The notes under the pieces are model-generated. The model saw only the letters and a program-made list of their open reading frames with translations, did not search any database and was not told the DNA's origin. This document shows, one piece after another, positions 1-64,000 of a stretch of DNA of 64,000 bases (the stretch's first letter is position 1; every line of letters starts with the position of its first letter). Made by a program: the position numbers and the translations under genes. The DNA is from Parvibaculaceae bacterium PLY_AMNH_Bact1 (lineage in GTDB: Bacteria; Pseudomonadota; Alphaproteobacteria; Parvibaculales; Parvibaculaceae), in the NCBI GenBank assembly GCA_032881465.1, contig CP126168.1, positions 992,001-1,056,000 of the forward strand, read 5' to 3'.

Positions 1-737
1 CTTTGTACCGTGCCCACACTCACGAAGAAGCCGGGGTCTGCTTCTTCATAGATACAGACATCATTTGCCGGGTCTTCCCCTAATCGGTGGCGGAACACTT
101 TGCTGGGGCGATGGTTCTCATCAACCCGCACATAAAAGAAGGTGGCATTGTCGAGTGCCCAGGCTGCCCCGCCTCTGGTATCAGGAATGGTGTCGGCGAG
201 GTCAGTGCTTGTTTTGATGTCGCGGATCTTAAGCGTGAAATATTCTGATCCTTTAACGTCACAGCTCCAGGCGAAGAGCGCATCGTCGGGACTGCGCGAT
301 GCACCGCCAATTTTGAAATAGGCTTGCGCTTCGGCTTCTTTGTTGCCATCGAGGATCACCGTCTCGCTTTCGTCGCCCGAGCGGGGTTTGCGACAGAAGA
401 GCGGGTGCTGCGCGCCGGTTTCATATTTCGAATAATAGAGCCAACGCCCGTGAGGGGCGGGGACAGAACTGTCATCCTCCTTGATCCGCCCTTTAATCTC
501 CGCGAAAAGCGTTCCACGGAGTTCCTCCAGTGGTTCGAAGGCCGCGTCCGCATACGTGTTTTCTGCTTCCAGATACGCCCGAATATTCTGTTGGAGGACA
601 CTTGGGTCCTTCATCAGTGTTTGCCAGTCCGGGTCTCTGAGCCAGTCATAACGGTCAGATCGGGTAATGCCGTGGCGTGTGTCTTCAACAGGGCGTTCAT
701 CGGCAATAGGCGTGGTCGGAGGAAGCGAGAGAGGCAT
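1..737 (-). CDS. Oligopeptidase B / prolyl oligopeptidase family (S9A), N-terminal part
   Basis: The frame is open from an ATG at 737 to the window edge, so about 245 N-terminal residues of a larger serine peptidase are visible. The protein begins MPLSLPPTTPIADERPVEDT and has DRYDWLRDPDW, AYLEAENTYADA, RIKEDDSSVPAPHGRWLYYS and FFYVRVDENHRPSKVFRHRL. These are typical of the N-terminal beta-propeller domain of oligopeptidase B, which gates access of short peptides to a C-terminal catalytic domain. The Ser-Asp-His catalytic domain lies outside the window, so activity cannot be judged. It follows the MaoC gene on the same strand but is separated from it by a terminator hairpin, so it is probably transcribed on its own. 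The S9A family is clear; oligopeptidase B versus a close S9 relative is less certain. Confidence 0.85.
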   Translation of the reverse strand, partial: MPLSLPPTTPIADERPVEDTRHGITRSDRYDWLRDPDWQTLMKDPSVLQQNIRAYLEAENTYADAAFEPLEELRGTLFAEIKGRIKEDDSSVPAPHGRWLYYSKYETGAQHPLFCRKPRSGDESETVILDGNKEAEAQAYFKIGGASRSPDDALFAWSCDVKGSEYFTLKIRDIKTSTDLADTIPDTRGGAAWALDNATFFYVRVDENHRPSKVFRHRLGEDPANDVCIYEEADPGFFVSVGTVQ

Positions 738-760
738 GACGGTCTTTCAAATGTGAAAAA

Positions 761-793
761 GCCTCCGGCAGGAAAACCCGCCGAAGGCTTCAT
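761..793 (-). terminator. Rho-independent terminator after the MaoC gene
   Basis: The minus strand reads a GC-rich stem (about 12 bp, arms 777-788 and 761-772, two mismatches, AAAA/TTTT loop) followed by TTTTT. It lies just past the MaoC stop at 812 and before the oligopeptidase start at 737, so it should end transcripts from the MaoC gene. Confidence 0.75.
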
Positions 794-811
794 AAGATAG
801 GGATGAAACGC

Positions 812-1264
812 CTATTCGAAAAGAAGTGTGATCGTTTCAGCGATCAGCGCGGGGCGTTCCTGGCCTTCGATCTCAATGGCGACTTCATTGATGATCTGCG
901 TGCCACCGCTCTTTGGCGACGCGTCTTTCAACGTTAGTCGGCCACGGACCCGAGAGCCAACCGGCACCATGTTGGTGAAGCGGACGCTGTTAGAACCGTA
1001 ATTGATCCCGCGGGTCACACTCTTCACACCGCTGATTTCGCCCATGAGCTTTGGCAGCAGTGAAAGGGTCAGGTAGCCGTGCGCAATGGTCGGCATACCC
1101 AGTTCTTTCTGGGTGCGTTCAGGATCAATGTGGATCCACTGATGGTCGCCAGTTGCTTCGGCAAACATGTTGATGCGGTCCTGATCGATTTCGACCCAGT
1201 CGCTGACGCCGATTTCTTTTCCTTTTTCCGCCGCGTAGTCAGCAACGGTGTCAAAAATGCGCAT
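812..1264 (-). CDS. MaoC-family (R)-specific enoyl-CoA hydratase-like protein
   Basis: A 150-residue single hot-dog-fold protein of the MaoC/NodN type. The hydratase-2 motif is visible as FAEATGDHQWIHIDPER (Asp and His of the catalytic dyad) at about residues 34-50, followed by IAHGYLTLSLLPKL. Family members hydrate trans-2-enoyl-CoA to (R)-3-hydroxyacyl-CoA in fatty-acid oxidation or polyester precursor supply. The start has a good GGAGG ribosome site 7 bases upstream. The gene ends in a terminator. Other acyl-CoA enzymes (acyl-CoA synthetase, crotonase) lie within 4 kb on separate transcripts. The substrate chain length cannot be told from the sequence. Confidence 0.88.
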   Translation of the reverse strand: MRIFDTVADYAAEKGKEIGVSDWVEIDQDRINMFAEATGDHQWIHIDPERTQKELGMPTIAHGYLTLSLLPKLMGEISGVKSVTRGINYGSNSVRFTNMVPVGSRVRGRLTLKDASPKSGGTQIINEVAIEIEGQERPALIAETITLLFE

Positions 1265-1320
1265 AAAAATGCCTCCAGTTGTGTTTTTGATATTGGGGAC
1301 GGTGCCCTGAAAAAGCTGGC

Positions 1321-1638
1321 CTAAAGGTAGCGGCCCCGTTCGAGAATTTCCAAGACATAATCGCGATAAGAAAGACCAAGCGACTGTGCTTTTTTGAACC
1401 GACGAATGGCTGTTTCCTGGGACGGACCAGCCCAGGCCGCCATATGGGCTTCTTTCATCTGGCGCCGTTCCAGGCGGTCCCAGTCAAAAAGGCCCGGACC
1501 CAGATTGTGCCCGATCATGGGATGGAGTGGAATTACGTAGCCCTGATATTCCAGCCGTTCCGTCTGTTGCGACCGCATTTTCGCGAGGCGCTCACCGGGT
1601 TTAGCGCGACGTTTTCTGACGGGTCGGGCAGCCAACAT
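1321..1638 (-). CDS. Hypothetical basic protein, 105 aa
   Basis: A short, strongly basic protein (N-terminus MLAARPVRKRRAKPGERLAK) with a Trp/Tyr-containing middle and a C-terminal helix-like stretch. No signal peptide, membrane segment or known motif is seen. It lies on the same strand between a secreted OmpA-like protein gene and the MaoC gene, 17 bp after the former, so it may share a transcript with it. Coding use is consistent with neighbours. Function unknown. Confidence 0.6.
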   Translation of the reverse strand: MLAARPVRKRRAKPGERLAKMRSQQTERLEYQGYVIPLHPMIGHNLGPGLFDWDRLERRQMKEAHMAAWAGPSQETAIRRFKKAQSLGLSYRDYVLEILERGRYL

Positions 1639-1655
1639 CTCAGGACATCTCCCTC

Positions 1656-2120
1656 CTATTTCGACAGTCTGATACGGACGCGCCGATCTTCTCCGGCTTC
1701 CCAGGTGAGATCTTCAAGCCAGCCCCAGGTTTCGCCTTCCGGCTCTATTGCAATCCGGCCGCGTTCCCATCCCAGACGCCGCAACTCTGTTGCCACTGCT
1801 TCAGACCGTCCACGGGCCAAAGCTGCATTGGAAGCCGGATCGCCGGTCTTGCTTGCTTTACCGAACAGGCAGATCTGAACAGCGTGCTGTCCTTCCGCGC
1901 GTTCATAGACTTCGCGAATGATGGCTTTGTCATCATTGTCCAGTGCTGTGGAGCTTACATCGAAAAACACGAAAAACTCACGGTCGAACTTGCCCCCAAC
2001 ACCTTGTTGATTGCGGCAGGTCTTTCCAGACGAATGTGTTTCAACAGCGTGGGCTGGAAGGGCGAGTGCGGCTCCCATCATCAGTGCGACGGAAAGCAGA
2101 GCTGGTCGAAGAAGAGACAT
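1656..2120 (-). CDS. Secreted OmpA-like domain protein
   Basis: The chosen start at 2120 places a clear signal peptide at the N-terminus (MSLLRPALLSVALMMGAALA, cleavage near PAHA); an in-frame ATG 42 bases upstream would put charged residues before it. The mature part has FFVFFDVSSTALDNDDKAII, then ALARGRSEAVATELRRLG, then RRVRIRLSK at the end. This is the layout of the peptidoglycan-binding OmpA/MotB fold (F-F-D-S..., N/A-x2-L-x2-R-x3-V...). The usual NxxLSxxRA motif is changed to AALARGRSEAV, so peptidoglycan binding is inference. Two Cys residues lie in the mature protein. Probably periplasmic. Confidence 0.7.
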   Translation of the reverse strand: MSLLRPALLSVALMMGAALALPAHAVETHSSGKTCRNQQGVGGKFDREFFVFFDVSSTALDNDDKAIIREVYERAEGQHAVQICLFGKASKTGDPASNAALARGRSEAVATELRRLGWERGRIAIEPEGETWGWLEDLTWEAGEDRRVRIRLSK

Positions 2121-2184
2121 GAAACAACCTTTGGTTTCGAACGTACCCCGTTCGAAACGCATAATACGCTGGATTCAGTCGAAT

Positions 2185-2925
2185 TCAAAGGTCTCCAGCG
2201 CGTTCGCGGACGGCGCGCTCAAGGGCGTGCAAGGGACCTTCAGCGAGGCCAAACTCGTTTAGATGGGCGATGGTACGGTAGAGATAGTCTCTATTCGTTC
2301 CGATATCGCCTTCCGCACTTGCCATACGGCGCACCGCTTTCTTAAACGGAATGCGCCCGGCATACCGTTTGCTTTGCCGGTTGGCAACGAATGTAAGGCC
2401 CTCAACCAATTTTGAGCCGATTCTGAGTTTCACGGTCTTGGGGACATACCCTGTGCCCACCATCTCGCGCAGCCACAGGATTTCCGTTTCGCTTTCTACA
2501 TGTTCAGGGGCAATGTGGTGGGCGAGGCCCACACAAGAACCGCCCGCATCCAGGCCCAACATGAGCCCAGGTTTCTTGGGACTGCCCCGTCCAATGACCA
2601 GATGCAGGCAGAACGCCCGGTGGTAGCCAAAAAGCGTGGACCGTGCCGTTCGAGCGACATGAATAGCCGGGTTCCACATGAGCGAGCCATACCCAAACAC
2701 CCAGAGGCCCTGGTTCTTGCGGCGGCCGGCAAGAAACGTCTGCCGAGAGGTTTCTCGTTCTTCATGTGAAATGAGCGAATAGCCTGGCAGGCTTGCGACT
2801 TGGCGTTCTAACCGATCAATAAACGCTGGCGTGATGTCTTCACGGCGAATGGTCCCATCGCCCGGAAGGGAACCTGGGCGACGGGATGTCTTGTTCGTCT
2901 GAGGGTCAGACGATTTTCGAGTCAT
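2185..2925 (-). CDS. Gamma-glutamylcyclotransferase, ChaC-like
   Basis: A 246-residue cytoplasmic protein with the family's substrate-binding signature WVFGYGSLMWNP at about residues 76-87 and the downstream GYHRAFCL and AHHIAPEHVESETEILWLRE segments. ChaC-family enzymes cleave gamma-glutamyl peptides such as glutathione, giving 5-oxoproline and Cys-Gly. The start was set at the ATG at 2925 because the longer frame runs deep into the upstream acyl-CoA synthetase gene. With this start the two genes still overlap by 20 bases, which suggests translational coupling. An N-terminal extension of about 70 residues precedes the core domain. The ChaC assignment is good; the exact substrate is inference. 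Confidence 0.82.
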   Translation of the reverse strand: MTRKSSDPQTNKTSRRPGSLPGDGTIRREDITPAFIDRLERQVASLPGYSLISHEERETSRQTFLAGRRKNQGLWVFGYGSLMWNPAIHVARTARSTLFGYHRAFCLHLVIGRGSPKKPGLMLGLDAGGSCVGLAHHIAPEHVESETEILWLREMVGTGYVPKTVKLRIGSKLVEGLTFVANRQSKRYAGRIPFKKAVRRMASAEGDIGTNRDYLYRTIAHLNEFGLAEGPLHALERAVRERAGDL

Positions 2926-4480
2926 GATTGCCCCAATAGCGATCCCGCACGAGACGCTTGTAGAGCTTACCTGTTGGGTGACGCGGCAGTTCCTCGTCAA
3001 AATCCACTGAGCGCGGGCACTTGATCTGTGCCAACTGCTCTTTGCAGAAATCCATCAGTTCCGCTTCGAGATCAGGCCCGGCTTCATTCCAGTCTACCGG
3101 TTGCACGACGGCCTTCACTTCTTCGCCAAAGTCTTCATTTGGAACGCCGATGACGGCGACGTCTGCGACTTTAGGATGAGTGATGAGAACATTCTCCGCT
3201 TCCTGCGGATAGATGTTCACACCGCCGGAAATGATCATGAACGCTTTGCGGTCTGTGAGGTAGAGATACCCGTCTTCATCGACACGGCCCACGTCGCCGA
3301 GCGTTGACCAGCCGCGTTTGGATGGGTGGCGCGAGTCTTTCGTTTTGTCTGGATCATTATGATACTCGAACATATCGTCCGGGTCTGCATCCTCTGCCGG
3401 TGCAAAATAGATGGTTCCGGCTTCGCCAACGGGAAGCTCGTTGCCATCTTCATCACAAATATGAACCGACCCAAGCAGCGGTTTACCCACCGAACCTTTA
3501 TGCTCCATCCACTCTTCGGAATTAAGCTGGCAGAACCCGTTGCCCTCAGAGCCTGCATAATATTCATAGATGACAGGGCCCCACCATTCGATCATCTGTT
3601 GTTTGACCGGAACCGGGCAGGGCGCTGCTGCGTGAATGGCAACTTTGTGGGATGAGAGGTCGTATTGTCGAAGTTCGCCCTGTGGCATTTTCAGCATGCG
3701 GACAAACATGGTCGGTACCCATTGTGAGTGGGTAATTTTGTGCTTTTCAATCAGTTTCAGCGACTCTTCTGGATCAAAATGATCCATCACGATGCAGGTG
3801 CCCCCAATACGCTGAACTGACATATTGTAGCGCAAGGGTGCTGCGTGATAGAGCGGCGCGGGTGAGAGATACATGGTCTCTTCGGTCATTCCGTAAAGGA
3901 GTGTCACCAGATTGAGCAGGCCTTCGCCTTCGTCAATCGGCCCTCCTGAAAGTTTCCGACGAATACCCTTTGGCCGTCCTGTTGTGCCAGAGGAGTAGAG
4001 CATGTCTGTGCCCGCTGTCTCATCTGCAATTCGGTCCGTTGGCATTCCGTTGCGAGCTTCTTCATAGCTCTCATAGCCATCATCTTTGCCATTGATCATG
4101 AAGCGTTTTGTGACGCCTTTGAGCTGGCCTTGGCCGACAAGCTCGTTGGCTACGGCGCCAATTGCGCTTGAGGTGAAGAAAAGCTTCGCACCGCAATCGT
4201 CCACAATATAGTCGACCTCAGGCGCGGTCAGGCGCGAGGAAATTGCCGTAAAATAGAGGCCGGCCCGCTGCGCCGCCCAACAGAGTTCCAGAAAACGCGC
4301 GTTGTTTTCCATAAAAATGGCAATTGCGTCGCCAGGCTTCAGGCCTTCAGAGCGGAACAATTGCGCGGCTTGGTTGGTGCGGTCTTCCAGTTCGCCATAG
4401 GTCACAACTTCCCCGGTCGCCGCCATGATGTAGGCGGGCTTATCGGGGTTTTTGGCGGCGTGGTGGCATGGGTGGAACAT
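2906..4480 (-). CDS. AMP-binding acyl-CoA synthetase
   Basis: A 524-residue adenylate-forming enzyme with the ATP/AMP motif MLYSSGTTGRPKGI, the YEYYAGSEG A5-like segment and the C-terminal hinge GDVGRVDEDGYLYLTDRKAFMIISGGVNIYP (described here as D-R-K with the GGVNIYP A8 loop) and PRHPTGKLYKR with the catalytic Lys near the C-terminus. It activates a carboxylic acid to its CoA thioester. The closest annotated type is the long/medium-chain fatty acyl-CoA ligase group. It diverges from the crotonase gene at 4698 across a 217-bp gap and is followed by an overlapping ChaC-like gene. The acid substrate cannot be read from the sequence. Confidence 0.9.
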   Translation of the reverse strand: MFHPCHHAAKNPDKPAYIMAATGEVVTYGELEDRTNQAAQLFRSEGLKPGDAIAIFMENNARFLELCWAAQRAGLYFTAISSRLTAPEVDYIVDDCGAKLFFTSSAIGAVANELVGQGQLKGVTKRFMINGKDDGYESYEEARNGMPTDRIADETAGTDMLYSSGTTGRPKGIRRKLSGGPIDEGEGLLNLVTLLYGMTEETMYLSPAPLYHAAPLRYNMSVQRIGGTCIVMDHFDPEESLKLIEKHKITHSQWVPTMFVRMLKMPQGELRQYDLSSHKVAIHAAAPCPVPVKQQMIEWWGPVIYEYYAGSEGNGFCQLNSEEWMEHKGSVGKPLLGSVHICDEDGNELPVGEAGTIYFAPAEDADPDDMFEYHNDPDKTKDSRHPSKRGWSTLGDVGRVDEDGYLYLTDRKAFMIISGGVNIYPQEAENVLITHPKVADVAVIGVPNEDFGEEVKAVVQPVDWNEAGPDLEAELMDFCKEQLAQIKCPRSVDFDEELPRHPTGKLYKRLVRDRYWGNHDSKIV

Positions 4481-4697
4481 TTAGGTCATCTCCCGGCGTG
4501 TTTTTATTGGTCTCGGCAGCCTAGGTGCTGGCGCGCGCTGGCTTTTCTACTGCAGCCTTGTCGCGAAGGCTGTTATATCAGGTGCAGACATTTATGCACC
4601 GCTGAATTCGCGAGGGAACTGCGATTTGCCAGTCTCCAAAGGTGACGCAGGGGAAACATATCCTTCGAAACGCCAGGGTTTGAATAGGGAGAAAAAA
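4481..4697. promoter_or_regulatory. Divergent promoter region of the acyl-CoA synthetase and crotonase genes
   Basis: This 217-bp gap lies between two divergent fatty-acid genes and must hold both promoters. A GGGAG ribosome site precedes the crotonase ATG. No clear long palindrome was seen, so a shared regulator site is not proposed. Confidence 0.5.
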
Positions 4698-5603
4698 ATG
4701 AGCTACGAGACAATCAAATATGAGGTTGAGGACAACATCTTGACCATCACTCTGCATCGGCCAGAGAAGATGAACGCGTTCACCGGACAGATGATGCTCG
4801 ACATGATCGATGCCTTTGATCGGGCGGATGCCGATGATGATGTCCGCGCGATCATTATCACAGGTGAGGGCAAAGCTTTTTGTGCAGGTGCTGACCTGTC
4901 AGCAGGCGCAAAAACCTTCGATTATGAAAAGCGGGACGACCGGCCCGACAAAGGCGGTTCTGCGGCGACAGCTGATGGCGAGATCGACTGGAGCCATCCC
5001 TCTGTACGTGATGGTGGCGGACGCTTGACGTTGCGTATCTATGAAAGCCTGAAACCGGTGATTGGTGCCATCAACGGGGCTGCCGTTGGCATTGGTGTCA
5101 CGATGCAGCTGCCCATGGATATTCGCCTTGCTTCAGAGAAGGCGCGTTTCGGTTTCGTGTTTGCCCGTCGAGGCATTGTTCCCGAAGCCTGTTCCAGCTG
5201 GTTTCTGCCCCGCGTCGTTGGCGTGAGCCAGGCACTGGAATGGATTTATTCAGGCAAAGTGTTCGACGCGCAGGAAGCGCTTCGCGGCGGCCTCGTGCGG
5301 GAAGTGTTGCCCGAAGATCAGCTCTTGCCGAAGGCACGGGAAATCGCGCGTGAGATTGCTGACAACACAGCGCCCGTGTCGATTGCGCTTTCGCGTCAGC
5401 TTGTATGGCGCATGGCGGGTGCGGACCACCCGATGGAAGCACACAAGCTGGACAGCCGGTCCATCTTCTCCCGTGGTGCATCAGCAGACGCAAAGGAAGG
5501 CGTTATGTCGTTCCTCGAAAAACGCCCAGCAACTTATCCGTGCAAGGTGTCTGAAGACATGCCTGTCTTCTTCCCTTGGTGGGACGAACGCGAATACGAA
5601 TAG
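4698..5603 (+). CDS. Crotonase / enoyl-CoA hydratase family protein
   Basis: A 301-residue crotonase. The oxyanion-hole segments are AFCAGADLS (about residues 55-63) and AINGAAVGIGVTMQLP, with GIVPEACSSWFLPRVVG following. The start at 4698 was chosen over an upstream frame start because it has GGGAG just upstream and matches the family N-terminus (YETIKYEVEDNILTITLHRP). An insertion of about 30 residues follows the first oxyanion segment, making it longer than the usual 260. The family covers hydratases, isomerases and hydrolases; here only one obvious catalytic Glu (in VPEACSS) is seen, so hydratase activity itself is not assured. It probably works with the divergent acyl-CoA synthetase. Confidence 0.88.
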   Translation: MSYETIKYEVEDNILTITLHRPEKMNAFTGQMMLDMIDAFDRADADDDVRAIIITGEGKAFCAGADLSAGAKTFDYEKRDDRPDKGGSAATADGEIDWSHPSVRDGGGRLTLRIYESLKPVIGAINGAAVGIGVTMQLPMDIRLASEKARFGFVFARRGIVPEACSSWFLPRVVGVSQALEWIYSGKVFDAQEALRGGLVREVLPEDQLLPKAREIAREIADNTAPVSIALSRQLVWRMAGADHPMEAHKLDSRSIFSRGASADAKEGVMSFLEKRPATYPCKVSEDMPVFFPWWDEREYE

Positions 5604-5610
5604 AGAGCCT

Positions 5611-5645
5611 ATTCTCGAAAAGTTGCAGACTTTTCGGATGAGAAT
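5611..5645. repeat. Short palindromic element after the crotonase gene
   Basis: Two nested inverted repeats: outer ATTCTC/GAGAAT and inner GAAAAGT/ACTTTTC with a TGCAG loop. There is no T-run, so it is not a typical terminator. It resembles small GAAAAGT...ACTTTTC palindromes that are common between genes in Hyphomicrobiales; that likeness is from memory. It lies between two convergent genes and may act as a weak bidirectional hairpin. Confidence 0.5.
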
Positions 5646-5671
5646 ACGCGTTAGAAAAAGAGCACAGCGGG

Positions 5672-6943
5672 TCAGGCGGTTTTTGCTGCCTGGCCCGTTC
5701 CTGCTTCGATCTTCCACATATTGGTCAAAAAGAAGATCAGAAGCCAGAGCACAACCATGCACGACGAGGGTACAAGCACCGCGTCCAGTGGTCCAAGCGC
5801 CTCAATAACAAAGCCCGCACCGAACGCACCAATCGGTCCCCCGCCCATCATGCCGAGCTGAAAGACGGATAGTACGCGTGCCCGGTGACTGTCCACGGCG
5901 GCGATTTGCACAATCGCCCGGGACTGGCTCATAGAAACACCCGACGACAATCCCCAGCACAATGCGAGTGTGTACACGGCCCAGAGCGGCGGATGAAAGT
6001 GCACAAACACCATCATGATGGAGCCAGAACACATGGCGAGCATGATGGCGCGGCCCTGGCGTTTGATGGGCCGCAGCCGCGTCTGCACCATCGATGACAC
6101 ACCGATTCCGCCGAAGAAACAGATATTGATGAAGGCGATCTCGAATGAGTCGCCGCCATAAACATCGCGGATCAGGATTGGGAAGAGCACCATAAAGACG
6201 CCGATATAAAGGATGCCCGCAAAAAACATCATCAGGATGACGGAACGCAGATCCTGGTTCTGCCAGACGATGTCAATTCCTTCGCGGATCTGACTGAGCT
6301 GTGACGGCCTATCTTCGTGAGGGGCGTGTCTGACAGTCGGCGGGGCTTTTGGAAGCCGCATCGTTGTTACAGCTGCGACAATGAGCGATGCAGATTGTGC
6401 GGCCATCAAAGGAACAGCTCCCACGACGGTCGCAAGCCCGCCAATAAGCAGGCCGACAACCTGTGACATGAACTGCGCGCCGGTCGCCATTGAGACCGCC
6501 TGCTGGATATTTCCGCCAAGGCTTGAATTGGCAACTCTGTTCAGAAGGGAGTCGCGCGCGGGCATGGTGAAGGCACCAAGGGCTGCGAGTACGATCGCAT
6601 AGCCGATAAGGACTTCGTAACTCAGATATCCGGCTATGTAGAGTGCCGCGAGGGCAATGGGCGCTAAGCCCGCTGCCAGTTGCAGGCGCATCAGATAGCG
6701 GCGCAATTCTTTCCTGTCTGCCGTTGCGCCACCAAAGAGCCCCAGAATGAGCATGGGTAGCATGGCAAACATCTGCGCCACACCAGTGAGTGCTGCGCTT
6801 TCGTGCAGGACAAAGACAAGGAGCCAGGGAAAGAGAACCGTCTGTACACCGCCGGAAAAGAAGTAAGCGGAGACACCACCCATGTACCAATGCAGGTCAG
6901 ATCGCCCATGCTGGTCAGATTGATTGTGGGTTTCTGTCGACAC
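5672..6943 (-). CDS. MFS transporter (first of three paralogues)
   Basis: A 423-residue major facilitator with about 12 membrane segments. Visible landmarks are GVQTVLFPWLL in TM1, the motif-A-like loop GLFGGATADRKELRR, TMPARDSLLNRV in the middle and VFQLGMMGGGPIGAFGAGFV in the C-terminal half. The start is set at the GTG at 6943, which has AAGGA six bases upstream. The same landmarks recur in the next two genes, so these are tandem paralogues. The family resembles the enterobactin-exporter-like MFS group. Substrate unknown; efflux is the likelier direction by family. Confidence 0.85.
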   Translation of the reverse strand: MSTETHNQSDQHGRSDLHWYMGGVSAYFFSGGVQTVLFPWLLVFVLHESAALTGVAQMFAMLPMLILGLFGGATADRKELRRYLMRLQLAAGLAPIALAALYIAGYLSYEVLIGYAIVLAALGAFTMPARDSLLNRVANSSLGGNIQQAVSMATGAQFMSQVVGLLIGGLATVVGAVPLMAAQSASLIVAAVTTMRLPKAPPTVRHAPHEDRPSQLSQIREGIDIVWQNQDLRSVILMMFFAGILYIGVFMVLFPILIRDVYGGDSFEIAFINICFFGGIGVSSMVQTRLRPIKRQGRAIMLAMCSGSIMMVFVHFHPPLWAVYTLALCWGLSSGVSMSQSRAIVQIAAVDSHRARVLSVFQLGMMGGGPIGAFGAGFVIEALGPLDAVLVPSSCMVVLWLLIFFLTNMWKIEAGTGQAAKTA

Positions 6944-7031
6944 GGGGGATTCCTTAGGCACGAAGACTCTCTAAGGCCTATGCTGAATGGGCATTCAGCG
7001 CAAGGTCCAGTGCCTCCTTACCGATGAACAG

Positions 7032-8240
7032 TCAGTCCGCCGCTGCGGAAACGACAGGCGAACGCAAGCTCCAGATCGGGCTGACAAGGCATACCAGCAA
7101 GAGCATGACAATCATGCCCGCCGCTGGCAGCAGCACGGCATTTTGCGGTCCCCACAACTCGATCAGGAATCCTGAAATGAGAGCACCGATGGGACCGCCA
7201 CCCAGCACCCCCATCTGAAAGACCGCAAGAATGCGGCCGCGATGACTTGCCGGGGCAGATTCTTGAATGATGGTGCGGTTCATGGTCATGGCGACGCCAC
7301 CGCCGCAGCCCCATGCAAAGGTCGCGAGCGACAGGGCCCAGAAAGTAGGGACGAAACCGAATGACGCCATCACAAAGGCACCGAACCCAAGAGCGAGCAC
7401 AAGAGCGCGGCCCTGTCTTTCAATGCCACCCATACGGCCAATGAGTGTCGCTGTAAAAACAATGCCGCACATCATGAAGACATTGACGATCGCGATATCG
7501 CGCGCAAGGTTTTCACCCGCGTCGAAGACGTCCCGCACGATGAACGGCAGAACAACTTGGGCGGTTCCAAAAAGCAGGATGCCGATCCCAAACACCATTG
7601 CCGTAGGGGTCAGCAGACGCGGGTCTCGCCCGACTTCGCGAAACCCGTCAATGATCGCTGCGAGGGAGGGGGCGGTGGCCCCTTCGGGTTTATGAGTCGG
7701 AAGACGAAAGGCGAGCAGGGCACCCGTCCACAAGAGCGCGACTTGAGAGAGGAAAATGACCGCGATGCCGATATAGGGTTCGAGGGCAGCAAGACCAAAG
7801 CCCAGCATTTGTGCACCAAATTGACAGATGGTGGCGATCATGACCGCCTTTTGAATTTTCCCCTCGGCAATATGCGTGAGGAGAGAGTCGCGAGCCGGAA
7901 TAATGAAGGCTCCGGCGACGCCCATGGCGAGCGCATAGACAATCAAGACTTCGTAGGTCAGCGCACCCATCAGGTGCGCGATCAATATGCCCAGAGCAGG
8001 AAGACCTGAGAGAAAATGCACGAGGATCAATATTCGGCGCCCATCCACATGGTCAGCAGTCGCGCCACCAACCATGATCAGCAACATAGTCGGGAGAAAG
8101 AGGGCCATCATGGCAAAGCCAAGTTCAGCCGGACCTAGGGCCAACTGTCCGGTGACCAGGAACGGAAACAAAACTGTTTGAATACCAATGGCGCCGAACC
8201 ATGTGACTAGGCCACCAAAATAGAGGTTCATCGCGCGCAT
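7032..8240 (-). CDS. MFS transporter (second of three paralogues)
   Basis: A 402-residue transporter with the same landmarks as its neighbours: GIQTVLFPFLV, GGATADHVDGRR, IPARDSLLTHI and VFQMGVLGGGPIGALISGFL. The start at 8240 has AAGGA eight bases upstream and leaves a 23-bp gap after the upstream MFS gene; a longer in-frame start would run into that gene. It is probably cotranscribed with the 8264-9487 gene. No substrate can be inferred from the sequence. Confidence 0.85.
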   Translation of the reverse strand: MRAMNLYFGGLVTWFGAIGIQTVLFPFLVTGQLALGPAELGFAMMALFLPTMLLIMVGGATADHVDGRRILILVHFLSGLPALGILIAHLMGALTYEVLIVYALAMGVAGAFIIPARDSLLTHIAEGKIQKAVMIATICQFGAQMLGFGLAALEPYIGIAVIFLSQVALLWTGALLAFRLPTHKPEGATAPSLAAIIDGFREVGRDPRLLTPTAMVFGIGILLFGTAQVVLPFIVRDVFDAGENLARDIAIVNVFMMCGIVFTATLIGRMGGIERQGRALVLALGFGAFVMASFGFVPTFWALSLATFAWGCGGGVAMTMNRTIIQESAPASHRGRILAVFQMGVLGGGPIGALISGFLIELWGPQNAVLLPAAGMIVMLLLVCLVSPIWSLRSPVVSAAAD

Positions 8241-8263
8241 GGCATCTGTCCTTTCCGGATCTT

Positions 8264-9487
8264 TTATTGAGCGCCGTGGGCGTGAAGCGTCCACAGTCTA
8301 GATTTTAGCATAAGCCATGCCAAAACCAACGTCATCCCAACAACTGAGAACCACATTGTGCTGTGGGGGCCGACAATATCTGCAAGGACACCCATGATAA
8401 GGGAGCCTAAAGGGGCGCCTCCGGCAAAACCAAGCTGGAATATTGACAAAGCGCGTCCGCGAAAGGCTTCATCGGCTTCCGACTGAACAATTGTTCTTCC
8501 CAGAACCATCACACATCCTGCGCCCAGGCCCCAAGCGAACGCGAGAAGGCAGAACATCCAGTAGGGTGGCTCGAATGTGTATCCGAAGACGACGAGCACA
8601 CCGAGAAACAATGAGATCATGACGCCTCGTCCGCGACGTGCAACATGTCCGAAACGAAGCAGAATGAGTGTCGAGATAATTGTTGCGCCCCAAAAGAAAA
8701 TATTCGCAACGCCAAGTTCGACTGCGTCATCCCCCGGATAGAAGTCACGAACAATCAAGGGGAAGAGCACCAGGATCGCGCCGACATAGAAGACACCAAC
8801 CGCGAACATGGCCGCGACCACCGGCGCAAGAACGTCCGATTTCAATACGTAATTGAGACCGTCCTTCATTGCTTGCAAACGCGAGGGATGAGTTGCGACA
8901 TCATTTGTTCTTCTTGGGAGCTGCCGTGCGGCTATGCCGCCCGCAAGAACAATAAGGGACTGTATGGCAAAGAGAATGGGAAAGCCGATTTTGCTCGCGA
9001 ATATGGCGAGACTCATGCCCGCGAGCTGGGTCGTTTGCTGGACAGCGAGTGCGAGAGTGACGGCTTTTTGCACGTTCGATCCAGCCACCCGCGTGAGTGT
9101 TGCATCACGCGCTGGCATCGCAAATGCAGTCGCCGTCCCCATGCATAGCCCATAGGCAATGAGAAGCTCAAAGCTTAAAAAATCCAAATTGAGTGCGGAA
9201 GCCAGCGCAAGCGGAGGGAGCGCAGCAAAGAGGTGGATGCGAAACAAAATCGTTCTCGGATCACCTCGATCAGCGGTTGCACCACCCAACAACATGAACA
9301 CAAGAGCAGGTGCGGAAAGTGAGACTTGTGCAATGCCAAGCCGCGTCCCGGTTTCATCCAGAACATTGGCGACAAGGATGGGAAACAGCACAAATTGCAA
9401 CCCGATACTGGAGAACCAGGCGCCTTGTCCCACCATGTACCAGCTCAATTGGTTGCGAGATTCTGTATCGTCTCCGCTTGCATTCAT
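8264..9487 (-). CDS. MFS transporter (third of three paralogues)
   Basis: A 407-residue transporter, first gene of the tandem set in transcription order. Landmarks: GLQFVLFPILV, LLGGATADRGDPRT, MPARDATLTRV and IFQLGFAGGAPLGSLIMGVL. The ATG at 9487 was preferred to a TTG at 9526. It is the most diverged of the three at the C-terminal GGGP motif (GGAP here). The three share orientation and close spacing, so local duplication followed by divergence is the simplest explanation. Substrate unknown. Confidence 0.84.
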   Translation of the reverse strand: MNASGDDTESRNQLSWYMVGQGAWFSSIGLQFVLFPILVANVLDETGTRLGIAQVSLSAPALVFMLLGGATADRGDPRTILFRIHLFAALPPLALASALNLDFLSFELLIAYGLCMGTATAFAMPARDATLTRVAGSNVQKAVTLALAVQQTTQLAGMSLAIFASKIGFPILFAIQSLIVLAGGIAARQLPRRTNDVATHPSRLQAMKDGLNYVLKSDVLAPVVAAMFAVGVFYVGAILVLFPLIVRDFYPGDDAVELGVANIFFWGATIISTLILLRFGHVARRGRGVMISLFLGVLVVFGYTFEPPYWMFCLLAFAWGLGAGCVMVLGRTIVQSEADEAFRGRALSIFQLGFAGGAPLGSLIMGVLADIVGPHSTMWFSVVGMTLVLAWLMLKSRLWTLHAHGAQ

Positions 9488-9630
9488 GTCCTTGTTTTCC
9501 CCCAAGCGTAGCTCATAGATCTGCAATGAGACCCTGTCCCCTCATTCCTCATTAAACCATGTGGCTGGGATGTGGAACTTTTGAATTGCAATCGAGGCAG
9601 CCGCCCCCGGGGTGCCGGAGAAGTTGCAGC

Positions 9631-10296
9631 TTAGTGGGTGGCTTTGACCATCGCGTCGTACCGATGCACGGCACTGGGCCTGTCTGAAGAGAGAGTGGCG
9701 ATCATCGCCTCCGCGACGGTCTTTGCGTCGATGCCACGGTATTTTCTTAAAGGCCCCTGTAATCCGAGGTTCAGAAGAGGGGTGAGGGTGATAGCTAGTT
9801 GCTCAGCGGGACGCGATTCAGCTCGCTCCCCCAGCAAGACCCCCGGCTGGAAAATATGGGTTGAGTCAAAACCAAGATCACGCACTGCCTTCTCAGTTTC
9901 GCCCTTTACTCGGGAATAAAAGATTGGAGAGCGCGGATCTGCGCCAACGGCTGAAACAAGCGCGAACTTCGAGGCCCCCGCCGCTAAGGCAGCGCGGGCA
10001 AAAGCTGTTTCATATTCATAATCGACTTTGCGGAATTCTTCTTTGCTGCCGGCCTTTTTGATGGTGGTACCGAGCGCACAATAGGCCTCATCAGCTTGAA
10101 TGCCTGATTGGCTGACTGCCACTTCCAATTGCTCAAAATCTGCCACCAGATTACTCAGCTTATCGTGTGTACGATCAAGCGGGCGGCGCGTAACAGCAAT
10201 TACCTTGTCATGGCCAGGAGAGGCAAGGAGAAGGTCTAGCAGATGACTGCCGATCAAGCCGGTGGCACCTGCAACTAAGGCGGTTGGTTTGGTCAT
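9631..10296 (-). CDS. NAD(P)-binding short-chain oxidoreductase, HTATIP2/YwnB-like
   Basis: A 221-residue atypical SDR. The N-terminal cofactor motif is VAGATGLIGSHLL, followed by AVTRRPLDRTHDKL. AYCALGTTIKKAGSKEEFRKVDYE and YSRVKGETEKAV (Y-x3-K active-site pair) are typical of the TIP30/HTATIP2-like group. These proteins bind NADPH but often lack a known substrate. The gene ends 48 bp before the MFS gene-free gap and shows no operon partner. Family assignment is good; function is not known. Confidence 0.82.
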   Translation of the reverse strand: MTKPTALVAGATGLIGSHLLDLLLASPGHDKVIAVTRRPLDRTHDKLSNLVADFEQLEVAVSQSGIQADEAYCALGTTIKKAGSKEEFRKVDYEYETAFARAALAAGASKFALVSAVGADPRSPIFYSRVKGETEKAVRDLGFDSTHIFQPGVLLGERAESRPAEQLAITLTPLLNLGLQGPLRKYRGIDAKTVAEAMIATLSSDRPSAVHRYDAMVKATH

Positions 10297-10344
10297 GAGA
10301 CAAAGCCTACTGGAAATGGGTATTGCGAGTCACCGGGGTCCATA

Positions 10345-11571
10345 TCATCGGGGAGTTGGCCCTGTATATCGCGCACGGGGACGGATCAGGCCCGGGCGCA
10401 TCTGTTGCTCAATTGCGTGAGCGATCAGACCAGCTGTGCGACCAAGCGCAAAGAGACAAAGCGCTGAGCCCCGCGGGAGGTCGTAGGTTACGCAAAGAGC
10501 CGCCAGTGCCAGGTCAATATTGGGTTTGATGCCCGCAGCACTCTTCATGGTTTCGATGACCTGGCTCATTTGCGCAAACATCTTGGTGTCCCCACGGTGC
10601 TCTGCCATAAGGCGCATCAAGACTTTTGCCCGTGGGTCTCCATTTGGATAGAGCCAGTGCGAAAAGCCCGGCATTGGCTCCTGGTCCCTCAAACGCTGTC
10701 GGACACTTTCTGCCAGATTGTCGCTTTCGGCCAGGTCATGCAACAGGTTTTCTGTGCGCCGCGAAATACCGCCATGTTTGGAGCCTTGAAGGGCGGCCAT
10801 GCCCGCCATCACGGCGCCATAGAGCGTGGTCCCTGCAGCAGCAGTGGTGCGTGCGGTAAATGCCGACGCGTTTAATTCATGATCCGCACACAGAACAAGA
10901 GCGGCCCGAATGGCGTCCGCTGTCGCCGCATCCGTGCCCCACGCCTGTTGCAACTGTTGGTGGACGGGATCTGCAGAGGGCGCCTGACCGGCAATGGTAG
11001 CGGCGACAAGGCGGATGATTTTGACGCCGGTCGCAGCCAAGCCCTCTGGCGTAATATTGAAAAGGGTCGTGTCGAGTGTTGCTGCAATCGGGAGTGCAGT
11101 GAGCGCGCGATCTACTGGGGGCAGCGCGCCTGGAATGTCTGGTAGGGCAGGCGGCAGAACATCGTCCTGAAAGGGGTCGTTGGCGCAATCCCAGAGCAGG
11201 GTGGCGATGCTCTCTAGGGAACTGTGCATTGCAAGCTGAGCGACGTCCGATCCTCGATAATAGAGCTGTCCATCGGCGATCAGTGTGATGGCGGAGTCCA
11301 ATAGCGGAGGCCCAAAGTTCAACGTGTACCCGGCTGCGTCGGGGGACTCCTTCGTCTCCCCTAGCTTGGAGGCGCGCCGGTCCTTGAGCCCCCGCACATC
11401 TTCAGCTCGGTAGCGACGGGCGCGGGAGTTTGGCACGGGTTCTGAGCGAATAAGGTCCCGGCTCACATAGGCGTAGAGCGTCGGCAGACTCACCCCCAAT
11501 TCAGCCGCAGCTTCCTTGGCGTTCAGGTAAAGAGCCTCGTCCTCAGATGGTGTATTTACCAAATTATTCAT
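10345..11571 (-). CDS. Citrate synthase family protein with N-terminal MerR-like HTH
   Basis: A 408-residue fusion. Residues about 15-60 form a winged-HTH of MerR/excisionase type (AKEAAAELGVSLPTLYAYVS, then RARRYRAEDV). The rest is a citrate synthase fold with the three catalytic positions present as KHGG, GFSHWLYPNGDPRAK and KPNIDLALAAL (His, His, Asp). The second His motif departs from the usual GFGHR. Such fusions are usually annotated as citrate synthases, but the DNA-binding domain and the divergent citrate synthase next door suggest a regulator that senses a citrate-synthase ligand. That role is inference. A perfect palindrome lies 4-20 bp upstream of its start. Confidence 0.85.
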   Translation of the reverse strand: MNNLVNTPSEDEALYLNAKEAAAELGVSLPTLYAYVSRDLIRSEPVPNSRARRYRAEDVRGLKDRRASKLGETKESPDAAGYTLNFGPPLLDSAITLIADGQLYYRGSDVAQLAMHSSLESIATLLWDCANDPFQDDVLPPALPDIPGALPPVDRALTALPIAATLDTTLFNITPEGLAATGVKIIRLVAATIAGQAPSADPVHQQLQQAWGTDAATADAIRAALVLCADHELNASAFTARTTAAAGTTLYGAVMAGMAALQGSKHGGISRRTENLLHDLAESDNLAESVRQRLRDQEPMPGFSHWLYPNGDPRAKVLMRLMAEHRGDTKMFAQMSQVIETMKSAAGIKPNIDLALAALCVTYDLPRGSALCLFALGRTAGLIAHAIEQQMRPGLIRPRARYTGPTPR

Positions 11572-11574
11572 ATA

Positions 11575-11591
11575 TTGATTAGCTTAATCAA
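11575..11591. promoter_or_regulatory. Perfect palindrome between the two citrate synthase genes
   Basis: TTGATTA and TAATCAA (7-bp arms) flank a GCT spacer. It lies directly upstream of the HTH-citrate synthase start (11571) and 124 bp before the start of the divergent citrate synthase. It is a good candidate operator for the HTH protein, giving autoregulation and control of its neighbour; the link to that protein is inference. Confidence 0.5.
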
Positions 11592-11715
11592 GATTGACCA
11601 TCTTGGCAAGCGCAATCATGTTGCACTGCAGAAAGAAGAGGCGGCAGGTTTGGCCAACCGAGCAGGAAATGCTCTCAAGCTGGAAGCTTCCTCAAGCCGA
11701 GAGAAGGAGATGCAC

Positions 11716-12834
11716 ATGAGCAAGAACGAAGAGACCAAAGCGTCAAAAGCCGCAGCGGGTGGCCTTGAGGGAGTTGTTGCTGCAGAGACTGCCTTGAGCC
11801 GCGTCGACGGCGCCGCGGGTCGCTTAATCATTGCCGGGCGCGATTTGCCGGATCTGGCCGAGACACTCAGTTTCGAAGGTGTCACGGCCGCTCTCTGGTC
11901 AACGGCGGGTTCACCCTGCAGCGCGGAAGAGGCCCGCAAAGCTCTGGGACAGGCCCGTGCGGAGGCGTTCGAGTTCGTACCTGCACTTCTTGAAGCAGGA
12001 CAGAGCCTCACAATTACGGAAGCGCTTCGAGTCGGATTGAGCCTGTTGCCAGATACCCATGCAACCGCGGCTCATGTGCGGTTGGTGGCTTCCATGCCCG
12101 TTTTCGTGGCAGCTCTGGCCCGAGCAGCCGACAGCAAGGGGCCCGTTGCGCCAGATGCGACGCGGCCCCACGCAGAGGATTATCTGCGCATGGTGCATGG
12201 CGAAATGCCAACACCAGACGCAGTTGATGCCATGGACAAATACCTGGTGACAGTGAGTGACCATGGCATGAACGCGTCAACATTTACCGCAAGGGTTGTC
12301 GCATCGACGGCAGCTGAGCAAGTTTCGTCGGTCTTAGCAGCACTTTGTGCCCTCAAAGGCCCGCTCCATGGGGGGGCTCCCGGTCCCGTTCTGGATATGC
12401 TGGATGATATTGGTGCTACCCAAAACATCGAGCCCTGGTTGCGGGAAGCGGTGATGGCAGGAGACCGGCTGATGGGATTTGGTCACAGGATCTACCGTGT
12501 ACGCGACCCGCGTGCAGATGTGCTCGGGGCGGCAATCCAAAGCCTTAAAGGGGTAGAAGAGCGCACAGCCTTTGCAAGGCAGGTTGAAACGACGGCAAAG
12601 GCTGTCCTGAAAGAACTGAAACCCCACCGGCCCCTCGACACCAATGTCGAGTTCTATACAGCACTGTTGCTGGAAGCGTTGGCAATCCCACGCGCGGCAT
12701 TTACACCGACCTTCGCCGTTGGTCGCGTGGCAGGCTGGACGGCCCACGTCATGGAGCAGGAAGCCACAGGCCGCCTGATCCGGCCTTCAGCGCGCTATGT
12801 GGGCAAGCTGCCAGACGATCTGGAAGTCGCGTAA
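11716..12834 (+). CDS. Citrate synthase / 2-methylcitrate synthase-like protein
   Basis: A 372-residue citrate synthase paralogue. Catalytic positions: PLHGGAPGP (first His), MGFGHRIYRVRDPRAD (second His) and TNVEFYTALLL, where the usual Asp of NVDFY is Glu. The Asp-to-Glu change is seen in a subgroup of citrate/methylcitrate synthase paralogues and may alter acyl-CoA preference. The start at 11716 has AAGGAG at the right distance; the track of upstream in-frame codons has no good site. It diverges from the HTH-fused paralogue and probably shares control with it. It is unlikely to be the sole housekeeping gltA because the length and motifs fit the short paralogue type. Confidence 0.82.
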   Translation: MSKNEETKASKAAAGGLEGVVAAETALSRVDGAAGRLIIAGRDLPDLAETLSFEGVTAALWSTAGSPCSAEEARKALGQARAEAFEFVPALLEAGQSLTITEALRVGLSLLPDTHATAAHVRLVASMPVFVAALARAADSKGPVAPDATRPHAEDYLRMVHGEMPTPDAVDAMDKYLVTVSDHGMNASTFTARVVASTAAEQVSSVLAALCALKGPLHGGAPGPVLDMLDDIGATQNIEPWLREAVMAGDRLMGFGHRIYRVRDPRADVLGAAIQSLKGVEERTAFARQVETTAKAVLKELKPHRPLDTNVEFYTALLLEALAIPRAAFTPTFAVGRVAGWTAHVMEQEATGRLIRPSARYVGKLPDDLEVA

Positions 12835-12859
12835 TAGCGGTCTGGCGATGTCGTGCCCA

Positions 12860-13318
12860 CTAGCAGGGGTCGATTGAATCAAACGCTCTTTGGATGAGCC
12901 GGATGGCTGGCTCATCCAACAATTCCGGATGCCATTCGCCATAGCGCACTATCTGCCGTTCCAGCTGTTCGTAGGTTGCAGCACGCGGGACAAGGGCGCA
13001 TTGAAAGCGATCAGCCTCGTCATTCGGGTGAACTTTTCTGGTGCCCTCATTCACCTGCATTGCATGCAGGCTGGCAAAGAACCCGCTGACATATTGACGA
13101 CAGTAACGGGCTTTGCCGGTGATGCGTTCCCCAGGGCGTTCAAGTTCCTGATCAATCGCCTGTTGGCAGAAGGTTTGAAGGTCGCGGCCTGTTTCAACCC
13201 GCGTGCGTGCCTCTGCAGACCCAAAAACCGTTGCGATAACGACAGGTATTGCGGCGACCAGCCACAACCGAAAGAACCTGCCGGAGAGACCCGGGATTAT
13301 TCCTCGAAATCTGTCCAT
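12860..13318 (-). CDS. Exported Rap1a/Tai-like hypothetical protein
   Basis: A 152-residue protein with an N-terminal membrane/signal segment (FFRLWLVAAIPVVIATVFG, cleavage near SAEA). The mature part has the CRQYVSGFFASL and C-A-L-V-P pattern seen in the Rap1a/Tai family of small periplasmic proteins, plus a Cys at the very C-terminus (DPC). Its start overlaps the end of the upstream 74-residue gene by 22 bp, so the two are translationally coupled. Some family members are immunity proteins against type VI effectors, but no effector gene is near, so I do not assign that role. Confidence 0.6.
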   Translation of the reverse strand: MDRFRGIIPGLSGRFFRLWLVAAIPVVIATVFGSAEARTRVETGRDLQTFCQQAIDQELERPGERITGKARYCRQYVSGFFASLHAMQVNEGTRKVHPNDEADRFQCALVPRAATYEQLERQIVRYGEWHPELLDEPAIRLIQRAFDSIDPC

Positions 13319-13521
13319 CGCTCCCAGAGGCCTTCGGCACACTCGCGGGATGTCATTTGGCTCGTGACCAAACGCATCGGTCTTTCTGCAATGCTTCCCA
13401 ACGTATCTTCAGCCATCTCTTGGGCAAGCGCACGACAGGGATCAAGGGTGCTGTAAGTCCCATAGAACACGCCGCCAACGGCGATCGCCAGCAAAGCCAG
13501 ACCACTGATTATTGTTCGCAT
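13297..13521 (-). CDS. Small membrane-anchored hypothetical protein, 74 aa
   Basis: One N-terminal hydrophobic segment (residues 3-22, TIISGLALLAIAVGGVFYGT) acts as signal anchor. The rest is polar with Cys residues at LDPCRAL and SRECAEGL, a pattern recalling the Cys pairs of its neighbour. The DPC motif near residue 29 also occurs at the C-terminus of the overlapping downstream protein. Function unknown; it probably acts in the periplasm with the 12860-13318 product. Confidence 0.6.
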   Translation of the reverse strand: MRTIISGLALLAIAVGGVFYGTYSTLDPCRALAQEMAEDTLGSIAERPMRLVTSQMTSRECAEGLWERWTDFEE

Positions 13522-13602
13522 TTTCTTCCCCCAAAAGAAGTGCCGCGCTGAGAATGTCCGCCTGCAATGCGCGGGCGTTCTCGATCCTCACCGTTTCAAG
13601 CT

Positions 13603-13926
13603 CTAATAGTCGATGCCGGTCGTTGCATTGTCCTCATTAAGAATCGATCGGTCTCGAAACCGCGATTGACCGCCACATGATCCATACCCGTCTCCCCAAC
13701 CGGTACGGTAGGCGCCCTCATTCTCATAAAGTGCTTTGTTGCGGTGAAACGTCTCATCAAAACCCGACACTTGAGTGTGGGCCGACTGACATCCATCCGC
13801 ATGTCCGGCCTTGTAGAGTGGGTCCTGCAAAAGCTGTCGGTCCCGCTCAAAAGCACAAGCCGCCAAACTTAGGGCGGCACCCAGTATCACAATAACAGAC
13901 AACGGATTTACACGACGCACGATCAT
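13603..13926 (-). CDS. Putative lipoprotein, 107 aa
   Basis: The N-terminus has a lipoprotein signal: positive residues, a hydrophobic stretch and the lipobox LAAC at about residues 21-24. The mature protein is Gly-rich with KAGHADGCQSAH and YRTGWGDGYGSCG, which look like two copies of a G-x-x-D-G-C motif. No catalytic motif is seen. It is on the same strand upstream of the 74-residue gene but 81 bp away. Confidence 0.65.
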   Translation of the reverse strand: MIVRRVNPLSVIVILGAALSLAACAFERDRQLLQDPLYKAGHADGCQSAHTQVSGFDETFHRNKALYENEGAYRTGWGDGYGSCGGQSRFRDRSILNEDNATTGIDY

Positions 13927-14126
13927 AACAAGTCTCTTTCACTTAGGCAGGTAACCATATGCCACCCGGTTCGCGATTTTTCCGCGAAAAACAGACGATA
14001 TCGGACTTTGGTGATCGACGCCAATCCGCAGATGGGGCCGAATGTGAAGGGTGATATTCACACCATTTTAAGCCTCAAATGATTGCATGAGGACCGAGTT
14101 TAGCTGTCAATCCGGGGATTCTCACC

Positions 14127-15224
14127 GTGTCTGCAACGCCGAAACCAAGTGATGCCCTTGGCGCAGCTGCCGCGTCCTTAATGGGCGCGGAGGCTCAAGG
14201 GCATGATCAGTTGATCCGGCGTCTTGCCGATTTCCTGCTCGCCGGCGGGAGCCAGATGGCGCCAAACGAGTTGGCTTTGGCGGAAACAGCTCTGATTGAC
14301 TTGCTGCCATTTGCAGATGTTGAGTTTAAACGCAGACTTGCTGAACGGGTGTCACCCCTTGAAAGCGCGCCCAACGCGCTTCTGTCTGCGTTGCTCGCCG
14401 AGCCGTTTGAAGTATGTGAACCGATACTGGCAGAGGGATTGTGCCTGACAAATTGCGACCTTGTTCGGGTGGCGGAAGAAGCCGACATAGAACACAGACT
14501 CTGCATCGCCCGTCGACTTGAACTGTCGAGGGTTGTGTGCGACGCGCTGGTGACCCGGGGCGAACCGGAAGTGCTTTCCTGTCTCATTGCAAACAAAGGC
14601 GCTATGCTGTCAATACGCACCCTTGAAGCGATGGTCCGGCGTTCTTCTGCCAAGCCCGAACTCATAAGACCGCTCTTGCAGCGTTATGAGCTTACGCCCA
14701 TGCTTGCTCATCTGATGTTCTTCTGGTCCGACGGCGAAGAGCGTGCACTGATCTTGAAGCGTTTCCCCGTTGACCGTCGCAGCATCGTCGAGGCACTCGC
14801 GGATGCGGTTGATATTGCAGACCTGCTGCAATCAAGCGACCCGGCGTTGCACGAAACCTATCGTTTGTTGCGCCGTGCTGAACGCATATCGGAAGGCGCA
14901 CAGCTTCGCCTGATTGCGGGCGTTGCCGAAGAAGCAGCGCAAGGCGCGCTGGCAACGTCGGCAGGCATATCATCGACCACGGCAGCCTGGATCATCGGAG
15001 ATCCCGGTGGAGAACCGCTGGCTATTGCAGGCAAGGCGATGGGACTGTCACGGGAGGCATTTCAGCAGGTGGCAATGGCGCTCAGCACTGCGCGTCCTGG
15101 CGGTGCTCTGAGCGAGAACGAGATGGAACGAACCATCGCGCTGTTTGATAGCGTCACCATGGATCGGGCCGATTCCATTCTGCATTTCTGGGATCGGATT
15201 ATTGCGTCTGAGACATTTGCCTGA
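14127..15224 (+). CDS. DUF2336 domain protein (first of two)
   Basis: A 365-residue, almost wholly helical cytoplasmic protein of the DUF2336 family, which is frequent in Alphaproteobacteria and without a settled function. Helical repeats with conserved short motifs run from about residue 30 to 330 (for example FKRRLAERVS, LSCLIANKGA, IIGDPGGEPLAIAGKAMGL). The start is a GTG; no strong ribosome site is visible, so the exact start is uncertain. A second member lies at 34120-35214; its C-terminus matches this one at DPSGEGLAIACKATRL. Convergent with the antitoxin gene, 3 bp apart. Confidence 0.82.
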   Translation: MSATPKPSDALGAAAASLMGAEAQGHDQLIRRLADFLLAGGSQMAPNELALAETALIDLLPFADVEFKRRLAERVSPLESAPNALLSALLAEPFEVCEPILAEGLCLTNCDLVRVAEEADIEHRLCIARRLELSRVVCDALVTRGEPEVLSCLIANKGAMLSIRTLEAMVRRSSAKPELIRPLLQRYELTPMLAHLMFFWSDGEERALILKRFPVDRRSIVEALADAVDIADLLQSSDPALHETYRLLRRAERISEGAQLRLIAGVAEEAAQGALATSAGISSTTAAWIIGDPGGEPLAIAGKAMGLSREAFQQVAMALSTARPGGALSENEMERTIALFDSVTMDRADSILHFWDRIIASETFA

Positions 15225-15227
15225 GAT

Positions 15228-15983
15228 TTAGGAAGTGCCGCTGGCTGGGTTCATAGGTGCTCGAAAAGCACTCAGCGTGACAACTTTTTCCAGATCAGCC
15301 CGGGTTGAACGGGCCGTCTCGATAATGTCGCCTTCAGCGCGGTCGATCAGGTCGAGAATTTCCTCCACCCCTTCCAGCACTTGCGGCAGCCAGTCAGACT
15401 GTTCCCCATTCTCAGCGAGCATCTGCTCGGCGTCTATTGCGAGTGTGGCAGCTGCCTGTCGCACAGCACCGGTGCTAAAGTCACCGGGCCCAACAATCAG
15501 TCCCTCAATGAAGCGAATCTGCGCACGGATATCATTGATCCGCGCCGCCTGTTCGCGGCTCACACGCTCTTCGTCATCAGCAATGGGGGCAAGGTCATCA
15601 AGTGGTAGCCCGAGACAATGGCCAATCGCTGTCATCGTTCGGAACGTACCATCTTTCTTGCCGGTCTCGATTTCAGAAAGGTAAGCAGGGCTAATACCTG
15701 CGGCCCGCGCAAGCTCAACGCCTTTGAGGCCGCGATGTTCCCGCCAAACCCGAACGGGGTTTTCCCCGTCGGCAATCCGGTGGACCACTTCAGCAGGAAT
15801 AAGGTCTGCGCGGTCACCCAGAAGCGCTTCGTTGGCTGCTTTGATATCGACAATATCCTCTGCCGCACGTTTTAGCCGATCAAATTCTGCAACAGGGACC
15901 AGCGCATAAAGAGCCTCTCCGCCCGGCCCGTATACAAGCTGCGGCTCGCTAGACCGGCTGTCCTGCTTCAATGAAGAACTCAT
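15228..15983 (-). CDS. XRE-family antitoxin with long C-terminal extension
   Basis: A 251-residue protein. Residues about 20-80 (YALVPVAEFDRLKRAAED and IPAEVVHRI) resemble the N-terminal part of YefM/XRE-type antitoxins, and residues about 84-140 are an XRE HTH (GLKGVELARAAGISPAYLSE, then ETGKKDGTFRTMTAIGHCLG). About 110 further residues, acidic and helical, follow the HTH; most partners of this kind end soon after the HTH. Its ATG overlaps the toxin stop (ATGA), giving a toxin-first operon. It should neutralise the toxin and repress the operon; both are inference from the family and arrangement. Confidence 0.78.
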   Translation of the reverse strand: MSSSLKQDSRSSEPQLVYGPGGEALYALVPVAEFDRLKRAAEDIVDIKAANEALLGDRADLIPAEVVHRIADGENPVRVWREHRGLKGVELARAAGISPAYLSEIETGKKDGTFRTMTAIGHCLGLPLDDLAPIADDEERVSREQAARINDIRAQIRFIEGLIVGPGDFSTGAVRQAAATLAIDAEQMLAENGEQSDWLPQVLEGVEEILDLIDRAEGDIIETARSTRADLEKVVTLSAFRAPMNPASGTS

Positions 15984-16273
15984 GGGGGAGTGTCCTTTGC
16001 TTGGGGAAGAAAGCCGGCATCGGTGATGGCAAGCACAGTGAGCGCACTACCATTGCGTTCAAAAACAAAACGCAAGCCATCTTCAAGGCGCCGGGTTCGT
16101 CGTGATCCGGTCAGCACCTCGTCATTACTGTCGTCACTTCGCATGGACATGAGAGCGTTCTTGAGCTGTGACCGGTGATGCTTGGTCAGGCGCGACATTT
16201 GATGGAAAGCGCTGCGGCTATAGGCAATGCCGTGGGCATTTTCTGCGCCGCCAAAATAGGCCACATTTTCCAT
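15980..16273 (-). CDS. RelE/HigB-like toxin
   Basis: A 97-residue basic protein. The C-terminal half, RRLEDGLRFVFERNGSALTVLAITDAGF, has the strand pattern of the RelE/ParE fold, and the first half holds the KHHRSQLKNALMSM helix. An ATG at 16273 was chosen; an in-frame TTG at 16327 would add 18 residues. It lies just upstream of, and overlaps by 4 bp, the XRE antitoxin gene. Toxins of this fold usually cleave mRNA on the ribosome or poison gyrase; which applies here cannot be told. Confidence 0.72.
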   Translation of the reverse strand: MENVAYFGGAENAHGIAYSRSAFHQMSRLTKHHRSQLKNALMSMRSDDSNDEVLTGSRRTRRLEDGLRFVFERNGSALTVLAITDAGFLPQAKDTPP

Positions 16274-16492
16274 AGTCAAAACGTCCCTGGGTTCGCCTTG
16301 TTGGTGTTTCACACACAATCTCAGCAATCCTCGTCACCTGTCAGACAAAATACGCCGATTCGCTCGCGCACGGCGAATTCTTAACCCAGAGTTCTTTTCG
16401 CTGCACTTGGTTTGGGTCATCATGCCTCCAAGAAAAACAGGAGGCGTCTGTGCCCCGCACCAAGCGGCGCGCGACAAATGGAGAGGAAGATC

Positions 16493-17407
16493 ATGTCTGT
16501 AGAGCCAATTGACCAGGTTATTGAGCTGTTGAAACAGGCCGATATGGGCCGCGAAGGCCTTTCTTTGGAGGACCGCCGTGCCTCCATGGACGCGATGGCC
16601 GCTGCCTTTGGTGAGCCGCAGGGTGTCAGTCGGGATCATACGGAGATTGTCGGTCGTCCAGCACAGATCTTTACACCCGAAGGCAAACAGCCCGAGCACA
16701 CATTGCTCTACTTCCACGGCGGCGGGTATGTCATGGGCTCCCCCAACTCCCATGCAAACCTAACGGCGCGATTTGCGACGGCTGCGGATGCACGGGTTAT
16801 TAGCTTTGACTATCGCTTGGCGCCCGAAAATCCATTCCCGGCGGCCGTTGAAGATGGTGTGGCGGCATATAAAGCGCTGCTTGATGATGGCGTGTCGCCA
16901 GCCCAACTGGCCGTTGGGGGACTCTGCGGGGGTGGGCTGACTTTTGCCACGTTGTTGAAGGCACGGGACATGGGGCTCCAGATGCCAGCTGCTGCAATCG
17001 GCCTCAGCCCCTGGACGGATCTCACCGGAACATCGGAAACCTACAAGACCCGTGCAGATGCCGACCCGATGATTGAGCCGGCGGGCATTGTCCAGACCGG
17101 ACAGGAATATCTCGGAGGTGCATCTGCGGAGGATCCGCTCGCGTCGCCACTGCTTGCTGACCTTAAAGGCCTACCGCCTCTCTTCTTGCAAGTGGGCGAC
17201 GCAGAAGTCCTGTTGGATGACAGTCGGGAGTTTGAGAAGAAGGCAAGGGCCGCAGGTGTGGATTGTAAGCTGGAAGTTTGGGATCGCATGATCCATGTCT
17301 GGCACGCCTTTTTCCCGATGCTTCCCGAAGGCGAACAGGCGATCGATGGCTTGGCTGCTTTTCTCAAACTCAGATGGCGTCAGGAAGCAACGGCACAGGC
17401 TATCTGA
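16493..17407 (+). CDS. Alpha/beta hydrolase, HSL family, with Cys in the nucleophile elbow
   Basis: A 304-residue hydrolase of the hormone-sensitive-lipase type. The oxyanion motif is present as YFHGGGYVMGSP, the late acid region as QVGDAEVLLDDSREF and the His as MIHVWHAF. The nucleophile elbow, normally GDSAGG, reads VGGLCGGGL, so Ser is replaced by Cys; the codon TGC was read directly from the DNA. A Cys-Asp-His triad is known in dienelactone hydrolase but is unusual in this family. The start at 16493 has GAGGAAG seven bases upstream. It stands alone between the toxin-antitoxin operon and the OmpW gene. Confidence 0.82.
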   Translation: MSVEPIDQVIELLKQADMGREGLSLEDRRASMDAMAAAFGEPQGVSRDHTEIVGRPAQIFTPEGKQPEHTLLYFHGGGYVMGSPNSHANLTARFATAADARVISFDYRLAPENPFPAAVEDGVAAYKALLDDGVSPAQLAVGGLCGGGLTFATLLKARDMGLQMPAAAIGLSPWTDLTGTSETYKTRADADPMIEPAGIVQTGQEYLGGASAEDPLASPLLADLKGLPPLFLQVGDAEVLLDDSREFEKKARAAGVDCKLEVWDRMIHVWHAFFPMLPEGEQAIDGLAAFLKLRWRQEATAQAI

Positions 17408-17620
17408 AGCGGCTTGCTTCAAATGGCGGGAGATACCTCGCGGCAAGAAAAATGGATGCGGCAAAAAAGATACACTTTGCCGCAACTCACAGGAAATTGA
17501 TCCGGATCAAGGCTTCTCCACCACGCCTGTTGGAATGTCCGACCAACGAGAAAGGACGCAGGGACGTGTTCCTTCTCATTGGCAGCACCGATGTTTCGCG
17601 TGCATTACGAGGAGAAGACG

Positions 17621-18265
17621 ATGAAAAAGTTAGGGGTGGTAACCAGTGCCATGGCCCTGGCCCTGGGGTTGACCACGGGCGCTCTTGGTTTCTTTGGAAG
17701 TGCTGTGGAAGCACGTGCAGAGGGTGGTGACAGCCCTTGGTTGATCCGTGTCCGTGGCATCTACGTGTCGCCGGATGAAAGCGCATCAGTCACGGGCTTG
17801 ACCGGGACTGTCGACGCTGACGGTGCACTGACACCAGAACTCGATATTACCTATTTCTTCACGGACAATATCGCAGCTGAGCTTATTCTGGCCACGTCAA
17901 ACCATGACATGTCCGCCACGGCCGGTGTTGATCTGGGTGATGTGTGGATCTTGCCACCAACGCTCTTGCTGCAATACCACTTCACACCAAAAGATCAGTT
18001 CCGTCCTTATGTTGGTGCCGGAATCAACTACACGATCTTCTACGGTGAAGACACGGGTGCGGTTGCCTCCATCGATTATGACGATAACTTCGGTTACGCG
18101 CTGCAGGCAGGTATGGACTACGACCTGGGCGATCAATGGGTCTTCAACATTGATGTGAAGAAACTGTGGCTCAACACAGATGTCAGCATCAATAACGGTG
18201 CCATTACGGCAGATGTTGATCTTGATCCTTGGATCTTCGGTGCAGGTTTCGGCTACCGCTTCTAA
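17621..18265 (+). CDS. OmpW-family outer membrane protein
   Basis: A 214-residue protein with signal peptide (MKKLGVVTSAMALALGLTTG, cleavage near ARA), then SPWLIRVRGIYVSPDES, ELDITYFFTDNIAAELIL, LPPTLLLQYHF and the terminal strand PWIFGAGFGYRF ending in Phe, as in outer membrane beta-barrels. OmpW proteins form 8-stranded barrels that pass small hydrophobic compounds. The start was set by GAGGAG upstream and by the signal peptide. A strong terminator follows, so it is the last gene of its transcript. Confidence 0.9.
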   Translation: MKKLGVVTSAMALALGLTTGALGFFGSAVEARAEGGDSPWLIRVRGIYVSPDESASVTGLTGTVDADGALTPELDITYFFTDNIAAELILATSNHDMSATAGVDLGDVWILPPTLLLQYHFTPKDQFRPYVGAGINYTIFYGEDTGAVASIDYDDNFGYALQAGMDYDLGDQWVFNIDVKKLWLNTDVSINNGAITADVDLDPWIFGAGFGYRF

Positions 18266-18291
18266 AAGAAAAAAGCCCTCAACGAAAGAAA

Positions 18292-18320
18292 CCCCGCCAG
18301 GCAACCTGGCGGGGTTTTTT
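18292..18320 (+). terminator. Rho-independent terminator after ompW-like gene
   Basis: A perfect 10-bp GC-rich stem (CCCCGCCAGG / CCTGGCGGGG, CAA loop) followed by six T. The convergent Rieske gene ends at 18322, and the minus strand has a weaker T-rich tail, so it may serve both genes. Confidence 0.93.
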
Positions 18321-18321
18321 G

Positions 18322-19377
18322 TTAGCTCCGCCAGTGCAGGGTGGTTGGTTCGATCGGATTTACAAATTCACTGCCCTCATCAACCGACTTGGCCCATTCG
18401 GTCTTAAGACGATGGTACCACTTCGCTTGAACGTCTGAATCGTTGATCAGCATAAGGCGGGGGTCGAACTTCAAACCTTGTTGCTGGAGATTGACCATGT
18501 CCCGGTCCTGGCCCAGGAAGGCCCGCATGAACTGGCGGGCGATGGGCTTAACGACTGAAAGCAATGGCAATGTCCAATAGAAGGTCTGAGTGATCTCAGT
18601 CCGATTCTCGTCCAATGGTGTGACTGTCGTCAGGCCACAAACCGTGTTCTTACCAATCTGGATGTGCTCAATCCGTATACCAGGCAACTGGAACGAGATT
18701 TCAGTTACAGGTGTACCGCCCAGTACCTTGTATCCGGCAGAGTTGGATGAGGGCGTGTGGGCGACCATCGCGAAACCGCGTGGGATCGGCGCAAAGTCTT
18801 TCGCTTTTTCGTGAATCGATTTTGGTGTCCGCCACCACCATGCTTTGTGCACGAACGGCCCGTGCGCCGGGTCCATCAAACCAATCACGGCATGATCGAT
18901 ATGGCAGTCGAAAATCATAGATTCGCGAATGTTCGGCTGTTTGTCGCCAAAGTCAGGTACTTCGGGCGGGTCAATGCTGGGTGCCGCATCTGGATGCGCA
19001 TCGTCGGCAATGTAGACCCAGATATTTCCCTGAACCTCTCGTACAGGATAGGAGCGCACTTTGATGCGTTCAATTTCCATATCCTGATCAGGGACAAGCG
19101 ATGGGATTTCCGCACAATGGCCGTCTGGCCGGAATTTCCAGCCATGATAAGGACACTCTATGGCGCTGGTGCCGCACCCACTGGTTTGTGGGGAGAAGAG
19201 GGCCCCTGCTGACAGCGGCACACCGCGGTGTGGGCAAATATCGCGCAAGGCAAACGGTGTGCCGTCAGCTTCGCGGCCGATAACAATCGGATCGCCCAGC
19301 AGAACTTTGTGCACCATCGCCCCTGGCGCCAGGCTTTCTCCTGGAACAGCGAAGTACCAGATATCGCGTAAAAACAT
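18322..19377 (-). CDS. Rieske-type aromatic ring-hydroxylating oxygenase, alpha subunit
   Basis: A 351-residue oxygenase. The Rieske 2Fe-2S ligands are CPHRGVPLS and, after an inserted loop, CPYHGWKF. The mononuclear iron site is HIDHAVIGLMDPAHGPFVH-type, with the Asp and two His ligands present. This architecture matches the phthalate/vanillate demethylase (PDO/VanA/PaO) group. It needs a reductase partner, which is not in the window nearby. The substrate is probably an aromatic or other ring compound. It stands alone on the minus strand. Confidence 0.87.
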   Translation of the reverse strand: MFLRDIWYFAVPGESLAPGAMVHKVLLGDPIVIGREADGTPFALRDICPHRGVPLSAGALFSPQTSGCGTSAIECPYHGWKFRPDGHCAEIPSLVPDQDMEIERIKVRSYPVREVQGNIWVYIADDAHPDAAPSIDPPEVPDFGDKQPNIRESMIFDCHIDHAVIGLMDPAHGPFVHKAWWWRTPKSIHEKAKDFAPIPRGFAMVAHTPSSNSAGYKVLGGTPVTEISFQLPGIRIEHIQIGKNTVCGLTTVTPLDENRTEITQTFYWTLPLLSVVKPIARQFMRAFLGQDRDMVNLQQQGLKFDPRLMLINDSDVQAKWYHRLKTEWAKSVDEGSEFVNPIEPTTLHWRS

Positions 19378-19561
19378 GTTTCTTTAGGCCTTAATCAACG
19401 CGCCGACACCAATTTCAAGATGCGAAAAAATACAGGTTTGTCAATGTTTTAGCGGGGTTTTAGGCAATTTGTTCGTTTGAATTTCTGTTAACTCGCGGCT
19501 CCTTAGGGTGCTCGGTGCCGGGCACTGGTCACTGGCAAGTTTCGCTCGAAGGAGTGGTGTG

Positions 19562-20305
19562 ATGTCGACGGAAATGTTTGTACTGGTCTTTGCCGCCCAA
19601 AAGGGAGGTGTTGGGAAGACGACCCTCGCAGGTCATGTGGCCACTGCCGCCCATTTAGCTGGTGCAGGGCCGGTGGGCCTGATTGATACGGACCCACAAG
19701 GTAGCTTGCATAAGTGGATGGAGGTGCGCTCTCTGGATGGTCCGACCCTGTTTCAATCCGAATATGGGGGCGTCGGCCCGGCCCTGCGTGAAGCGTCTCA
19801 GGCGGGTATGAAGCTTGCTATTGTCGATACACCGCCAGCTGTTACCCGCGCGATCTCCGATGTCGTTTCCTATGCCGACATGGTCGTCGTTCCAACGCGT
19901 CCGAGCCCCCATGATTTACGTGCCGTAGGACCAACAGTCGACATTGCTCAATGGCATGACAAACCCTTGGTGTTTGTTGTGAATGCCGCTACCGCACGAA
20001 CCCGGATCACCGCCGACGCCGCTGTCGCGCTGTCTCAACACGGCACGGTGGCGCCGGTAACGCTCCATCACCGTGTGGATTTCGCCGCAAGCATGATTGA
20101 CGGACGCACGGTGATGGAAACCAAGCCAAATGGAAAGAGTGCGGCGGAAGTCGAAGCTTTGTGGACCTATCTCGCCGACCGCATCGATCGGCTCCGTCCT
20201 GCTCCAAACCAAGCTCCGACTGACGCGTTTGGCAACCATGTTCCAAGCAATGTAAACGCATTGGGTCGTCAGGCACCGGCATTTGGCCGCCGAGCCGGGC
20301 ACTGA
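19562..20305 (+). CDS. Orphan ParA-type ATPase
   Basis: A 247-residue P-loop ATPase with the deviant Walker A AAQKGGVGKTTLAGH near the N-terminus, the DTDPQGSLHKW switch and IVDTPPAVTRAI Walker B. It lacks an N-terminal HTH, as in type Ib ParA proteins. The start has AAGGAG upstream. No parB or oriC genes are near; instead the next gene encodes a small protein with a ribbon-helix-helix-like C-terminus. Orphan ParA proteins in Alphaproteobacteria position chemoreceptor clusters and other cargo; that role here is inference. Confidence 0.85.
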   Translation: MSTEMFVLVFAAQKGGVGKTTLAGHVATAAHLAGAGPVGLIDTDPQGSLHKWMEVRSLDGPTLFQSEYGGVGPALREASQAGMKLAIVDTPPAVTRAISDVVSYADMVVVPTRPSPHDLRAVGPTVDIAQWHDKPLVFVVNAATARTRITADAAVALSQHGTVAPVTLHHRVDFAASMIDGRTVMETKPNGKSAAEVEALWTYLADRIDRLRPAPNQAPTDAFGNHVPSNVNALGRQAPAFGRRAGH

Positions 20306-20387
20306 GCCATCATCAAACCATATTCATCTATGAGCAAACTGCGCGAATGCGCAAACGTACCTGCCCTTGCAGTCAGGAGAACCAAGA

Positions 20388-20924
20388 ATGAGTGCCTCTA
20401 AACGGTCCATGCCCGCGTCCCGCGCGTCAGATGGCTTTGCCACCCTGACTGCCGATATGATGGAGCGCAGAGGCGCGACACCACCCCCTTTGGTTGACAC
20501 CCGGTCGGAAGCAGAAAAGGCGCCGGACGGCGTGCATGCATCGAGGGATCAATCGGCGGCAGACTCTAACCCGCAGTTTGGCAAACGGGCGAAACCGACA
20601 CGGGCGCCGACAAGAACCAAACGCACGGGACACGCCACGCAGTCTGTTCGGGAGTCTGGAACGCCATCTGCTGCTCACCCTTGTCAGACCACGGATTATT
20701 CAGACCAAAAGGTCTATGCGGGGCCGGAACGCAGAAAACGGGATGTCAGCCCATTGGTCGAACGACGCCGTTCAGTGCCGCCCCGCATAAAAGTTTCGGT
20801 CCGCCTGGAACAACATCGTCACCAACGGTTGAAGGGTGCTGGGGTTCTGCTTGGCCGAACCCATCAAGACATCGTCACTGTGGCGCTCGACCAATATCTT
20901 GATGATCTGGGCATTTTGAAGTGA
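20388..20924 (+). CDS. ParA partner with disordered N-terminus and RHH-like C-terminus
   Basis: A 178-residue protein. The first ~130 residues are low-complexity, basic and Pro/Thr-rich. The last ~45, PRIKVSVRLEQHRHQRLKGA and then HQDIVTVALDQYLDDLG, have the strand-helix-helix pattern of ribbon-helix-helix DNA-binding proteins. The start has CAGGAGA upstream. It follows the ParA gene by 82 bp on the same strand. A ParA plus a small RHH protein is the arrangement of type Ib partition systems, so the two probably work together. No centromere-like repeat was recognised nearby. Confidence 0.7.
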   Translation: MSASKRSMPASRASDGFATLTADMMERRGATPPPLVDTRSEAEKAPDGVHASRDQSAADSNPQFGKRAKPTRAPTRTKRTGHATQSVRESGTPSAAHPCQTTDYSDQKVYAGPERRKRDVSPLVERRRSVPPRIKVSVRLEQHRHQRLKGAGVLLGRTHQDIVTVALDQYLDDLGILK

Positions 20925-21165
20925 CAGGACCAGTAGCCGGGCAAAACCTTTGATCTGCAATAGGGCTACAATAAAAATTTCTGTCTGCAAGTCCAGAAGC
21001 CATTAACTACAAATGAATGCCAAATGTGCGTTAAATTCTCATGCTGCGTTGCTTGTGTTTCTTTCGATTGCTATAAGTCACCAGCATTATTTTTAGCTGC
21101 TGACGACAATCAAGAAGGCGATTTAGCTAAAGAACCCATAAGGATCAGTTGAGTGGAGTGGTTCC
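20925..21165. promoter_or_regulatory. AT-rich region before the MucR-like gene
   Basis: A 241-bp gap, visibly AT-richer than its neighbours. MucR/Ros proteins bind AT-rich DNA and commonly control their own gene, so this is the likely site of autoregulation (inference). A TTAA-N7-TGAA sequence near 21004 is one base off a CtrA site. No terminator was seen. Confidence 0.4.
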
Positions 21166-21582
21166 ATGCAAGATAAGGCGGATCTGGTAGAGATGACCGC
21201 CGAGATTGTGTCGGCATATGTTGGAAACAATGCCGTAAGTGTCTCAGACGTGCCTGCGCTCATCGAAATAGTGTTTGGGGCGCTGAGTGGTGTCGAGCAG
21301 GCTGGTGCGGGCAAAGATGAGCCGGTGGTGGAGCCTGCTGTTCCTGTGCGCCAATCAATTACCCCTGACTATTTGATCTGTTTGGAAGACGGGAAGCGCT
21401 TCAAGTCGCTGAAACGTCACTTACGTACCCATTACAATCTCTCGCCAGAGGAATACCGTCGCAAGTGGGGTTTGCCACCAGATTATCCGATGGTCGCGCC
21501 CAACTACGCAGCGGCACGTTCTAAGCTCGCGAAAAAAATGGGTCTTGGTCAGAAAAACGGCGGAACACGCGGCAGAAAATAG
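21166..21582 (+). CDS. MucR/Ros-family zinc-finger transcriptional regulator
   Basis: A 138-residue regulator with the family's single zinc finger in the C-terminal half: LICLEDGKRFKSLKRHLRTH, where the zinc ligands are Cys, Asp and two His (C-x2-D form, as in several Rhizobiales MucR proteins). It is followed by LSPEEYRRKWGLPPDYPMVA, the MucR hallmark, and a basic tail. These proteins act like H-NS, silencing AT-rich genes and affecting polysaccharide, motility and cell-cycle genes. It is monocistronic. Confidence 0.9.
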   Translation: MQDKADLVEMTAEIVSAYVGNNAVSVSDVPALIEIVFGALSGVEQAGAGKDEPVVEPAVPVRQSITPDYLICLEDGKRFKSLKRHLRTHYNLSPEEYRRKWGLPPDYPMVAPNYAAARSKLAKKMGLGQKNGGTRGRK

Positions 21583-21711
21583 CACTCGTTTGGTATCAGG
21601 TCTCTTGTTGCAAAAGCCTTAGGGCTTGCTCACAGAGCATGTGCGCGTCACTCTAGGCGGAACGCAAAGGGTGCATTTTCAGTTCGCAGTTCTTTGAGAG
21701 GCCTAGAAGAC

Positions 21712-22170
21712 ATGACCACACAAACCTTCACCGCGTCTGTTGCAGCTACGATCCTGGCACTGGCGTTCCTGGCGTCGCCCGGCTTTGCGAGCGAGCAGGC
21801 AACCATCGAAGGAGGCACGCAGACCATTGCTCTAGGAGAGCGGGCGAGCTTTCTGGTGGCGGCCAGCGGCGCAGGTTCTATGGAGTTTTCTGGCTGGTGC
21901 GAAATCAAGTCGACGGGAGCTGCCAGCGTTGTGTTTGATGCCAGGGACTACATTCCCCTGTCCGAGCCAGCGGTAGGCGATGTGATCAACTTCCCACGCC
22001 GAAGCACGCGGCGGTTTGAGATGACGGGCACCTTTCAGAAAAGTGCGGGAAACTCCTACATCGGCTTCTACTTCTCAGGCGTTCCAGCTGCTTTCTGTTT
22101 CGGCAGCGGTGCCTGTTCCACGGTTGAGGAAGGAAGTGCCTCGGTGACGGCCAGTTGTGGTCAATACTAA
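21712..22170 (+). CDS. Exported hypothetical protein, 152 aa
   Basis: The N-terminus is a signal peptide (TQTFTASVAATILALAFLAS, cleavage near GFA). The mature protein is beta-rich with four Cys residues (SGWCEIKS, AAFCFGSGACS, TASCGQY) and could form two disulfides. No known family is recognised. It is 49 bp upstream of the large unrecognised protein on the same strand and may be cotranscribed with it. Confidence 0.6.
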   Translation: MTTQTFTASVAATILALAFLASPGFASEQATIEGGTQTIALGERASFLVAASGAGSMEFSGWCEIKSTGAASVVFDARDYIPLSEPAVGDVINFPRRSTRRFEMTGTFQKSAGNSYIGFYFSGVPAAFCFGSGACSTVEEGSASVTASCGQY

Positions 22171-22218
22171 ACGGCTGTATCTGGCGGGTGTCATGTTGCC
22201 CATCGCCCAGTTCAAAAT

Positions 22219-24162
22219 ATGAAAATGTTCGACGACCATAAGCGTCTGGTAGCGGTCCTTCTGGCCGCCGTCGCAATATTCTTGAGTCTCAGCGCTGTTT
22301 GGTGGATCTGGGACAGCTCTACGGCGGTGCCCAAGTCAACCCGTGTTGTTCAACAGATGGCCTCTCCGGCAACCGCACGGCTGGATAGAGATATGGCGGG
22401 GGTCCTTGACCTGCTGGCAGATGTTGAGCGGGGCGTGGTGGTTGACGGGCAGCCCTGCGAACGCTGCACTTATCTGGCGCAGACTGTATCGGTGTACCGG
22501 GAGCGCGCTGAGACAGCCCTCGCGGGGATCCGCGAGAGTGAGGCAGCACTCAGCCAGATCGTTGACCGCGCACCACCGGGAACCAAAGCGACATTAGAAC
22601 GAGCGTTAACCGCGCAGCAGAAAGCCGCCGCAAGAGCGATAGCAGGTCTCAGAAGTTACACAAACGCCATGGGTGAATGTGAAACAGAACGTCTGTGCCA
22701 ACACCATGATGATGTGCGGGCTGAAGAAACCCAGCCACTGCATTGCAGCCGGGACGCAGGCCCCGTTCGTTCCGCCGCCGCCCGAATAGAACAAATATCT
22801 GATCGTGTCATTGCCGCGGCGCGCCAATGCCAAACCACGATATGTCCGGTCATGGATTGTGCCCGGTCAGCGGCCTTCGCTGCGGATCTGCAAATTGCCG
22901 AAATCTCCCTTGCGGAGCTGGCGGGGGGGCGCACAGCGCTTCCCGGCATTGTCGAGGATACGGCACCCACCGGACTTGCTGTTGTTTTGGGAGGCGTCGA
23001 ACGCGCCTTGGTGCGCCTGGCAATTGATTCTGCCGAAACGTCACTTGAGGCCGTTGCCTTGTCTGCGCGGGCGGCAGATATGCGCAGTGGACTTCAAAGC
23101 TGGATCGAAGAGACTGAGCTGCGAAAAGGTGTCCAAAAGCATGCCTGGCGCGTCAGTGCTCTTATGGCTGAAATCGATGTCGCCGCAGAGTGGGCCCGGC
23201 AGGAGGACAGCCAAGAATACACGCAGGCCTATTTTGAGGCCTTGTCGCGCGCAATGCTGAGCGCCGCGCGTCTCGACGCAGCACTCGCCATTGCCGAAGC
23301 GCCAGCGCCCATAGACCTGCGGCGCACAGGTGGCCCTGTCTGCGGCGCTAATGAACTGGCCAACGCTTATCTCAAAGTAGGCCAGGCAATTGCCGCCCTC
23401 GGGTTTTGCCGCGCGAAATCAGCCTGTCCGCAGCCGCTCCGGTCTCTGCAGGGGCGCCCCATCCGTTCAGCCAGTGATCGATCAATTGGCGCACTGGCCG
23501 CGGTGACGGGTGCGCTGCCCCTCACTCTTGAGCGCGCAGCAGATGCAGCCGTACGCGCCTCCCGGCCTGTTGCACTGAGCCTGGATCAGGCAACCTATCG
23601 CACAGGTGAGGCAATGACTGTCTCCGCCGACACCGCACCATCGGCCTGCCTTATGTCAGATGGTGCGATCGGGCTCGCGAGAGCAGGCAGCGGGCAGGGG
23701 CGTGAGGAACGCTATACCCTTGCGGGGAATGCAGCATCTGAGCTTCTGCTTGCAGCACCCGGTGACCCCGGTCGCTATGTCGTGCGGGTTTTCGCATCGC
23801 CGGAGCGTGGCGGGCATATTCTGAGTGAACATGCCGTGACCGTAGAAGAGTTGGGCTCTAGCTGTGAAGGCTTCACCGGTCTATGGGATACGGAGTTCGG
23901 CCGACTGCATCTTGTCGACCGAGAGGGACGCGTGACCGGCAGCTACCGACGCAGCGAATTTGCACCTCGCCCTGGACTTTTGATCGCGTCGCGGGAAAGA
24001 AACGTGTTGGACGGAATCTGGCTGTCTGAACTTGGCCGAGGGGGCGCGCGCCTTCGCTTGGCGCCTGACGGACAAAGCTTCAAGGGTACCTGGGGGGTCA
24101 AGGTGGATCGAAATTCAGGCGGTGGGCGCTGGACCGGTCGCTGTTTGTTGGGCGTTCAATGA
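22219..24162 (+). CDS. Large membrane-anchored protein, unrecognised, 647 aa
   Basis: One N-terminal membrane segment (about residues 9-28, VAVLLAAVAIFLSLSAVWWI) puts the rest in the periplasm. Residues 45-420 are mostly helical and Ala/Arg/Glu-rich with scattered Cys pairs (CERC, CQTTICPVMDC, CRAKSACPQPL). About residues 455-545 look like an Ig-like domain (LDQATYRTGEAMTVSADTAP). The last ~95 residues carry a W-T-x-F-G ... G-S-Y ... G-I-W ... F-K-G-T-W-G pattern, a small beta domain seen in other secreted proteins (from memory). No enzyme motif is visible. Probably cotranscribed with the exported protein upstream. Confidence 0.7.
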   Translation: MKMFDDHKRLVAVLLAAVAIFLSLSAVWWIWDSSTAVPKSTRVVQQMASPATARLDRDMAGVLDLLADVERGVVVDGQPCERCTYLAQTVSVYRERAETALAGIRESEAALSQIVDRAPPGTKATLERALTAQQKAAARAIAGLRSYTNAMGECETERLCQHHDDVRAEETQPLHCSRDAGPVRSAAARIEQISDRVIAAARQCQTTICPVMDCARSAAFAADLQIAEISLAELAGGRTALPGIVEDTAPTGLAVVLGGVERALVRLAIDSAETSLEAVALSARAADMRSGLQSWIEETELRKGVQKHAWRVSALMAEIDVAAEWARQEDSQEYTQAYFEALSRAMLSAARLDAALAIAEAPAPIDLRRTGGPVCGANELANAYLKVGQAIAALGFCRAKSACPQPLRSLQGRPIRSASDRSIGALAAVTGALPLTLERAADAAVRASRPVALSLDQATYRTGEAMTVSADTAPSACLMSDGAIGLARAGSGQGREERYTLAGNAASELLLAAPGDPGRYVVRVFASPERGGHILSEHAVTVEELGSSCEGFTGLWDTEFGRLHLVDREGRVTGSYRRSEFAPRPGLLIASRERNVLDGIWLSELGRGGARLRLAPDGQSFKGTWGVKVDRNSGGGRWTGRCLLGVQ

Positions 24163-24414
24163 TTGAGCCTGCAGAAGCTCAGCTAGATGTGACTCCAGTG
24201 CAGCGGTCCGAAGGGGATGTGAGGCCCATGGGGCAGTTCGTCGCAACCTGATCTCAACCTGAAGCTGCTTTTTGACGCTGGTTATATGACCGGCTGGGTC
24301 CTTACCTTCACGAAAACAGAAGTCTGATTTCGAAGCGCCCACGCGAACGAGCCGACGATAAGCGATGCGCCCGTTGCGGGTAAGTTCGTCCAGAATAGTG
24401 TTCGTCTGGTCCAT
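24115..24414 (-). CDS. Possible small protein, 99 aa
   Basis: This is the only plausible gene in the 315-bp gap between the large membrane protein and the XRE repressor. It starts with ATG and has an even, protein-like composition (LDELTRNGRIAYRRLVRVGA), but its 3' end overlaps the convergent gene by 48 bp and no clear ribosome site is seen. It follows the repressor gene on the same strand, 63 bp away. Kept as a low-confidence call. Confidence 0.35.
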   Translation of the reverse strand: MDQTNTILDELTRNGRIAYRRLVRVGASKSDFCFREGKDPAGHITSVKKQLQVEIRLRRTAPWASHPLRTAALESHLAELLQAQSLNAQQTATGPAPTA

Positions 24415-24477
24415 TGAACCAGCATGACAGCTCAGTCGCCAGGCGAGGATAATTTGCGGATTACGTAAACTTGATCC

Positions 24478-25086
24478 TTAAAAATACAAAACCGACATCA
24501 CAATGGGTGCACACCAAGTGAGCTGACTGACATATTTTGTTTCGATACCTGGTTCCAGTGGCACCAAGCCGAACCGTGCCCCATTTTTGGGGCTTTGAAT
24601 GAGACGCCGGAGAAAAGTTTTCCCGCCGCGCAATCCTACGAGGCAGTCCTGATCAAGGGCCTGCTTAATGTCGTCACCTGCCAGCCTGTCAGCGATGAGA
24701 AGAGCACCGGCAGTGTAGCGACCGATATCATGCTTGACCTGAACAGCAATCGGAACCGTCGCAGGAACGTGCAGCAAAAACCCGGTATCTAGCGACTTTT
24801 TGGGCATGACAACGGCACCGCCTACGCTCAGCTCTCCAAGCATCTCAATGCGCTCCGGCGAGGGCTCATCAATCAGATCCGTGAGTTGGACCTGAAATAT
24901 TTTTGCAAGCGGTGCCAGCCAGTCGACGGAAATTTTGATCCCGTCAGTCTCCAGTCTGGAAACTGTGGCAGCTGTCGTTCCCAGGAGCTTTGCCAGATCG
25001 GTCTGTGTCAGGCCCATTTGACGGCGGTAGTGTCGAATTCGATTTTTCACGGGCTTTCTCTCATTTGCATTTCGCGCTGATAGCAT
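24478..25086 (-). CDS. XRE/Cro-family repressor-like regulator
   Basis: A 202-residue protein with an N-terminal XRE HTH (RRQMGLTQTDLAKLLGTTAA, TVSRLETDGIKIS) and a C-terminal domain of about 120 residues with the strand pattern of cI/LexA-like C-terminal domains, though no Ser-Lys peptidase pair is obvious. The ATG at 25086 was chosen; a GTG at 25050 is also possible. A perfect palindrome (25108-25122) lies just upstream, in the region shared with the divergent DnaA-like gene. It probably represses itself and perhaps that gene. Confidence 0.75.
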   Translation of the reverse strand: MLSARNANERKPVKNRIRHYRRQMGLTQTDLAKLLGTTAATVSRLETDGIKISVDWLAPLAKIFQVQLTDLIDEPSPERIEMLGELSVGGAVVMPKKSLDTGFLLHVPATVPIAVQVKHDIGRYTAGALLIADRLAGDDIKQALDQDCLVGLRGGKTFLRRLIQSPKNGARFGLVPLEPGIETKYVSQLTWCAPIVMSVLYF

Positions 25087-25107
25087 ACGCCTGACACCCA
25101 AAATAAC

Positions 25108-25122
25108 TTGCGTAAAACGCAA
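25108..25122. promoter_or_regulatory. Palindromic operator candidate, XRE repressor/DnaA-like intergenic region
   Basis: TTGCGT and ACGCAA flank AAA as a perfect inverted repeat, 22 bp upstream of the repressor ATG and about 100 bp before the divergent gene. The size fits a Cro/cI-type operator. Binding by the adjacent XRE protein is inference. Confidence 0.55.
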
Positions 25123-25220
25123 AATTTACCCCCGGGGTTTGCAGACAGCCTTATATGTAAGGGCACGGTCAAAGAGATCGAAACACAATCGTCTGATAAC
25201 CAGGTGGGAGGCGCAATGAA

Positions 25221-25655
25221 ATGCAAAAAATGTCCTCAAATGTTTCACTGAATCACACGGAAGAACTATCACGCTACGGTATTTTGACCACGAAGGCTGC
25301 CGCCAAACGGGCGGCTATATGGGCGCACCAGGCAGCCGACGTCCGACTGACCTGTGAAGTGGTCGCAAGAGTTTACAACATTTTGCCCGAAGCGCTCTGT
25401 GCGAGCACCCGCGGTGAAGCACATGTCGCTCAAGCCCGGCAGATCGCCATGTATCTCTCCCACATCACGTTTGGCCTGTCGCTGGGTGCGGTAGGGCGGC
25501 ATTTCGGACGCGACAGGACAACAGCGGCTTACGCCTGTGAGCGGGTCGAGGACCGGCGGGATGACCTCCGTCTTGATTCGATGCTGGATCGTCTGGAGCG
25601 AGCACTCTCCATCCTATCCGACGCCCGCTCCGATATGACGTCAAAGATCCAATAG
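25221..25655 (+). CDS. DnaA domain IV-like helix-turn-helix protein
   Basis: A 144-residue protein resembling the C-terminal DNA-binding domain of DnaA without the AAA+ domain. The signature LGAVGRHFGRDRTTAAYACE (DnaA: IG..FGGRDHTTV..A) is clear. Such DnaA-like HTH proteins are conserved in Hyphomicrobiales next to DUF6456 genes, as here (10 bp upstream of it). They are probably transcription regulators or modulators of replication; neither is shown. The start has GGGAG 10 bases upstream. Confidence 0.82.
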   Translation: MQKMSSNVSLNHTEELSRYGILTTKAAAKRAAIWAHQAADVRLTCEVVARVYNILPEALCASTRGEAHVAQARQIAMYLSHITFGLSLGAVGRHFGRDRTTAAYACERVEDRRDDLRLDSMLDRLERALSILSDARSDMTSKIQ

Positions 25656-25665
25656 GAGGCTGGAC

Positions 25666-26583
25666 ATGGAAATTGCGGCTGGTGTGTTGCGTCGTGAGGG
25701 AATGCGCGTGTTTCGACGGCTCAGGGAGCCAGAGTTCTTCCTGCAGAAAACAGTGGAAGATCCAGGTGTGGCCGGTCTTTTTGGTCCTCGCAATCGATGG
25801 CAACGGCCACTTATGAAACTCAATACAGATGTTCTGATGGCTTTGCATCGCGCAGATCTGCTCCAAGTTAGCCCGGAGGCTGCTGCCCAGAGGGCTCTTA
25901 GCGGCCAGGGGTCCATTGGAGGCCAGGGTTCCATTGGAGGAGAGGGTCCCGTCTATGTTTTGTCAGAAGCAGGGCATGGATGGTGGCGTCGGCAGATCGG
26001 GGGCGCGGAGCCTTTTCAGGCGCAGCACAGGCTCATGGGAGAAGCGGCAATGGAGGAGCCAGGCCGTGGCCTGGTCCGTCGGCAGGTGAACCTCGGGGAA
26101 TCACCGTTGGGGTGGCTCCGCCGACGCCAGGGAAAGAATGGAGCTGCCTATCTGACAGAAGAGGAGGCTGCAGCAGGCGAACAGCTGCGCCGGGACTATA
26201 CGCTTGCCCAACTGAATGCGCGCACGACACTGAATTGGGAAGGCATGCTGGCGCATGTGGACCGCTCGTCAATGGGACCGGCGGGACAGGGAGATCTGTC
26301 GGCTCATGCCCTGGACGCACGAAAAAGGGTGGAGCGAGCACTGGCGGAAGTCGGCCCAGGTCTGGCCGATATTTTGGTGGAAACCTGCTGTCACCTGCAC
26401 GGTCTGGAACAATCAGAGCGGACCCTCGGGTGGCCGCAACGCTCTGCAAAGCTCGTCCTCAAGATCGCCCTGACACGACTGGCGCATCACTACAAGCTGA
26501 TTGGCAGGCCAGAAGCCCGTCATGGTTCCTATGTTTGGAAAGCGGCTAACGAGGCGCCGCCCGGTGCCGATCAGTCCGTGTGA
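25666..26583 (+). CDS. DUF6456 protein
   Basis: A 305-residue protein. The C-terminal ~170 residues (GESPLGWLRRRQGKNGAAYL, then EEEAAAGEQLRRDYTLAQLN, then RLAHHYKL) match the DUF6456 domain known from Alphaproteobacteria. The first part has a short winged-HTH-like region. An in-frame duplication of 18 bp (25903-25938) encodes G-Q-G-S-I-G twice in the linker. It follows the DnaA-like gene by 10 bp, so the pair is an operon, and it ends 13 bp inside the convergent sufE. Function unknown, likely DNA-related. Confidence 0.8.
   Translation: MEIAAGVLRREGMRVFRRLREPEFFLQKTVEDPGVAGLFGPRNRWQRPLMKLNTDVLMALHRADLLQVSPEAAAQRALSGQGSIGGQGSIGGEGPVYVLSEAGHGWWRRQIGGAEPFQAQHRLMGEAAMEEPGRGLVRRQVNLGESPLGWLRRRQGKNGAAYLTEEEAAAGEQLRRDYTLAQLNARTTLNWEGMLAHVDRSSMGPAGQGDLSAHALDARKRVERALAEVGPGLADILVETCCHLHGLEQSERTLGWPQRSAKLVLKIALTRLAHHYKLIGRPEARHGSYVWKAANEAPPGADQSV
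25903..25938 (+). repeat. 18-bp tandem duplication within the DUF6456 gene
   Basis: Two adjacent 18-base units differing at one position, in frame, encoding GQGSIG twice, followed by a degenerate third unit. It sits in the linker between the two halves of the protein, where length change is probably tolerated. Confidence 0.7.
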
Positions 26584-26996
26584 GCGTCGGCGAGCTGCCG
26601 CGCCGCATCTTCGCGAACGCGAGACACCATGGCATGAAGGCCATTTGAGCGCTGCGGGCTCAAATGCTCATCCAACCCCAATTGTTCAAAGATTGATTTT
26701 GCATCAACCGCCAATATGTCAGCGGGGGTTTGGCCGGAATACATCGCCAGAAGAATGGCGATCAGGCCTTTGACAATAAGCGCGTCACTGTCGCCACGGA
26801 AGGAAAGGTGAGTACCTGCATCGTCACTTTCACAGACGAGCCAGACTTGGCTTACGCACCCTTGGACCTTTGTCTCGTTGCTGTGCTCAAGGTCCGACAA
26901 AGGGGCAAGCCCTTTCCCGAGTTCGATCACATATTTGTACCGATCTTCCCAGTCGTCGAGATAGCTGAAATCGTCGATCAGATCCTGAATGGCCAT
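26571..26996 (-). CDS. sufE: SufE family protein
   Basis: A 141-residue protein with DDFSYLDDWEDRYKYVIELG and the active-site Cys in VQGCVSQVW. SufE accepts sulfur from the desulfurase SufS and passes it to the Fe-S scaffold. The start at 26996 has AAGGA upstream; earlier in-frame codons give an atypical N-terminus. It stands alone, away from a suf operon, as is common for alphaproteobacterial sufE. Confidence 0.9.
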   Translation of the reverse strand: MAIQDLIDDFSYLDDWEDRYKYVIELGKGLAPLSDLEHSNETKVQGCVSQVWLVCESDDAGTHLSFRGDSDALIVKGLIAILLAMYSGQTPADILAVDAKSIFEQLGLDEHLSPQRSNGLHAMVSRVREDAARQLADAHTD

Positions 26997-27216
26997 GCCT
27001 GTCCTTCTAGCGCCTACTTTGGGTTGAGGCGAACCCATCAGATAGCCCTCTAAAGGGCCTTCCGCAAGGCGGGAAATCACTAACTGAAGGCAAAAAAGGG
27101 GGCGCACAGAAAACCGGTTAAAGGGCACGGGAAACCGGAATTCTGTGCGCCCGATGGACGGGGGCTACCGTCCGAGGGGAGAGAGCTGAGGCGGGTGAAA
27201 CCTCAGCGCTCGAGGC

Positions 27217-27612
27217 TCAGGCACCGCGCACGACCTCAACGCTGGGTGAAGGCGTTTCAGATGGTCGTGCGCGAGGCTGGTGAGCCGGGGTGTTGGAACT
27301 CTGCTGGTTTGCCGCCCAATCAAGGGCAAGCGCGCCATAGTGTTTGACTTGCGCTTGGACATGAACAGCGATTGTCCAAGCCGTGTCGCATGTTTGAGGA
27401 TTTCGATCGCAAAAGCTGAGGACATCATCGGCAGATGCCATGGCAGCCCCAGCAACATCAGTGAGGTTGAGCTGCTCCTCACCTCTCTCATCGCTGAAAG
27501 AGGCGGTCATCGGCGCTCCTGTCATCCCGTTAGCGGGGGTCGCGGAGTCCGGACTTGGCAGCAGCAGGGCCACAACAGTGACCCAGAAGGCTATTCTTAC
27601 CAGAAACATCAT
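27217..27612 (-). CDS. DUF5330-like exported protein
   Basis: A 131-residue protein with a signal peptide (FLVRIAFWVTVVALLLPSPD). The mature part has FCDRNPQTCDTA (two Cys) and a Pro/Ser-rich tail. It matches the DUF5330 family of alphaproteobacterial exported proteins from memory. The start has AAAGGG five bases upstream. Upstream lies the AT-rich region 27613-27900. Function unknown. Confidence 0.7.
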   Translation of the reverse strand: MMFLVRIAFWVTVVALLLPSPDSATPANGMTGAPMTASFSDERGEEQLNLTDVAGAAMASADDVLSFCDRNPQTCDTAWTIAVHVQAQVKHYGALALDWAANQQSSNTPAHQPRARPSETPSPSVEVVRGA

Positions 27613-27900
27613 ATCGGCCCTTTACTTGGCCAGGCAGAGAACCTCAAAACGCGAGAGAGCCTCTATGTCCGGCCTTAACTTGCACGAACCATAGCCCCCC
27701 AATCACTGAATAGAATTTAAATACATAAGTAAAATTGAATATATATCTCTGAAATACCGTGGTGTTGAAGTATATAGTTTTTTAGTGCTTTATAAGATCA
27801 GGGCGTTTTTATAAATACTGTATTCTATATTTATTCGAACTGGTCGAAAATTTACCTCAAATTGTCGCCTTCCGCTATGGCCGAAAGATGGACACAAAAA
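27613..27900. other. Gene-free, very AT-rich region
   Basis: No gene is seen here. Between about 27705 and 27870 the DNA is extremely AT-rich (15 of 60 bases are G or C at 27721-27780, counted by hand). It lies upstream of the DUF5330 gene and downstream of a terminator. It could be the promoter and a MucR-type binding region. Confidence 0.6.
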
Positions 27901-27926
27901 ACCGGCAGAAATCTGCCGGTTTTTTG
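27895..27926. terminator. Bidirectional rho-independent terminator
   Basis: A perfect 9-bp stem (ACCGGCAGA / TCTGCCGGT, AA loop) flanked by A-rich and T-rich runs on both sides. It lies 17 bp past the stop of the minus-strand gene at 27943 and should end its transcript. Confidence 0.88.
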
Positions 27927-27942
27927 ACGGTATCTTGAGCGA

Positions 27943-28923
27943 TCATCGATCTGCGGCGGGCAGGACTTTTTCCCAGCAGGCACGGACATCTTCGATCGCA
28001 TGGGTTGCCGTGCACCAGGCTTCTTCCGATGGGAAGTGGGCCGCAGCAACACACTGATTGAGGTTGAGCTTCGCCCAGTTCAGACAGCTTGTGGTCCGGC
28101 GGTCTGCTGGCGCCATCTGTGCGGTAGACACGTCGGTTTCAAGCGACGTGGCAACAATATGCAGTGCGCCATAGGCGAGCACCCGCTCCATTAGTGGCGA
28201 GGCATAAGCATGGGCCGGGCTGATCGGCGAGAAGTTCTGCAATGTCTCGGCAACCCGCGTCGTGAGACTGTCTCCAGGTCCCGCGTCTGCGAAATCAACC
28301 GCCTCTGTGTTTTCAGGGCGATCAATCATCCCCCAGCGTTTGGTCTGAAATTCCTGGGCGGTTGAAAGGAAACGGCCTTTCAAGACGGTCATGCGGTAAT
28401 TGTCGTTGGCGACACGTTCCAGAACAGAGGCAACGGCGGCGTCAGCTCCGCGCAGATTGCGGGCATAGCTGCCCCGGCCTGAAAGCTGTTCCATCACAGA
28501 TATCGCGCCATCCTGCGCAAGCGCGCGACGCACGCCTTCTCGGAACTCAGGATTTTCCGCCGCGATCAAGCCGCGATGAGCAAGCCATGATTGAGCAACC
28601 GTCTGCGGCTCGCTAAAGCGCAGGCCGTCAAGCAGGCGACGCACTTCGCGTGGGGTCGCAAGCTGGCTTTTGAACGCGTCATCTACTGCGCTGTTGAAAG
28701 CAACATAGGGCTGTGCAACGGCGTGAACGCCAGTGAGCGGGACTTCACCGGGCTGAATGGGCCGTACTTGGGGGAGATAAAAGGCAGGAGAGGCTCCCGC
28801 GTCGGTTAGGGCGGCCACAGCTGTTTCTTCAGCTTGCCCGGAGGTGAAACAAGCCATCACAAGGACGACACTGCCTGCCAGAACTTTCGCCCGTTTTGAC
28901 AATCCCAAACCCATTTTACTCAT
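27943..28923 (-). CDS. Exported hypothetical protein, 326 aa
   Basis: A signal peptide (KVLAGSVVLVMACFTSGQAE) is followed by a helical, Ala/Arg-rich mature domain. The C-terminal 50 residues hold four Cys (SCLNWAKLNLNQCVAAAHF, then WCTATHAIEDVRACWEK), suggesting two disulfides. No known motif is recognised. It is followed by a strong terminator and preceded by a 397-bp gap, so it is a single-gene transcript. Confidence 0.65.
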   Translation of the reverse strand: MSKMGLGLSKRAKVLAGSVVLVMACFTSGQAEETAVAALTDAGASPAFYLPQVRPIQPGEVPLTGVHAVAQPYVAFNSAVDDAFKSQLATPREVRRLLDGLRFSEPQTVAQSWLAHRGLIAAENPEFREGVRRALAQDGAISVMEQLSGRGSYARNLRGADAAVASVLERVANDNYRMTVLKGRFLSTAQEFQTKRWGMIDRPENTEAVDFADAGPGDSLTTRVAETLQNFSPISPAHAYASPLMERVLAYGALHIVATSLETDVSTAQMAPADRRTTSCLNWAKLNLNQCVAAAHFPSEEAWCTATHAIEDVRACWEKVLPAADR

Positions 28924-29320
28924 ACCGCAACCGCTCCTCGCCCGGTGACCCTTCAGCGTCCCTGGCTCCTATTGATCAGGGACCCTTTTCAATCAGGGAC
29001 CTTTGTTAATCAGCGCCTTCCTTAACAGGTTGGATGACCACCCGCCCAACACTGTCTCGAACATCTTGTTGAAGAGGAAGAGTGTAGGGGGCTGAGCGCG
29101 TCGGCGCAATCGCTTCGCGGGCCTAAAACCCGTGAGTTTTGAGCGACTTGCTTGATTCCTTTGTCTAAAATCAGATGCCATAGGCAGACATGCTTCTGGA
29201 TCGGCGGCTTCCTGCCATTTTGCGAATGGCCCGTGCCAGGTTAAGCATTGCGGTCGGTATTTTGATCCAACCGAGCCTCAATGGAATTAGGCTTAACCGC
29301 CCGAGGATGAAGAGGGACGA
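28924..29320. other. 397-bp gap with short direct repeats
   Basis: No convincing gene. It contains the promoters of the divergent 27943-28923 and 29321-29665 genes. ATCAGGGACC is repeated exactly 17 bp apart (28975 and 28992), with a partial third ATCAG after it at 29008. Confidence 0.55.
28975..29012. repeat. ATCAGGGACC direct repeats, 17-bp spacing
   Basis: Two identical 10-base units and a partial third about 16-17 bp apart, about 50 bp upstream of the minus-strand exported protein gene. Spacing of less than two helical turns could fit a regulator bound in tandem, or it may be a chance local duplication. Confidence 0.45.
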
Positions 29321-29665
29321 ATGAACCTCAAAGCAGACATTTGGGTAAAGGCACTCATCCGCCGTGCAGGCGTTGAGAATGTCCCCGCAATGGTGGTCCG
29401 CCGCGGCCATGGTGAGGCCGGCACCATTTATGTGAAGGTCGCGCGTCTGGATGGAACAGCTGATGTTTATGGGCCCACCTGGGGTGAGGATGGCAGCCGA
29501 ATCTGGATGCACTCGGTCGGTGAGGGGCCGGTGTCAGAGGCAGACGCTGATGCCTACCTCGCGCGCCAGGAAAAGTTTGACCCTGATTTCTGGGTCGTCG
29601 AAATCGAGGACCGGCAGGGCCGCCATTTCCTCACCGAACCGGTAAAGGGCGACCCGCCTTTGTGA
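29321..29665 (+). CDS. DUF1491 protein
   Basis: A 114-residue protein beginning MNLKADIWVKALIRRAG, with GTIYVKVARL, VYGPTW and KFDPDFWVVEIEDR, the DUF1491 pattern conserved in Alphaproteobacteria. GAGGGACGA precedes the ATG. No catalytic motif is seen; function unknown. Confidence 0.85.
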   Translation: MNLKADIWVKALIRRAGVENVPAMVVRRGHGEAGTIYVKVARLDGTADVYGPTWGEDGSRIWMHSVGEGPVSEADADAYLARQEKFDPDFWVVEIEDRQGRHFLTEPVKGDPPL

Positions 29666-29694
29666 TCTATCTGCAGGGCAGAGATGCGATAATC

Positions 29695-29913
29695 TCAGGG
29701 CGGCATGAACATATAGTCCTCGTCCTGACTGAGGTTCTCCGACGTTGAGACAAGCTCTGCTGCAATGTCTCCTTCCGACCGCGTTTCCTTGTAAACGTGT
29801 ACGACTTTTTCAAGCATCACCCGAGCGACCGATTCCGCTGGAACATTGGCCGCCTTTGCCTCAGCCAGCGCAGCGTCCATATGTTTGGTCGCGATGTCTC
29901 TCGCAGTTGTCAT
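29695..29913 (-). CDS. Small hypothetical protein, 72 aa
   Basis: A short acidic helical protein (RDIATKHMDAALAEAKAANV) without signal peptide or known motif. A very good ribosome site (AAAAGGAG, 6 bases before ATG) supports it as a real gene. It diverges from the 30050 gene. Confidence 0.65.
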   Translation of the reverse strand: MTTARDIATKHMDAALAEAKAANVPAESVARVMLEKVVHVYKETRSEGDIAAELVSTSENLSQDEDYMFMPP

Positions 29914-30002
29914 GTTGATCTCCTTTTGGGCTGCGATGTCTTAAAATCGAAGCCCCGCATAGTTGAATGTTGATGACCTGAAGGTCGCGTAAATCGTCCT
30001 TT

Positions 30003-30018
30003 TGTGCAATGATGCACA
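30003..30018. promoter_or_regulatory. Perfect TGTGCA-N4-TGCACA palindrome
   Basis: A 6-4-6 perfect inverted repeat 32 bp before the 30050 start, between two divergent small genes. A candidate operator for an unknown regulator. Confidence 0.35.
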
Positions 30019-30049
30019 TCAACAAGAGGCGCGGGGGGGATGAGCGGCA

Positions 30050-30427
30050 ATGACACTTTTTCTGTATCGCGACAGATTGGTCAATCTTGATGCGCTCCCG
30101 GGGCCGACGGAACAAGACGGATTTCCCCTGAGCACGGAGCAGTATGAGCACCTCACCACAGATGACCTCATGCAATTGCTGACCGAAGGTCTGTCAGACA
30201 ATCCGTCACTGGCGGAAGAGGAGCCGAAATTCGTGCTCGCGATATGTCACATGCTCAATGACAAGGCGCAGATCAACGCTGTTCGTGTTGTCGATGATGG
30301 CGCAGGCCCCATTTTGTCCTGCGCCCGCATTCCCTATCAGTCGCTCAGTATTCTCGATGAACTTCGGATGCGCGGAAAGCTGACCCAGAACGCTGTCGAT
30401 GAGGCTGTCTGGAACCCGCTGGCCTGA
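30050..30427 (+). CDS. Hypothetical protein, 125 aa
   Basis: A soluble protein (LFLYRDRLVNLDALPGPTEQ) with no signal peptide, membrane segment or recognised motif. It is 69 bp upstream of prfC on the same strand and may be cotranscribed. Ribosome site weak. Function unknown. Confidence 0.6.
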   Translation: MTLFLYRDRLVNLDALPGPTEQDGFPLSTEQYEHLTTDDLMQLLTEGLSDNPSLAEEEPKFVLAICHMLNDKAQINAVRVVDDGAGPILSCARIPYQSLSILDELRMRGKLTQNAVDEAVWNPLA

Positions 30428-30495
30428 TTGGCAAATCCGGCTCACCTGATATAGGGTCCGGCCAAATTTAACCCCGAATTCCGGAAATTTGAGCC

Positions 30496-32124
30496 GTGAG
30501 CAGTTCTGCTGACATGACAAGTACATTTGAACCGACGACCGAACCAAAAACGGAGGAGGTGCGCCGTCGCCGGACCTTTGCGATCATCTCGCACCCCGAT
30601 GCGGGTAAAACGACCTTGACCGAGAACCTCCTCCTGCGTGGTGGTGCAATCCACCTGGCCGGACAGGTGAAAGCCCGCGGGGACCGCAGGCGCGCGCGCT
30701 CTGACTGGATGAAGATTGAGCAAGAACGCGGGATTTCCGTGACCTCTGCGGTCATGACGTTTGAGTATAAAGGCGTTATCTGCAATCTGCTTGATACACC
30801 GGGCCACGAAGATTTCTCCGAAGACACGTACAGAACGCTCACCGCGGCCGACAGCGCCATTATGGTCATCGATGCCGCAAAGGGCATTGAAGCCCAGACG
30901 CTGAAGCTCTTCGAAGTCTGCCGTCTTCGCGATGTACCGATCATCACGTTTATCAATAAGATTGACCGGGAAGGATTGGACCCGTTCGATCTCATGCAGG
31001 AAGTATCAGACAAGCTGGCGTTGGATACGGCGCCCATGACCTGGCCTGTGGGGCAGGGCAACCGCCTGAAAGGCATTTACGACCTCACCCAGAACGAGTT
31101 CATCTCCTACAAGCAGGGCGAGACACCGGTAAACACGGGCCTCAGCGTGGACAGCAACGAGATCACGCGTCACTTGAGCGACGATGAGCTGACGACATTG
31201 AAAGAAGAGGCCGAACTCGCCCAGGGGGCCTGTTCGCCCTTCGATCTGGAGCTGTATCGCGCCGGTGCCTTAACGCCCGTCTTCTTTGGCACAGCGCTTC
31301 GGGAGCTGGGTGTCGATGAACTGCTGGACGCGGTCGCCTCTTTCGCGCCGCCGCCCCGCCCACAACCGTCGTCGGCACGCGACATCAGCCCGGATGAAAA
31401 GAAAGTCTCAGGCTTTGTGTTCAAGGTGCAGGCCAACATGGATCAGAACCACCGGGACCGGATCGCTTTCATGCGGCTTTGCTCTGGCAAGTTCAAGCGT
31501 GGCATGAAGCTGAAGCTTTCAAGTTCCGGCAAAGCGATTGGCGTGCATAACCCGATCCTCTTCTTTGCTCAGGACAGAGAGCTGGTCGACGAAGCCTGGC
31601 CCGGTGACATTATCGGCATTCCCAATCACGGCACGATCCGGGTAGGCGATACGCTCACCGAAAACGAAGATCTGATTTTCACTGGCATCCCGAATTTTGC
31701 GCCGGAGATTTTGCAGCGGGTGCGGCTTGATGATCCGATGAAGGCCAAACACCTGCGCCGCGCGTTGGAGAGCCTGGCCGAAGAGGGTGTGACACAGGTG
31801 TTCAAACCGCAGCTGGGCGCCAACTGGGTGATCGGTGTGGTGGGCCGTCTGCAGCTGGAGGTTTTGGCCCAACGGATCGAAGCGGAATACGACATCAAGG
31901 TGGCGTTTGAGCAGGCGCCCTATGAGACCGCGCGCTGGGTGGACTGCGATGACGAGGGCGAGCTAAAGCGCTTTTTGGACAGCAATGTCGCCAGCATGGC
32001 GGAAGATCGCGACGGCGCGCCCGTCTTCATGGCCAAAAGCGCCTGGGAAGTCGGCTACACAGAAGAGAAATGGCCAAAGATCCGCTTCTCCGCCATTCGC
32101 GAAAGGGCACCGGCTGCGCCCTAG
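30496..32124 (+). CDS. prfC: Peptide chain release factor 3
   Basis: A 542-residue translational GTPase. G1 is ISHPDAGKTTLTEN, G3 DTPGHEDFSEDTYRTL and G4 NKIDREG, with the RF3-specific RARSDWMKIEQERGISVTSA effector region (switch I). Length matches RF3. It recycles RF1/RF2 from the ribosome after termination. The start is a GTG at 30496 with GGAA upstream; an ATG at 30514 is possible. A palindromic repeat follows. Confidence 0.95.
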   Translation: MSSSADMTSTFEPTTEPKTEEVRRRRTFAIISHPDAGKTTLTENLLLRGGAIHLAGQVKARGDRRRARSDWMKIEQERGISVTSAVMTFEYKGVICNLLDTPGHEDFSEDTYRTLTAADSAIMVIDAAKGIEAQTLKLFEVCRLRDVPIITFINKIDREGLDPFDLMQEVSDKLALDTAPMTWPVGQGNRLKGIYDLTQNEFISYKQGETPVNTGLSVDSNEITRHLSDDELTTLKEEAELAQGACSPFDLELYRAGALTPVFFGTALRELGVDELLDAVASFAPPPRPQPSSARDISPDEKKVSGFVFKVQANMDQNHRDRIAFMRLCSGKFKRGMKLKLSSSGKAIGVHNPILFFAQDRELVDEAWPGDIIGIPNHGTIRVGDTLTENEDLIFTGIPNFAPEILQRVRLDDPMKAKHLRRALESLAEEGVTQVFKPQLGANWVIGVVGRLQLEVLAQRIEAEYDIKVAFEQAPYETARWVDCDDEGELKRFLDSNVASMAEDRDGAPVFMAKSAWEVGYTEEKWPKIRFSAIRERAPAAP

Positions 32125-32166
32125 TTGGTCTCGACGGTTGGCTCGGGCGCACTTTTTTACTATCAC

Positions 32167-32257
32167 GTCACCCCCGGACTTGTTCCGGGGGTCCAGGGGC
32201 GACAAACTTGGGCTTTCGTTTGGAACCCTGGATTGCCGGAACAAGTCCGACAATGAC
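32167..32257 (+). repeat. Dispersed 91-bp palindromic repeat, copy 1
   Basis: GTCACCCCCGGACTTGTTCC at one end and CCGGAACAAGTCCGACAATG near the other form a long imperfect hairpin. It is almost the same as the copy at 42307-42397 and similar to the inverted copy at 60268-60359. Minus-strand frames through it give a D-L-F-R-Q-S peptide that is a shadow. Lies between prfC and mscS-like genes. Confidence 0.85.
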
Positions 32258-32289
32258 AACTGGGTGGATGGGTAGCAGGTGGACAGCGC

Positions 32290-33429
32290 ATGGAAGAAGT
32301 AAACGGGCAGTTGGGTGAGCTGTGGGGATTGGTTGTTGAGGTCTGGCAGAGCGGCGTCCTTGGCTATGACGTCGGGCATTTCCTGACCGCTGTTGGCATC
32401 TTCCTCGTCTTCTATCTGCTGCGCGGTCTCTTCACGCGCTTTGTCTTTTCTTTCGTGGACCGTTGGGTGGCGGACACAGAGACGAAAGTTGATGACTATC
32501 TGCATGACGCGCTTGCAGACCCCCTAAAAGCGACTTTCATAATCGTCGGAGTTTTCTTCGCGCTTGATTACCTCGATCTGGAAGGCACGGCTGCGGACCT
32601 GGCGCGCAACGCGGTTCAATCCCTCATTGCCTTTACGATTTTCTGGGCGCTGCATAACGCGATCACGCCGCTGAGCCTCTTGTTGCGAGAGCTTGAGCGG
32701 GTGCTGACTCATGAGATGGTCGACTGGTTGGTGACAGGCGTGCGCTGGGGCGTGATTATTATCGGCGCAGCAACCATCCTGCAGATTTGGGGCATTCAGG
32801 TAGCGCCCATCATTGCCGGGCTTGGCCTCTTTGGTGTCGCCGTGGCATTGGGTGCGCAGGATCTCTTTAAGAACCTGATCGGCGGCCTCTCCATTCTGAT
32901 CGAAAAGCGATATCGCAAGGGGGACTGGATCCTCGCAGATGGTGTGGTTGAAGGCACGGTTGAGAGCATCGGGTTCCGCTCCACCACCGTCCGCCGGTTC
33001 GACAAGGCGCCGGTCTACGTACCGAACCAGAAACTCTCTGATGCCGCGGTCACCAATTTCACCAAAATGACCCATCGCCGCATCTACTGGAAAATCGGGC
33101 TGGAATACCGCTCGACCCTGGAACAGTTGAAACAAGTGCGCGACGGCATTGAGGCCTATATTCGCGCGTCGGAAGAATTTGCGCAGCCGCCGGAAACAGC
33201 ACTCTTCGTGCGCGTCGACGCCTTCAATGACAGTTCCATCGACATCATGATCTATTGCTTCACCAAGACGACGAACTGGGGCGCATGGCTCGAGATCAAA
33301 GAACGCTTTGCCTACGAGATCAAACAGATCGTCGAAGATGCGGGCACCGGCTTCGCGTTCCCAAGTCAATCTGTCTATGTGGAGATGCTGCCTGACACCG
33401 CACCCACCGAGGGACCAGAGGGCGGATAA
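32290..33429 (+). CDS. MscS-family mechanosensitive channel
   Basis: A 379-residue protein with about five membrane segments, then the MscS core: the pore helix LGLFGVAVALGAQDLFKNLI and the beta domain LIEKRYRKGDWI and VPNQKLSDAAVTNF. It opens on membrane stretch and releases ions and small solutes during hypo-osmotic shock. It follows the repeat after prfC and is 2 bp before the methyltransferase gene, so these two are probably an operon. Confidence 0.9.
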   Translation: MEEVNGQLGELWGLVVEVWQSGVLGYDVGHFLTAVGIFLVFYLLRGLFTRFVFSFVDRWVADTETKVDDYLHDALADPLKATFIIVGVFFALDYLDLEGTAADLARNAVQSLIAFTIFWALHNAITPLSLLLRELERVLTHEMVDWLVTGVRWGVIIIGAATILQIWGIQVAPIIAGLGLFGVAVALGAQDLFKNLIGGLSILIEKRYRKGDWILADGVVEGTVESIGFRSTTVRRFDKAPVYVPNQKLSDAAVTNFTKMTHRRIYWKIGLEYRSTLEQLKQVRDGIEAYIRASEEFAQPPETALFVRVDAFNDSSIDIMIYCFTKTTNWGAWLEIKERFAYEIKQIVEDAGTGFAFPSQSVYVEMLPDTAPTEGPEGG

Positions 33430-33431
33430 GT

Positions 33432-34049
33432 ATGCGCCAGACGGAAGACAGAATTGCGCGCGGGTTTCTGCCTTACAATGATGAGGCGCCGGATCTGAGA
33501 ACGCGCTATGTCGAGCCACCTTTTGCCGAAAGACATAAATCCTTCCGCTTCTTCTTCCCCGAAACAGCAGCCAACGTGCTCGATATTGGCGCTGGCGTCG
33601 GTGTGGATGCGCGAGGTTTCGCAGAGATGGGCCATAAGGTCGTGGCTGTGGAACCAGCGAAGGCGATGCGCACTTTCGCCATCGAGGACCGCGACCATGC
33701 AAATATCACCTGGGTAGATGACTGCCTGCCGCGCATGGAGAAGGTGATGGCGATGGGCCTCACCTTCGACTTTGTGCTCGCCAGCGCCTCATTCATGCAC
33801 CTGCCGGAGGATTGTCAGGCGGACGGCTTCAAGACTATTGCTGGGCTGATGAAGCCCGAAGCTCATGCAGCGATGAGCCTGCGCCACGGACCCGTGCCAG
33901 AAGGGCGCACCATGTATGACCTGTCGCCAGACCACGCGGCGAAGCTCGCCGCTGCAGCGAGGCTCTCTCTTGTCCGCCATGAAGAAAAGCCCGACCGGGT
34001 CGGACGGCCGGGTGTGACTTGGTCGATGATGGTGTTCGAGAAGATTTAG
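33432..34049 (+). CDS. SAM-dependent class I methyltransferase
   Basis: A 205-residue methyltransferase with motif I VLDIGAGVGVDARG, the SAM-binding acidic residue after beta 2 (VAVEPAKAM) and FDFVLASASFMHLPED. The substrate is not told by the sequence. It starts 2 bp after the MscS-like stop, suggesting coupling. The stop TAG is in the end of the palindromic element 34047-34122. Confidence 0.82.
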   Translation: MRQTEDRIARGFLPYNDEAPDLRTRYVEPPFAERHKSFRFFFPETAANVLDIGAGVGVDARGFAEMGHKVVAVEPAKAMRTFAIEDRDHANITWVDDCLPRMEKVMAMGLTFDFVLASASFMHLPEDCQADGFKTIAGLMKPEAHAAMSLRHGPVPEGRTMYDLSPDHAAKLAAAARLSLVRHEEKPDRVGRPGVTWSMMVFEKI

Positions 34050-34122
34050 AGCATTTCCAGCTGCAGTTGCAGGCTTTGGCGCCAAAAGGCTGGGGGGCGA
34101 AATGCGACAAAATCAGACTCTA
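34047..34122. repeat. Palindromic intergenic element whose ends supply both stop codons
   Basis: TAGAGCATTTC at one end pairs with GAAATGC and CTCTA at the other. It resembles an intergenic GAGCATTTCC-type palindrome common in Hyphomicrobiales (from memory). The convergent methyltransferase and DUF2336 genes end exactly at its two edges (TAG on each strand). Confidence 0.5.
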
Positions 34123-35214
34123 TGCTGCAGCGCTTTCTGTCTCCCGGCGCACCCGCCAGAAGCGCATGGCTCGCTGTGCCATGTCCTGCGGGATTTGATC
34201 ATAAATATCGAACAGGTCACGGGTTTCTTTGACCGACCGGCGTTTGCTCTGCACACCAATCACCGCGAGCGTAGAAAAGGTCGAGCGGTCTAGCCGTGTT
34301 GCCTTACAGGCAATCGCAAGGCCTTCCCCGGACGGGTCTTTCAGAATGCGTTCAGCGGTGTCTTCGTCAATCTTAGCGAGCCGCGCAAAGCCGCAGACTA
34401 ACTCCTCCAGCCTATTCGCCCGCACCAGATTGATCAGCAGCGTCTCAGAAAGCTCTCGAAGCTCAGCTTTGCGATCGATAAACTGTTGGGCGCGAGACCG
34501 TTCATCGGTGCGACGGTTGGCACCCTTCATGATCTTGCGTTCTGTCTGGGCGAGGACACGATCAACAATTTCCGGATCAAGCTCAGCAGATCGTTCCAGA
34601 ATGCGGCTGCGCAGCTTGGTCGAGACAACCCAGAACATGTCATGTAATACGTCGGGCGGCAGGTCCTGTCTGTCGACAAGGGATGTTTGGAGGGTTTCAT
34701 TCGATGCGGCGCGGTCGACCACCTTCTGAATGGTTGTGCTCCCAATCTTGGCATCGCTATTGTTGATCAGCACATTGACCACATCATCATCGCCGTGATC
34801 AACGAGGGCTTCTGAAATTGCTTCATTGACATCTGGCCGTCCGGCGACTGCTGAACGGTGGGCGTTGCTGCATTGCTTGATGATCTCAAGAAGGTCGTCT
34901 TCTGAGAGGGCGAGACTGTTTTCCAATATCGGTGCGGCGACGCTGATTTCGTCGTTGGCTAGCTGTGCCACCAGATCGCGCGGGGCTTCAGCGACCGTTG
35001 CGAGGCGGCGGGAAAGATCAGCACGCACATTGGCCTCAAGAGACCGTGCGACCGTTCCCATAATATTGGAGAAGTGTTCGGTTTCCGGACCGGTATAAAT
35101 TTCCGGGTCTTCCAGAAAAAGGTCGGTGACATTGCGCAGCAGCTCACGCCGTCGCTCGCTCGACGGTTCTTTTGCAAGGTCAATCAGGTCCCGCAAATGC
35201 CTTAAGTCGCTCAT
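34120..35214 (-). CDS. DUF2336 domain protein (second of two)
   Basis: A 364-residue, all-helical protein starting MSDLRHLRDLIDLAKEPS. The middle and C-terminal regions match the 14127 protein (DPSGEGLAIACKATRLDR). It is acidic in the N-terminal region. The ATG at 35214 was chosen because a longer frame adds an atypical N-terminus. Role unknown; family members in Alphaproteobacteria are often near cell-cycle or signalling genes (from memory). Confidence 0.82.
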   Translation of the reverse strand: MSDLRHLRDLIDLAKEPSSERRRELLRNVTDLFLEDPEIYTGPETEHFSNIMGTVARSLEANVRADLSRRLATVAEAPRDLVAQLANDEISVAAPILENSLALSEDDLLEIIKQCSNAHRSAVAGRPDVNEAISEALVDHGDDDVVNVLINNSDAKIGSTTIQKVVDRAASNETLQTSLVDRQDLPPDVLHDMFWVVSTKLRSRILERSAELDPEIVDRVLAQTERKIMKGANRRTDERSRAQQFIDRKAELRELSETLLINLVRANRLEELVCGFARLAKIDEDTAERILKDPSGEGLAIACKATRLDRSTFSTLAVIGVQSKRRSVKETRDLFDIYDQIPQDMAQRAMRFWRVRRETESAAA

Positions 35215-35476
35215 CGAAAACAGCCTGCCCCAACTCAACGTCGTTCTTTCACTCACAATTTGAGCGAAATTTCTTAACAAGCAGTGGGGGCGGTTCGGGA
35301 CAAATTTGCGAAAAACCGAAGGTTTAAACTGCGTGACACACTTTGAAATGGCAGTTTCTCTACGTTCGCGTGCCAGAGCGTTAACACTTTATTCACGATA
35401 ATAGGCGGAGACTTTGAGGGAAGGTTCCCGCAACCATGTCGGATTAAGCCGGGAGCACAAACCCACGGAGACGACG

Positions 35477-35662
35477 ATGCAGAATGTCATCGAGTTTAGG
35501 CCGAGGGAGTCCACCGGGAAACGCCGCACTTATGAAAAAGCGGCTGATGTAATCCCGATGCCGGTCCGAGAAAGTAAATCGAGTACCAAAGACAAGAAAC
35601 CAACAGAAGTGCCGACCCTGTCGGATCTGATGGATCTGACCTGGCCCAGAGCAACAGACTAG
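35477..35662 (+). CDS. Small basic hypothetical protein, 61 aa
   Basis: A short lysine/arginine-rich protein (MQNVIEFRPRESTGKRRTYE) with the acidic tail LSDLMDLTWPR. GGAG lies 6 bases before the ATG. No known motif; it diverges from the DUF2336 gene and may have a role with it. Below the length most searches report. Confidence 0.55.
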   Translation: MQNVIEFRPRESTGKRRTYEKAADVIPMPVRESKSSTKDKKPTEVPTLSDLMDLTWPRATD

Positions 35663-35754
35663 CTTGGGCGATAGAATGGCTAGCGCGGCGGGGGACTGCC
35701 ACGCGGCAGACCGAGGCTAAGGGGGGTGCGCCCTCAGCTCCTGCCTGTCAATGA

Positions 35755-36219
35755 TCAGCTTGCGTCCGAGAGCGAACTGCCAAGCATATCCAGAAATTCG
35801 TTCCAGCCATTCTGCTGGTCATTTCGATCCGCTTCGTTCTCGATCAGTGCCTGGGTGAAGGTAAGGCGGGTGCCTTCTGGGTCATCCTCAAACGTGACGG
35901 TAATGAGCGTTGCAGGACCGCGTTGTCCGTCTTCAACCCAATGATGAGAGAACACGATCAGCTCATTTTCCACAATTTCTTTGTACGTCCCCTCCATCCG
36001 GTAGCGGTTGCCACTGGGGGCTTCCATGATTGACATCCAATCGCCACCGGGTCGGAAATTCTCTGCCGCGTCGATCAGCGTGAATGTTTTCGGGCGCCAC
36101 CACTGGCTCTTATGTTCAGTGTCAGCCCACATTTGAAAAACAAGCGGACGCGGTGCGTTGAAGACGCGGGTAAGTGTGAGGTCGAACGTGTCTACAACAG
36201 CGTTGGTCTGAGAAGTCAT
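35755..36219 (-). CDS. SRPBCC / AHSA1-like (Aha1) domain protein
   Basis: A 154-residue START-fold protein: LTRVFNAPRPLVFQMWADTE, WWRPKTFTLIDAAENFRPGG, and VTFEDDPEGTRLTFTQALIE. It is coupled by ATGA overlap to the ArsR-type regulator upstream, a common pairing in bacteria where the SRPBCC protein binds a hydrophobic ligand. Reaction unknown. Confidence 0.88.
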   Translation of the reverse strand: MTSQTNAVVDTFDLTLTRVFNAPRPLVFQMWADTEHKSQWWRPKTFTLIDAAENFRPGGDWMSIMEAPSGNRYRMEGTYKEIVENELIVFSHHWVEDGQRGPATLITVTFEDDPEGTRLTFTQALIENEADRNDQQNGWNEFLDMLGSSLSDAS

Positions 36220-36551
36220 GTGGTGTCTCCTTTTTGTATGTTCTGCAAATAGGTATCGAGGCGATCAAGGCTGCCCTCCCAATGGAGCCGGTATTGCTCG
36301 ACCCAGTCTGAAATTTCACGAAGGGGCCCTGCCTCAAGGGCGCAAGGCCGCCATTGGGCTTTGCGGCCGCGGGAAATGAGGCCCGCACTCTCCAGAACCT
36401 TGAGATGCTTGGTGATGGCAGGCGGAGAAATATCGAACGGTTCCGACAATTCCTTGACCGATGTTTCGCCAAGCGCCAGCCGGGCGAGAATGGCCCGACG
36501 GGTCGGATCGGCAAGGGCGGAAAACGTGGCGCTGAGCGGGTCAGGTTTCAT
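36216..36551 (-). CDS. ArsR-family transcriptional regulator
   Basis: A 111-residue winged-HTH protein (LADPTRRAILARL, SVKELSEPFDISPPAITKHL, KVLESAGLISRGRKAQWRPC). It lacks the ArsR metal-binding Cys set, so metal sensing is unlikely. It is followed by the coupled SRPBCC gene and preceded by a long inverted repeat (36553-36586) that is probably its operator. Confidence 0.9.
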   Translation of the reverse strand: MKPDPLSATFSALADPTRRAILARLALGETSVKELSEPFDISPPAITKHLKVLESAGLISRGRKAQWRPCALEAGPLREISDWVEQYRLHWEGSLDRLDTYLQNIQKGDTT

Positions 36552-36552
36552 G

Positions 36553-36586
36553 ATACACCAAAGAGTTAATTAACCTAGTGGTGTAT
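36553..36586. promoter_or_regulatory. Inverted repeat upstream of the ArsR-type gene
   Basis: ATACACCA and TGGTGTAT (8-bp arms, 18-bp spacer) with a central TTAATTAA palindrome, immediately upstream of the regulator's ATG at 36551. It fits an autoregulatory operator; binding is inference. Confidence 0.55.
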
Positions 36587-36708
36587 TTAGGGGAGCGAGG
36601 CGGTTGAGTCAAGGAGCCGTGACGCGATTTTTGTCGTTGGCGCGGGGCGGACCGTCTAGATTCACCCTTAGCGTGGAGACCTAATGAACGCCACAACCAG
36701 ATAAACGG

Positions 36709-38109
36709 ATGACAGAGATGGTATCGGAAGAGAAGTGTCCTCTGAGCGACAATGGCAGCTTCTGGTTTGACTCCCTGGACCAGCCATCAATGATTGCTGA
36801 ACCGGACACACTTCCGGCAAGTGTGGATGTCGCCATTATTGGCGCGGGCTACACAGGCCTTTGGACGGCGTACTACCTGAAAGAAAAAGACCCGTCGCTC
36901 GACATCGCAGTCTTAGAGGCCAACACAATCGGCTTCGGTGCGAGTGGTCGAAATGGCGGCTGGTGCATGGGGCTGGCCTGGGGCATCGATGGCATGCTGG
37001 CCGATGAGAAAAAGCGGGACGCGGGTGTACGCTTGTTGCGCGCCATGCATGACACGGTGGATGAAGTTGGCCGCATCTCTCAGCGCGAAGGCATTGAGTG
37101 CCACTTTGCCAAAAGCGGCACGCTGGAGGTGGCCATCGCGCCCTTTCACGTGAAAGACATGCAGGGCCATATGGCAGACCTTCATGAGCTGGGTTTTAGC
37201 GAAGATGATTATCGTTGGTTACCCGCCGAAGAAGCACAACAGCGCATTGGCATGACACCCAATCACGGTGCGACCTATACACCTCACTGCGCGGTCATCC
37301 ATCCAGCCCGCCTCGTTAAAGGCCTTGGCCGGGTCGTTCGCGCAAAGGGCGTGAAAATTTTCGAAGGGACGCCGGTGGTCGAAATGGCACCTGGCTATGT
37401 GGACACCAACAAAGGGCGCGTGAGCGCCGCCAAAATCATTCGTGCAACCGAAGGCTATACGGAATCCATCAAGGGTCAGGAGCGTGAAGTCCTGCCGCTC
37501 TACTCCATGATGGTGGCGACGGAACCACTGCCGGATCATGTATGGGACGAGATTGGTCTGGCCAACCGCGAGACGTTTGGCGACAGCCGCCGTGTCACCG
37601 TTTATGGCCAGAAGACAGACGATGGCCGCCTCGCCTTTGGCGGTCGGGCTGGATATTACTTTGGCTCCAAACGCCGCGGTGTCATTCCACCGGACGATCC
37701 CATGGTGCAGAACGTGGAGCGCACGCTGCGCAAGATTTTCCCGGTTCTGCAAGACTATGGCGTGACCCATGGCTGGGGTGGCCTGATGGGCGTGCCCCGC
37801 CACTGGCGACCTTCGGTGGCTTTCGACCCTCAAACAGGACTGGGGCACGCAGGCGGGTACACCGGGGAAGGGGTCGCGGCCTCGAACCTTGCCGGACGCA
37901 TTCTCTCTGATCTTGTGCTTGAGCGTGAGAGCGATCTGACAGACCTCGCCTGGGTGAATGACACACCCACAAAATGGGAGCCTGAACCCCTGCGCTGGCT
38001 TGGCGTCAAAGCCATTCAGTATTTTGGAGACAAGGCGGATCGCATAGAGATGGAAACCGGCAAGCCCTCAAAATTCTGGGGCACGCTTTTTGGCTCCGCG
38101 CTCAGCTAA
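36709..38109 (+). CDS. FAD-dependent oxidoreductase, DAO/PuuB type
   Basis: A 466-residue flavoprotein. The dinucleotide motif is VAIIGAGYTGLWTAYYLKEK, followed by GFGASGRNGGWCMG and near the C-terminus GHAGGYTGEGVAASNLAGRI. This matches the D-amino acid oxidase/gamma-glutamylputrescine oxidase group, which oxidises amines with O2. The substrate is not known; gamma-glutamylputrescine oxidase is one option. Overlaps a convergent DUF3703 gene by 4 bp. Confidence 0.87.
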   Translation: MTEMVSEEKCPLSDNGSFWFDSLDQPSMIAEPDTLPASVDVAIIGAGYTGLWTAYYLKEKDPSLDIAVLEANTIGFGASGRNGGWCMGLAWGIDGMLADEKKRDAGVRLLRAMHDTVDEVGRISQREGIECHFAKSGTLEVAIAPFHVKDMQGHMADLHELGFSEDDYRWLPAEEAQQRIGMTPNHGATYTPHCAVIHPARLVKGLGRVVRAKGVKIFEGTPVVEMAPGYVDTNKGRVSAAKIIRATEGYTESIKGQEREVLPLYSMMVATEPLPDHVWDEIGLANRETFGDSRRVTVYGQKTDDGRLAFGGRAGYYFGSKRRGVIPPDDPMVQNVERTLRKIFPVLQDYGVTHGWGGLMGVPRHWRPSVAFDPQTGLGHAGGYTGEGVAASNLAGRILSDLVLERESDLTDLAWVNDTPTKWEPEPLRWLGVKAIQYFGDKADRIEMETGKPSKFWGTLFGSALS

Positions 38110-38591
38110 CGTCCACCCGCAACCGAAGCAGTGACCCAAATTGCCACTGCGGCGAGGATAAGGGCCCAATAGATCAGGCGACGTGCCACGTCTCTCCCGA
38201 CGCGATAATCCTCCAAAAGTGGGGCGAGATCCACTGGCAGCGGCATCGGCTTAACAGGGGAAACATTCGCCCCACCCGTATTGCCTTTGGGAACCCAGCC
38301 AAAGAGATAGCCGGGGACGGTGGCGAACAAACGGAGCAGCTGACCTTTGATTTCACTTGTCCCTCCCTGGCGGAGGCCCACTTTCAGCATCCACCAATGG
38401 CTGATGACGTGCCGCCAGAAAAAGCGCTGGCCCAGAATATGCGCTCGCTCCAGATGGCTGAAACAGAGGTCCAATTCGTCGGTGCGGTAAGCATTGCGGG
38501 CCCGGGCCATCTCCTGTGCGTAAGCCCGTTTGAGTGATTGGTGCACGAGATCCTCCAAGACTGTTTGTCGTTTCGGAAGGCAGGGAACCAT
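38106..38591 (-). CDS. DUF3703 protein with C-terminal membrane segment
   Basis: A 161-residue protein with LERAHILGQRFFWRHVISHW, which is the DUF3703 pattern (H residues, from memory), and a C-terminal hydrophobic segment (LIYWALILAAVAIWVTASVA). Family function unknown. Probably an inner membrane protein. No obvious partner. Confidence 0.75.
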   Translation of the reverse strand: MVPCLPKRQTVLEDLVHQSLKRAYAQEMARARNAYRTDELDLCFSHLERAHILGQRFFWRHVISHWWMLKVGLRQGGTSEIKGQLLRLFATVPGYLFGWVPKGNTGGANVSPVKPMPLPVDLAPLLEDYRVGRDVARRLIYWALILAAVAIWVTASVAGGR

Positions 38592-38636
38592 TATGCAGGC
38601 GTGGGGTCTTGAACATTTCGCTAGCGGGGGTGCCGC

Positions 38637-39344
38637 TCAGCGAAACGGTTCTGCCGCCATGCCAGGTGTCAGTCCGATCAGGTTCTTCATCGTCCGGGTG
38701 AAGTGCGCCTGATCTGCAAAGCCCCCGGCAAGTGCGGCGGAGGCGAGATCACCGCCTGCAGCCAATTCCTCAGCGGAGCGCCGCAGCTTCCGCCAAAGCA
38801 CCCATTTGGAGAGCGGCAGCTGCAACTCATCGGATGCAAGTGCTCGCAAACGCGATTCCGAAAGGCCGCAATGCTCAGCCACGGTGGCAAGGGGCAGGTC
38901 CTCCGGTGCAGAGTCCAGATGCTCAATCGCTTGTTGAAGACGGGGGTCTAGGGCATGGGGGGCTGGCGGTGATGCTGCCGAGATTTGATCAAGGCAGGTG
39001 TGAAGGGGGGCGCCAAGGTCAATCTCAGCTGCCACATTTTTGGGAAGTGGAGTGATGTCGGCGTTGCCCATCAGATCCAAGAGGGCACGACAGAGGGGTG
39101 TCTGGGGTTCAATCAACAGGAGCAGAACTTGTTCGTGTCTTTCAAGCCGATGCAGGGTTCTGGGTCGGACCATGAGAGACCGGCCGGAATGGGCGGCACC
39201 GTCTCCTGCCTCCAACATCAGGTCACCCGCCACCGCAAGGGTGATTTGAAGAGTTGCGTGTGAATGCAGCGCATTGTCTCCCGCCGCACCCCGATAGGCA
39301 GCCCAATAGTCGCCGAAATGGAATGTACCCTGCCATTCTGTCAT
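38637..39344 (-). CDS. AraC-family transcriptional regulator
   Basis: A 235-residue protein: an N-terminal cupin-like sensor (HSHATLQITLAVAGDLMLEA) and the double HTH LATVAEHCGLSESRLRALAS and ALAGGFADQAHFTRTMKNLIGLTPG near the C-terminus. Upstream of the divergent dadA-like gene, it may control that gene. Ligand unknown. Confidence 0.87.
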   Translation of the reverse strand: MTEWQGTFHFGDYWAAYRGAAGDNALHSHATLQITLAVAGDLMLEAGDGAAHSGRSLMVRPRTLHRLERHEQVLLLLIEPQTPLCRALLDLMGNADITPLPKNVAAEIDLGAPLHTCLDQISAASPPAPHALDPRLQQAIEHLDSAPEDLPLATVAEHCGLSESRLRALASDELQLPLSKWVLWRKLRRSAEELAAGGDLASAALAGGFADQAHFTRTMKNLIGLTPGMAAEPFR

Positions 39345-39507
39345 AGGTGGGGTCCTCGATGGTTCTCGCGCGCAATCAAGATAGCCTCATTTCTTTCCCC
39401 GTCCCATTTCCTCAGCCCTGACTTGATTTGCTCGTATTTGTTTTGATTGGGTAGAGGCAGTTTGCTAGGAAGACCACATATTCCTCCGGCAATGAGTTCT
39501 GGCCTAC

Positions 39508-40812
39508 ATGTCGTCCCCCGCGTCCCAACAAAGAAATGACCCGCAAAAGATCGTGGTCGTGGGCGCAGGCGTCATTGGAGTGGCGACAGCCTACCGGCTG
39601 AGACATGACGGGCATGACGTAACGCTCATCGAAAAAGAGCGGGGTCCGGCTCTCGAAACAAGTTTTGCCAATGGCGGGCAGATGAGCGCCGGAGAGGTCG
39701 CGCCTTGGGCGGGGCCGGGTGTACCCGGCCAAGCGCTTAAATGGCTCGGGCGCGCCGACGCGCCACTGCGGCTCCGGCTCAAAGCAGATCCGGCACAATG
39801 GAAATGGCTTTGGCGCTTCTGGCGGCGGTGCTCTCTGAAAGCACAGCGTGATGGGGCAGAACGCAACGTGGGCCTTGCTCTCCTCAGCCGAACAGTTCTT
39901 CAAGAGACGTTGGATGACCTTGCAGCGAAAGGCATGGCGCCGGATTTTGACCGCAAAGAGAAGGGCATTCTGCGGGTCTTTGCGACAGAGACGGAAGTTG
40001 ATCACGCCGCCCGGGAAGCAGACCGTCTCGAACCATTCGGTCTGCACCAGGAACGTCTGACCGCCCAGGAGTGTGTGGCGCTTGAGCCCGCTTTGGCCTC
40101 AGCCCACCAGCGCGGCGAGCTTGCAGGCGGGGTATACTCTAGAAGCGATCAGAGTGGCGATGCCTATCGCTTCACCGACGCCCTCGCAAATGCAATTGAA
40201 GACATGGGTGTCACCTGTCTCTATGGGGAGAGCGTCACCAAGTTGGAACGTCAAGGTTCGCGCATCACCCATGTGCGGACGAACCTGCGGCGTTTGGAAG
40301 CTGATGCTGTGGTTCTGGCTGCAGGCGTCATGAGCCCCCATCTGCTTGAGGGTCTCTCGCTGCCAGTCTACCCGGTCAAAGGGTATTCCGTGACCCTTGA
40401 AGTGCCCGATGATGGCTCGGCGCCAGAGGTGAGCGTTACCGACGAGGTGCGGCGCATTGTGGTGAGCCGACTTGGCAATCGCCTGCGCGCGGCAGGGCAG
40501 GCGGAAGTAGCAGGCTATGACCGCACGGTGGAGGCCGGCCGGGCGCAATCCGTGCTCGACGCGGTTCGCGCCTTGTTTCCGGCCTTGGGAGAAGATCTTG
40601 AACCAGAGTTCTGGTGTGGCTTGCGGCCTATGACGCCCGACGGTGTGCCGGTTCTGGGCAAAGCGCCCGGACGGGACAATCTCTATCTCAATACAGGGCA
40701 TGGAACGTTGGGCTGGACACTTGCCATGGGGTCAGCTGCCCTCATTGCAGAGCTGATCGGTGGACGCGACCCTTCCGTCGACCCCGCGAATTTTTCGGCC
40801 AGCCGTTTCTAA
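39508..40812 (+). CDS. dadA: D-amino acid dehydrogenase-like FAD oxidoreductase
   Basis: A 434-residue flavoprotein: VVVGAGVIGVATAYRLRHDG, the ETSFANGGQMSAGEVAPWAG signature of DadA and, at the C-terminus, LNTGHGTLGWTLAMGSAALI. DadA oxidises D-amino acids to 2-oxo acids, passing electrons to the membrane. No alanine racemase gene (dadX) is near. The AraC gene diverges 163 bp away. Confidence 0.88.
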   Translation: MSSPASQQRNDPQKIVVVGAGVIGVATAYRLRHDGHDVTLIEKERGPALETSFANGGQMSAGEVAPWAGPGVPGQALKWLGRADAPLRLRLKADPAQWKWLWRFWRRCSLKAQRDGAERNVGLALLSRTVLQETLDDLAAKGMAPDFDRKEKGILRVFATETEVDHAAREADRLEPFGLHQERLTAQECVALEPALASAHQRGELAGGVYSRSDQSGDAYRFTDALANAIEDMGVTCLYGESVTKLERQGSRITHVRTNLRRLEADAVVLAAGVMSPHLLEGLSLPVYPVKGYSVTLEVPDDGSAPEVSVTDEVRRIVVSRLGNRLRAAGQAEVAGYDRTVEAGRAQSVLDAVRALFPALGEDLEPEFWCGLRPMTPDGVPVLGKAPGRDNLYLNTGHGTLGWTLAMGSAALIAELIGGRDPSVDPANFSASRF

Positions 40813-40814
40813 AG

Positions 40815-41318
40815 TCACTCGGCTGTCAGCCGTCGTCGGACTTGTGACACGGCAAAGGCGGACAGCAGCACACCGCCAGCGAAGAGGGCGACACCCCCGT
40901 GCACATCGGCTGACGTGAGAAGCTGCCCGTTCAGCACCAGCACGATAAGCGCAAAGACGAACACGTCGGTCATCGACCAGCGCGAGAGCCAGACGAGCAT
41001 GCCGAGGAGAGCGCCCGTTCCGCCCGCCCGCCTGCGGCCACGCGCAATGAGCAACATCCCCAGCAGAATTTTGCCGACGGGAAACACAACCGAGACCGCG
41101 AGCACCAGCAGACCGAGCGCCGTCTGTCCTTCATCAAAGAAGGACCGGATGCCATCCAGGATCGACAGGTCATTTTCATACAACCAGAAAGAGTGCACGG
41201 TGACCGCAGGCACCTGAAGTCCAACGATCACCATCGCCAGAGAGGCCAGGAGCAAAACCATGAGCCACCGACGCCCTTTGATGGGCTGAGGTCCGAATGA
41301 GGGAAGTACGTCATTCAT
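40815..41318 (-). CDS. Paraquat-inducible protein A-like membrane protein
   Basis: A 167-residue protein with about four membrane segments (LMVLLLASLAMVIVGLQVPA, LGLLVLAVSVVFPVGKILLG, VFVFALIVLVLNGQ, VALFAGGVLLSAFAVS). The LS-x-x-G-I and WSMTDVFVFA segments are typical of the PqiA domain. It is a single PqiA half, not the tandem form. The Cys of some PqiA proteins are absent. Convergent with dadA. Confidence 0.8.
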   Translation of the reverse strand: MNDVLPSFGPQPIKGRRWLMVLLLASLAMVIVGLQVPAVTVHSFWLYENDLSILDGIRSFFDEGQTALGLLVLAVSVVFPVGKILLGMLLIARGRRRAGGTGALLGMLVWLSRWSMTDVFVFALIVLVLNGQLLTSADVHGGVALFAGGVLLSAFAVSQVRRRLTAE

Positions 41319-41361
41319 ATGTCCATAAAACCCTCGTTCCCTGCAGTTTTTCCGCTGTTTC

Positions 41362-41377
41362 CCTTGATCAATCAAGG
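41362..41377. promoter_or_regulatory. Perfect palindrome upstream of the PqiA-like gene
   Basis: CCTTGAT and ATCAAGG with a CA spacer, between the divergent PqiA-like gene (start 41318) and lipoprotein gene (start 41483). Candidate operator; no regulator assigned. Confidence 0.45.
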
Positions 41378-41482
41378 ATCACCGCTGGCATTAACAGCCA
41401 TCTAACGATTACGCCCTAGGCTTGTGGCGAAACTATGCCGCTCTTGGGATTGCCTGCAGCGGATGCAGAAAGTGGATGTGAT

Positions 41483-42247
41483 ATGGCCCGCCGCCACACA
41501 CAGATTTTGGGAACCGGATTGCTGACGCTGAGCCTTGTGGCTTGCGCAGGCCAGGCGGATCTTGGCCGCACCAAAACCAACGAATTGTCCTTCTTTACCG
41601 ACCTCGGCGATCGGGTGGTCCAGCTTGCAGAACGCGCGAATGCAAGCGCCAATCTTCCGCTGACGGCTGAAGAGGCGCAGCTCCGCACGATTGCCCGTAC
41701 CATTGATACTCAGGCGGCTCAGCGACGGCCGGACTTACTCTCGAGATTGATCCAGGGGCCGGAAGCAGCGGATGGTGAAAAGTCCTATTATCTTGCACTC
41801 AGGCAGGCTCATGCGAACAGCGGAGCGTCATTGTTACACGCGTTTGGGAATGATGTTCTGCGCGACGTTGCAATGATCGACCAGTTTGCAAACTTGAGTA
41901 TTGCGGTCACTTCTGCGGACTCACTCCGTCTGGCGCTTGTGCGAGAGGCCATGGAGGCCGACAGCGCCGTGTTCTCGGACGCCGTAGATGTTGTGCTGCG
42001 TGTTGAAGAGAATGGCAAAGTAATTGACGACATGGCGGACGAAATGTCCGTGCGCTATGCAAAGTACCGCATTGCGTTGGAGCAATCTGCCTTTGATATC
42101 CCGGAAAGAGATCTTATCGCGACGGTTGATCAAGCTCTCGTCATGCTTGAAAAAAGCATAGAAGGCATCAAGGGTGATGCGGCGCGCCATCGCGCGGTGC
42201 GCGGCGAGCTTTTTGGGCGTCGCTCGGCGGCAGACCGGCCTGTTTGA
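41483..42247 (+). CDS. Putative lipoprotein, 254 aa
   Basis: A lipoprotein signal (QILGTGLLTLSLVACAGQAD) with lipobox LVAC is followed by a long helical domain rich in Ala, Glu and Arg. The start at 41483 places the signal at the N-terminus; an upstream ATG at 41435 would add 16 residues before it. No enzyme motif is seen. Probably attached to the outer membrane or inner membrane from the periplasm. A TTAA-N7-CTAA site lies about 90 bp before the start. Followed by repeat copy 2. Confidence 0.65.
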   Translation: MARRHTQILGTGLLTLSLVACAGQADLGRTKTNELSFFTDLGDRVVQLAERANASANLPLTAEEAQLRTIARTIDTQAAQRRPDLLSRLIQGPEAADGEKSYYLALRQAHANSGASLLHAFGNDVLRDVAMIDQFANLSIAVTSADSLRLALVREAMEADSAVFSDAVDVVLRVEENGKVIDDMADEMSVRYAKYRIALEQSAFDIPERDLIATVDQALVMLEKSIEGIKGDAARHRAVRGELFGRRSAADRPV

Positions 42248-42306
42248 AATTCGGGTTTCGGCATATTCATGATTTTTGTATGATGACCTAACTCCAAATC
42301 TGGGAT

Positions 42307-42397
42307 GTCACCCCCGGACTTGTTCCGGGGGTCCAGGAGCGACAGGTATAGGCTTTCGTTTGGAACTCCGGATTGCCGGAACAAGTCCGGCAATGAC
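42307..42397 (+). repeat. Dispersed 91-bp palindromic repeat, copy 2
   Basis: Same length and nearly the same sequence as copy 1 at 32167-32257, with CCCCCGGACTTGTTCCGGGG at the left and a matching GCCGGAACAAGTCCGGC arm near the right end. It lies between the lipoprotein gene and the convergent PAN-domain gene. The minus-strand 122-aa frame over it is a shadow. Confidence 0.88.
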
Positions 42398-42451
42398 TTC
42401 TTCATGTATCGATAGAGGAAGTGCGCCGCCTGGGATCGGGAAAAGTATATC

Positions 42452-42817
42452 TCAATACCCGCGGGTGCGGCCCGGTGTACTTGAGCCGACGGTGACACCG
42501 CTTATGCAGCAGGGTGTCGCCTGTGCGTGCGGCACATCAAGCTTCAGATGACATTGAGCTTCAGGGCCTTCACTGCCTGCCCGAACATAGGTCCAGGAAC
42601 GGCACTGTGTGTCAGCAAAACACGCGGACGCGCAATACTGTGCGCCTTCTCGGCCGGCGGAGAGCACTTTGTAATCAGCGCCCGGGCGGTTGGTGCCCTG
42701 TTCCATGAACACTGATGGGCTTGCGGCGAATACTGGCGCGGCAATCACAGCAATGAAAAAATAAGCAGCGGCTGCTACAGCGAAATGCCAGCGATTGGGC
42801 GACAGAGAATGGCTCAT
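42452..42817 (-). CDS. PAN/Apple-domain exported protein
   Basis: A 121-residue protein with signal peptide (FAVAAAAYFFIAVIAAPVFA). The mature part has NRPGADYKVL, CASACFADTQCRSWTYVR and CHLKLDVPHAQATPCCISGV, the PAN_4 pattern with six Cys. PAN domains bind proteins or sugars outside the membrane. Ends in RTRGY, near the conserved type. Monocistronic. Confidence 0.82.
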   Translation of the reverse strand: MSHSLSPNRWHFAVAAAAYFFIAVIAAPVFAASPSVFMEQGTNRPGADYKVLSAGREGAQYCASACFADTQCRSWTYVRAGSEGPEAQCHLKLDVPHAQATPCCISGVTVGSSTPGRTRGY

Positions 42818-42921
42818 CAGAAAACTCCTCGTGATGAGCTGTTCTAACCCGGGGCGAATGGAGAAACGCTGAAGGGGGTCGGCAGGATTTTAAACATTTC
42901 GCAGTTAGGGTTTATGGATCC

Positions 42922-44010
42922 TTAACGTCGAGCTTGGCGCGATGCTGCATAGTCGAGAAGCACCCTGGCCTGTGCGCCGCGCAATTGCCAAGACATGCAC
43001 CTGACCCCACCACCCATTTTGCAGACTTGGGATGAAGACACAGGCACCACCTCGCGGGTGGTGGCAGCGCGCACTTGGGCAAGCGCGGTAGCGTCCTCTG
43101 GAATACCGAATTGTGGCAGATAGATGCGCTCCGGGGTGACCAATGCGTTTGTATAGAGCCCGCAAGCCGATCCGAACCGCTCATCGTAAATCTCCGAGCC
43201 GTCATAAGGCGTGACAATCTCGCGGATGGTGACGCCGGGAAGGCCGAGTTCCAAGTCAGCCCGGAATTGGCGGGCGTAAGCCGGGTCTTCCGGGTAGGAA
43301 TTGATCACAAGCGTGTTGGTGTCGACAAAACTTACAACGCCATCGGCATGCTCCAGGCCACCTTGTTCATCTGCCTCGATGAACGCCACATGTTTGATGC
43401 CCGTAACGCGCTGCAGTGCGGCGCGGGCTTCGTCTTTTGTGAGATCATTGTCTGTGAGGAATTTAGTGCTGACGACTGCATTGCCCGCATAATCATCTAC
43501 GAAATTGCCGCCATCATTCAAAAGATGGGTGGCCCGGATCGTCATGTCGGCAGCATCGGTCAGTTCAGCAAGCGCGATCTGGACCGCATCGGCATCATCC
43601 TGTCCGCTATACCCGCCGCCTTGGCCTGCGGCTGTATAGCGGAAATAGACAGGGTCTTCCGCGTTCGAGGGCGCAAAGTCCCGCGCCCAGATATCTGCCA
43701 TAGGGGCCACCAGAACCTTTTCAGGACCCAGCACCGCCGCATAGCGGTCATAGGCACCTTCATCCGTCAGGATGAGGACCTGATCAGGCTCTGTGATCGC
43801 CTTGGCAAAAGCCATATGGAAATCGAAAATCTCACCGGCCACTTCTGCGTAATAAGGATCACCGGTGATCGGCGCCGCAAGGACGATAAGCTCAGCCCGC
43901 GCGGGAAGGGTCATGCAACCGCTCGCAAATAGGAGGGCTACCGCATGCAGCGCCCTCCTTAGGATCGTTCTACCCGCCGTGGCGTAATTGCCAGACGGTT
44001 TTCTTGCCAT
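42922..44010 (-). CDS. Agmatine deiminase-like (PAD_porph) exported enzyme
   Basis: A 362-residue protein with a lipoprotein-like signal (ALHAVALLFASGCMTLPARA). The guanidino-modifying fold shows the Asp/Glu and His positions (NDGGNFVDDY, GLEHADGVVSFVD) and the nucleophile Cys in GGGVRCMSWQL. Family members convert agmatine or peptidylarginine to N-carbamoyl products. The start is uncertain: ATG at 44010 overlaps the DUF934 stop by about 40 bp, and in-frame ATG 44031 is also possible. An AGGAGGGC/GCCCTCCT inverted repeat is within the signal sequence. Confidence 0.8.
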   Translation of the reverse strand: MARKPSGNYATAGRTILRRALHAVALLFASGCMTLPARAELIVLAAPITGDPYYAEVAGEIFDFHMAFAKAITEPDQVLILTDEGAYDRYAAVLGPEKVLVAPMADIWARDFAPSNAEDPVYFRYTAAGQGGGYSGQDDADAVQIALAELTDAADMTIRATHLLNDGGNFVDDYAGNAVVSTKFLTDNDLTKDEARAALQRVTGIKHVAFIEADEQGGLEHADGVVSFVDTNTLVINSYPEDPAYARQFRADLELGLPGVTIREIVTPYDGSEIYDERFGSACGLYTNALVTPERIYLPQFGIPEDATALAQVRAATTREVVPVSSSQVCKMGGGVRCMSWQLRGAQARVLLDYAASRQARR

Positions 44011-44461
44011 CACCGGTCGCCTGGTAGACATGGCTGAACTCTCCCAAAGCCTCTTTAAAGGCATCGATTTTGGTGCCGTCCGCGACGTCGAACGCATCGA
44101 AGCCACAGCGTACCATGAGAGACCATTGGTCGCGAAGCACCTCGCCCACAGCGCGCACCTCGCCCTCAAATCCATAGCGATCCCGAAGCAGGCTCGCATA
44201 GGAGAAACCACGCCCATCTTTAAAGGCGGGGAAGTTCACAGCCACCAGCTGGAACCGGTCGAGATCATCCGCAATCAATTCCGGCGCTTCGCCTGCTTCG
44301 AGTTTAACGCCGAGAGGGGCGTTGCGCCCGATAAGCACGTCCCGCTCCGCCTGCCAGCGGGCAGCCGATACGATGACGGGCGTATCTGCTGGTAGCTCGT
44401 CTTCATCGCCGACCAATACCCAATTATCGTCTGCAAATTCGCCGTTCTTAATGAGTGGCAT
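43970..44461 (-). CDS. DUF934 protein of the sulfite reductase module
   Basis: A 163-residue protein beginning MPLIKNGEFADDNWVLVGDE, with VNFPAFKDGRGFSYASLLRD and a short C-terminal tail. DUF934 genes accompany cysI and DUF2849 in many Alphaproteobacteria. The 44461 start overlaps the cysI stop by 14 bp, so it is in the same operon. The reaction is unknown, probably related to siroheme/sulfite reductase function. Confidence 0.86.
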   Translation of the reverse strand: MPLIKNGEFADDNWVLVGDEDELPADTPVIVSAARWQAERDVLIGRNAPLGVKLEAGEAPELIADDLDRFQLVAVNFPAFKDGRGFSYASLLRDRYGFEGEVRAVGEVLRDQWSLMVRCGFDAFDVADGTKIDAFKEALGEFSHVYQATGDGKKTVWQLRHGG

Positions 44462-46106
44462 AGAGAGTCTCCTTGAACGGATCTTTGCCGACACGGCGAT
44501 AGGTTTCGATGAACCGCTCGCCCTCTTGTCGGATGTTGATATAGGTCTCGACGATGGTCTCAATCGCGTCAGCGATTTCATCTTCAGTGAAGGCGGGCCC
44601 CAGAATATCGCCGACGGAAGCGTTTTCATCCGCTGAGCCCCCGAGAGAAATCTGGTAGAACTCCGTGCCCTTCTTGTCGACACCCAGAATGCCGATATGA
44701 CCTACATGATGGTGACCACAGGCATTGATACAGCCTGAGATTTTCACCTTCAGCTCGCCAATATTGTGCTGGCGATCAAGATCATTAAAGCGTTCGGCGA
44801 TTTCCTGGCTGATCGGAATGGAGCGCGCATTGGCGAGCGCACAATAGTCCAGGCCGGGGCAAACGATATGATCGGTGATGAGCGCAAGGTTCGGCGTGCC
44901 AAGTGCCGCCTTCTCAAGACCTTGCCACAGAGCAAAGAGATCGTCCTTCTTCACATGCGCCAGAACAATATTCTGTTCGTGCGTCACCCGCAGTTCATCA
45001 AAGCTGTATTGGGTTGCGAGATCTGCCATCACATGCATTTGGTCGTCGCTTGCATCACCGGCGACACCACCTACAGGTTTGAGTGAAATATTCGCGATGG
45101 CATAGCCGTCCACCTTGTGCTCAGCCACATTGGTTTTCACCCAGTCGGCGAACTTCTTATTGTCCGCCATGGCTTCATTGAGGGCAGATGAATCATCGGG
45201 AAGCGTTTCGTAAGCAGGCGGCGCGAAATAGGCACGAATACGCGCAATTTCTTCTTCCGGCAGATTGACCACGCCCTTTTCTTTGACGTGGACGAACTCT
45301 TCTTCCACCTGCCGCTTCATCTCTTCAGCACCGAGCGCATGAACGAGAATTTTGATGCGCGCTTTGTAGAGATTGTCCCGGCGTCCATTCATGTTGTAGA
45401 CGCGCATAATGGATTCCAGATACGCGATGAGATCTACGGCAGGAACGGCCTCACCGATCAGATGGCCGATCATCGGCGTGCGGCCCTGACCGCCACCGAC
45501 ATAAATGTCGAAGGCTGGTGCTCCGTCTTTGCCCTTCACAACTTCAATGCCAATGTCATGGAAGCGGATCGCGGCCCGGTCTTCATTCATCCCGCAGACG
45601 GCAAACTTGAATTTGCGCGGCAGGAAAGTGAATTCCGGATGGAAGGTGGACCACTGCCGAATGATCTCACTCCAGATGCGCGGATCGTCCACTTCACCTG
45701 CAGCAGCACCAGCATACTGGTCAGACGTTACGTTCCGAATACAGTTGCCCGATGTCTGAATCGCATGCATTTCAACCGATGCCAGATCATCCAGGATCGC
45801 TGGAATGTCTGAGAGGGCAGGCCAGTTGTATTGGATGTTTTGCCGCGTGGTGAAGTGACCATAACCCTTGTCATACTTCGTCGCGATGTCAGCCAGCATA
45901 TGCATTTGCGTGCCCGACAGTGTGCCGTAGGGCACGGCCACGCGCAGCATGTAGGCATGGAGCTGCAGATAGACACCGTTCATCAGCCGGAGCGGTTTGA
46001 ACTGATCTTCGGTAATGTCGCCAGCCAGGCGGCGCTCAACCTGTCCGCGGAACTGGGTTACCCGTTCTTTGACAAGCGTGTGGTCAAATTCATCGTAGCG
46101 ATACAT
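44448..46106 (-). CDS. cysI: Sulfite reductase hemoprotein (nitrite/sulfite reductase)
   Basis: A 552-residue siroheme/4Fe-4S enzyme. The cluster ligands are visible as CPGLDYCALANARSI and then GCINACGHHHVGH (C-x5-C, C-x3-C). The N-terminal DKGYGHFTTRQNIQYNW and C-terminal IGILGVDKKG are typical. It reduces sulfite to sulfide for cysteine synthesis, with ferredoxin or a flavoprotein as donor. Operon: DUF2849 - cysI - DUF934. No cysH was seen in the window. Confidence 0.92.
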   Translation of the reverse strand: MYRYDEFDHTLVKERVTQFRGQVERRLAGDITEDQFKPLRLMNGVYLQLHAYMLRVAVPYGTLSGTQMHMLADIATKYDKGYGHFTTRQNIQYNWPALSDIPAILDDLASVEMHAIQTSGNCIRNVTSDQYAGAAAGEVDDPRIWSEIIRQWSTFHPEFTFLPRKFKFAVCGMNEDRAAIRFHDIGIEVVKGKDGAPAFDIYVGGGQGRTPMIGHLIGEAVPAVDLIAYLESIMRVYNMNGRRDNLYKARIKILVHALGAEEMKRQVEEEFVHVKEKGVVNLPEEEIARIRAYFAPPAYETLPDDSSALNEAMADNKKFADWVKTNVAEHKVDGYAIANISLKPVGGVAGDASDDQMHVMADLATQYSFDELRVTHEQNIVLAHVKKDDLFALWQGLEKAALGTPNLALITDHIVCPGLDYCALANARSIPISQEIAERFNDLDRQHNIGELKVKISGCINACGHHHVGHIGILGVDKKGTEFYQISLGGSADENASVGDILGPAFTEDEIADAIETIVETYINIRQEGERFIETYRRVGKDPFKETLYATH

Positions 46107-46126
46107 CTAAGGTGCTTTCAATAAGG

Positions 46127-46450
46127 TCAGGCGGAAGCAGCTTGCTTGCCGAGGTCAAGGCGGATGGTCGGACCGGCCATGCGGATTTTTTCACGCACGC
46201 TCGCGGGAACAATCGCACCGTCGTCGACAGCCACTTCAAACAGGTAGGGCTCAACAACCTGCTGCGCCGCCACGGATGGTTCCGCTTTTGCGAGCAGCGC
46301 CGAACAAGCTTCTTTGCCGTCGGCGACATCGGCGTCTTTCAGCCAATCAGACCAACTGCCGTCGGCTGTAAAATAGACCACCTCGCCATCAAGCAGGCGG
46401 TTGGCCGTGACTGCCTGGGTGGTCGCGCGTTTATTGGTGTGCTGGGCCAA
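46127..46450 (-). CDS. DUF2849 protein of the sulfite reductase module
   Basis: A 107-residue protein (AVTANRLLDGEVVYFTADGS), the DUF2849 family, found upstream of cysI in many Alphaproteobacteria. The start codon is TTG with a strong AAGGAG eight bases upstream. It is 20 bp before cysI, so the promoter for the operon is upstream of it. Function unknown. Confidence 0.85.
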   Translation of the reverse strand: MAQHTNKRATTQAVTANRLLDGEVVYFTADGSWSDWLKDADVADGKEACSALLAKAEPSVAAQQVVEPYLFEVAVDDGAIVPASVREKIRMAGPTIRLDLGKQAASA

Positions 46451-46738
46451 AGCCTAGTCTCCTTACCAAGTCTCTCTACCCAGTCTCCTGGGGTCGCAAG
46501 TGTGATTTAACCCCCAATGGTCGCAGCCACTGGTAATGGTCAATTATTGGCCGCAAACATGGTTGTTTTTGCAATCAGGGTCAAGTGGGGTGTGAAATAG
46601 ATTGAATTACAATCTCGTGATGTAAAAAATGGTCTCGGAGTTGGGAAATTGCACCTAAGAACAGCGGTTTACCGCCTGTGTTTATTTTCAACACCACACC
46701 TTGGTAACTTGAGATGGGTATTTCGAAAAGAGTGCAGC
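46451..46738. promoter_or_regulatory. Divergent promoter region between cysI operon and HEPN-like gene
   Basis: A 288-bp region with no convincing gene; GC drops from the cysI side to the HEPN-like side. It must hold the promoters of both. No riboswitch fold was recognised. Confidence 0.4.
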
Positions 46739-47686
46739 ATGGACAAATTATTGTTGGTAACTACCATTCGCCATCTTGAATTAGATAGTGTCGTTGAAGA
46801 GCCCTTTGCGCTTATGCCTGGAATTGAGATCTGCAATTCAGAGGCACTTAAGAGCAAGATCGCTGGGTCTGAGGTAGCTCAATACTTGGGTTTGATCGAA
46901 CTAGATCACCTAATGAAGTCGCAGAACGTAGTGTGTTGCGAATTTAGACAAGATGTTTTTCGTGATTTGGACATTGAGCAATCGCTCTTGCTAATCCTGC
47001 TTTGGATAAAGTCGTTGTTTCGCAGTGCTTGGATTCTGTTCGATCACAATTTTGAATGTGATGCAGCGTACCTTTTTCAGATTGAGGATGACGAAGTTGT
47101 AAAGACCACTAGCAATTTTTTGGCGCAACATATCAGTCGTCCCGATTGCACAAAAACAACTAAAGCGGTCAATGTCGATGAACTTCATCAGTGGGAAAGA
47201 ATGGAGGAAAATGTAGGTACGTACTTGTTTGAACAGGATTCGGATGGATTCAATTTCCTGTTGGAAAAGGGGTATTGCAGAACAGGTCGGGCGCTTCAGT
47301 TCATCGATATAGCTCGTGCGTCGCCGAATGTAGGATTCAAGATCGCTCACTACATCAGTGCATTGGAGGCGTTGTTCTCGACTAGTTCTGCAGAACTGGC
47401 TCACAAACTTTCAGAACGAGTTGCGTTCTTTTTAAGCATGCATGGTTTTGACAGACTAGAGGTTTTCAAGGATATCAAAGCGGCTTATGAGGTGCGGTCG
47501 AAATTGGTTCACGGCTCGCATCTTTCTAAATCGAAAATTGAGAAGACTCTAGAAATTTCATCAAAGTGCGATTCCTATTTGAGGACTATGATGCAGTTGA
47601 TGTTCGGTGAAGAAAACTTGAAGTCAAAAATTGACGTGTCCAGTGAGCAGCTAGACGAGTACTTTGACAACATGATCCTTGGTTGA
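46739..47686 (+). CDS. HEPN-like domain protein, low-GC gene
   Basis: A 315-residue protein, with no signal peptide or membrane segment. The C-terminal ~110 residues (KIAHYISALEALFSTSSAEL, then YEVRSKLVHGS) look like a HEPN RNase domain: the R-x4-H motif is R-S-K-L-V-H. HEPN proteins are commonly ribonucleases or toxins in defence and toxin-antitoxin systems, including ApeA-type anti-phage proteins. The N-terminal ~200 residues are unrecognised. The DNA is clearly low in G+C (about 40% in two hand-counted lines, against 55% in a neighbour), suggesting transfer. The start at 46739 was chosen over a TTG further upstream. No partner gene is obvious. Confidence 0.68.
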   Translation: MDKLLLVTTIRHLELDSVVEEPFALMPGIEICNSEALKSKIAGSEVAQYLGLIELDHLMKSQNVVCCEFRQDVFRDLDIEQSLLLILLWIKSLFRSAWILFDHNFECDAAYLFQIEDDEVVKTTSNFLAQHISRPDCTKTTKAVNVDELHQWERMEENVGTYLFEQDSDGFNFLLEKGYCRTGRALQFIDIARASPNVGFKIAHYISALEALFSTSSAELAHKLSERVAFFLSMHGFDRLEVFKDIKAAYEVRSKLVHGSHLSKSKIEKTLEISSKCDSYLRTMMQLMFGEENLKSKIDVSSEQLDEYFDNMILG

Positions 47687-47697
47687 CGTAACTAGTG

Positions 47698-48483
47698 CTA
47701 AGTTCTACGCAAGGCACTTTCGTGCCACCGGCGTAGCGCCAGGTGCTCAAGGAGGGTGAGCGCAAAGAAGATCGCGATGCCTAAAGCTGAGAGCAGGAGT
47801 AGAGCAGCGAACATGGTGGGAACCTGAAGCCGGTTGCCAGCTTCGATGATCCGCCACGCCAGCCCGGTGCCAGAACCCGATCCGGCCACAAATTCAGCGA
47901 CCACAGCGCCAATGAGCGCAAGGCCGCCAGAGATCTTCATGCCTCCCAGAATGTAGGGGAGTGCGGCTGGGAGTTGGAGCGACCAAAGGCGCTGCCAGCG
48001 TGTTGCCCCATAAAGCGTAAAGAGGTCCATCAGATTGTGGTCGACGGAGCGCAAGCCCAGTGTCGTGTTCGACAGGATCGGGAAGAAGGCCACAATCCAG
48101 GCAAGGATGAGAAGCGCCAGATTGACATTATCAAAGCCGACCCAGATGAGGACGAGGGGCGCGATCGCCACAACGGGCGTCACCTGCAGGATGATGGCAT
48201 AAGGAAAGAGCGCCATCTCAACAAGTCTGCTTTGGGAAAAGAGAATGGCGAGCATGACCCCGCCAACCACGGCCAGCGCAAAGGCCAGCAATGTTATGCG
48301 CAACGTCACCCAGAGCGCGGACATCAGGCTCCCGAAATTATCTAGCAAGGCTGCACCAATGACACTGGGTGCAGGCAATACAAACTTGGGCACATCTCCG
48401 AGTGTGACCGCTGCCTCCCAAAAGAGAAGGGCGCCAATACCAACGAGAATGGGAACAAAGATACGAAAAAGTGGAGCGCTCAT
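47698..48483 (-). CDS. ABC transporter permease, SsuC/TauC/NMT1 type
   Basis: A 261-residue inner membrane protein with about six segments and the permease EAA loop (TLYGATRWQRLWSLQLPAAL). It is the last gene of a three-gene operon (binding protein - ATPase - permease) with 4-bp ATGA overlaps. Confidence 0.87.
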   Translation of the reverse strand: MSAPLFRIFVPILVGIGALLFWEAAVTLGDVPKFVLPAPSVIGAALLDNFGSLMSALWVTLRITLLAFALAVVGGVMLAILFSQSRLVEMALFPYAIILQVTPVVAIAPLVLIWVGFDNVNLALLILAWIVAFFPILSNTTLGLRSVDHNLMDLFTLYGATRWQRLWSLQLPAALPYILGGMKISGGLALIGAVVAEFVAGSGSGTGLAWRIIEAGNRLQVPTMFAALLLLSALGIAIFFALTLLEHLALRRWHESALRRT

Positions 48484-49268
48484 ACGTCACCATCCCGGAG
48501 TGCCGCCGATACCGCCTTACAATGATCGAAATAGGAAGACGATTGCCGAAAGCTAAGACCACGTGGGTAGGGGGCATCGATTTTTATATCATCTGCGATC
48601 TGGCCAGGGCCCCCAGAACCATTAGAGGCGGTGCTCATCACGAGGATGCGCTCTGACAGATAGACGCTTTCATAAACCGAGTGAGTGACAAAGATCACCG
48701 TCCAGCCAAGCTCCCGCCAGAGGGTGAGCAGATCATCGTCGAGCTTCTCGCGCGTGAACTCATCAAGCGCCGCAAAAGGTTCATCCATGAGAAGGACCGG
48801 CGGTTCAGTCACGAGCGCGCGGGCAATGGAAACCCGCATGCGCATGCCACCGGAAAGTTCTCGCGGCAGCCGGTCCGGCACGTCGCCCAATCCAACGCGG
48901 GTGAGGGCGTCTTCTACTTTGCTCGCCGCCTCGTCCCGGGAAACCCCTTTCAGCTTTAGGGGCAGATAGACATTGTCAAAGGCGCTCGCCCATGGAAGCA
49001 GTGTCGCATCCTGAAAAACAAATCCCAGATCATGCGGACGGTCGCCGCCATCCCAGTTGAGTGTACCTTGGCTCGGTTGAAGCAGGCCGGCGATGAGACG
49101 GAGCAGCGTACTCTTACCACAACCCGATGGCCCGACTAATGAAACGAATGATCCGCGTTCGATGGAGAGATTGACGTCTGCAACCGCAGGCGCATCCCCA
49201 TTGTAGGATTTGCCGACACCTGAGAGCGTCAGAAGAGAACCGTTGGGAACGGGAGGCGACATGCTCAT
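48480..49268 (-). CDS. ABC transporter ATP-binding protein
   Basis: A 262-residue ATPase with Walker A GPSGCGKST, signature LSGGMRMRVSIARAL and Walker B VLLMDEPFAALDEFTR, Q-loop FVFQDATLLPW. It powers uptake through the 47698 permease. ATGA overlaps with both partners. Confidence 0.9.
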   Translation of the reverse strand: MSMSPPVPNGSLLTLSGVGKSYNGDAPAVADVNLSIERGSFVSLVGPSGCGKSTLLRLIAGLLQPSQGTLNWDGGDRPHDLGFVFQDATLLPWASAFDNVYLPLKLKGVSRDEAASKVEDALTRVGLGDVPDRLPRELSGGMRMRVSIARALVTEPPVLLMDEPFAALDEFTREKLDDDLLTLWRELGWTVIFVTHSVYESVYLSERILVMSTASNGSGGPGQIADDIKIDAPYPRGLSFRQSSSYFDHCKAVSAALRDGDV

Positions 49269-50326
49269 TCAGCTGTCAGTTGCTCTTTGAGATCAAGACC
49301 CACGCCCTTGTTCACGAATTGAAGTGTGTAGGCCTGCCGCCAATCAAGCGCCGGGTCATAGACCCCGTTCTCCGACATGACTGTAAAGAAGTTAAGCCAC
49401 CGGTCTTCCGACATGGCGCCGATGCCAAGCGTGAGCGCATCTCCTGAATCGGCAATGCCATATTCTTTGAGCTTCTCAATGGCCTGTAGGACTACGTCTT
49501 CGCTCATGTCTGGGTTGTCGGCGAGAATGAGCGCCGTTGCAGGTGAGGCGTCTCCATAAAGGAAGGAGACCCACCCCTTGATGGTGGCATCCACAAACGC
49601 CTGAACCAGTTCCGGCTCCTGATCGATCATGGAGGTGTTCGCGAGAATGAACGTGGCATATCCCGGATAGCCATGATCAGACAGAAGGAAGACTTGAGGG
49701 CTGAACCCGGCCTCTTTTTCAATCGAGTAGGGTTCTGACGAGAGGTACCCCTGCTGGATCGCACGTTCATCCACCAGGAAGGGTGCCAGATTGAACGTGT
49801 ATTTGCGGATCTGATCATCAGTGAAGCCGAAGCGGGACCGCAGCCACACCCAGAAGGCGCTGATCGTGGCGTCGGACACCATGATGGGCATGCCGCGCAT
49901 GTCTTCCAGTGTTTTCACATCATCACGGGGGTGGGTGATGAGCACCTGCGGGTCTTTCTGGAAGGAGGCCATCACCGCCTTTGCGCCCGCGTCGGCGGCA
50001 ACAATGTTCAAGGGAATAAAACTGTTCGACCCCATGCCGAAGTCGACACTGCCCGATGCAAGCAGCTGCGGCACATTGATGCCAGGCCCACCGGGGCGAA
50101 TGGTGACGTCGAGACCCTCTTCTGCGTAATAGCCATTGGCGAGCGCCTGATAGAAGCCGCCATGCTCCGCTTGTGCCTTCCAGTCGGTGACAAAACTGAT
50201 GGGGCGGAGACCAGGTGCGTTTGCAACATCACCTGATGGTGCGCTGCCCGGCACATAGAGAGAAAAAACCAACAGCGCTAAAACGACAATGACGGCACCG
50301 GCGCCGATCAGGATATTGCGATCCAT
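49265..50326 (-). CDS. ABC transporter substrate-binding protein, NMT1/THI5-like
   Basis: A 353-residue protein with an N-terminal membrane anchor (VIVVLALLVFSLYVPGSAPS) and the NMT1/THI5 pattern VTDWKAQAEHGGFYQALANG. NMT1/THI5-type proteins bind pyrimidine thiamine precursors (such as HMP or related compounds) or other small ligands. No thiamine biosynthesis genes or TPP riboswitch were seen, so the ligand is uncertain. First gene of the operon. Confidence 0.84.
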   Translation of the reverse strand: MDRNILIGAGAVIVVLALLVFSLYVPGSAPSGDVANAPGLRPISFVTDWKAQAEHGGFYQALANGYYAEEGLDVTIRPGGPGINVPQLLASGSVDFGMGSNSFIPLNIVAADAGAKAVMASFQKDPQVLITHPRDDVKTLEDMRGMPIMVSDATISAFWVWLRSRFGFTDDQIRKYTFNLAPFLVDERAIQQGYLSSEPYSIEKEAGFSPQVFLLSDHGYPGYATFILANTSMIDQEPELVQAFVDATIKGWVSFLYGDASPATALILADNPDMSEDVVLQAIEKLKEYGIADSGDALTLGIGAMSEDRWLNFFTVMSENGVYDPALDWRQAYTLQFVNKGVGLDLKEQLTAE

Positions 50327-50385
50327 GGAACCCCCACTTGAACAAGTGGCGGGAGTTTAACAGGCGTTGGGGGCTTTCACACCCC

Positions 50386-50910
50386 CTACATCACCTCGCA
50401 GGTGGCCTCGAGGCGGTTGACGTTCAGCTCCTCAAACCGCTCTTCAGATTGAATGAGCGTGCGGAAGAGCACCACCCCCCGAAGGGACGGCGCAACGACG
50501 ATGGGTGCGCCGCCAAGTCCCTCAACTTGATCCTCGTTTTTCACCAGGATCACTTCCACCGTCTCTTTAGACAATTGCTGGTCATTCACCACAAAGAAAT
50601 TGTCTGTATTGTCAGCAAACATGGAGAGCGAAAAGTAGGTGTCCTTGGGAACCGGCGCGGAAATGTGCAGCGGCATCTCCGACACATCGAAAGCGCAGAT
50701 CGTGTAGATGAGGTCGGGGCTTGGCCGAACCACAGTGCGGCTTTCAGCACTGGCACGCGGAGCATGGGCGACAACACCCAGGCCAACCTGTTCTTCAATG
50801 CCAGAGATTAGACGGTCCATCACGAAGCTCGGGAAAGCGAGGATCGTTACGATGTGGATGATGCCGCCAAGGATGAGCGTGGCAGCGAGAAGATAGGGCC
50901 AGGACTTCAT
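50386..50910 (-). CDS. DUF1254 protein
   Basis: A 174-residue protein with one N-terminal membrane segment (LLAATLILGGIIHIVTILAF). The domain has RTVVRPSPDLIYTICAFDVS and FFVVNDQQLS, typical of DUF1254. It is coupled by ATGA overlap to the DUF1214 gene. The pair occurs in many Alphaproteobacteria with unknown function. Confidence 0.82.
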   Translation of the reverse strand: MKSWPYLLAATLILGGIIHIVTILAFPSFVMDRLISGIEEQVGLGVVAHAPRASAESRTVVRPSPDLIYTICAFDVSEMPLHISAPVPKDTYFSLSMFADNTDNFFVVNDQQLSKETVEVILVKNEDQVEGLGGAPIVVAPSLRGVVLFRTLIQSEERFEELNVNRLEATCEVM

Positions 50911-51497
50911 GAGCAGCTCTCCTTCACAATGGTCGGGAGACGCAGGCTCTCAAGATTGGAATAGGTCTCTTCATCCGGATTGTAGAGCCGGAGCGTGAGG
51001 CTGAACGCTTCTCCTTCGCCGGTGCCATCAAAGCCGGTCGGAATACCGTTCGTGCCCTTGCCGCCTGGGTTCACCGAAATCGTGAAGCCATTTTCCCCGT
51101 CGCGCGTTACTGTGTTCATGGCCTGGCTGTATCGGTTGGCAGGATTGGGGATCAGGTAATGGTCTGCCCCATAAGCCGTGATGCTCCACCAGCGGGTGGC
51201 AAGTGGTTTACCGTCCAGACGATAGCTGCATTTGCTTGTCAGAGGGTCGCCTGCATCATCGTGCACGGCGGTGAAATAGACCGTCTCGCTTTTATTGAGC
51301 GCCAACAATCCGGCACGTGCCACCGCGGCGCGGGCATAGGGGCTTGCGGTTGGACTGCCGATGGCCGGGTCGGTTGTCCACGCGCCATTTTGCAGCGCGG
51401 TCCCCAGACCCGCATTGATCGACAGCCAGGTGATCCCCAATCCGATAATGAGAGCGCCGACTAAAACGCCCAGAGCTTTTAGAAGTCCTGAAACCAT
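50907..51497 (-). CDS. DUF1214 protein
   Basis: A 196-residue protein with N-terminal membrane segment (GVLVGALIIGLGITWLSINA), then YFTAVHDDAGDPLTSKCSYR and PTGFDGTGEGEAFSLTLRLYN, the DUF1214 pattern. First gene of the DUF1214-DUF1254 pair. Periplasm-facing; function unknown. Confidence 0.84.
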   Translation of the reverse strand: MVSGLLKALGVLVGALIIGLGITWLSINAGLGTALQNGAWTTDPAIGSPTASPYARAAVARAGLLALNKSETVYFTAVHDDAGDPLTSKCSYRLDGKPLATRWWSITAYGADHYLIPNPANRYSQAMNTVTRDGENGFTISVNPGGKGTNGIPTGFDGTGEGEAFSLTLRLYNPDEETYSNLESLRLPTIVKESCS

Positions 51498-51594
51498 GGG
51501 TTCCTAGATTCCCCAATCATTGTCCCCGAAGGGAGGTTGTAACACAGAGGCCGAAAAGGACCAGACTAAGCGCCAGACTGAGCCCTCTTCGCAG

Positions 51595-53616
51595 TTAACG
51601 CGATAACGTCTCGCCACCGCGGCGAAATCCAGGTCCTGGGTTTACCTGTTTCCGGTGTGCTTCGCGAAACAGGTTCGACAGGGAAACGTAAAAGCGGTGA
51701 AGTTCTGGTTGTGGCGGCGCTGCGATCACGGGCTCCGTATCAGTGGCCCGGCGCCGGGCACGACGAACAGGAGCGGGTTTGCCGCCTGCAAGATCTGCGA
51801 TTGGCATGCCCTCATGCACCGACTTCATGAAAGATGCCCAGGTGGTGGCGCTGAGGCCCCCACCTTCCGCATTGAACATGGGCGACGCATTGTCATGGCC
51901 AAACCAGACACCAGCGACCTGGTCCGCCGTATAGCCGACGAACCAGATATCGCGCCCATCCTGGCTGGTGCCGGTCTTACCTGCGGCGGGACGTCCGCCA
52001 ATGGCGGCGTTTGACCCGGTGCCTGAGAGGATGACCTGATAGAGCAGATAGTTCATCGAGCGCGCGGCACCCGGTGCCACCACACGCGTGGCAAGGGATT
52101 GCTGTTCAAACAGAATATCGCCGTCAGGATTAAGAATGCGTCTGATGCCATAGGGCTTCGCTCTAAAGCCCCCATTCGCAAACACAGCATAAGAAGAAGT
52201 GAGGTCAAGCAGCGTCACTTCTTCTGTGCCGAGCGCAATGGAAGGGTGAGACGCAAGCGGCGATGTGATGCCAAGGCGTTCAGCTGCTTCGATCACCTCC
52301 AGGCGCCCGACCTGTTCTGAGAGGCGCACCGCAACCGTATTGATTGAATATTTCATCGATGTGAGGAGACTGACATTCCCCCGGAATCGCCCATTATTCT
52401 GAGGCTTCCACCCATTCACATTGATGGGGCGGTCACTCACCCGGGATTCAGGTGTAAGCCCGGTCTCCAAAGCAGCAAGATAGACAAACGGTTTGAACGC
52501 GGAGCCCGGTTGCCGTTCTGCCTGGAAGGTGCGGTTGAACTGGCTCTCGAGATAGTCCCGGCCCCCGACCATAGCGCGGAGCGCCCCATCCGGGTCCATA
52601 GAGACGAGCGCACCTTGTGCTGGCGGCTCATCCACATCTTCCGGAAGGCTTGCCGCGCGCTCAGTGATCGCATCTGCAATGGCAAGCTCGCCAGCGGCTT
52701 GTTGCACTGGGTCGAGTGTTGTTTCGATGATGAGTTGGCCCGTCATGCCGGGCAGGATCTCAGCGACTTCTGCAGCGATCCAGTCCACAAAATATTGCGA
52801 TCCTTGACGCGGTACCCGTTTGATAATGGTTGCAGGTGTGACGCGGGCTGCGAAGGTTTCGCCCTCTGTCAGAACACCGTTCTCAACCAAGGTGCTGAGC
52901 ACGATCTCTGCGCGCCGTTGGGCGCGGGAGAGATCATTGGTAGGCGCAAACCGCGACGGCGCCTTGATCAGCCCGGCAAGCAGAGCTGCTTCCGCGAGGT
53001 TCACGTCACGAACGGACTTGTCAAAATAATGCTGTGAGGCTGCTTCAAAGCCATAGGCTCCGGCACCCATATAAATCCGGTTGAGGTAGAGAGTGAGGAT
53101 TTCATCTTTCGTGTAGGCATATTCAAGCCAGACGGTGATCACCGCTTCCTGGGCCTTGCGCCAAAACGTGCGCTCAGATCCGAGATAGAGGTTTTTGGCA
53201 AGTTGCTGGGTGATGGTTGAACCACCTTGCACCACACCCCCGGCACTCAGATTGGCAACAATAGCCCGGCCAATGCCAAAGACATCAAATCCGAAATGCT
53301 CATAGAAACGACGGTCTTCCGTGCTGAGCACCGCAAGCACCAGATAGTCCGGCATTTTGTTGAGCGGGACGATCGGGGCATAGCGCCCACCGCGATTGGC
53401 AATCTCATCGCCATCCCGGTCAAGGACGGTGAGCGCGAGCGCGTCCGGCCCCAGGGGGCCGAGGAGCTGCCGCTGCATTTTAGGCAGTGTGTCCAGGATC
53501 AGGGTGCCGAACAGGACACTGCCAATAAAGACCAGCACACCAAAGGCGCGCCAAAGGAAAGGGCGCGATCGGGTGCCTTTTTGGGGCAGCTCTTGATTTT
53601 CTTCGTCGTCTCGCAC
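51595..53616 (-). CDS. Class A penicillin-binding protein, PBP1A type
   Basis: A 673-residue bifunctional enzyme. One N-terminal membrane segment (RAFGVLVFIGSVLFGTLILD); GT51 glycosyltransferase with LSTEDRRFYEHFGFDVFGIG and GGSTITQQLAKNLYLG; transpeptidase with Ser-x-x-Lys in QPGSAFKPFVY, SMKYSINTVAV (S-x-N) and AAGKTGTSQDG (K-T-G). It builds and crosslinks peptidoglycan. The start is a GTG at 53616; the ribosome site is weak. Not in an obvious operon. Confidence 0.92.
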   Translation of the reverse strand: MRDDEENQELPQKGTRSRPFLWRAFGVLVFIGSVLFGTLILDTLPKMQRQLLGPLGPDALALTVLDRDGDEIANRGGRYAPIVPLNKMPDYLVLAVLSTEDRRFYEHFGFDVFGIGRAIVANLSAGGVVQGGSTITQQLAKNLYLGSERTFWRKAQEAVITVWLEYAYTKDEILTLYLNRIYMGAGAYGFEAASQHYFDKSVRDVNLAEAALLAGLIKAPSRFAPTNDLSRAQRRAEIVLSTLVENGVLTEGETFAARVTPATIIKRVPRQGSQYFVDWIAAEVAEILPGMTGQLIIETTLDPVQQAAGELAIADAITERAASLPEDVDEPPAQGALVSMDPDGALRAMVGGRDYLESQFNRTFQAERQPGSAFKPFVYLAALETGLTPESRVSDRPINVNGWKPQNNGRFRGNVSLLTSMKYSINTVAVRLSEQVGRLEVIEAAERLGITSPLASHPSIALGTEEVTLLDLTSSYAVFANGGFRAKPYGIRRILNPDGDILFEQQSLATRVVAPGAARSMNYLLYQVILSGTGSNAAIGGRPAAGKTGTSQDGRDIWFVGYTADQVAGVWFGHDNASPMFNAEGGGLSATTWASFMKSVHEGMPIADLAGGKPAPVRRARRRATDTEPVIAAPPQPELHRFYVSLSNLFREAHRKQVNPGPGFRRGGETLSR

Positions 53617-53840
53617 GAGTTTGGTCTTTCAATAGGACGCACCTGTGCCGGAATGGCACAGCGGGGGCCCCGCATAATTGTCTGAAACGCTACATCGCAA
53701 GCGCTGTGCCGCGGGCCAGGTGACTTCTTCCGTCTGCACAGGGGGCTCAAATGAGCGTAAACTTGGACCCAGACTCACTACCGAGCTTCACTATCCAGAC
53801 TCATTACGCAGACAAGCGCAGATCCCCCAGGAACGAGAAA

Positions 53841-54293
53841 TTGACCGAGCAACCCTTCTGGCAAACCAAAAAGATGACTGAGATGAGCCGGGAGGAATGG
53901 GAATCTCTCTGCGATGGGTGTGCAAAATGCTGCCTCATCAAGTTGGAGGACGAGGATACCGGCGAGCTGGAATATACCGACATTGCTTGTAGCCTCCTGG
54001 ACTGCGAAACCTGCCAGTGCGGCGACTATCCCAATCGCTCAGTCAAAGTGCCCGACTGTGTCACGCTGACGCCAGAGAATGTGCAGCAGTTGAAATGGAT
54101 GCCCTCGACCTGTGCCTACCGTCTGCTGGCAAATGGCGAAGACCTGCCTTGGTGGCACCCATTGGTGAGCGGGGAGCAGGAGTCTGTTCATCTAGCCGGC
54201 ATGTCCGTTCGGGGCCGGACGGTGAGTGAGGATGATGTGGACCCTACTGACCTGGAAGAGCGCATCGTGACCTGGCCGGAGCAGGGAAAATAA
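53841..54293 (+). CDS. YcgN-family cysteine-cluster protein
   Basis: A 150-residue protein with [51 protein letters not shown] and [18 protein letters not shown], the Cys pattern of the YcgN/YkgJ (UPF0260) family. The cluster ligand is not known. The start was set at the TTG at 53841, which has AGGAACGAG upstream and matches the family N-terminus; an in-frame ATG at 53751 would add 30 residues. The GTA cluster follows 188 bp later. Confidence 0.82.
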
Positions 54294-54312
54294 TTTGCAG
54301 AAAATGCAAATT
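54292..54312. promoter_or_regulatory. Palindrome overlapping the ycgN stop, at the GTA cluster leader
   Basis: AATTTGCA and TGCAAATT (8-bp arms) with a GAAAA spacer. It could be a weak terminator of the ycgN gene or an operator in the GTA leader. No T-run follows directly. Confidence 0.35.
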
Positions 54313-54481
54313 TGTTCTTGAACATTAAACGCTCCCATCCCATCTAAAGTCCATCTCCAGAATTGCATCGAAGCGATTGGCATCTTTCAAAGAGAAAGAC
54401 CGCTAAGAAAATAATTGATGGTAAGACTTGATATAGCGACGATCATTCCTATCTTTAACCTCATCTCCAGAAATATGCTCA
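54294..54481 (+). promoter_or_regulatory. GTA cluster leader with direct repeats
   Basis: The 188-bp leader before the first GTA gene. CATCTCCAGAA occurs twice (54352-54362 and 54462-54472), exactly 110 bp apart; the second copy is about 10 bp before the start of the first gene. It may hold binding sites for the GTA activator. No consensus promoter was clear. Confidence 0.45.
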
Positions 54482-55000
54482 ATGCCTGATGACGCATCGC
54501 CCGAGACGGAAGAACTTAAGCCCGTTGACTGGGGGCACATTGCGCAGGCCTATCAGGCAGATGAGAAACTTGCGAATGTCGCAAAAGTTTACGGACTGAC
54601 CGTCCAAAAGATTGTCGCGCATGCCCAGCGTGAAGGCTGGCCGCTGCGATATGAAAGGCAGCAGGCAACCAAGCTGAAGCGATCGCCAGGGAGCACCGAC
54701 CCAGCGACTTTGCGCAAGCGCCTGACGGCACTCGTTGAGAGACAGATTGCAGAGATTGAAGGACGTCTGGCAGATGCAGCGGCAAGTCGCGACCATGAAA
54801 GAGATGCAAGAACACTTTCGAACCTGACCCGAACGCTAGACAAGTTGATTGAGTTGAAAAGAGCCGCCGCACTTGAGCGGGCGGAAGCCAAACGGATAAG
54901 AGAAGAAGAAAGCGGCAATGACAGCGCAAAGACCGACGACGCGCTCAGACAGGACCTGGCGCGCCGCCTGGCTCGCATCGCAGCCGCAGAAAGAGATTGA
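54482..55000 (+). CDS. GTA small terminase-like protein (ORFG1-like)
   Basis: A 172-residue protein with an N-terminal HTH-like part (AYQADEKLANVAKVYGLTVQ) and a C-terminal coiled-coil (LTRTLDKLIELKRAAALERA). Position before the large terminase matches RcGTA ORFG1, the small terminase. Overlaps terL by 83 bp. The start is an ATG with no obvious ribosome site. Confidence 0.75.
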   Translation: MPDDASPETEELKPVDWGHIAQAYQADEKLANVAKVYGLTVQKIVAHAQREGWPLRYERQQATKLKRSPGSTDPATLRKRLTALVERQIAEIEGRLADAAASRDHERDARTLSNLTRTLDKLIELKRAAALERAEAKRIREEESGNDSAKTDDALRQDLARRLARIAAAERD

Positions 55001-56237
55001 TGCTTTCCTGAGCGAGTTGAGCCCCCGGGAGCTCAGTTTTTTGGCTCACGATTGGCGCTTTTGGGCAAGGGCGAGCCAATGGCCACCATGCGGTGACTGG
55101 ACCACCTGGCTGATCCTTGGCGGACGCGGCGCGGGCAAGACCCGGGCGGGCGCTGAATGGATTGCAGGGCAGGTAAGAGCAGCACGCGCCGGACATATTG
55201 CCCTAGTCGGCGAGAGTTACGCAGATGCGCGCGAAGTCATGGTTGAAGGCACGTCGGGTTTGCGCGCGCTGGGGCCGGATCACACAAAGCCGCGCTATGA
55301 AGCAACGCGCCGCCGTGTGCTTTGGCCAAACGGCGCAGTGGCCAGCCTACATTCTGCGAGTGATCCAGAAGGTCTTCGAGGTCCGCAATTTGATGCCGCC
55401 TGGAGCGATGAAGCAGGCAAATGGCCGGATGCGGAAGCCGCCTGGTCCATGCTGCAGTTTGGTCTGCGGTTGGGTGAAAGCCCACGTCAGGTGGTGACGT
55501 CAACACCGCGGGCGGTGCCGCTGATCAGGAGTCTATTGGCTGACAAAAATGTCGCTGTGACACGGGCCACGACCTATGACAATCGCGCAAACCTTGCAGA
55601 TGCGTTTTTCTCGACGGTGATCAAGACCTATGAGGGAACCCGGCTTGGTCGTCAGGAGCTAAACGGCGAATTGCTGGAAGATGATCCCGACGCCTTATGG
55701 ACACGAACGCTTATTGAGCGCTGCCGCAAAACCTGCGCGCCCGACTTCGAACGGGTGGTGATCGGTGTCGATCCGCCGGCAAGCTCTGGCGACGGGGCGG
55801 ATGAGTGCGGCATCGTGGTGGCGGGGCTTGGGGGCGATGATCGCTTCTATGTGATTTCAGACCGCTCGCGCGCCCGTGCCAAACCAGCAGCCTGGGCAAG
55901 GGCCGTCGCGGAGGCGTATCAGTGTTTTGACGCAGACCGTGTCATCGCCGAAGTGAATCAGGGTGGTGAGATGGTTGCGAGCGTGCTTCACCACGTGGCG
56001 CCGACATTGCCGGTGCGCCAGGTCCGTGCGACGCGGGGCAAGAGAGTGCGCGCTGAACCAGTGGCAGCCCTCTATGAACAGGGTAGGGTCTCGCATCTTG
56101 CACCACTGCCGGAGCTTGAAGACCAGATGTGCAATTTCGCTGGCCACGGCAAAAGCCCGGACAGATTGGACGCCCTTGTTTGGGCCATAACAGATCTCAT
56201 GCGAACCGCGGGTGACCCCGCTATTCGACGCTTGTAA
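54918..56237 (+). CDS. GTA large terminase (ORFG2-like)
   Basis: A 439-residue phage-type terminase. The ATPase Walker A is LGGRGAGKTRAGAEW, Walker B QFDAAWSDEAGKWPD, and the C-terminal RNase-H nuclease has VIGVDPPASSGDG. It packages genomic DNA into GTA heads. No in-frame start is near the end of the upstream gene, so the 83-bp overlap seems real. Confidence 0.9.
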   Translation: MTAQRPTTRSDRTWRAAWLASQPQKEIDAFLSELSPRELSFLAHDWRFWARASQWPPCGDWTTWLILGGRGAGKTRAGAEWIAGQVRAARAGHIALVGESYADAREVMVEGTSGLRALGPDHTKPRYEATRRRVLWPNGAVASLHSASDPEGLRGPQFDAAWSDEAGKWPDAEAAWSMLQFGLRLGESPRQVVTSTPRAVPLIRSLLADKNVAVTRATTYDNRANLADAFFSTVIKTYEGTRLGRQELNGELLEDDPDALWTRTLIERCRKTCAPDFERVVIGVDPPASSGDGADECGIVVAGLGGDDRFYVISDRSRARAKPAAWARAVAEAYQCFDADRVIAEVNQGGEMVASVLHHVAPTLPVRQVRATRGKRVRAEPVAALYEQGRVSHLAPLPELEDQMCNFAGHGKSPDRLDALVWAITDLMRTAGDPAIRRL

Positions 56238-56247
56238 GGGAACAAAG

Positions 56248-57435
56248 ATGAATGCAGTGACGCAGCAAAAGCCGGTGGGCCTTTGGTCCAGGCTCTTCTC
56301 TCGGGCCCCGGCTACAAAGGCAAGCGCGACTGGCGCGCTGATCGCGCTGAGTTCCTTGGGGCGACCGGTCTGGACGCCCCGCGATTATGACCGTCTGGCA
56401 CGCGAAGGCTATGAACAAAATGCAGTGGCCTTCAGATGTGTGCGTATGATTGCGGAAGCCGCCGCGAGTGTGCCCTGGCTGCTGCGCGACGGCGATCAAA
56501 CTTTGAGCGAGCATCCATTGCTCACGCTTTTGACACGGCCCAATCCCGCTGAGAGTGGCACAGACCTTCTGGAGGCCTGGTATGGGCATCTGCAGGTGGC
56601 GGGGAACGCCTATCTGGAAGCGGTGAGTGTCGGCGACGACGTGCGCGAACTCTACGCGCTCCGCCCGGATCGCATGAAAGTGGTGCCCGGCACACGGGGC
56701 TGGCCGGAAGGCTATGAGTATGAGGTGAACGGACGGACGGTAATGTTCCGGGACGAACCCACAAAACCCATTCTGCACATGAAGGCCTTCCACCCGACCG
56801 ATGATCACTACGGTCTCTCTCCGCTTGAAGCCGCTGCAAAAGCCGTCGACATTCACAATGCGGCTGGAGCCTGGAACAAATCTCTGCTCGACAATGCGGC
56901 CCGTCCCTCTGGTGCGCTTGTCTATAAAGGGGTGGGTGGCGATGGCGCGCTCACCGATGATCAGTTCGCGCGGTTGAAGCGAGAGCTGGAAGACAATTAT
57001 GCAGGCTCGGCGAATGCGGGGCGTCCGCTCTTGCTTGAAGGCGGGCTCGACTGGCAGCAGATGGGGCTCGGTCCCCGCGATCTTGACTTTAACGAAGCGA
57101 AGAATGCGGCGGCGCGCGAAATTGCATTGGCGTTCGGCGTGCCACCCATGTTGCTCGGCATTCCCGGCGACAACACATTTTCAAATTACAAAGAAGCCAA
57201 TCTGGTTTTCTGGCGTCAGACCATTGTGCCGCTGGTGCGTAAGTCAGCAACCGCATTGACCCACTGGTTGGGCCCCCGTTTTGGGCCAGCGCTGCATCTC
57301 GATATTGACCTTGATACGGTCCCGGCCCTTGCTGCTGAACGAGAAAGCGTCTGGGCGCGGGTGAAAGACGCAGACTTCCTGAGCGATGACGAAAAACGCC
57401 GGACGGTGGGTTTAAGTGCGCGGGGGACAGTTTGA
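56248..57435 (+). CDS. GTA portal protein, HK97 family (ORFG3-like)
   Basis: A 395-residue portal: YDRLAREGYEQNAVAFRCVR, then the central IHNAAGAWNKSLLDNAARPS and ALAFGVPPMLLGIPGDNTFS, the typical HK97 portal sequence. GGGAAC precedes the start. Forms the ring through which DNA enters the head. Ends in TGATG overlap with the next gene. Confidence 0.92.
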   Translation: MNAVTQQKPVGLWSRLFSRAPATKASATGALIALSSLGRPVWTPRDYDRLAREGYEQNAVAFRCVRMIAEAAASVPWLLRDGDQTLSEHPLLTLLTRPNPAESGTDLLEAWYGHLQVAGNAYLEAVSVGDDVRELYALRPDRMKVVPGTRGWPEGYEYEVNGRTVMFRDEPTKPILHMKAFHPTDDHYGLSPLEAAAKAVDIHNAAGAWNKSLLDNAARPSGALVYKGVGGDGALTDDQFARLKRELEDNYAGSANAGRPLLLEGGLDWQQMGLGPRDLDFNEAKNAAAREIALAFGVPPMLLGIPGDNTFSNYKEANLVFWRQTIVPLVRKSATALTHWLGPRFGPALHLDIDLDTVPALAAERESVWARVKDADFLSDDEKRRTVGLSARGTV

Positions 57436-57698
57436 TGGACGAAGAGAGAGCGCCTGGGCGCTGGCATCTGGACAAGCGTGTGCCCATTGCCCTTATTGTC
57501 GCGATCCTCATTCAAACCGCCGGAGCGCTGACCTGGGCGGGGGCGGCATCAGAACGCATCAATCACCTGGAACGCGAGGTGATCAGCGATGACGATATGG
57601 GCGAGCGTACAGCACGTCTGGAAGTGCAGGCAGCCTATATGCGCGCCGCGCTCACCCGTATTGAAGACAAGCTCGATCGTGCGATTGCCAAAGAATAA
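57435..57698 (+). CDS. Small GTA membrane protein (g3.5-like)
   Basis: An 87-residue protein with one hydrophobic segment (VPIALIVAILIQTAGALTWA) and a C-terminal coiled-coil (ARLEVQAAYMRAALTRIEDK). Position matches the small gene between portal and protease in RcGTA. ATG overlaps the portal stop by one base. Followed by a terminator. Confidence 0.75.
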   Translation: MDEERAPGRWHLDKRVPIALIVAILIQTAGALTWAGAASERINHLEREVISDDDMGERTARLEVQAAYMRAALTRIEDKLDRAIAKE

Positions 57699-57726
57699 CA
57701 AGCCTTATCGGTTACCAGTTTTATCC

Positions 57727-57758
57727 AGCGCCCCTCCAAAACGTGGGGCGCTTTTTTT
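57727..57758 (+). terminator. Rho-independent terminator inside the GTA operon
   Basis: A perfect 8-bp GC-rich stem (AGCGCCCC / GGGGCGCT, 10-base loop) followed by seven T. It is between the g3.5-like gene and the protease gene. All flanking genes are co-directional. Confidence 0.88.
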
Positions 57759-57772
57759 GTGCCGGGAGAAAC

Positions 57773-58465
57773 ATGAGCAAACCAACGCAACAGGAAAAGC
57801 AAAGAAGCACGACCTGTGAAACAAAACGGGCGGCCTTTCAGGTGGCTGAGGTGGATGACGCCGGAGCCTTCGAAGGCTATGCGAGCCTTTTCGGCGCTGA
57901 GGACTTAGGTCACGACCTCGTCCAGCGCGGCGCGTTTCGCGCAAGCCTTGCCAAACGGGGCGCTGATCAGGTGCGGATGCTCTTTCAGCATGACCCGGCA
58001 GACCCCATCGGGTCTTGGGACGAAATCCGCGAAGACAGCCGTGGCCTCTATGTGCGCGGCCGTCTTACCCTAGATGTCGCGCGGGCAAGAGATGTGCACG
58101 CCCTCATGAAAGCAGGCGCTTTGGACGGCCTCTCTATTGGCTTTCATACGGTAAAGGCCGTGCGCGATGCGGAAACCGGATTGCGCCATCTGATGGAACT
58201 GGATCTTTGGGAAATCTCTATCGTGACCTTTCCGATGCAGCCTGGGGCACGCGTAAGCGCGGTGAAATCCGTACGGCTGCCCACAGAACGAGAACTTGAA
58301 CGCTGGCTTTCGCGGGATGCGGGACTTAGCAGATCAGACGCCCGCGCATTGATCGCGGGTGGCTACAAAGCGGTGAAGGCGCGGCGGGATGCTGGCTTCA
58401 CCTCGACAGAGTTGGGAGCCCTGGCGCGGACATTCCGCGCAGCCGGCGCTCATTTCATTCACTAA
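57773..58465 (+). CDS. GTA prohead protease, HK97 family (ORFG4-like)
   Basis: A 230-residue protein with YASLFGAEDLGHDLVQRGAF, MLFQHDPADPIGSWDEIRED (catalytic His), LDGLSIGFHTVKA (catalytic Ser) and LWEISIVTFPMQPGA. Cleaves the capsid precursor during head maturation. GGGAG precedes the ATG, which was chosen over an upstream codon in the terminator. Confidence 0.92.
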   Translation: MSKPTQQEKQRSTTCETKRAAFQVAEVDDAGAFEGYASLFGAEDLGHDLVQRGAFRASLAKRGADQVRMLFQHDPADPIGSWDEIREDSRGLYVRGRLTLDVARARDVHALMKAGALDGLSIGFHTVKAVRDAETGLRHLMELDLWEISIVTFPMQPGARVSAVKSVRLPTERELERWLSRDAGLSRSDARALIAGGYKAVKARRDAGFTSTELGALARTFRAAGAHFIH

Positions 58466-58485
58466 ATCCATCTAAGGAGAAAGAT

Positions 58486-59802
58486 ATGCCTCTCACAAGA
58501 GAGACCCGTGTGGGCCGCATTGGTCACACGTTGAGCAGTCCTGCGCCGACCGCCGCGCCGGAAAAGAAAAGCGCGGACCTGGGCTCACCTGCCATGCACG
58601 AAGTGCGCGACGCCATGGACGAATTCATGACGCGCTTTGATGCGTTCAAGCAGGCCAATGATGACCGTCTGTCTCAGGTGGAGCGGAAGCTCACAGCGGA
58701 CGTCGTGACCACAGAAAAAGTGGATCGCCTGAATGCGGCTTTGGATCTTCAGCAAAAGACCGTTGATGGTCTGGCCCTGTCGCTTACAAGGCCGGAAATC
58801 GGTTCCGCAGCGTCGTTCAATCCAGCTGCGCGGGAACATAAAGCTGCCTTTGAAACCTATGTGCGCCGGGGCAGCACAGGACCTTTGCGCAGTCTGGAAG
58901 AAAAGGCGCTGTCCATTCAATCTGACCCGGATGGCGGCTATCTGGTGCCAAGCGAAACGGAACAGATGATTGACCGGATCGTGTCGGAAGCCTCCCCCAT
59001 TCGCGCCATCGCGGGTGTCCGCCAGATCGGTGCTGCCTCTTACAAGAAACCTTTTGCGACAAGCGGGGCAGCAACAGGCTGGGTCGGTGAGACAGAGCCC
59101 CGTGCTGAAACCGGTACACCAAAAATTTCTGAGCTCGAGTTTCCAGTCATGGAGCTCTATGCCATGCCGGCGGCGACATCGACCCTTCTGGATGACAGCG
59201 CGGTCAATATCGACCAGTGGATCGCAGAAGAAGTGCAAACTGCTTTCGCTGAACAGGAAGGAGCGGCCTTTGTCTCCGGCGATGGCGTGAGAAAACCTCG
59301 CGGCTTCCTCTCCTACGATACTGTCGACAATGACAGCTGGGCCTGGGGCAAGGTGGGCTATGTCGCCACAGGCGCTTCTGGTGCCTTCCCGGCACTCAGC
59401 CCGTCAGATGTATTGCTTGATCTTGTCTATTCCGTGAAGTCCGGCTATCGCGCGAATGCGCATTTTGTCATGAACCGGCAGACTCAAGCGCAGATCCGCA
59501 AGTTCAAAGACGCTGACGGCAACTATCTCTGGCAGCCAAGCCTGACAGCGGGTCAAGCACCGCGACTGATGAATGTGCCAATTGCCGAAGCAGAAGACAT
59601 GCCGGATGTGGACGCCGACAGCTTCGCACTGGCCTATGGCGACTTCCGCCGTGGCTATCTGATCGTAGATCGTCTCGGCATTCGTGTCCTGCGCGATCCC
59701 TACACGGCAAAACCCTATGTCCTCTTCTACACGACCAAACGGGTAGGCGGCGGCATCCAGAATTTCGAAGCGATCAAGCTTCTGAAATTCGGCACAGCAT
59801 AA
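58486..59802 (+). CDS. GTA major capsid protein, HK97 family (ORFG5-like)
   Basis: A 438-residue capsid protein with an N-terminal coiled-coil delta domain (about residues 35-105) and the HK97-fold body (SDPDGGYLVPSETEQMIDRI, EVQTAFAEQEGAAFVSGDGV, VLFYTTKRVGGGIQNFEAIK). A strong AAGGAG precedes the ATG. Forms the GTA head. Confidence 0.94.
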   Translation: MPLTRETRVGRIGHTLSSPAPTAAPEKKSADLGSPAMHEVRDAMDEFMTRFDAFKQANDDRLSQVERKLTADVVTTEKVDRLNAALDLQQKTVDGLALSLTRPEIGSAASFNPAAREHKAAFETYVRRGSTGPLRSLEEKALSIQSDPDGGYLVPSETEQMIDRIVSEASPIRAIAGVRQIGAASYKKPFATSGAATGWVGETEPRAETGTPKISELEFPVMELYAMPAATSTLLDDSAVNIDQWIAEEVQTAFAEQEGAAFVSGDGVRKPRGFLSYDTVDNDSWAWGKVGYVATGASGAFPALSPSDVLLDLVYSVKSGYRANAHFVMNRQTQAQIRKFKDADGNYLWQPSLTAGQAPRLMNVPIAEAEDMPDVDADSFALAYGDFRRGYLIVDRLGIRVLRDPYTAKPYVLFYTTKRVGGGIQNFEAIKLLKFGTA

Positions 59803-59813
59803 GGAGGCCTCAA

Positions 59814-60245
59814 ATGCGTGATCTACATTCAAATCTAGGCGTCGTTCAAAGCCTCGACCCGGCGGTGACCACATCCACGCGGGTGGGTGCACCCATCGAC
59901 CGTCAGGGATATGAAAGCGTCGAGCACATTATATCGCTCGGCATGAGCGGCGATGCCCTGTCTCCGTCCGTGTCTCTTTCTCTCAAGTTGGAAGAGAGCG
60001 AAGACGGTTCCAATTGGACTGCCGTTCTGAATGACTCCGATGTCCTGGGGCCCGCGGTGGATGGCACCGGCACCTTTGCACTTATCGATGACCCGTCAGA
60101 AGACGGGCAGGCGATTGCTGTCGGCTATGTGGGTGACGCCCGCTATTGCCGGGTGCAGGTGGACCTCGCGGGCACCCACACCAATGGAACGCCTGTCGCT
60201 GCTCTGGCCTTACTGGGCCATGGCAATGTGAGGCCTGTCTCGTAA
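59814..60245 (+). CDS. Extra GTA-cluster gene after the capsid gene
   Basis: A 143-residue protein, beta-rich, no signal peptide (VGAPIDRQGYESVEHIISLG, LKLEESEDGSNWTAVLNDSD). It resembles phage head/structural hypothetical proteins, but no such gene is in RcGTA between ORFG5 and ORFG6 (from memory). AAGGAGG precedes it. Could be a head decoration or fibre protein. Followed by repeat copy 3. Confidence 0.7.
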   Translation: MRDLHSNLGVVQSLDPAVTTSTRVGAPIDRQGYESVEHIISLGMSGDALSPSVSLSLKLEESEDGSNWTAVLNDSDVLGPAVDGTGTFALIDDPSEDGQAIAVGYVGDARYCRVQVDLAGTHTNGTPVAALALLGHGNVRPVS

Positions 60246-60267
60246 GGGTCTCGACCTAAGCAAAACC

Positions 60268-60359
60268 GTCATTGCCGGACTTTTTCCGGCAAACCAGGGG
60301 CTACAGACATAGGTTTGAGTTGCCTTGCCCTGGACCCCCGGAACAAGTCCGGGGGTGAC
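60268..60359 (-). repeat. Dispersed palindromic repeat, copy 3 (inverted) inside the GTA cluster
   Basis: GTCATTGCCGGACTTTTTCC at the left and CCCCCGGAACAAGTCCGGGG at the right, the inverse orientation to copies 1 and 2. It is 92 bp and lies between the extra gene and the head-tail connector gene. The upstream part of the next ORF frame is derived from it. Confidence 0.85.
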
Positions 60360-60407
60360 AGCCTATGTTTTTCTTCAGAAATCATCTCTCCCACGAACGA
60401 GAACCTC

Positions 60408-60959
60408 ATGCCCCACACATTGGTGACCGGCCCGGTCAGCGAGCCCGTTGACCTGGCCGATGCAAAACTGCATCTCCGCGTTGATGGCATCGACGAAGAT
60501 GTTTTGATCGACGGCTATATCTCTGCAGCACGGATGAGCATCGAGGCCTATGCAGGTCTCGCCCTGCTGGAACAGACCTGGGACCTGGTGCTCGACAGCT
60601 GGCCCGGCCCCGTCGTTGATTTCAATATGGGGCCTGTTACCACCATCACCAGCGTGTCTGTCGATGGGAGTGCGCTCAGCCCAGACACCTACAATCTGGC
60701 ACCTGGCCTAAATGCAAAATTGGTGCGCACAGACGGGGCAAGCTGGCCGCGGCCAAAATCTCTGGCGGCGGGCATTGTGGTGCGCTTTGCGAGTGGCTTT
60801 GGCGCAGGTGGTTCTGATGTCCCGCGCGATATCCGGCATGCAATCCTGATGACGGTGGCGCACTGGTATGAGAACCGGGAGTTGGTACCCGGAACAGGCG
60901 ACCAACTGACCCCGCCGGTCCGCAGACTGCTCGCCCCCTATCGAAAGCTCCGCCTATGA
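60408..60959 (+). CDS. GTA head-tail connector (ORFG6-like)
   Basis: A 183-residue protein of the phage gp6-like connector type (VDLADAKLHLRVDGIDEDVL, ISAARMSIEAYAGLALLEQT, DIRHAILMTVAHWYENREL). The start was set at 60408, past the repeat. Overlaps the next gene by ATGA. Confidence 0.88.
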   Translation: MPHTLVTGPVSEPVDLADAKLHLRVDGIDEDVLIDGYISAARMSIEAYAGLALLEQTWDLVLDSWPGPVVDFNMGPVTTITSVSVDGSALSPDTYNLAPGLNAKLVRTDGASWPRPKSLAAGIVVRFASGFGAGGSDVPRDIRHAILMTVAHWYENRELVPGTGDQLTPPVRRLLAPYRKLRL

Positions 60960-61276
60960 TTGCGGACCTTCGACATCGCCTGGTTTTGGAAGAGCGCATG
61001 TCTGTCGTCGATGGCGGCGGCGGTGCCACCGACACCTGGAGCGAAGTGGCGACCGTTTGGGCCGCCCTGCAGCAAAAGAGCGGGCGCGAGCAGGAAGCGG
61101 CGGATCGTTCGAGCGCGCGCACAAGCACTGAGATCACTATTCGGTATCGCGCCGATGTCACCAATGACATGCGCTTTCGGTTAGGCGCGCGACATTTCAA
61201 TATCCACGCGGTGTTGGATGTGGACGGTCGCCGCCGCTGGCTCAAATGCGTTTGCGAGGAAGGCGGAGCGTCATGA
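60956..61276 (+). CDS. GTA head-tail adaptor (ORFG7-like)
   Basis: A 106-residue head closure protein (LRHRLVLEERMSVVDGGGGA, WAALQQKSGREQEAADRSSA). Start overlaps the connector stop; stop overlaps the next gene. Connects the portal to the tail. Confidence 0.88.
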   Translation: MIADLRHRLVLEERMSVVDGGGGATDTWSEVATVWAALQQKSGREQEAADRSSARTSTEITIRYRADVTNDMRFRLGARHFNIHAVLDVDGRRRWLKCVCEEGGAS

Positions 61277-61683
61277 CACTGTCAGCCAGTTGGGAACTCC
61301 AAAAAGCAATCCACGCGGGCCTCGTGGCTGACGCGGGCCTTTCCTCCCTGGTAGGTGATCGCGTATTCGACCGGCCACCCCAGGATGCTGCCTTTCCCTT
61401 CGTAACCCTTGGTGACACAGATGTGGAGCCAGACGGTGCGGGAAGCGAAGGCGCCGCCATTCATCGCCTCGCCCTTTCTGTCTGGTCTCGCACCCGTGGG
61501 CGGCGCGAAACAAAAGAGATTATGAGTGCCATCGATGGGGTGCTGCAGGATGCAAGCTTGATCCTGACTGACCATGTGCTTGTGAACCTGCAATTGGAGC
61601 GCGCGAGTGTCTCCTATGCAAGCGAGGCGGAGGCTCTTCGTGGGCGTCTTGTCTTTCGCGCCTATACAGAACCCACAACCTGA
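61273..61683 (+). CDS. GTA DUF3168 tail-terminator-like protein (ORFG8-like)
   Basis: A 136-residue DUF3168 protein (LQKAIHAGLVADAGLSSLVG, DRPPQDAAFPFVTLGDTDVE). ATGA overlap with the adaptor and AAGGCGGAG before the ATG. Probably ends the tail tube. Confidence 0.88.
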   Translation: MTLSASWELQKAIHAGLVADAGLSSLVGDRVFDRPPQDAAFPFVTLGDTDVEPDGAGSEGAAIHRLALSVWSRTRGRRETKEIMSAIDGVLQDASLILTDHVLVNLQLERASVSYASEAEALRGRLVFRAYTEPTT

Positions 61684-61716
61684 ACATTTCACGCTGACCA
61701 AAAAGGAGACGTGAGC

Positions 61717-62130
61717 ATGACCGCTCAACGTGGCAAAGACCTGCTGCTCAAAATTGACAGCGACGGTCTGGGGACCTTCGCAACCATGGCGGGACTTCGC
61801 GCCCGGGCAATTTCTTTTAACGCGCGCACGGTTGACGTGACCCATGCGGAGTCCGCAGGGGCCTGGAGGGAATTGCTCGCGGGAGCCGGTGTAAAAACCG
61901 CGAGCCTCAGCGGCAGTGGCATTTTCAAGGATGAAGCGTCTGACGCCCTGGTTCGAGGTTATTTCTTCGACGGCACCATTCGCGATTGGCAGGTCATCAT
62001 TCCAGATTTTGGAACGGTTGAAGGCGCCTTTCAAATTACCTCGCTTGAATATGCAGGCTCTCATGAAGACGAGCTCCGCTTTGAGCTTGCCCTTGAGTCT
62101 GCCGGGCAACTTCTTTTCACGGGCGCATGA
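61717..62130 (+). CDS. GTA major tail protein (ORFG9-like, TP901-1 family)
   Basis: A 137-residue tail tube protein (AQRGKDLLLKIDSDGLGTFA, FNARTVDVTHAESAGAWREL, ELRFELALESAGQLLFTGA). AAGGAG eight bases upstream supports the ATG at 61717 over the GTG at 61711. Confidence 0.92.
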   Translation: MTAQRGKDLLLKIDSDGLGTFATMAGLRARAISFNARTVDVTHAESAGAWRELLAGAGVKTASLSGSGIFKDEASDALVRGYFFDGTIRDWQVIIPDFGTVEGAFQITSLEYAGSHEDELRFELALESAGQLLFTGA

Positions 62131-62131
62131 C

Positions 62132-62533
62132 ATGGTGAACCGACATCGCGGTGAAGTAGAGCTCAAAATAGACGGTAAGAGCCACACGCTCTGTCTGACC
62201 TTAGGCGCGCTCGCCCATCTGGAAGCAGCCTATGGCGGTGAAGACATTCTGACCCTCGCCGAGCGCTTCTCCCGAGGCCATCTGACCAGCACGGATGCCT
62301 TGAACCTGTTGCAGGCGGGTCTGAAAGGCGGCCGCCACGAGTGCGCTGCGCTTGATCTTGAAAACCTGAGCTTTGAGGGCGGTATGGCCGGTTTGATCCG
62401 CATCCTGGCGGACCTGCTCCGGGTGACGTTTGGAGGTTCGGAGATAGAGGGCATCGAAAAAGCCGAAGCCGAGATGAACAAGCAAGAGGAGGACAAACAG
62501 GATATGCCCCCTTTCCCTGGAAGGCCCTCTTGA
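62132..62533 (+). CDS. GTA tail chaperone-like protein (ORFG10-like)
   Basis: A 133-residue protein (HRGEVELKIDGKSHTLCLTL, GALAHLEAAYGGEDILTLAE, RFSRGHLTSTDALNLLQAGL) of the GTA gp10 family. The frame extends upstream over the tail protein gene, but the ATG at 62132 follows the previous stop by one base. Ends in overlap with the next gene. Confidence 0.85.
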   Translation: MVNRHRGEVELKIDGKSHTLCLTLGALAHLEAAYGGEDILTLAERFSRGHLTSTDALNLLQAGLKGGRHECAALDLENLSFEGGMAGLIRILADLLRVTFGGSEIEGIEKAEAEMNKQEEDKQDMPPFPGRPS

Positions 62534-62718
62534 GCTTTGCCTGCGGCGTGCTGCACTGGACACCAAGGGACTTCTGGTCGGCGACTTTATCTGAGCTGGA
62601 AGGGGCAGCGTTGGCATTTGCCCCCGGTGAAAATGGCGCAATGCCAAGGGGCGGCCTTATCGGTCTGATGGCGCGCTTCCCTGATGATGATACAGGAAGA
62701 AATTTGGATGGAATTTGA
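62530..62718 (+). CDS. GTA small tail assembly chaperone (ORFG10.1-like)
   Basis: A 62-residue protein (HWTPRDFWSATLSELEGAAL) of the rcc01693-type tail assembly chaperone family. It starts with TTG at 62530, overlapping the previous stop. The small size matches the family. Confidence 0.85.
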   Translation: MSFACGVLHWTPRDFWSATLSELEGAALAFAPGENGAMPRGGLIGLMARFPDDDTGRNLDGI

Positions 62719-63394
62719 GAGTTTCGATGTGCGGCGATTGTCGTCGGACGTGGCCGGCCTTCGTGCGGAGTTTGACGCGACAGCGAGTGCCAGCGGACGG
62801 CTCGGCAAAGAAGCCAAGACCGCCTTTGCGGGCATCACACGAGAAGGGGACCGTGCCTCCAGAGTGGGACAGGATTTGCAACGCTCCCTTGGATCAGCGT
62901 TCGACGATCTGGTGATGGGCGGGCGGTCGTTACAAGACGTATTGAAATCCCTCGCGGTCGATCTCGCAAAATTGGCGGCACAGGACATTTTTGGAACCGG
63001 GGTTGGGGGTGGTCGATCGGGAACCAGCGGGTCAGTATTAGGAGATCTGTTTGGATCAATCCTGACACCCAATACCAAAGGGAATGTGTTTTCTCAGGGG
63101 TCACCTTTAATGGGCCCTGTGCAGGCCTTTGCAAAGGGGGGCGTGCTGTCCGACCCAACCCTTTTCTCAATGCGGGGTGGGGTAGGGCTTGCCGGTGAAG
63201 CGGGTGCTGAGGCGATCCTGCCGCTTGCCCGTGGCGCGGATGGAAAGCTTGGTGTGGCATCGCGAGGAAACGGCCAAGCCCTCAACATCACTTTCAATGT
63301 CACTGCGACCGACGCGGCAAGTTTTAAGCGCAGCGAAAGCCAGATCGCCACGATGCTTCAGCGCACGGTCAGTCGCGGCAATCGCAACCTTTAA
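62708..63394 (+). CDS. GTA tape measure protein (ORFG11-like)
   Basis: A 228-residue tape measure (LSSDVAGLRAEFDATASASG, RSLQDVLKSLAVDLAKLAAQ, FAKGGVLSDPTLFSMRGGVG, LAGEAGAEAILPLARGADGK). It is far shorter than in most siphophages but fits GTA. The ATG at 62708 overlaps the previous stop by 11 bases. Confidence 0.9.
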   Translation: MEFESFDVRRLSSDVAGLRAEFDATASASGRLGKEAKTAFAGITREGDRASRVGQDLQRSLGSAFDDLVMGGRSLQDVLKSLAVDLAKLAAQDIFGTGVGGGRSGTSGSVLGDLFGSILTPNTKGNVFSQGSPLMGPVQAFAKGGVLSDPTLFSMRGGVGLAGEAGAEAILPLARGADGKLGVASRGNGQALNITFNVTATDAASFKRSESQIATMLQRTVSRGNRNL

Positions 63395-63408
63395 GAAGAG
63401 AAGCAGAA

Positions 63409-64000
63409 ATGGCATTCCATGAAGTTCGCTTTCCGCTTGAAGTCGGTTTTGGCTCTTCAGGCGGTCCGGAGCGGCGTACGGAAATAGTGACGCTTGGCTC
63501 GGGTCACGAAGAACGCAACTCACCCTGGGCTGATAGCCGCCGGCGGTATGATGCGGGTTATGGCATTCGGTCCCTGGAAGACCTGCATACCGTGATTGCT
63601 TTTTTTGAAACCCGCCACGGGCGGTTGCATGGGTTTCGCTGGAAGGACCGCGCCGATCATGCGTCCGGTGCGTATGGGGCACCGGTGACATCCTCCGATG
63701 AGCTTCTGGGAACGGGTGACGGCGCCAATACGGCCTTCACTCTCACCAAACACTATGCCTCCGGTGGGGAGACCTATGTGCGAACCATTGCAAAGCCTGT
63801 GGAGGGCACTGTGCGTGTTGCGGTCGATGGCGTGGAACAGGCACTGGCCTCCAACTTTGTTCTGGATGCGACCACGGGCGTTGTCATTTTTTTGAGCGGA
63901 CATGAGCCTGCACCTGGTCAAAATGTGACAGCAGGCTTTGAGTTCGATGTGCCCGTGCGCTTCGACACAGACTTTCTCGATATTTCTCTCACAGGCTTTG
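63409..64000 (+). CDS. GTA DUF2460 tail protein (ORFG12-like), 3' end outside window
   Basis: The frame is open from ATG 63409 to the window edge (197 residues). It begins MAFHEVRFPLEVGFGSSGGP and has RYDAGYGIRSLEDLHTVIAF, FETRHGRLHGFRWKDRADH, and later FDVPVRFDTDFLDISLTGF, the DUF2460 (RcGTA ORFG12) pattern, a distal tail protein. About 200-210 residues is the usual size, so only a few residues are probably missing. Confidence 0.9.
   Translation, partial: MAFHEVRFPLEVGFGSSGGPERRTEIVTLGSGHEERNSPWADSRRRYDAGYGIRSLEDLHTVIAFFETRHGRLHGFRWKDRADHASGAYGAPVTSSDELLGTGDGANTAFTLTKHYASGGETYVRTIAKPVEGTVRVAVDGVEQALASNFVLDATTGVVIFLSGHEPAPGQNVTAGFEFDVPVRFDTDFLDISLTGF

Follow-up and report, generated by a model that had tools for sequence, protein, structure and literature searches.

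The 64,000-nt stretch of DNA analyzed here (hereafter, the window), from Parvibaculaceae bacterium PLY_AMNH_Bact1, raises the question of how the genes for a gene transfer agent (GTA) particle could be expressed across a predicted stop signal that lies among them. Specifically, a first-pass annotation made from the letters had claimed that a canonical terminator sits inside the structural operon, between the g3.5-like gene and the protease gene, and had suggested that it could be a dosage or on/off control point specific to this GTA. A terminator in that position demands either read-through or antitermination if the genes behind it are to be transcribed. We therefore considered the hairpin itself, its distribution among related genomes, the promoters and regulators that could act on it, and the explanations that compete for its presence.

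The hairpin and the cluster that contains it

The genes surrounding the hairpin followed the RcGTA-type order of small and large terminase, portal, protease, and capsid (Table 1). The identities of the portal, protease, and capsid proteins came from Pfam and NCBIfam, and the name g3.5 was given by position and by the first-pass annotation. Further downstream, positions 62684-63394 matched NF058675, the RcGTA-type tape measure model, with an E of 8e-47 and a score of 159.8 bits that is below the cut-off of 220. The g4 ATG at 57773 was preceded by a ribosome-binding-like site, GGGAGAA, and a longer g4 frame from a GTG at 57743, within the hairpin, was accordingly disfavored.

Table 1. Coordinates of regulatory and structural features in the window.
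Feature	Coordinates	Strand	Evidence
RogA-like HTH repressor candidate, divergent from gafY (tentative)	24478..25122	-	HTH domain alone
GafY-like protein, DnaA domain IV	25221..25655	+	PF08299
GafZ-like protein, DUF6456, 305 aa, proposed anti-terminator	25666..26583	+	PF20057, E 1.6e-50
Second promoter-like motif copy, upstream, ending in CATCTCCAGAATTGC (54352-54366)	54317..54366	+	motif resemblance
Candidate GTA promoter: TTGATA (54428-54433), TATCTT (54450-54455), CATCTCCAGAAATAT (54462-54476)	54428..54476	+	motif resemblance
g1-like small terminase, first cluster gene	54482..55000	+	phrog_1206, E 1.4e-5
g2-like large terminase	54918..56237	+	profile matches
g3-like portal	56212..57435	+	PF04860
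g3.5-like small protein, start overlapping the g3 end	57435..57698	+	weak phrog_8909, E 5e-4
Predicted terminator stem-loop in the g4 leader	57727..57752	+	direct read, fold, strict scan
T-run of seven T, the first paired at the stem base	57752..57758	+	direct read
g4-like HK97 prohead protease	57773..58465	+	TIGR01543
g5-like HK97 major capsid protein	58486..59802	+	TIGR01554

Read directly, the stem comprised eight perfect base pairs, with arms at 57727-57734 and 57745-57752 enclosing a loop of 10 nt. The left arm runs from A57727 through GCGCCCC to 57734 and is followed by the loop, TCCAAAACGT, and by the right arm, GGGGCGC from 57745 and then T57752, which pairs with A57727 and is itself the first T of the seven-T run; a G follows the run. 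On the coding strand, the hairpin begins 28 nt after the g3.5-like stop (57698), and its stem ends 20 nt before the g4 ATG (57773). A GC-rich stem leading directly into a T-run on the transcribed strand is what an intrinsic terminator looks like in sequence, and on stem, T-run, and strict scan alike the element looks, as the annotation had it, like a canonical terminator within that operon of structural genes.

The 36-nt hairpin element had an MFE of -17.1 kcal/mol versus a shuffle mean of -8.7 (SD 2.4, z -3.5), and 1 of 200 shuffles was as stable; the whole g3.5-g4 gap (about 74-78 nt) folded less exceptionally (z -1.6). Under our strict scan, which asked for a compact hairpin with a T-run of at least five, dG <= -10, and at least four GC pairs, the + strand of the 64-kb window gave six matches, whereas 10 dinucleotide shuffles averaged 1.4. 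The hairpin at 57727 was the sole strict + strand match at 54.4-64 kb, a statement that covers the part of the GTA cluster within the window, as the cluster extends beyond the window end. A generic terminator scan also reported the hairpin, in a register shifted by that program's loop limit of 8. A known riboswitch or leader RNA was considered for the site and dropped because no Rfam family matched there; a single sub-threshold match was located elsewhere (E 0.4).

Conservation of the element before g4

Among 61 genomes searched, 37 belonged to the window's family (Parvibaculum and relatives), and a g4 locus was recovered from 29 of the 37. The eight family genomes that had no g4 match are outside the 29, and extra, weaker g4 matches in three genomes (G011, G024, and G029) were left out of the counts. 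A strict hairpin and T-run directly preceded g4 in 26 of the 29 family loci (L002-L030) and in all seven genomes searched from the window's own genus. Thus, the absence from close relatives that would have spoken against the first-pass annotation did not materialize, and its proposal that the element is specific to this GTA gave way to a hairpin common to the family. The family loci without it were L009, L017, and L019 (genomes G009, G012, and G010), the last of which, read by eye, appears to have lost a segment present in its near relative, L018.

The T-run comprised 5-7 T in all 26 hairpin loci (the scan itself required at least five), and the GCGCC-type stem core was largely unchanged. Two-sided changes in the stem were seen at pair 3 (A-T, two loci), pair 5 (T-A, two), pair 6 (T-A, two), and pair 7 (T-A in two loci and G-C in one). 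Strong covariation of the stem was entertained and rejected, since the apparent swaps at pairs 2-4 were mostly a one-pair register shift and were mostly gone once this was corrected. With so few two-sided changes, the case for conservation lies in presence and place rather than in covariation.

Between the stem end and the g4 start there were 14-81 nt (n = 26, median 23), but the distance from the g3.5 stop to the hairpin was 25-843 nt across the 22 measurable loci. In six loci of the window's genus the hairpin started 27-69 nt past g3.5, and the distance exceeded 1 kb in L038, L040, and L098, reaching about 2.3 kb in L038. The hairpin was therefore kept beside g4 even where more than 2 kb had been inserted upstream, and this spacing, fixed to g4 and variable to g3.5, indicates that it belongs to g4. 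In 24 of the 26 loci the g4 start was found beside a ribosome-binding-like site 3′ of the hairpin; in L029 and L030 the g4 start was located behind the hairpin without such a site. Because the stop site lies 5′ of the g4 ribosome-binding site, a polymerase halted there would not have transcribed that site.

The scan was extended to the full length of 25 loci, namely the window and 24 of the 27 named family loci, mostly from the same genomes as the 29 above; L051, L055, and L057, in which no g4 was found, were left out. Across these 257 kb there were 33 + strand matches, comprising a g4-leader match in 22 of the 25 loci and 11 matches elsewhere, and seven - strand matches, with a shuffle mean of 7. 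Control regions of 9-14 kb around nuoD in 20 family genomes (273 kb, operon end unmarked) gave three + and seven - strand matches, and the three + strand matches were at differing places, so that none recurred. In L051, a MAG contig, large terminase and capsid domains were present in one open frame (3051-5666) and a protease gene was not found; the fused frame might stem from misassembly of the contig or from a deletion.

We also placed the hairpin on a capsid tree built from 50 selected rows, where its label needed at least five changes. By our own count, these were two gains and one loss in the family and two gains outside it, and a history with one family gain and three losses costs one extra change. 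A single ancestral origin in the family is possible on this tree, and is not forced by it. Anderseniella (L059), which NCBI assigns to Parvibaculaceae, had no hairpin and fell outside the window's family group in the tree. As judged from the genome sequences, then, the predicted terminator is a conserved part of the g4 leader and not a quirk of one GTA.

The interval between g3.5 and the hairpin also held other genes. Specifically, S26 signal peptidase genes were inserted upstream of the hairpin in L038 and L040, and L041 had an NTF2-fold immunity gene, on the opposite strand, upstream of the hairpin. Foreign genes were present in this interval in L038, L040, L041, and L098, forming what resembles a moron-like hot spot within the GTA cluster, and foreign proteins besides the signal peptidase and the immunity gene were found at the same junction.

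Candidate promoters and regulators

Two tandem promoter-like copies were located before g1 (54317-54476), and the nearer consisted of TTGATA, TATCTT, and CATCTCCAGAA. The downstream part of this motif was found in 17 of 28 loci, with 20 matches that were all on the + strand and all before g2 wherever g2 was found. Genome-wide, the downstream element was matched exactly twice, each time before g1; with one mismatch allowed there were six further matches elsewhere versus one for the reversed control. A palindrome like the GafZ site, AGCGTNACGCT, was exact in six of the 17 promoter-motif loci and degenerate in the window. In those six loci it was positioned upstream of the downstream element, between the two hexamers, and this placement resembles that of the GafZ site of Caulobacter, putatively situated between -35 and -10 in C. 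crescentus as described in PMC11150451. In L038 and L039, an extra strict terminator closely followed the pre-g1 promoter motif (the nearer promoter copy of L038 was read by eye).

Near g4, the candidate promoter motif was not found in any of the 28 loci, and a generic sigma-70 scan gave no promoter-like site there, its total being five sites versus a shuffle mean of 4.6. Moreover, 14-81 nt from hairpin to g4 start leaves hardly any room for a promoter. The internal promoter that the first-pass annotation had offered as one way past the terminator was thus rejected as the main explanation on the short gap and on the lack of both the motif and a sigma-70-like site, although a promoter within g4, or one of another type, may yet exist.

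A protein that could carry polymerase past such a site is known from the GTA of Caulobacter crescentus, for which GafZ has been described as an anti-terminator (Tran and Le 2024, PMC11150451). According to that account, GafY and IHF start transcription of the C. crescentus cluster, and GafZ lets some of the polymerase pass two terminators, terGTA and rrnB T1 of E. coli (PMC11150451). Reporter activity is given there as still cut about 8-fold by terGTA with GafZ present (PMC11150451), so that read-through may be partial. Rhodobacter GafA is described as having one half that corresponds to GafY and another that corresponds to GafZ (PMC9632790). Relatives of GafA carry the annotation DUF6456 or helix-turn-helix protein (PMC9638019, PMC9765227), and the possibility that Rhodobacter GafA is an anti-terminator as well is raised in PMC11150451.

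The first-pass annotation had advised a search for antiterminator-like genes near GTA regulators, and a GafY-like/GafZ-like pair was indeed present in the window. Putative homologues of both gafY and gafZ are therefore encoded in this genome, assigned by domain and adjacency. Together with the tentative rogA-like gene they form a set (24478-26583) that sits 28 kb before the GTA cluster. PF20057 was found in 36 of the 37 family genomes and, among 14 control genomes, in Caulobacter vibrioides only. The genomes of the hairpin-less loci (G009, G012, and G010) retained PF20057, and hence the presence of GafZ does not track that of the hairpin.

Proposed role, alternatives, and relation to other systems

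GTA production kills the producer cell, and the cluster must therefore stay silent until needed. We infer that the hairpin is likely a functional intrinsic terminator of the g4 leader, kept by selection and bypassed by polymerase that carries GafZ. A polymerase that started before g1, or leaked in from upstream, would halt at the hairpin unless it carried GafZ, and the stop would leave the packaging genes (g1-g3.5) on one side and those for protease, capsid, and tail on the other. Once GafY and GafZ were made, GafZ would load at the GTA promoter, travel with the polymerase, and let some or most of it pass the hairpin, as in Caulobacter. The purpose would be to keep lethal particles from being made by leaky expression, and an effect on dosage might come along with it. 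In other words, the terminator is probably a safety catch, and particle building would have to wait until a helper protein released it.

Two alternatives accept a terminator and differ over its role. One is a fixed dosage attenuator, that is, a partial terminator whose constant read-through sets the ratio of terminase and portal to capsid and tail, with no regulated antitermination. Its appeal lies in the conserved position of the hairpin, exactly between the packaging and head genes, and in the partial bypass described for Caulobacter terGTA even with GafZ (PMC11150451). However, an attenuator there would presumably reduce the most-needed protein, capsid, relative to terminase and portal, which is the wrong direction, and a GafZ-type protein is present in all but one of the 37 family genomes; we consider this explanation unlikely. 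The other, which we hold to be improbable to a similar degree, is that the terminator came with, or shields, the cargo between g3.5 and g4, and that antitermination of the GTA operon is the only reason for its being tolerated. The foreign genes upstream of the hairpin in some Parvibaculum-type loci (L038, L040, and L041) are as it would predict, and on the capsid tree the hairpin may have arisen more than once within the family. Yet the six measured loci of the window's genus had no cargo although the hairpin was present in 7/7 genomes, and its spacing was constant to g4, not to cargo. Because the single origin is unforced and the covariation modest, we lowered our estimate for the selected, GafZ-bypassed terminator a little and raised that for the cargo boundary.

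The remaining alternatives dispense with termination altogether. Intercistronic hairpins set stoichiometry in the photosynthesis operons of related bacteria, and with this precedent the stem could be an mRNA processing or stability element that protects a transcript end. Such stems need no T-run, whereas one followed the stem immediately in every hairpin locus, and we view this explanation as very improbable. Chance is hardly credible: shuffles did give about 1.4 strict matches per 64-kb strand, but 22 of 25 loci shared one place against 11 matches elsewhere in 257 kb, and the nuoD-region control was flat.

In a survey of the class, 74 of 387 genomes matched. Of the 68 that lie outside the family, 39 were analyzed, at 40 places, and the other 29 were left out. 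Outside the family, a strict match lay no more than 200 nt from the g4 domain in four of 88 g4 loci (L065, L077, L088, and L149), which rules out the g4 leader as a universal GTA site. Across 92 further GTA-like loci (748 kb, with L066 dropped as the same locus as L150), there were 74 strict matches on the + strand versus 26 on the - strand; some of these, in coding DNA, are probably chance, and some of the loci may belong to prophages instead of GTAs.

The matches in the 92 loci were placed at several junctions. Among the 62 loci showing both g2 and g3, 12 had a match at the junction of the two; five of the 12 were from Hoeflea or Pseudohoeflea, and no match was found there in the Hoeflea loci L075 and L080. 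At the g3/g4 junction one was found in eight of 79 loci, and six of these, Rhizomicrobium included, were of a common GGCCGCC type. Matches were also seen between g4 and g5 (7/87 loci), behind g5 (11/90), and before g2 in 10 loci, of which Chelativorans accounted for three. A further 25 matches were classed elsewhere, including the g4-leader matches of L065, L077, and L149, loci that show no g3. In nine loci (L068, L073, L082, L093, L094, L097, L155, L156, and L182), the g2/g3 match preceded the g4 domain by about 1.7-1.9 kb.

By lineage, then, the places were the g4 leader (Parvibaculum and relatives), the g2/g3 junction (several Hoeflea), behind g3 (relatives of Rhizomicrobium), before g2 (several Chelativorans), and behind the capsid gene (others). 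The broader proposition is that internal terminators are general in RcGTA-type clusters, with a place that shifts by lineage, that antitermination by GafZ/GafA-type proteins is the ancestral control of these domesticated phages, and that the terminators are movable safety catches that guard against leaky and lethal expression; we regard this as evenly poised between holding and failing. In a search of open-licence papers, we found no report of a conserved pre-g4 terminator in RcGTA-type clusters, nor of lineage-specific internal terminators in them. The conserved g4-leader site and the recurrent internal terminators elsewhere look new, and the GafZ mechanism is already published for another terminator, that of Caulobacter. 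Override by GafZ had previously been shown, as described in PMC11150451, for one terminator in one species. A terminator at a fixed place across genera, with others that recur, would supply a comparative rule for where the catch is located, which genes stand behind it, and whether Rhodobacter GafA is an anti-terminator too.

The arrangement in C. crescentus is like that in the window in that a terminator is present in the GTA operon and a GafZ-type anti-terminator and a GafY-type activator are encoded in the genome. However, terGTA is described as three 150-bp GC-rich direct repeats after the first gene, gtaT, while the element in the window is a single short hairpin with a T-run, comes after the g3.5-like gene, and is conserved across genera. 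The Bartonella GTA has a phage origin separate from that of the RcGTA type, and antitermination in it, as proposed here, is reportedly the subject of a study by Korotaev and co-authors (reference 36 in PMC13236601). In the Q-dependent late operons of lambdoid phages (pR′/tR′), and with AlpA of Pseudomonas, an anti-terminator is loaded at the promoter and downstream terminators are tolerated. The additional terminator behind the promoter motif in L038 and L039 resembles these phage Q systems, with their stop behind lambda pR′. GafZ itself is described as having neither sequence nor predicted structural similarity to Q/AlpA-type proteins (PMC11150451). Moreover, unlike in the Q and AlpA systems, the conserved stop in Parvibaculum and its relatives lies deep inside the operon.
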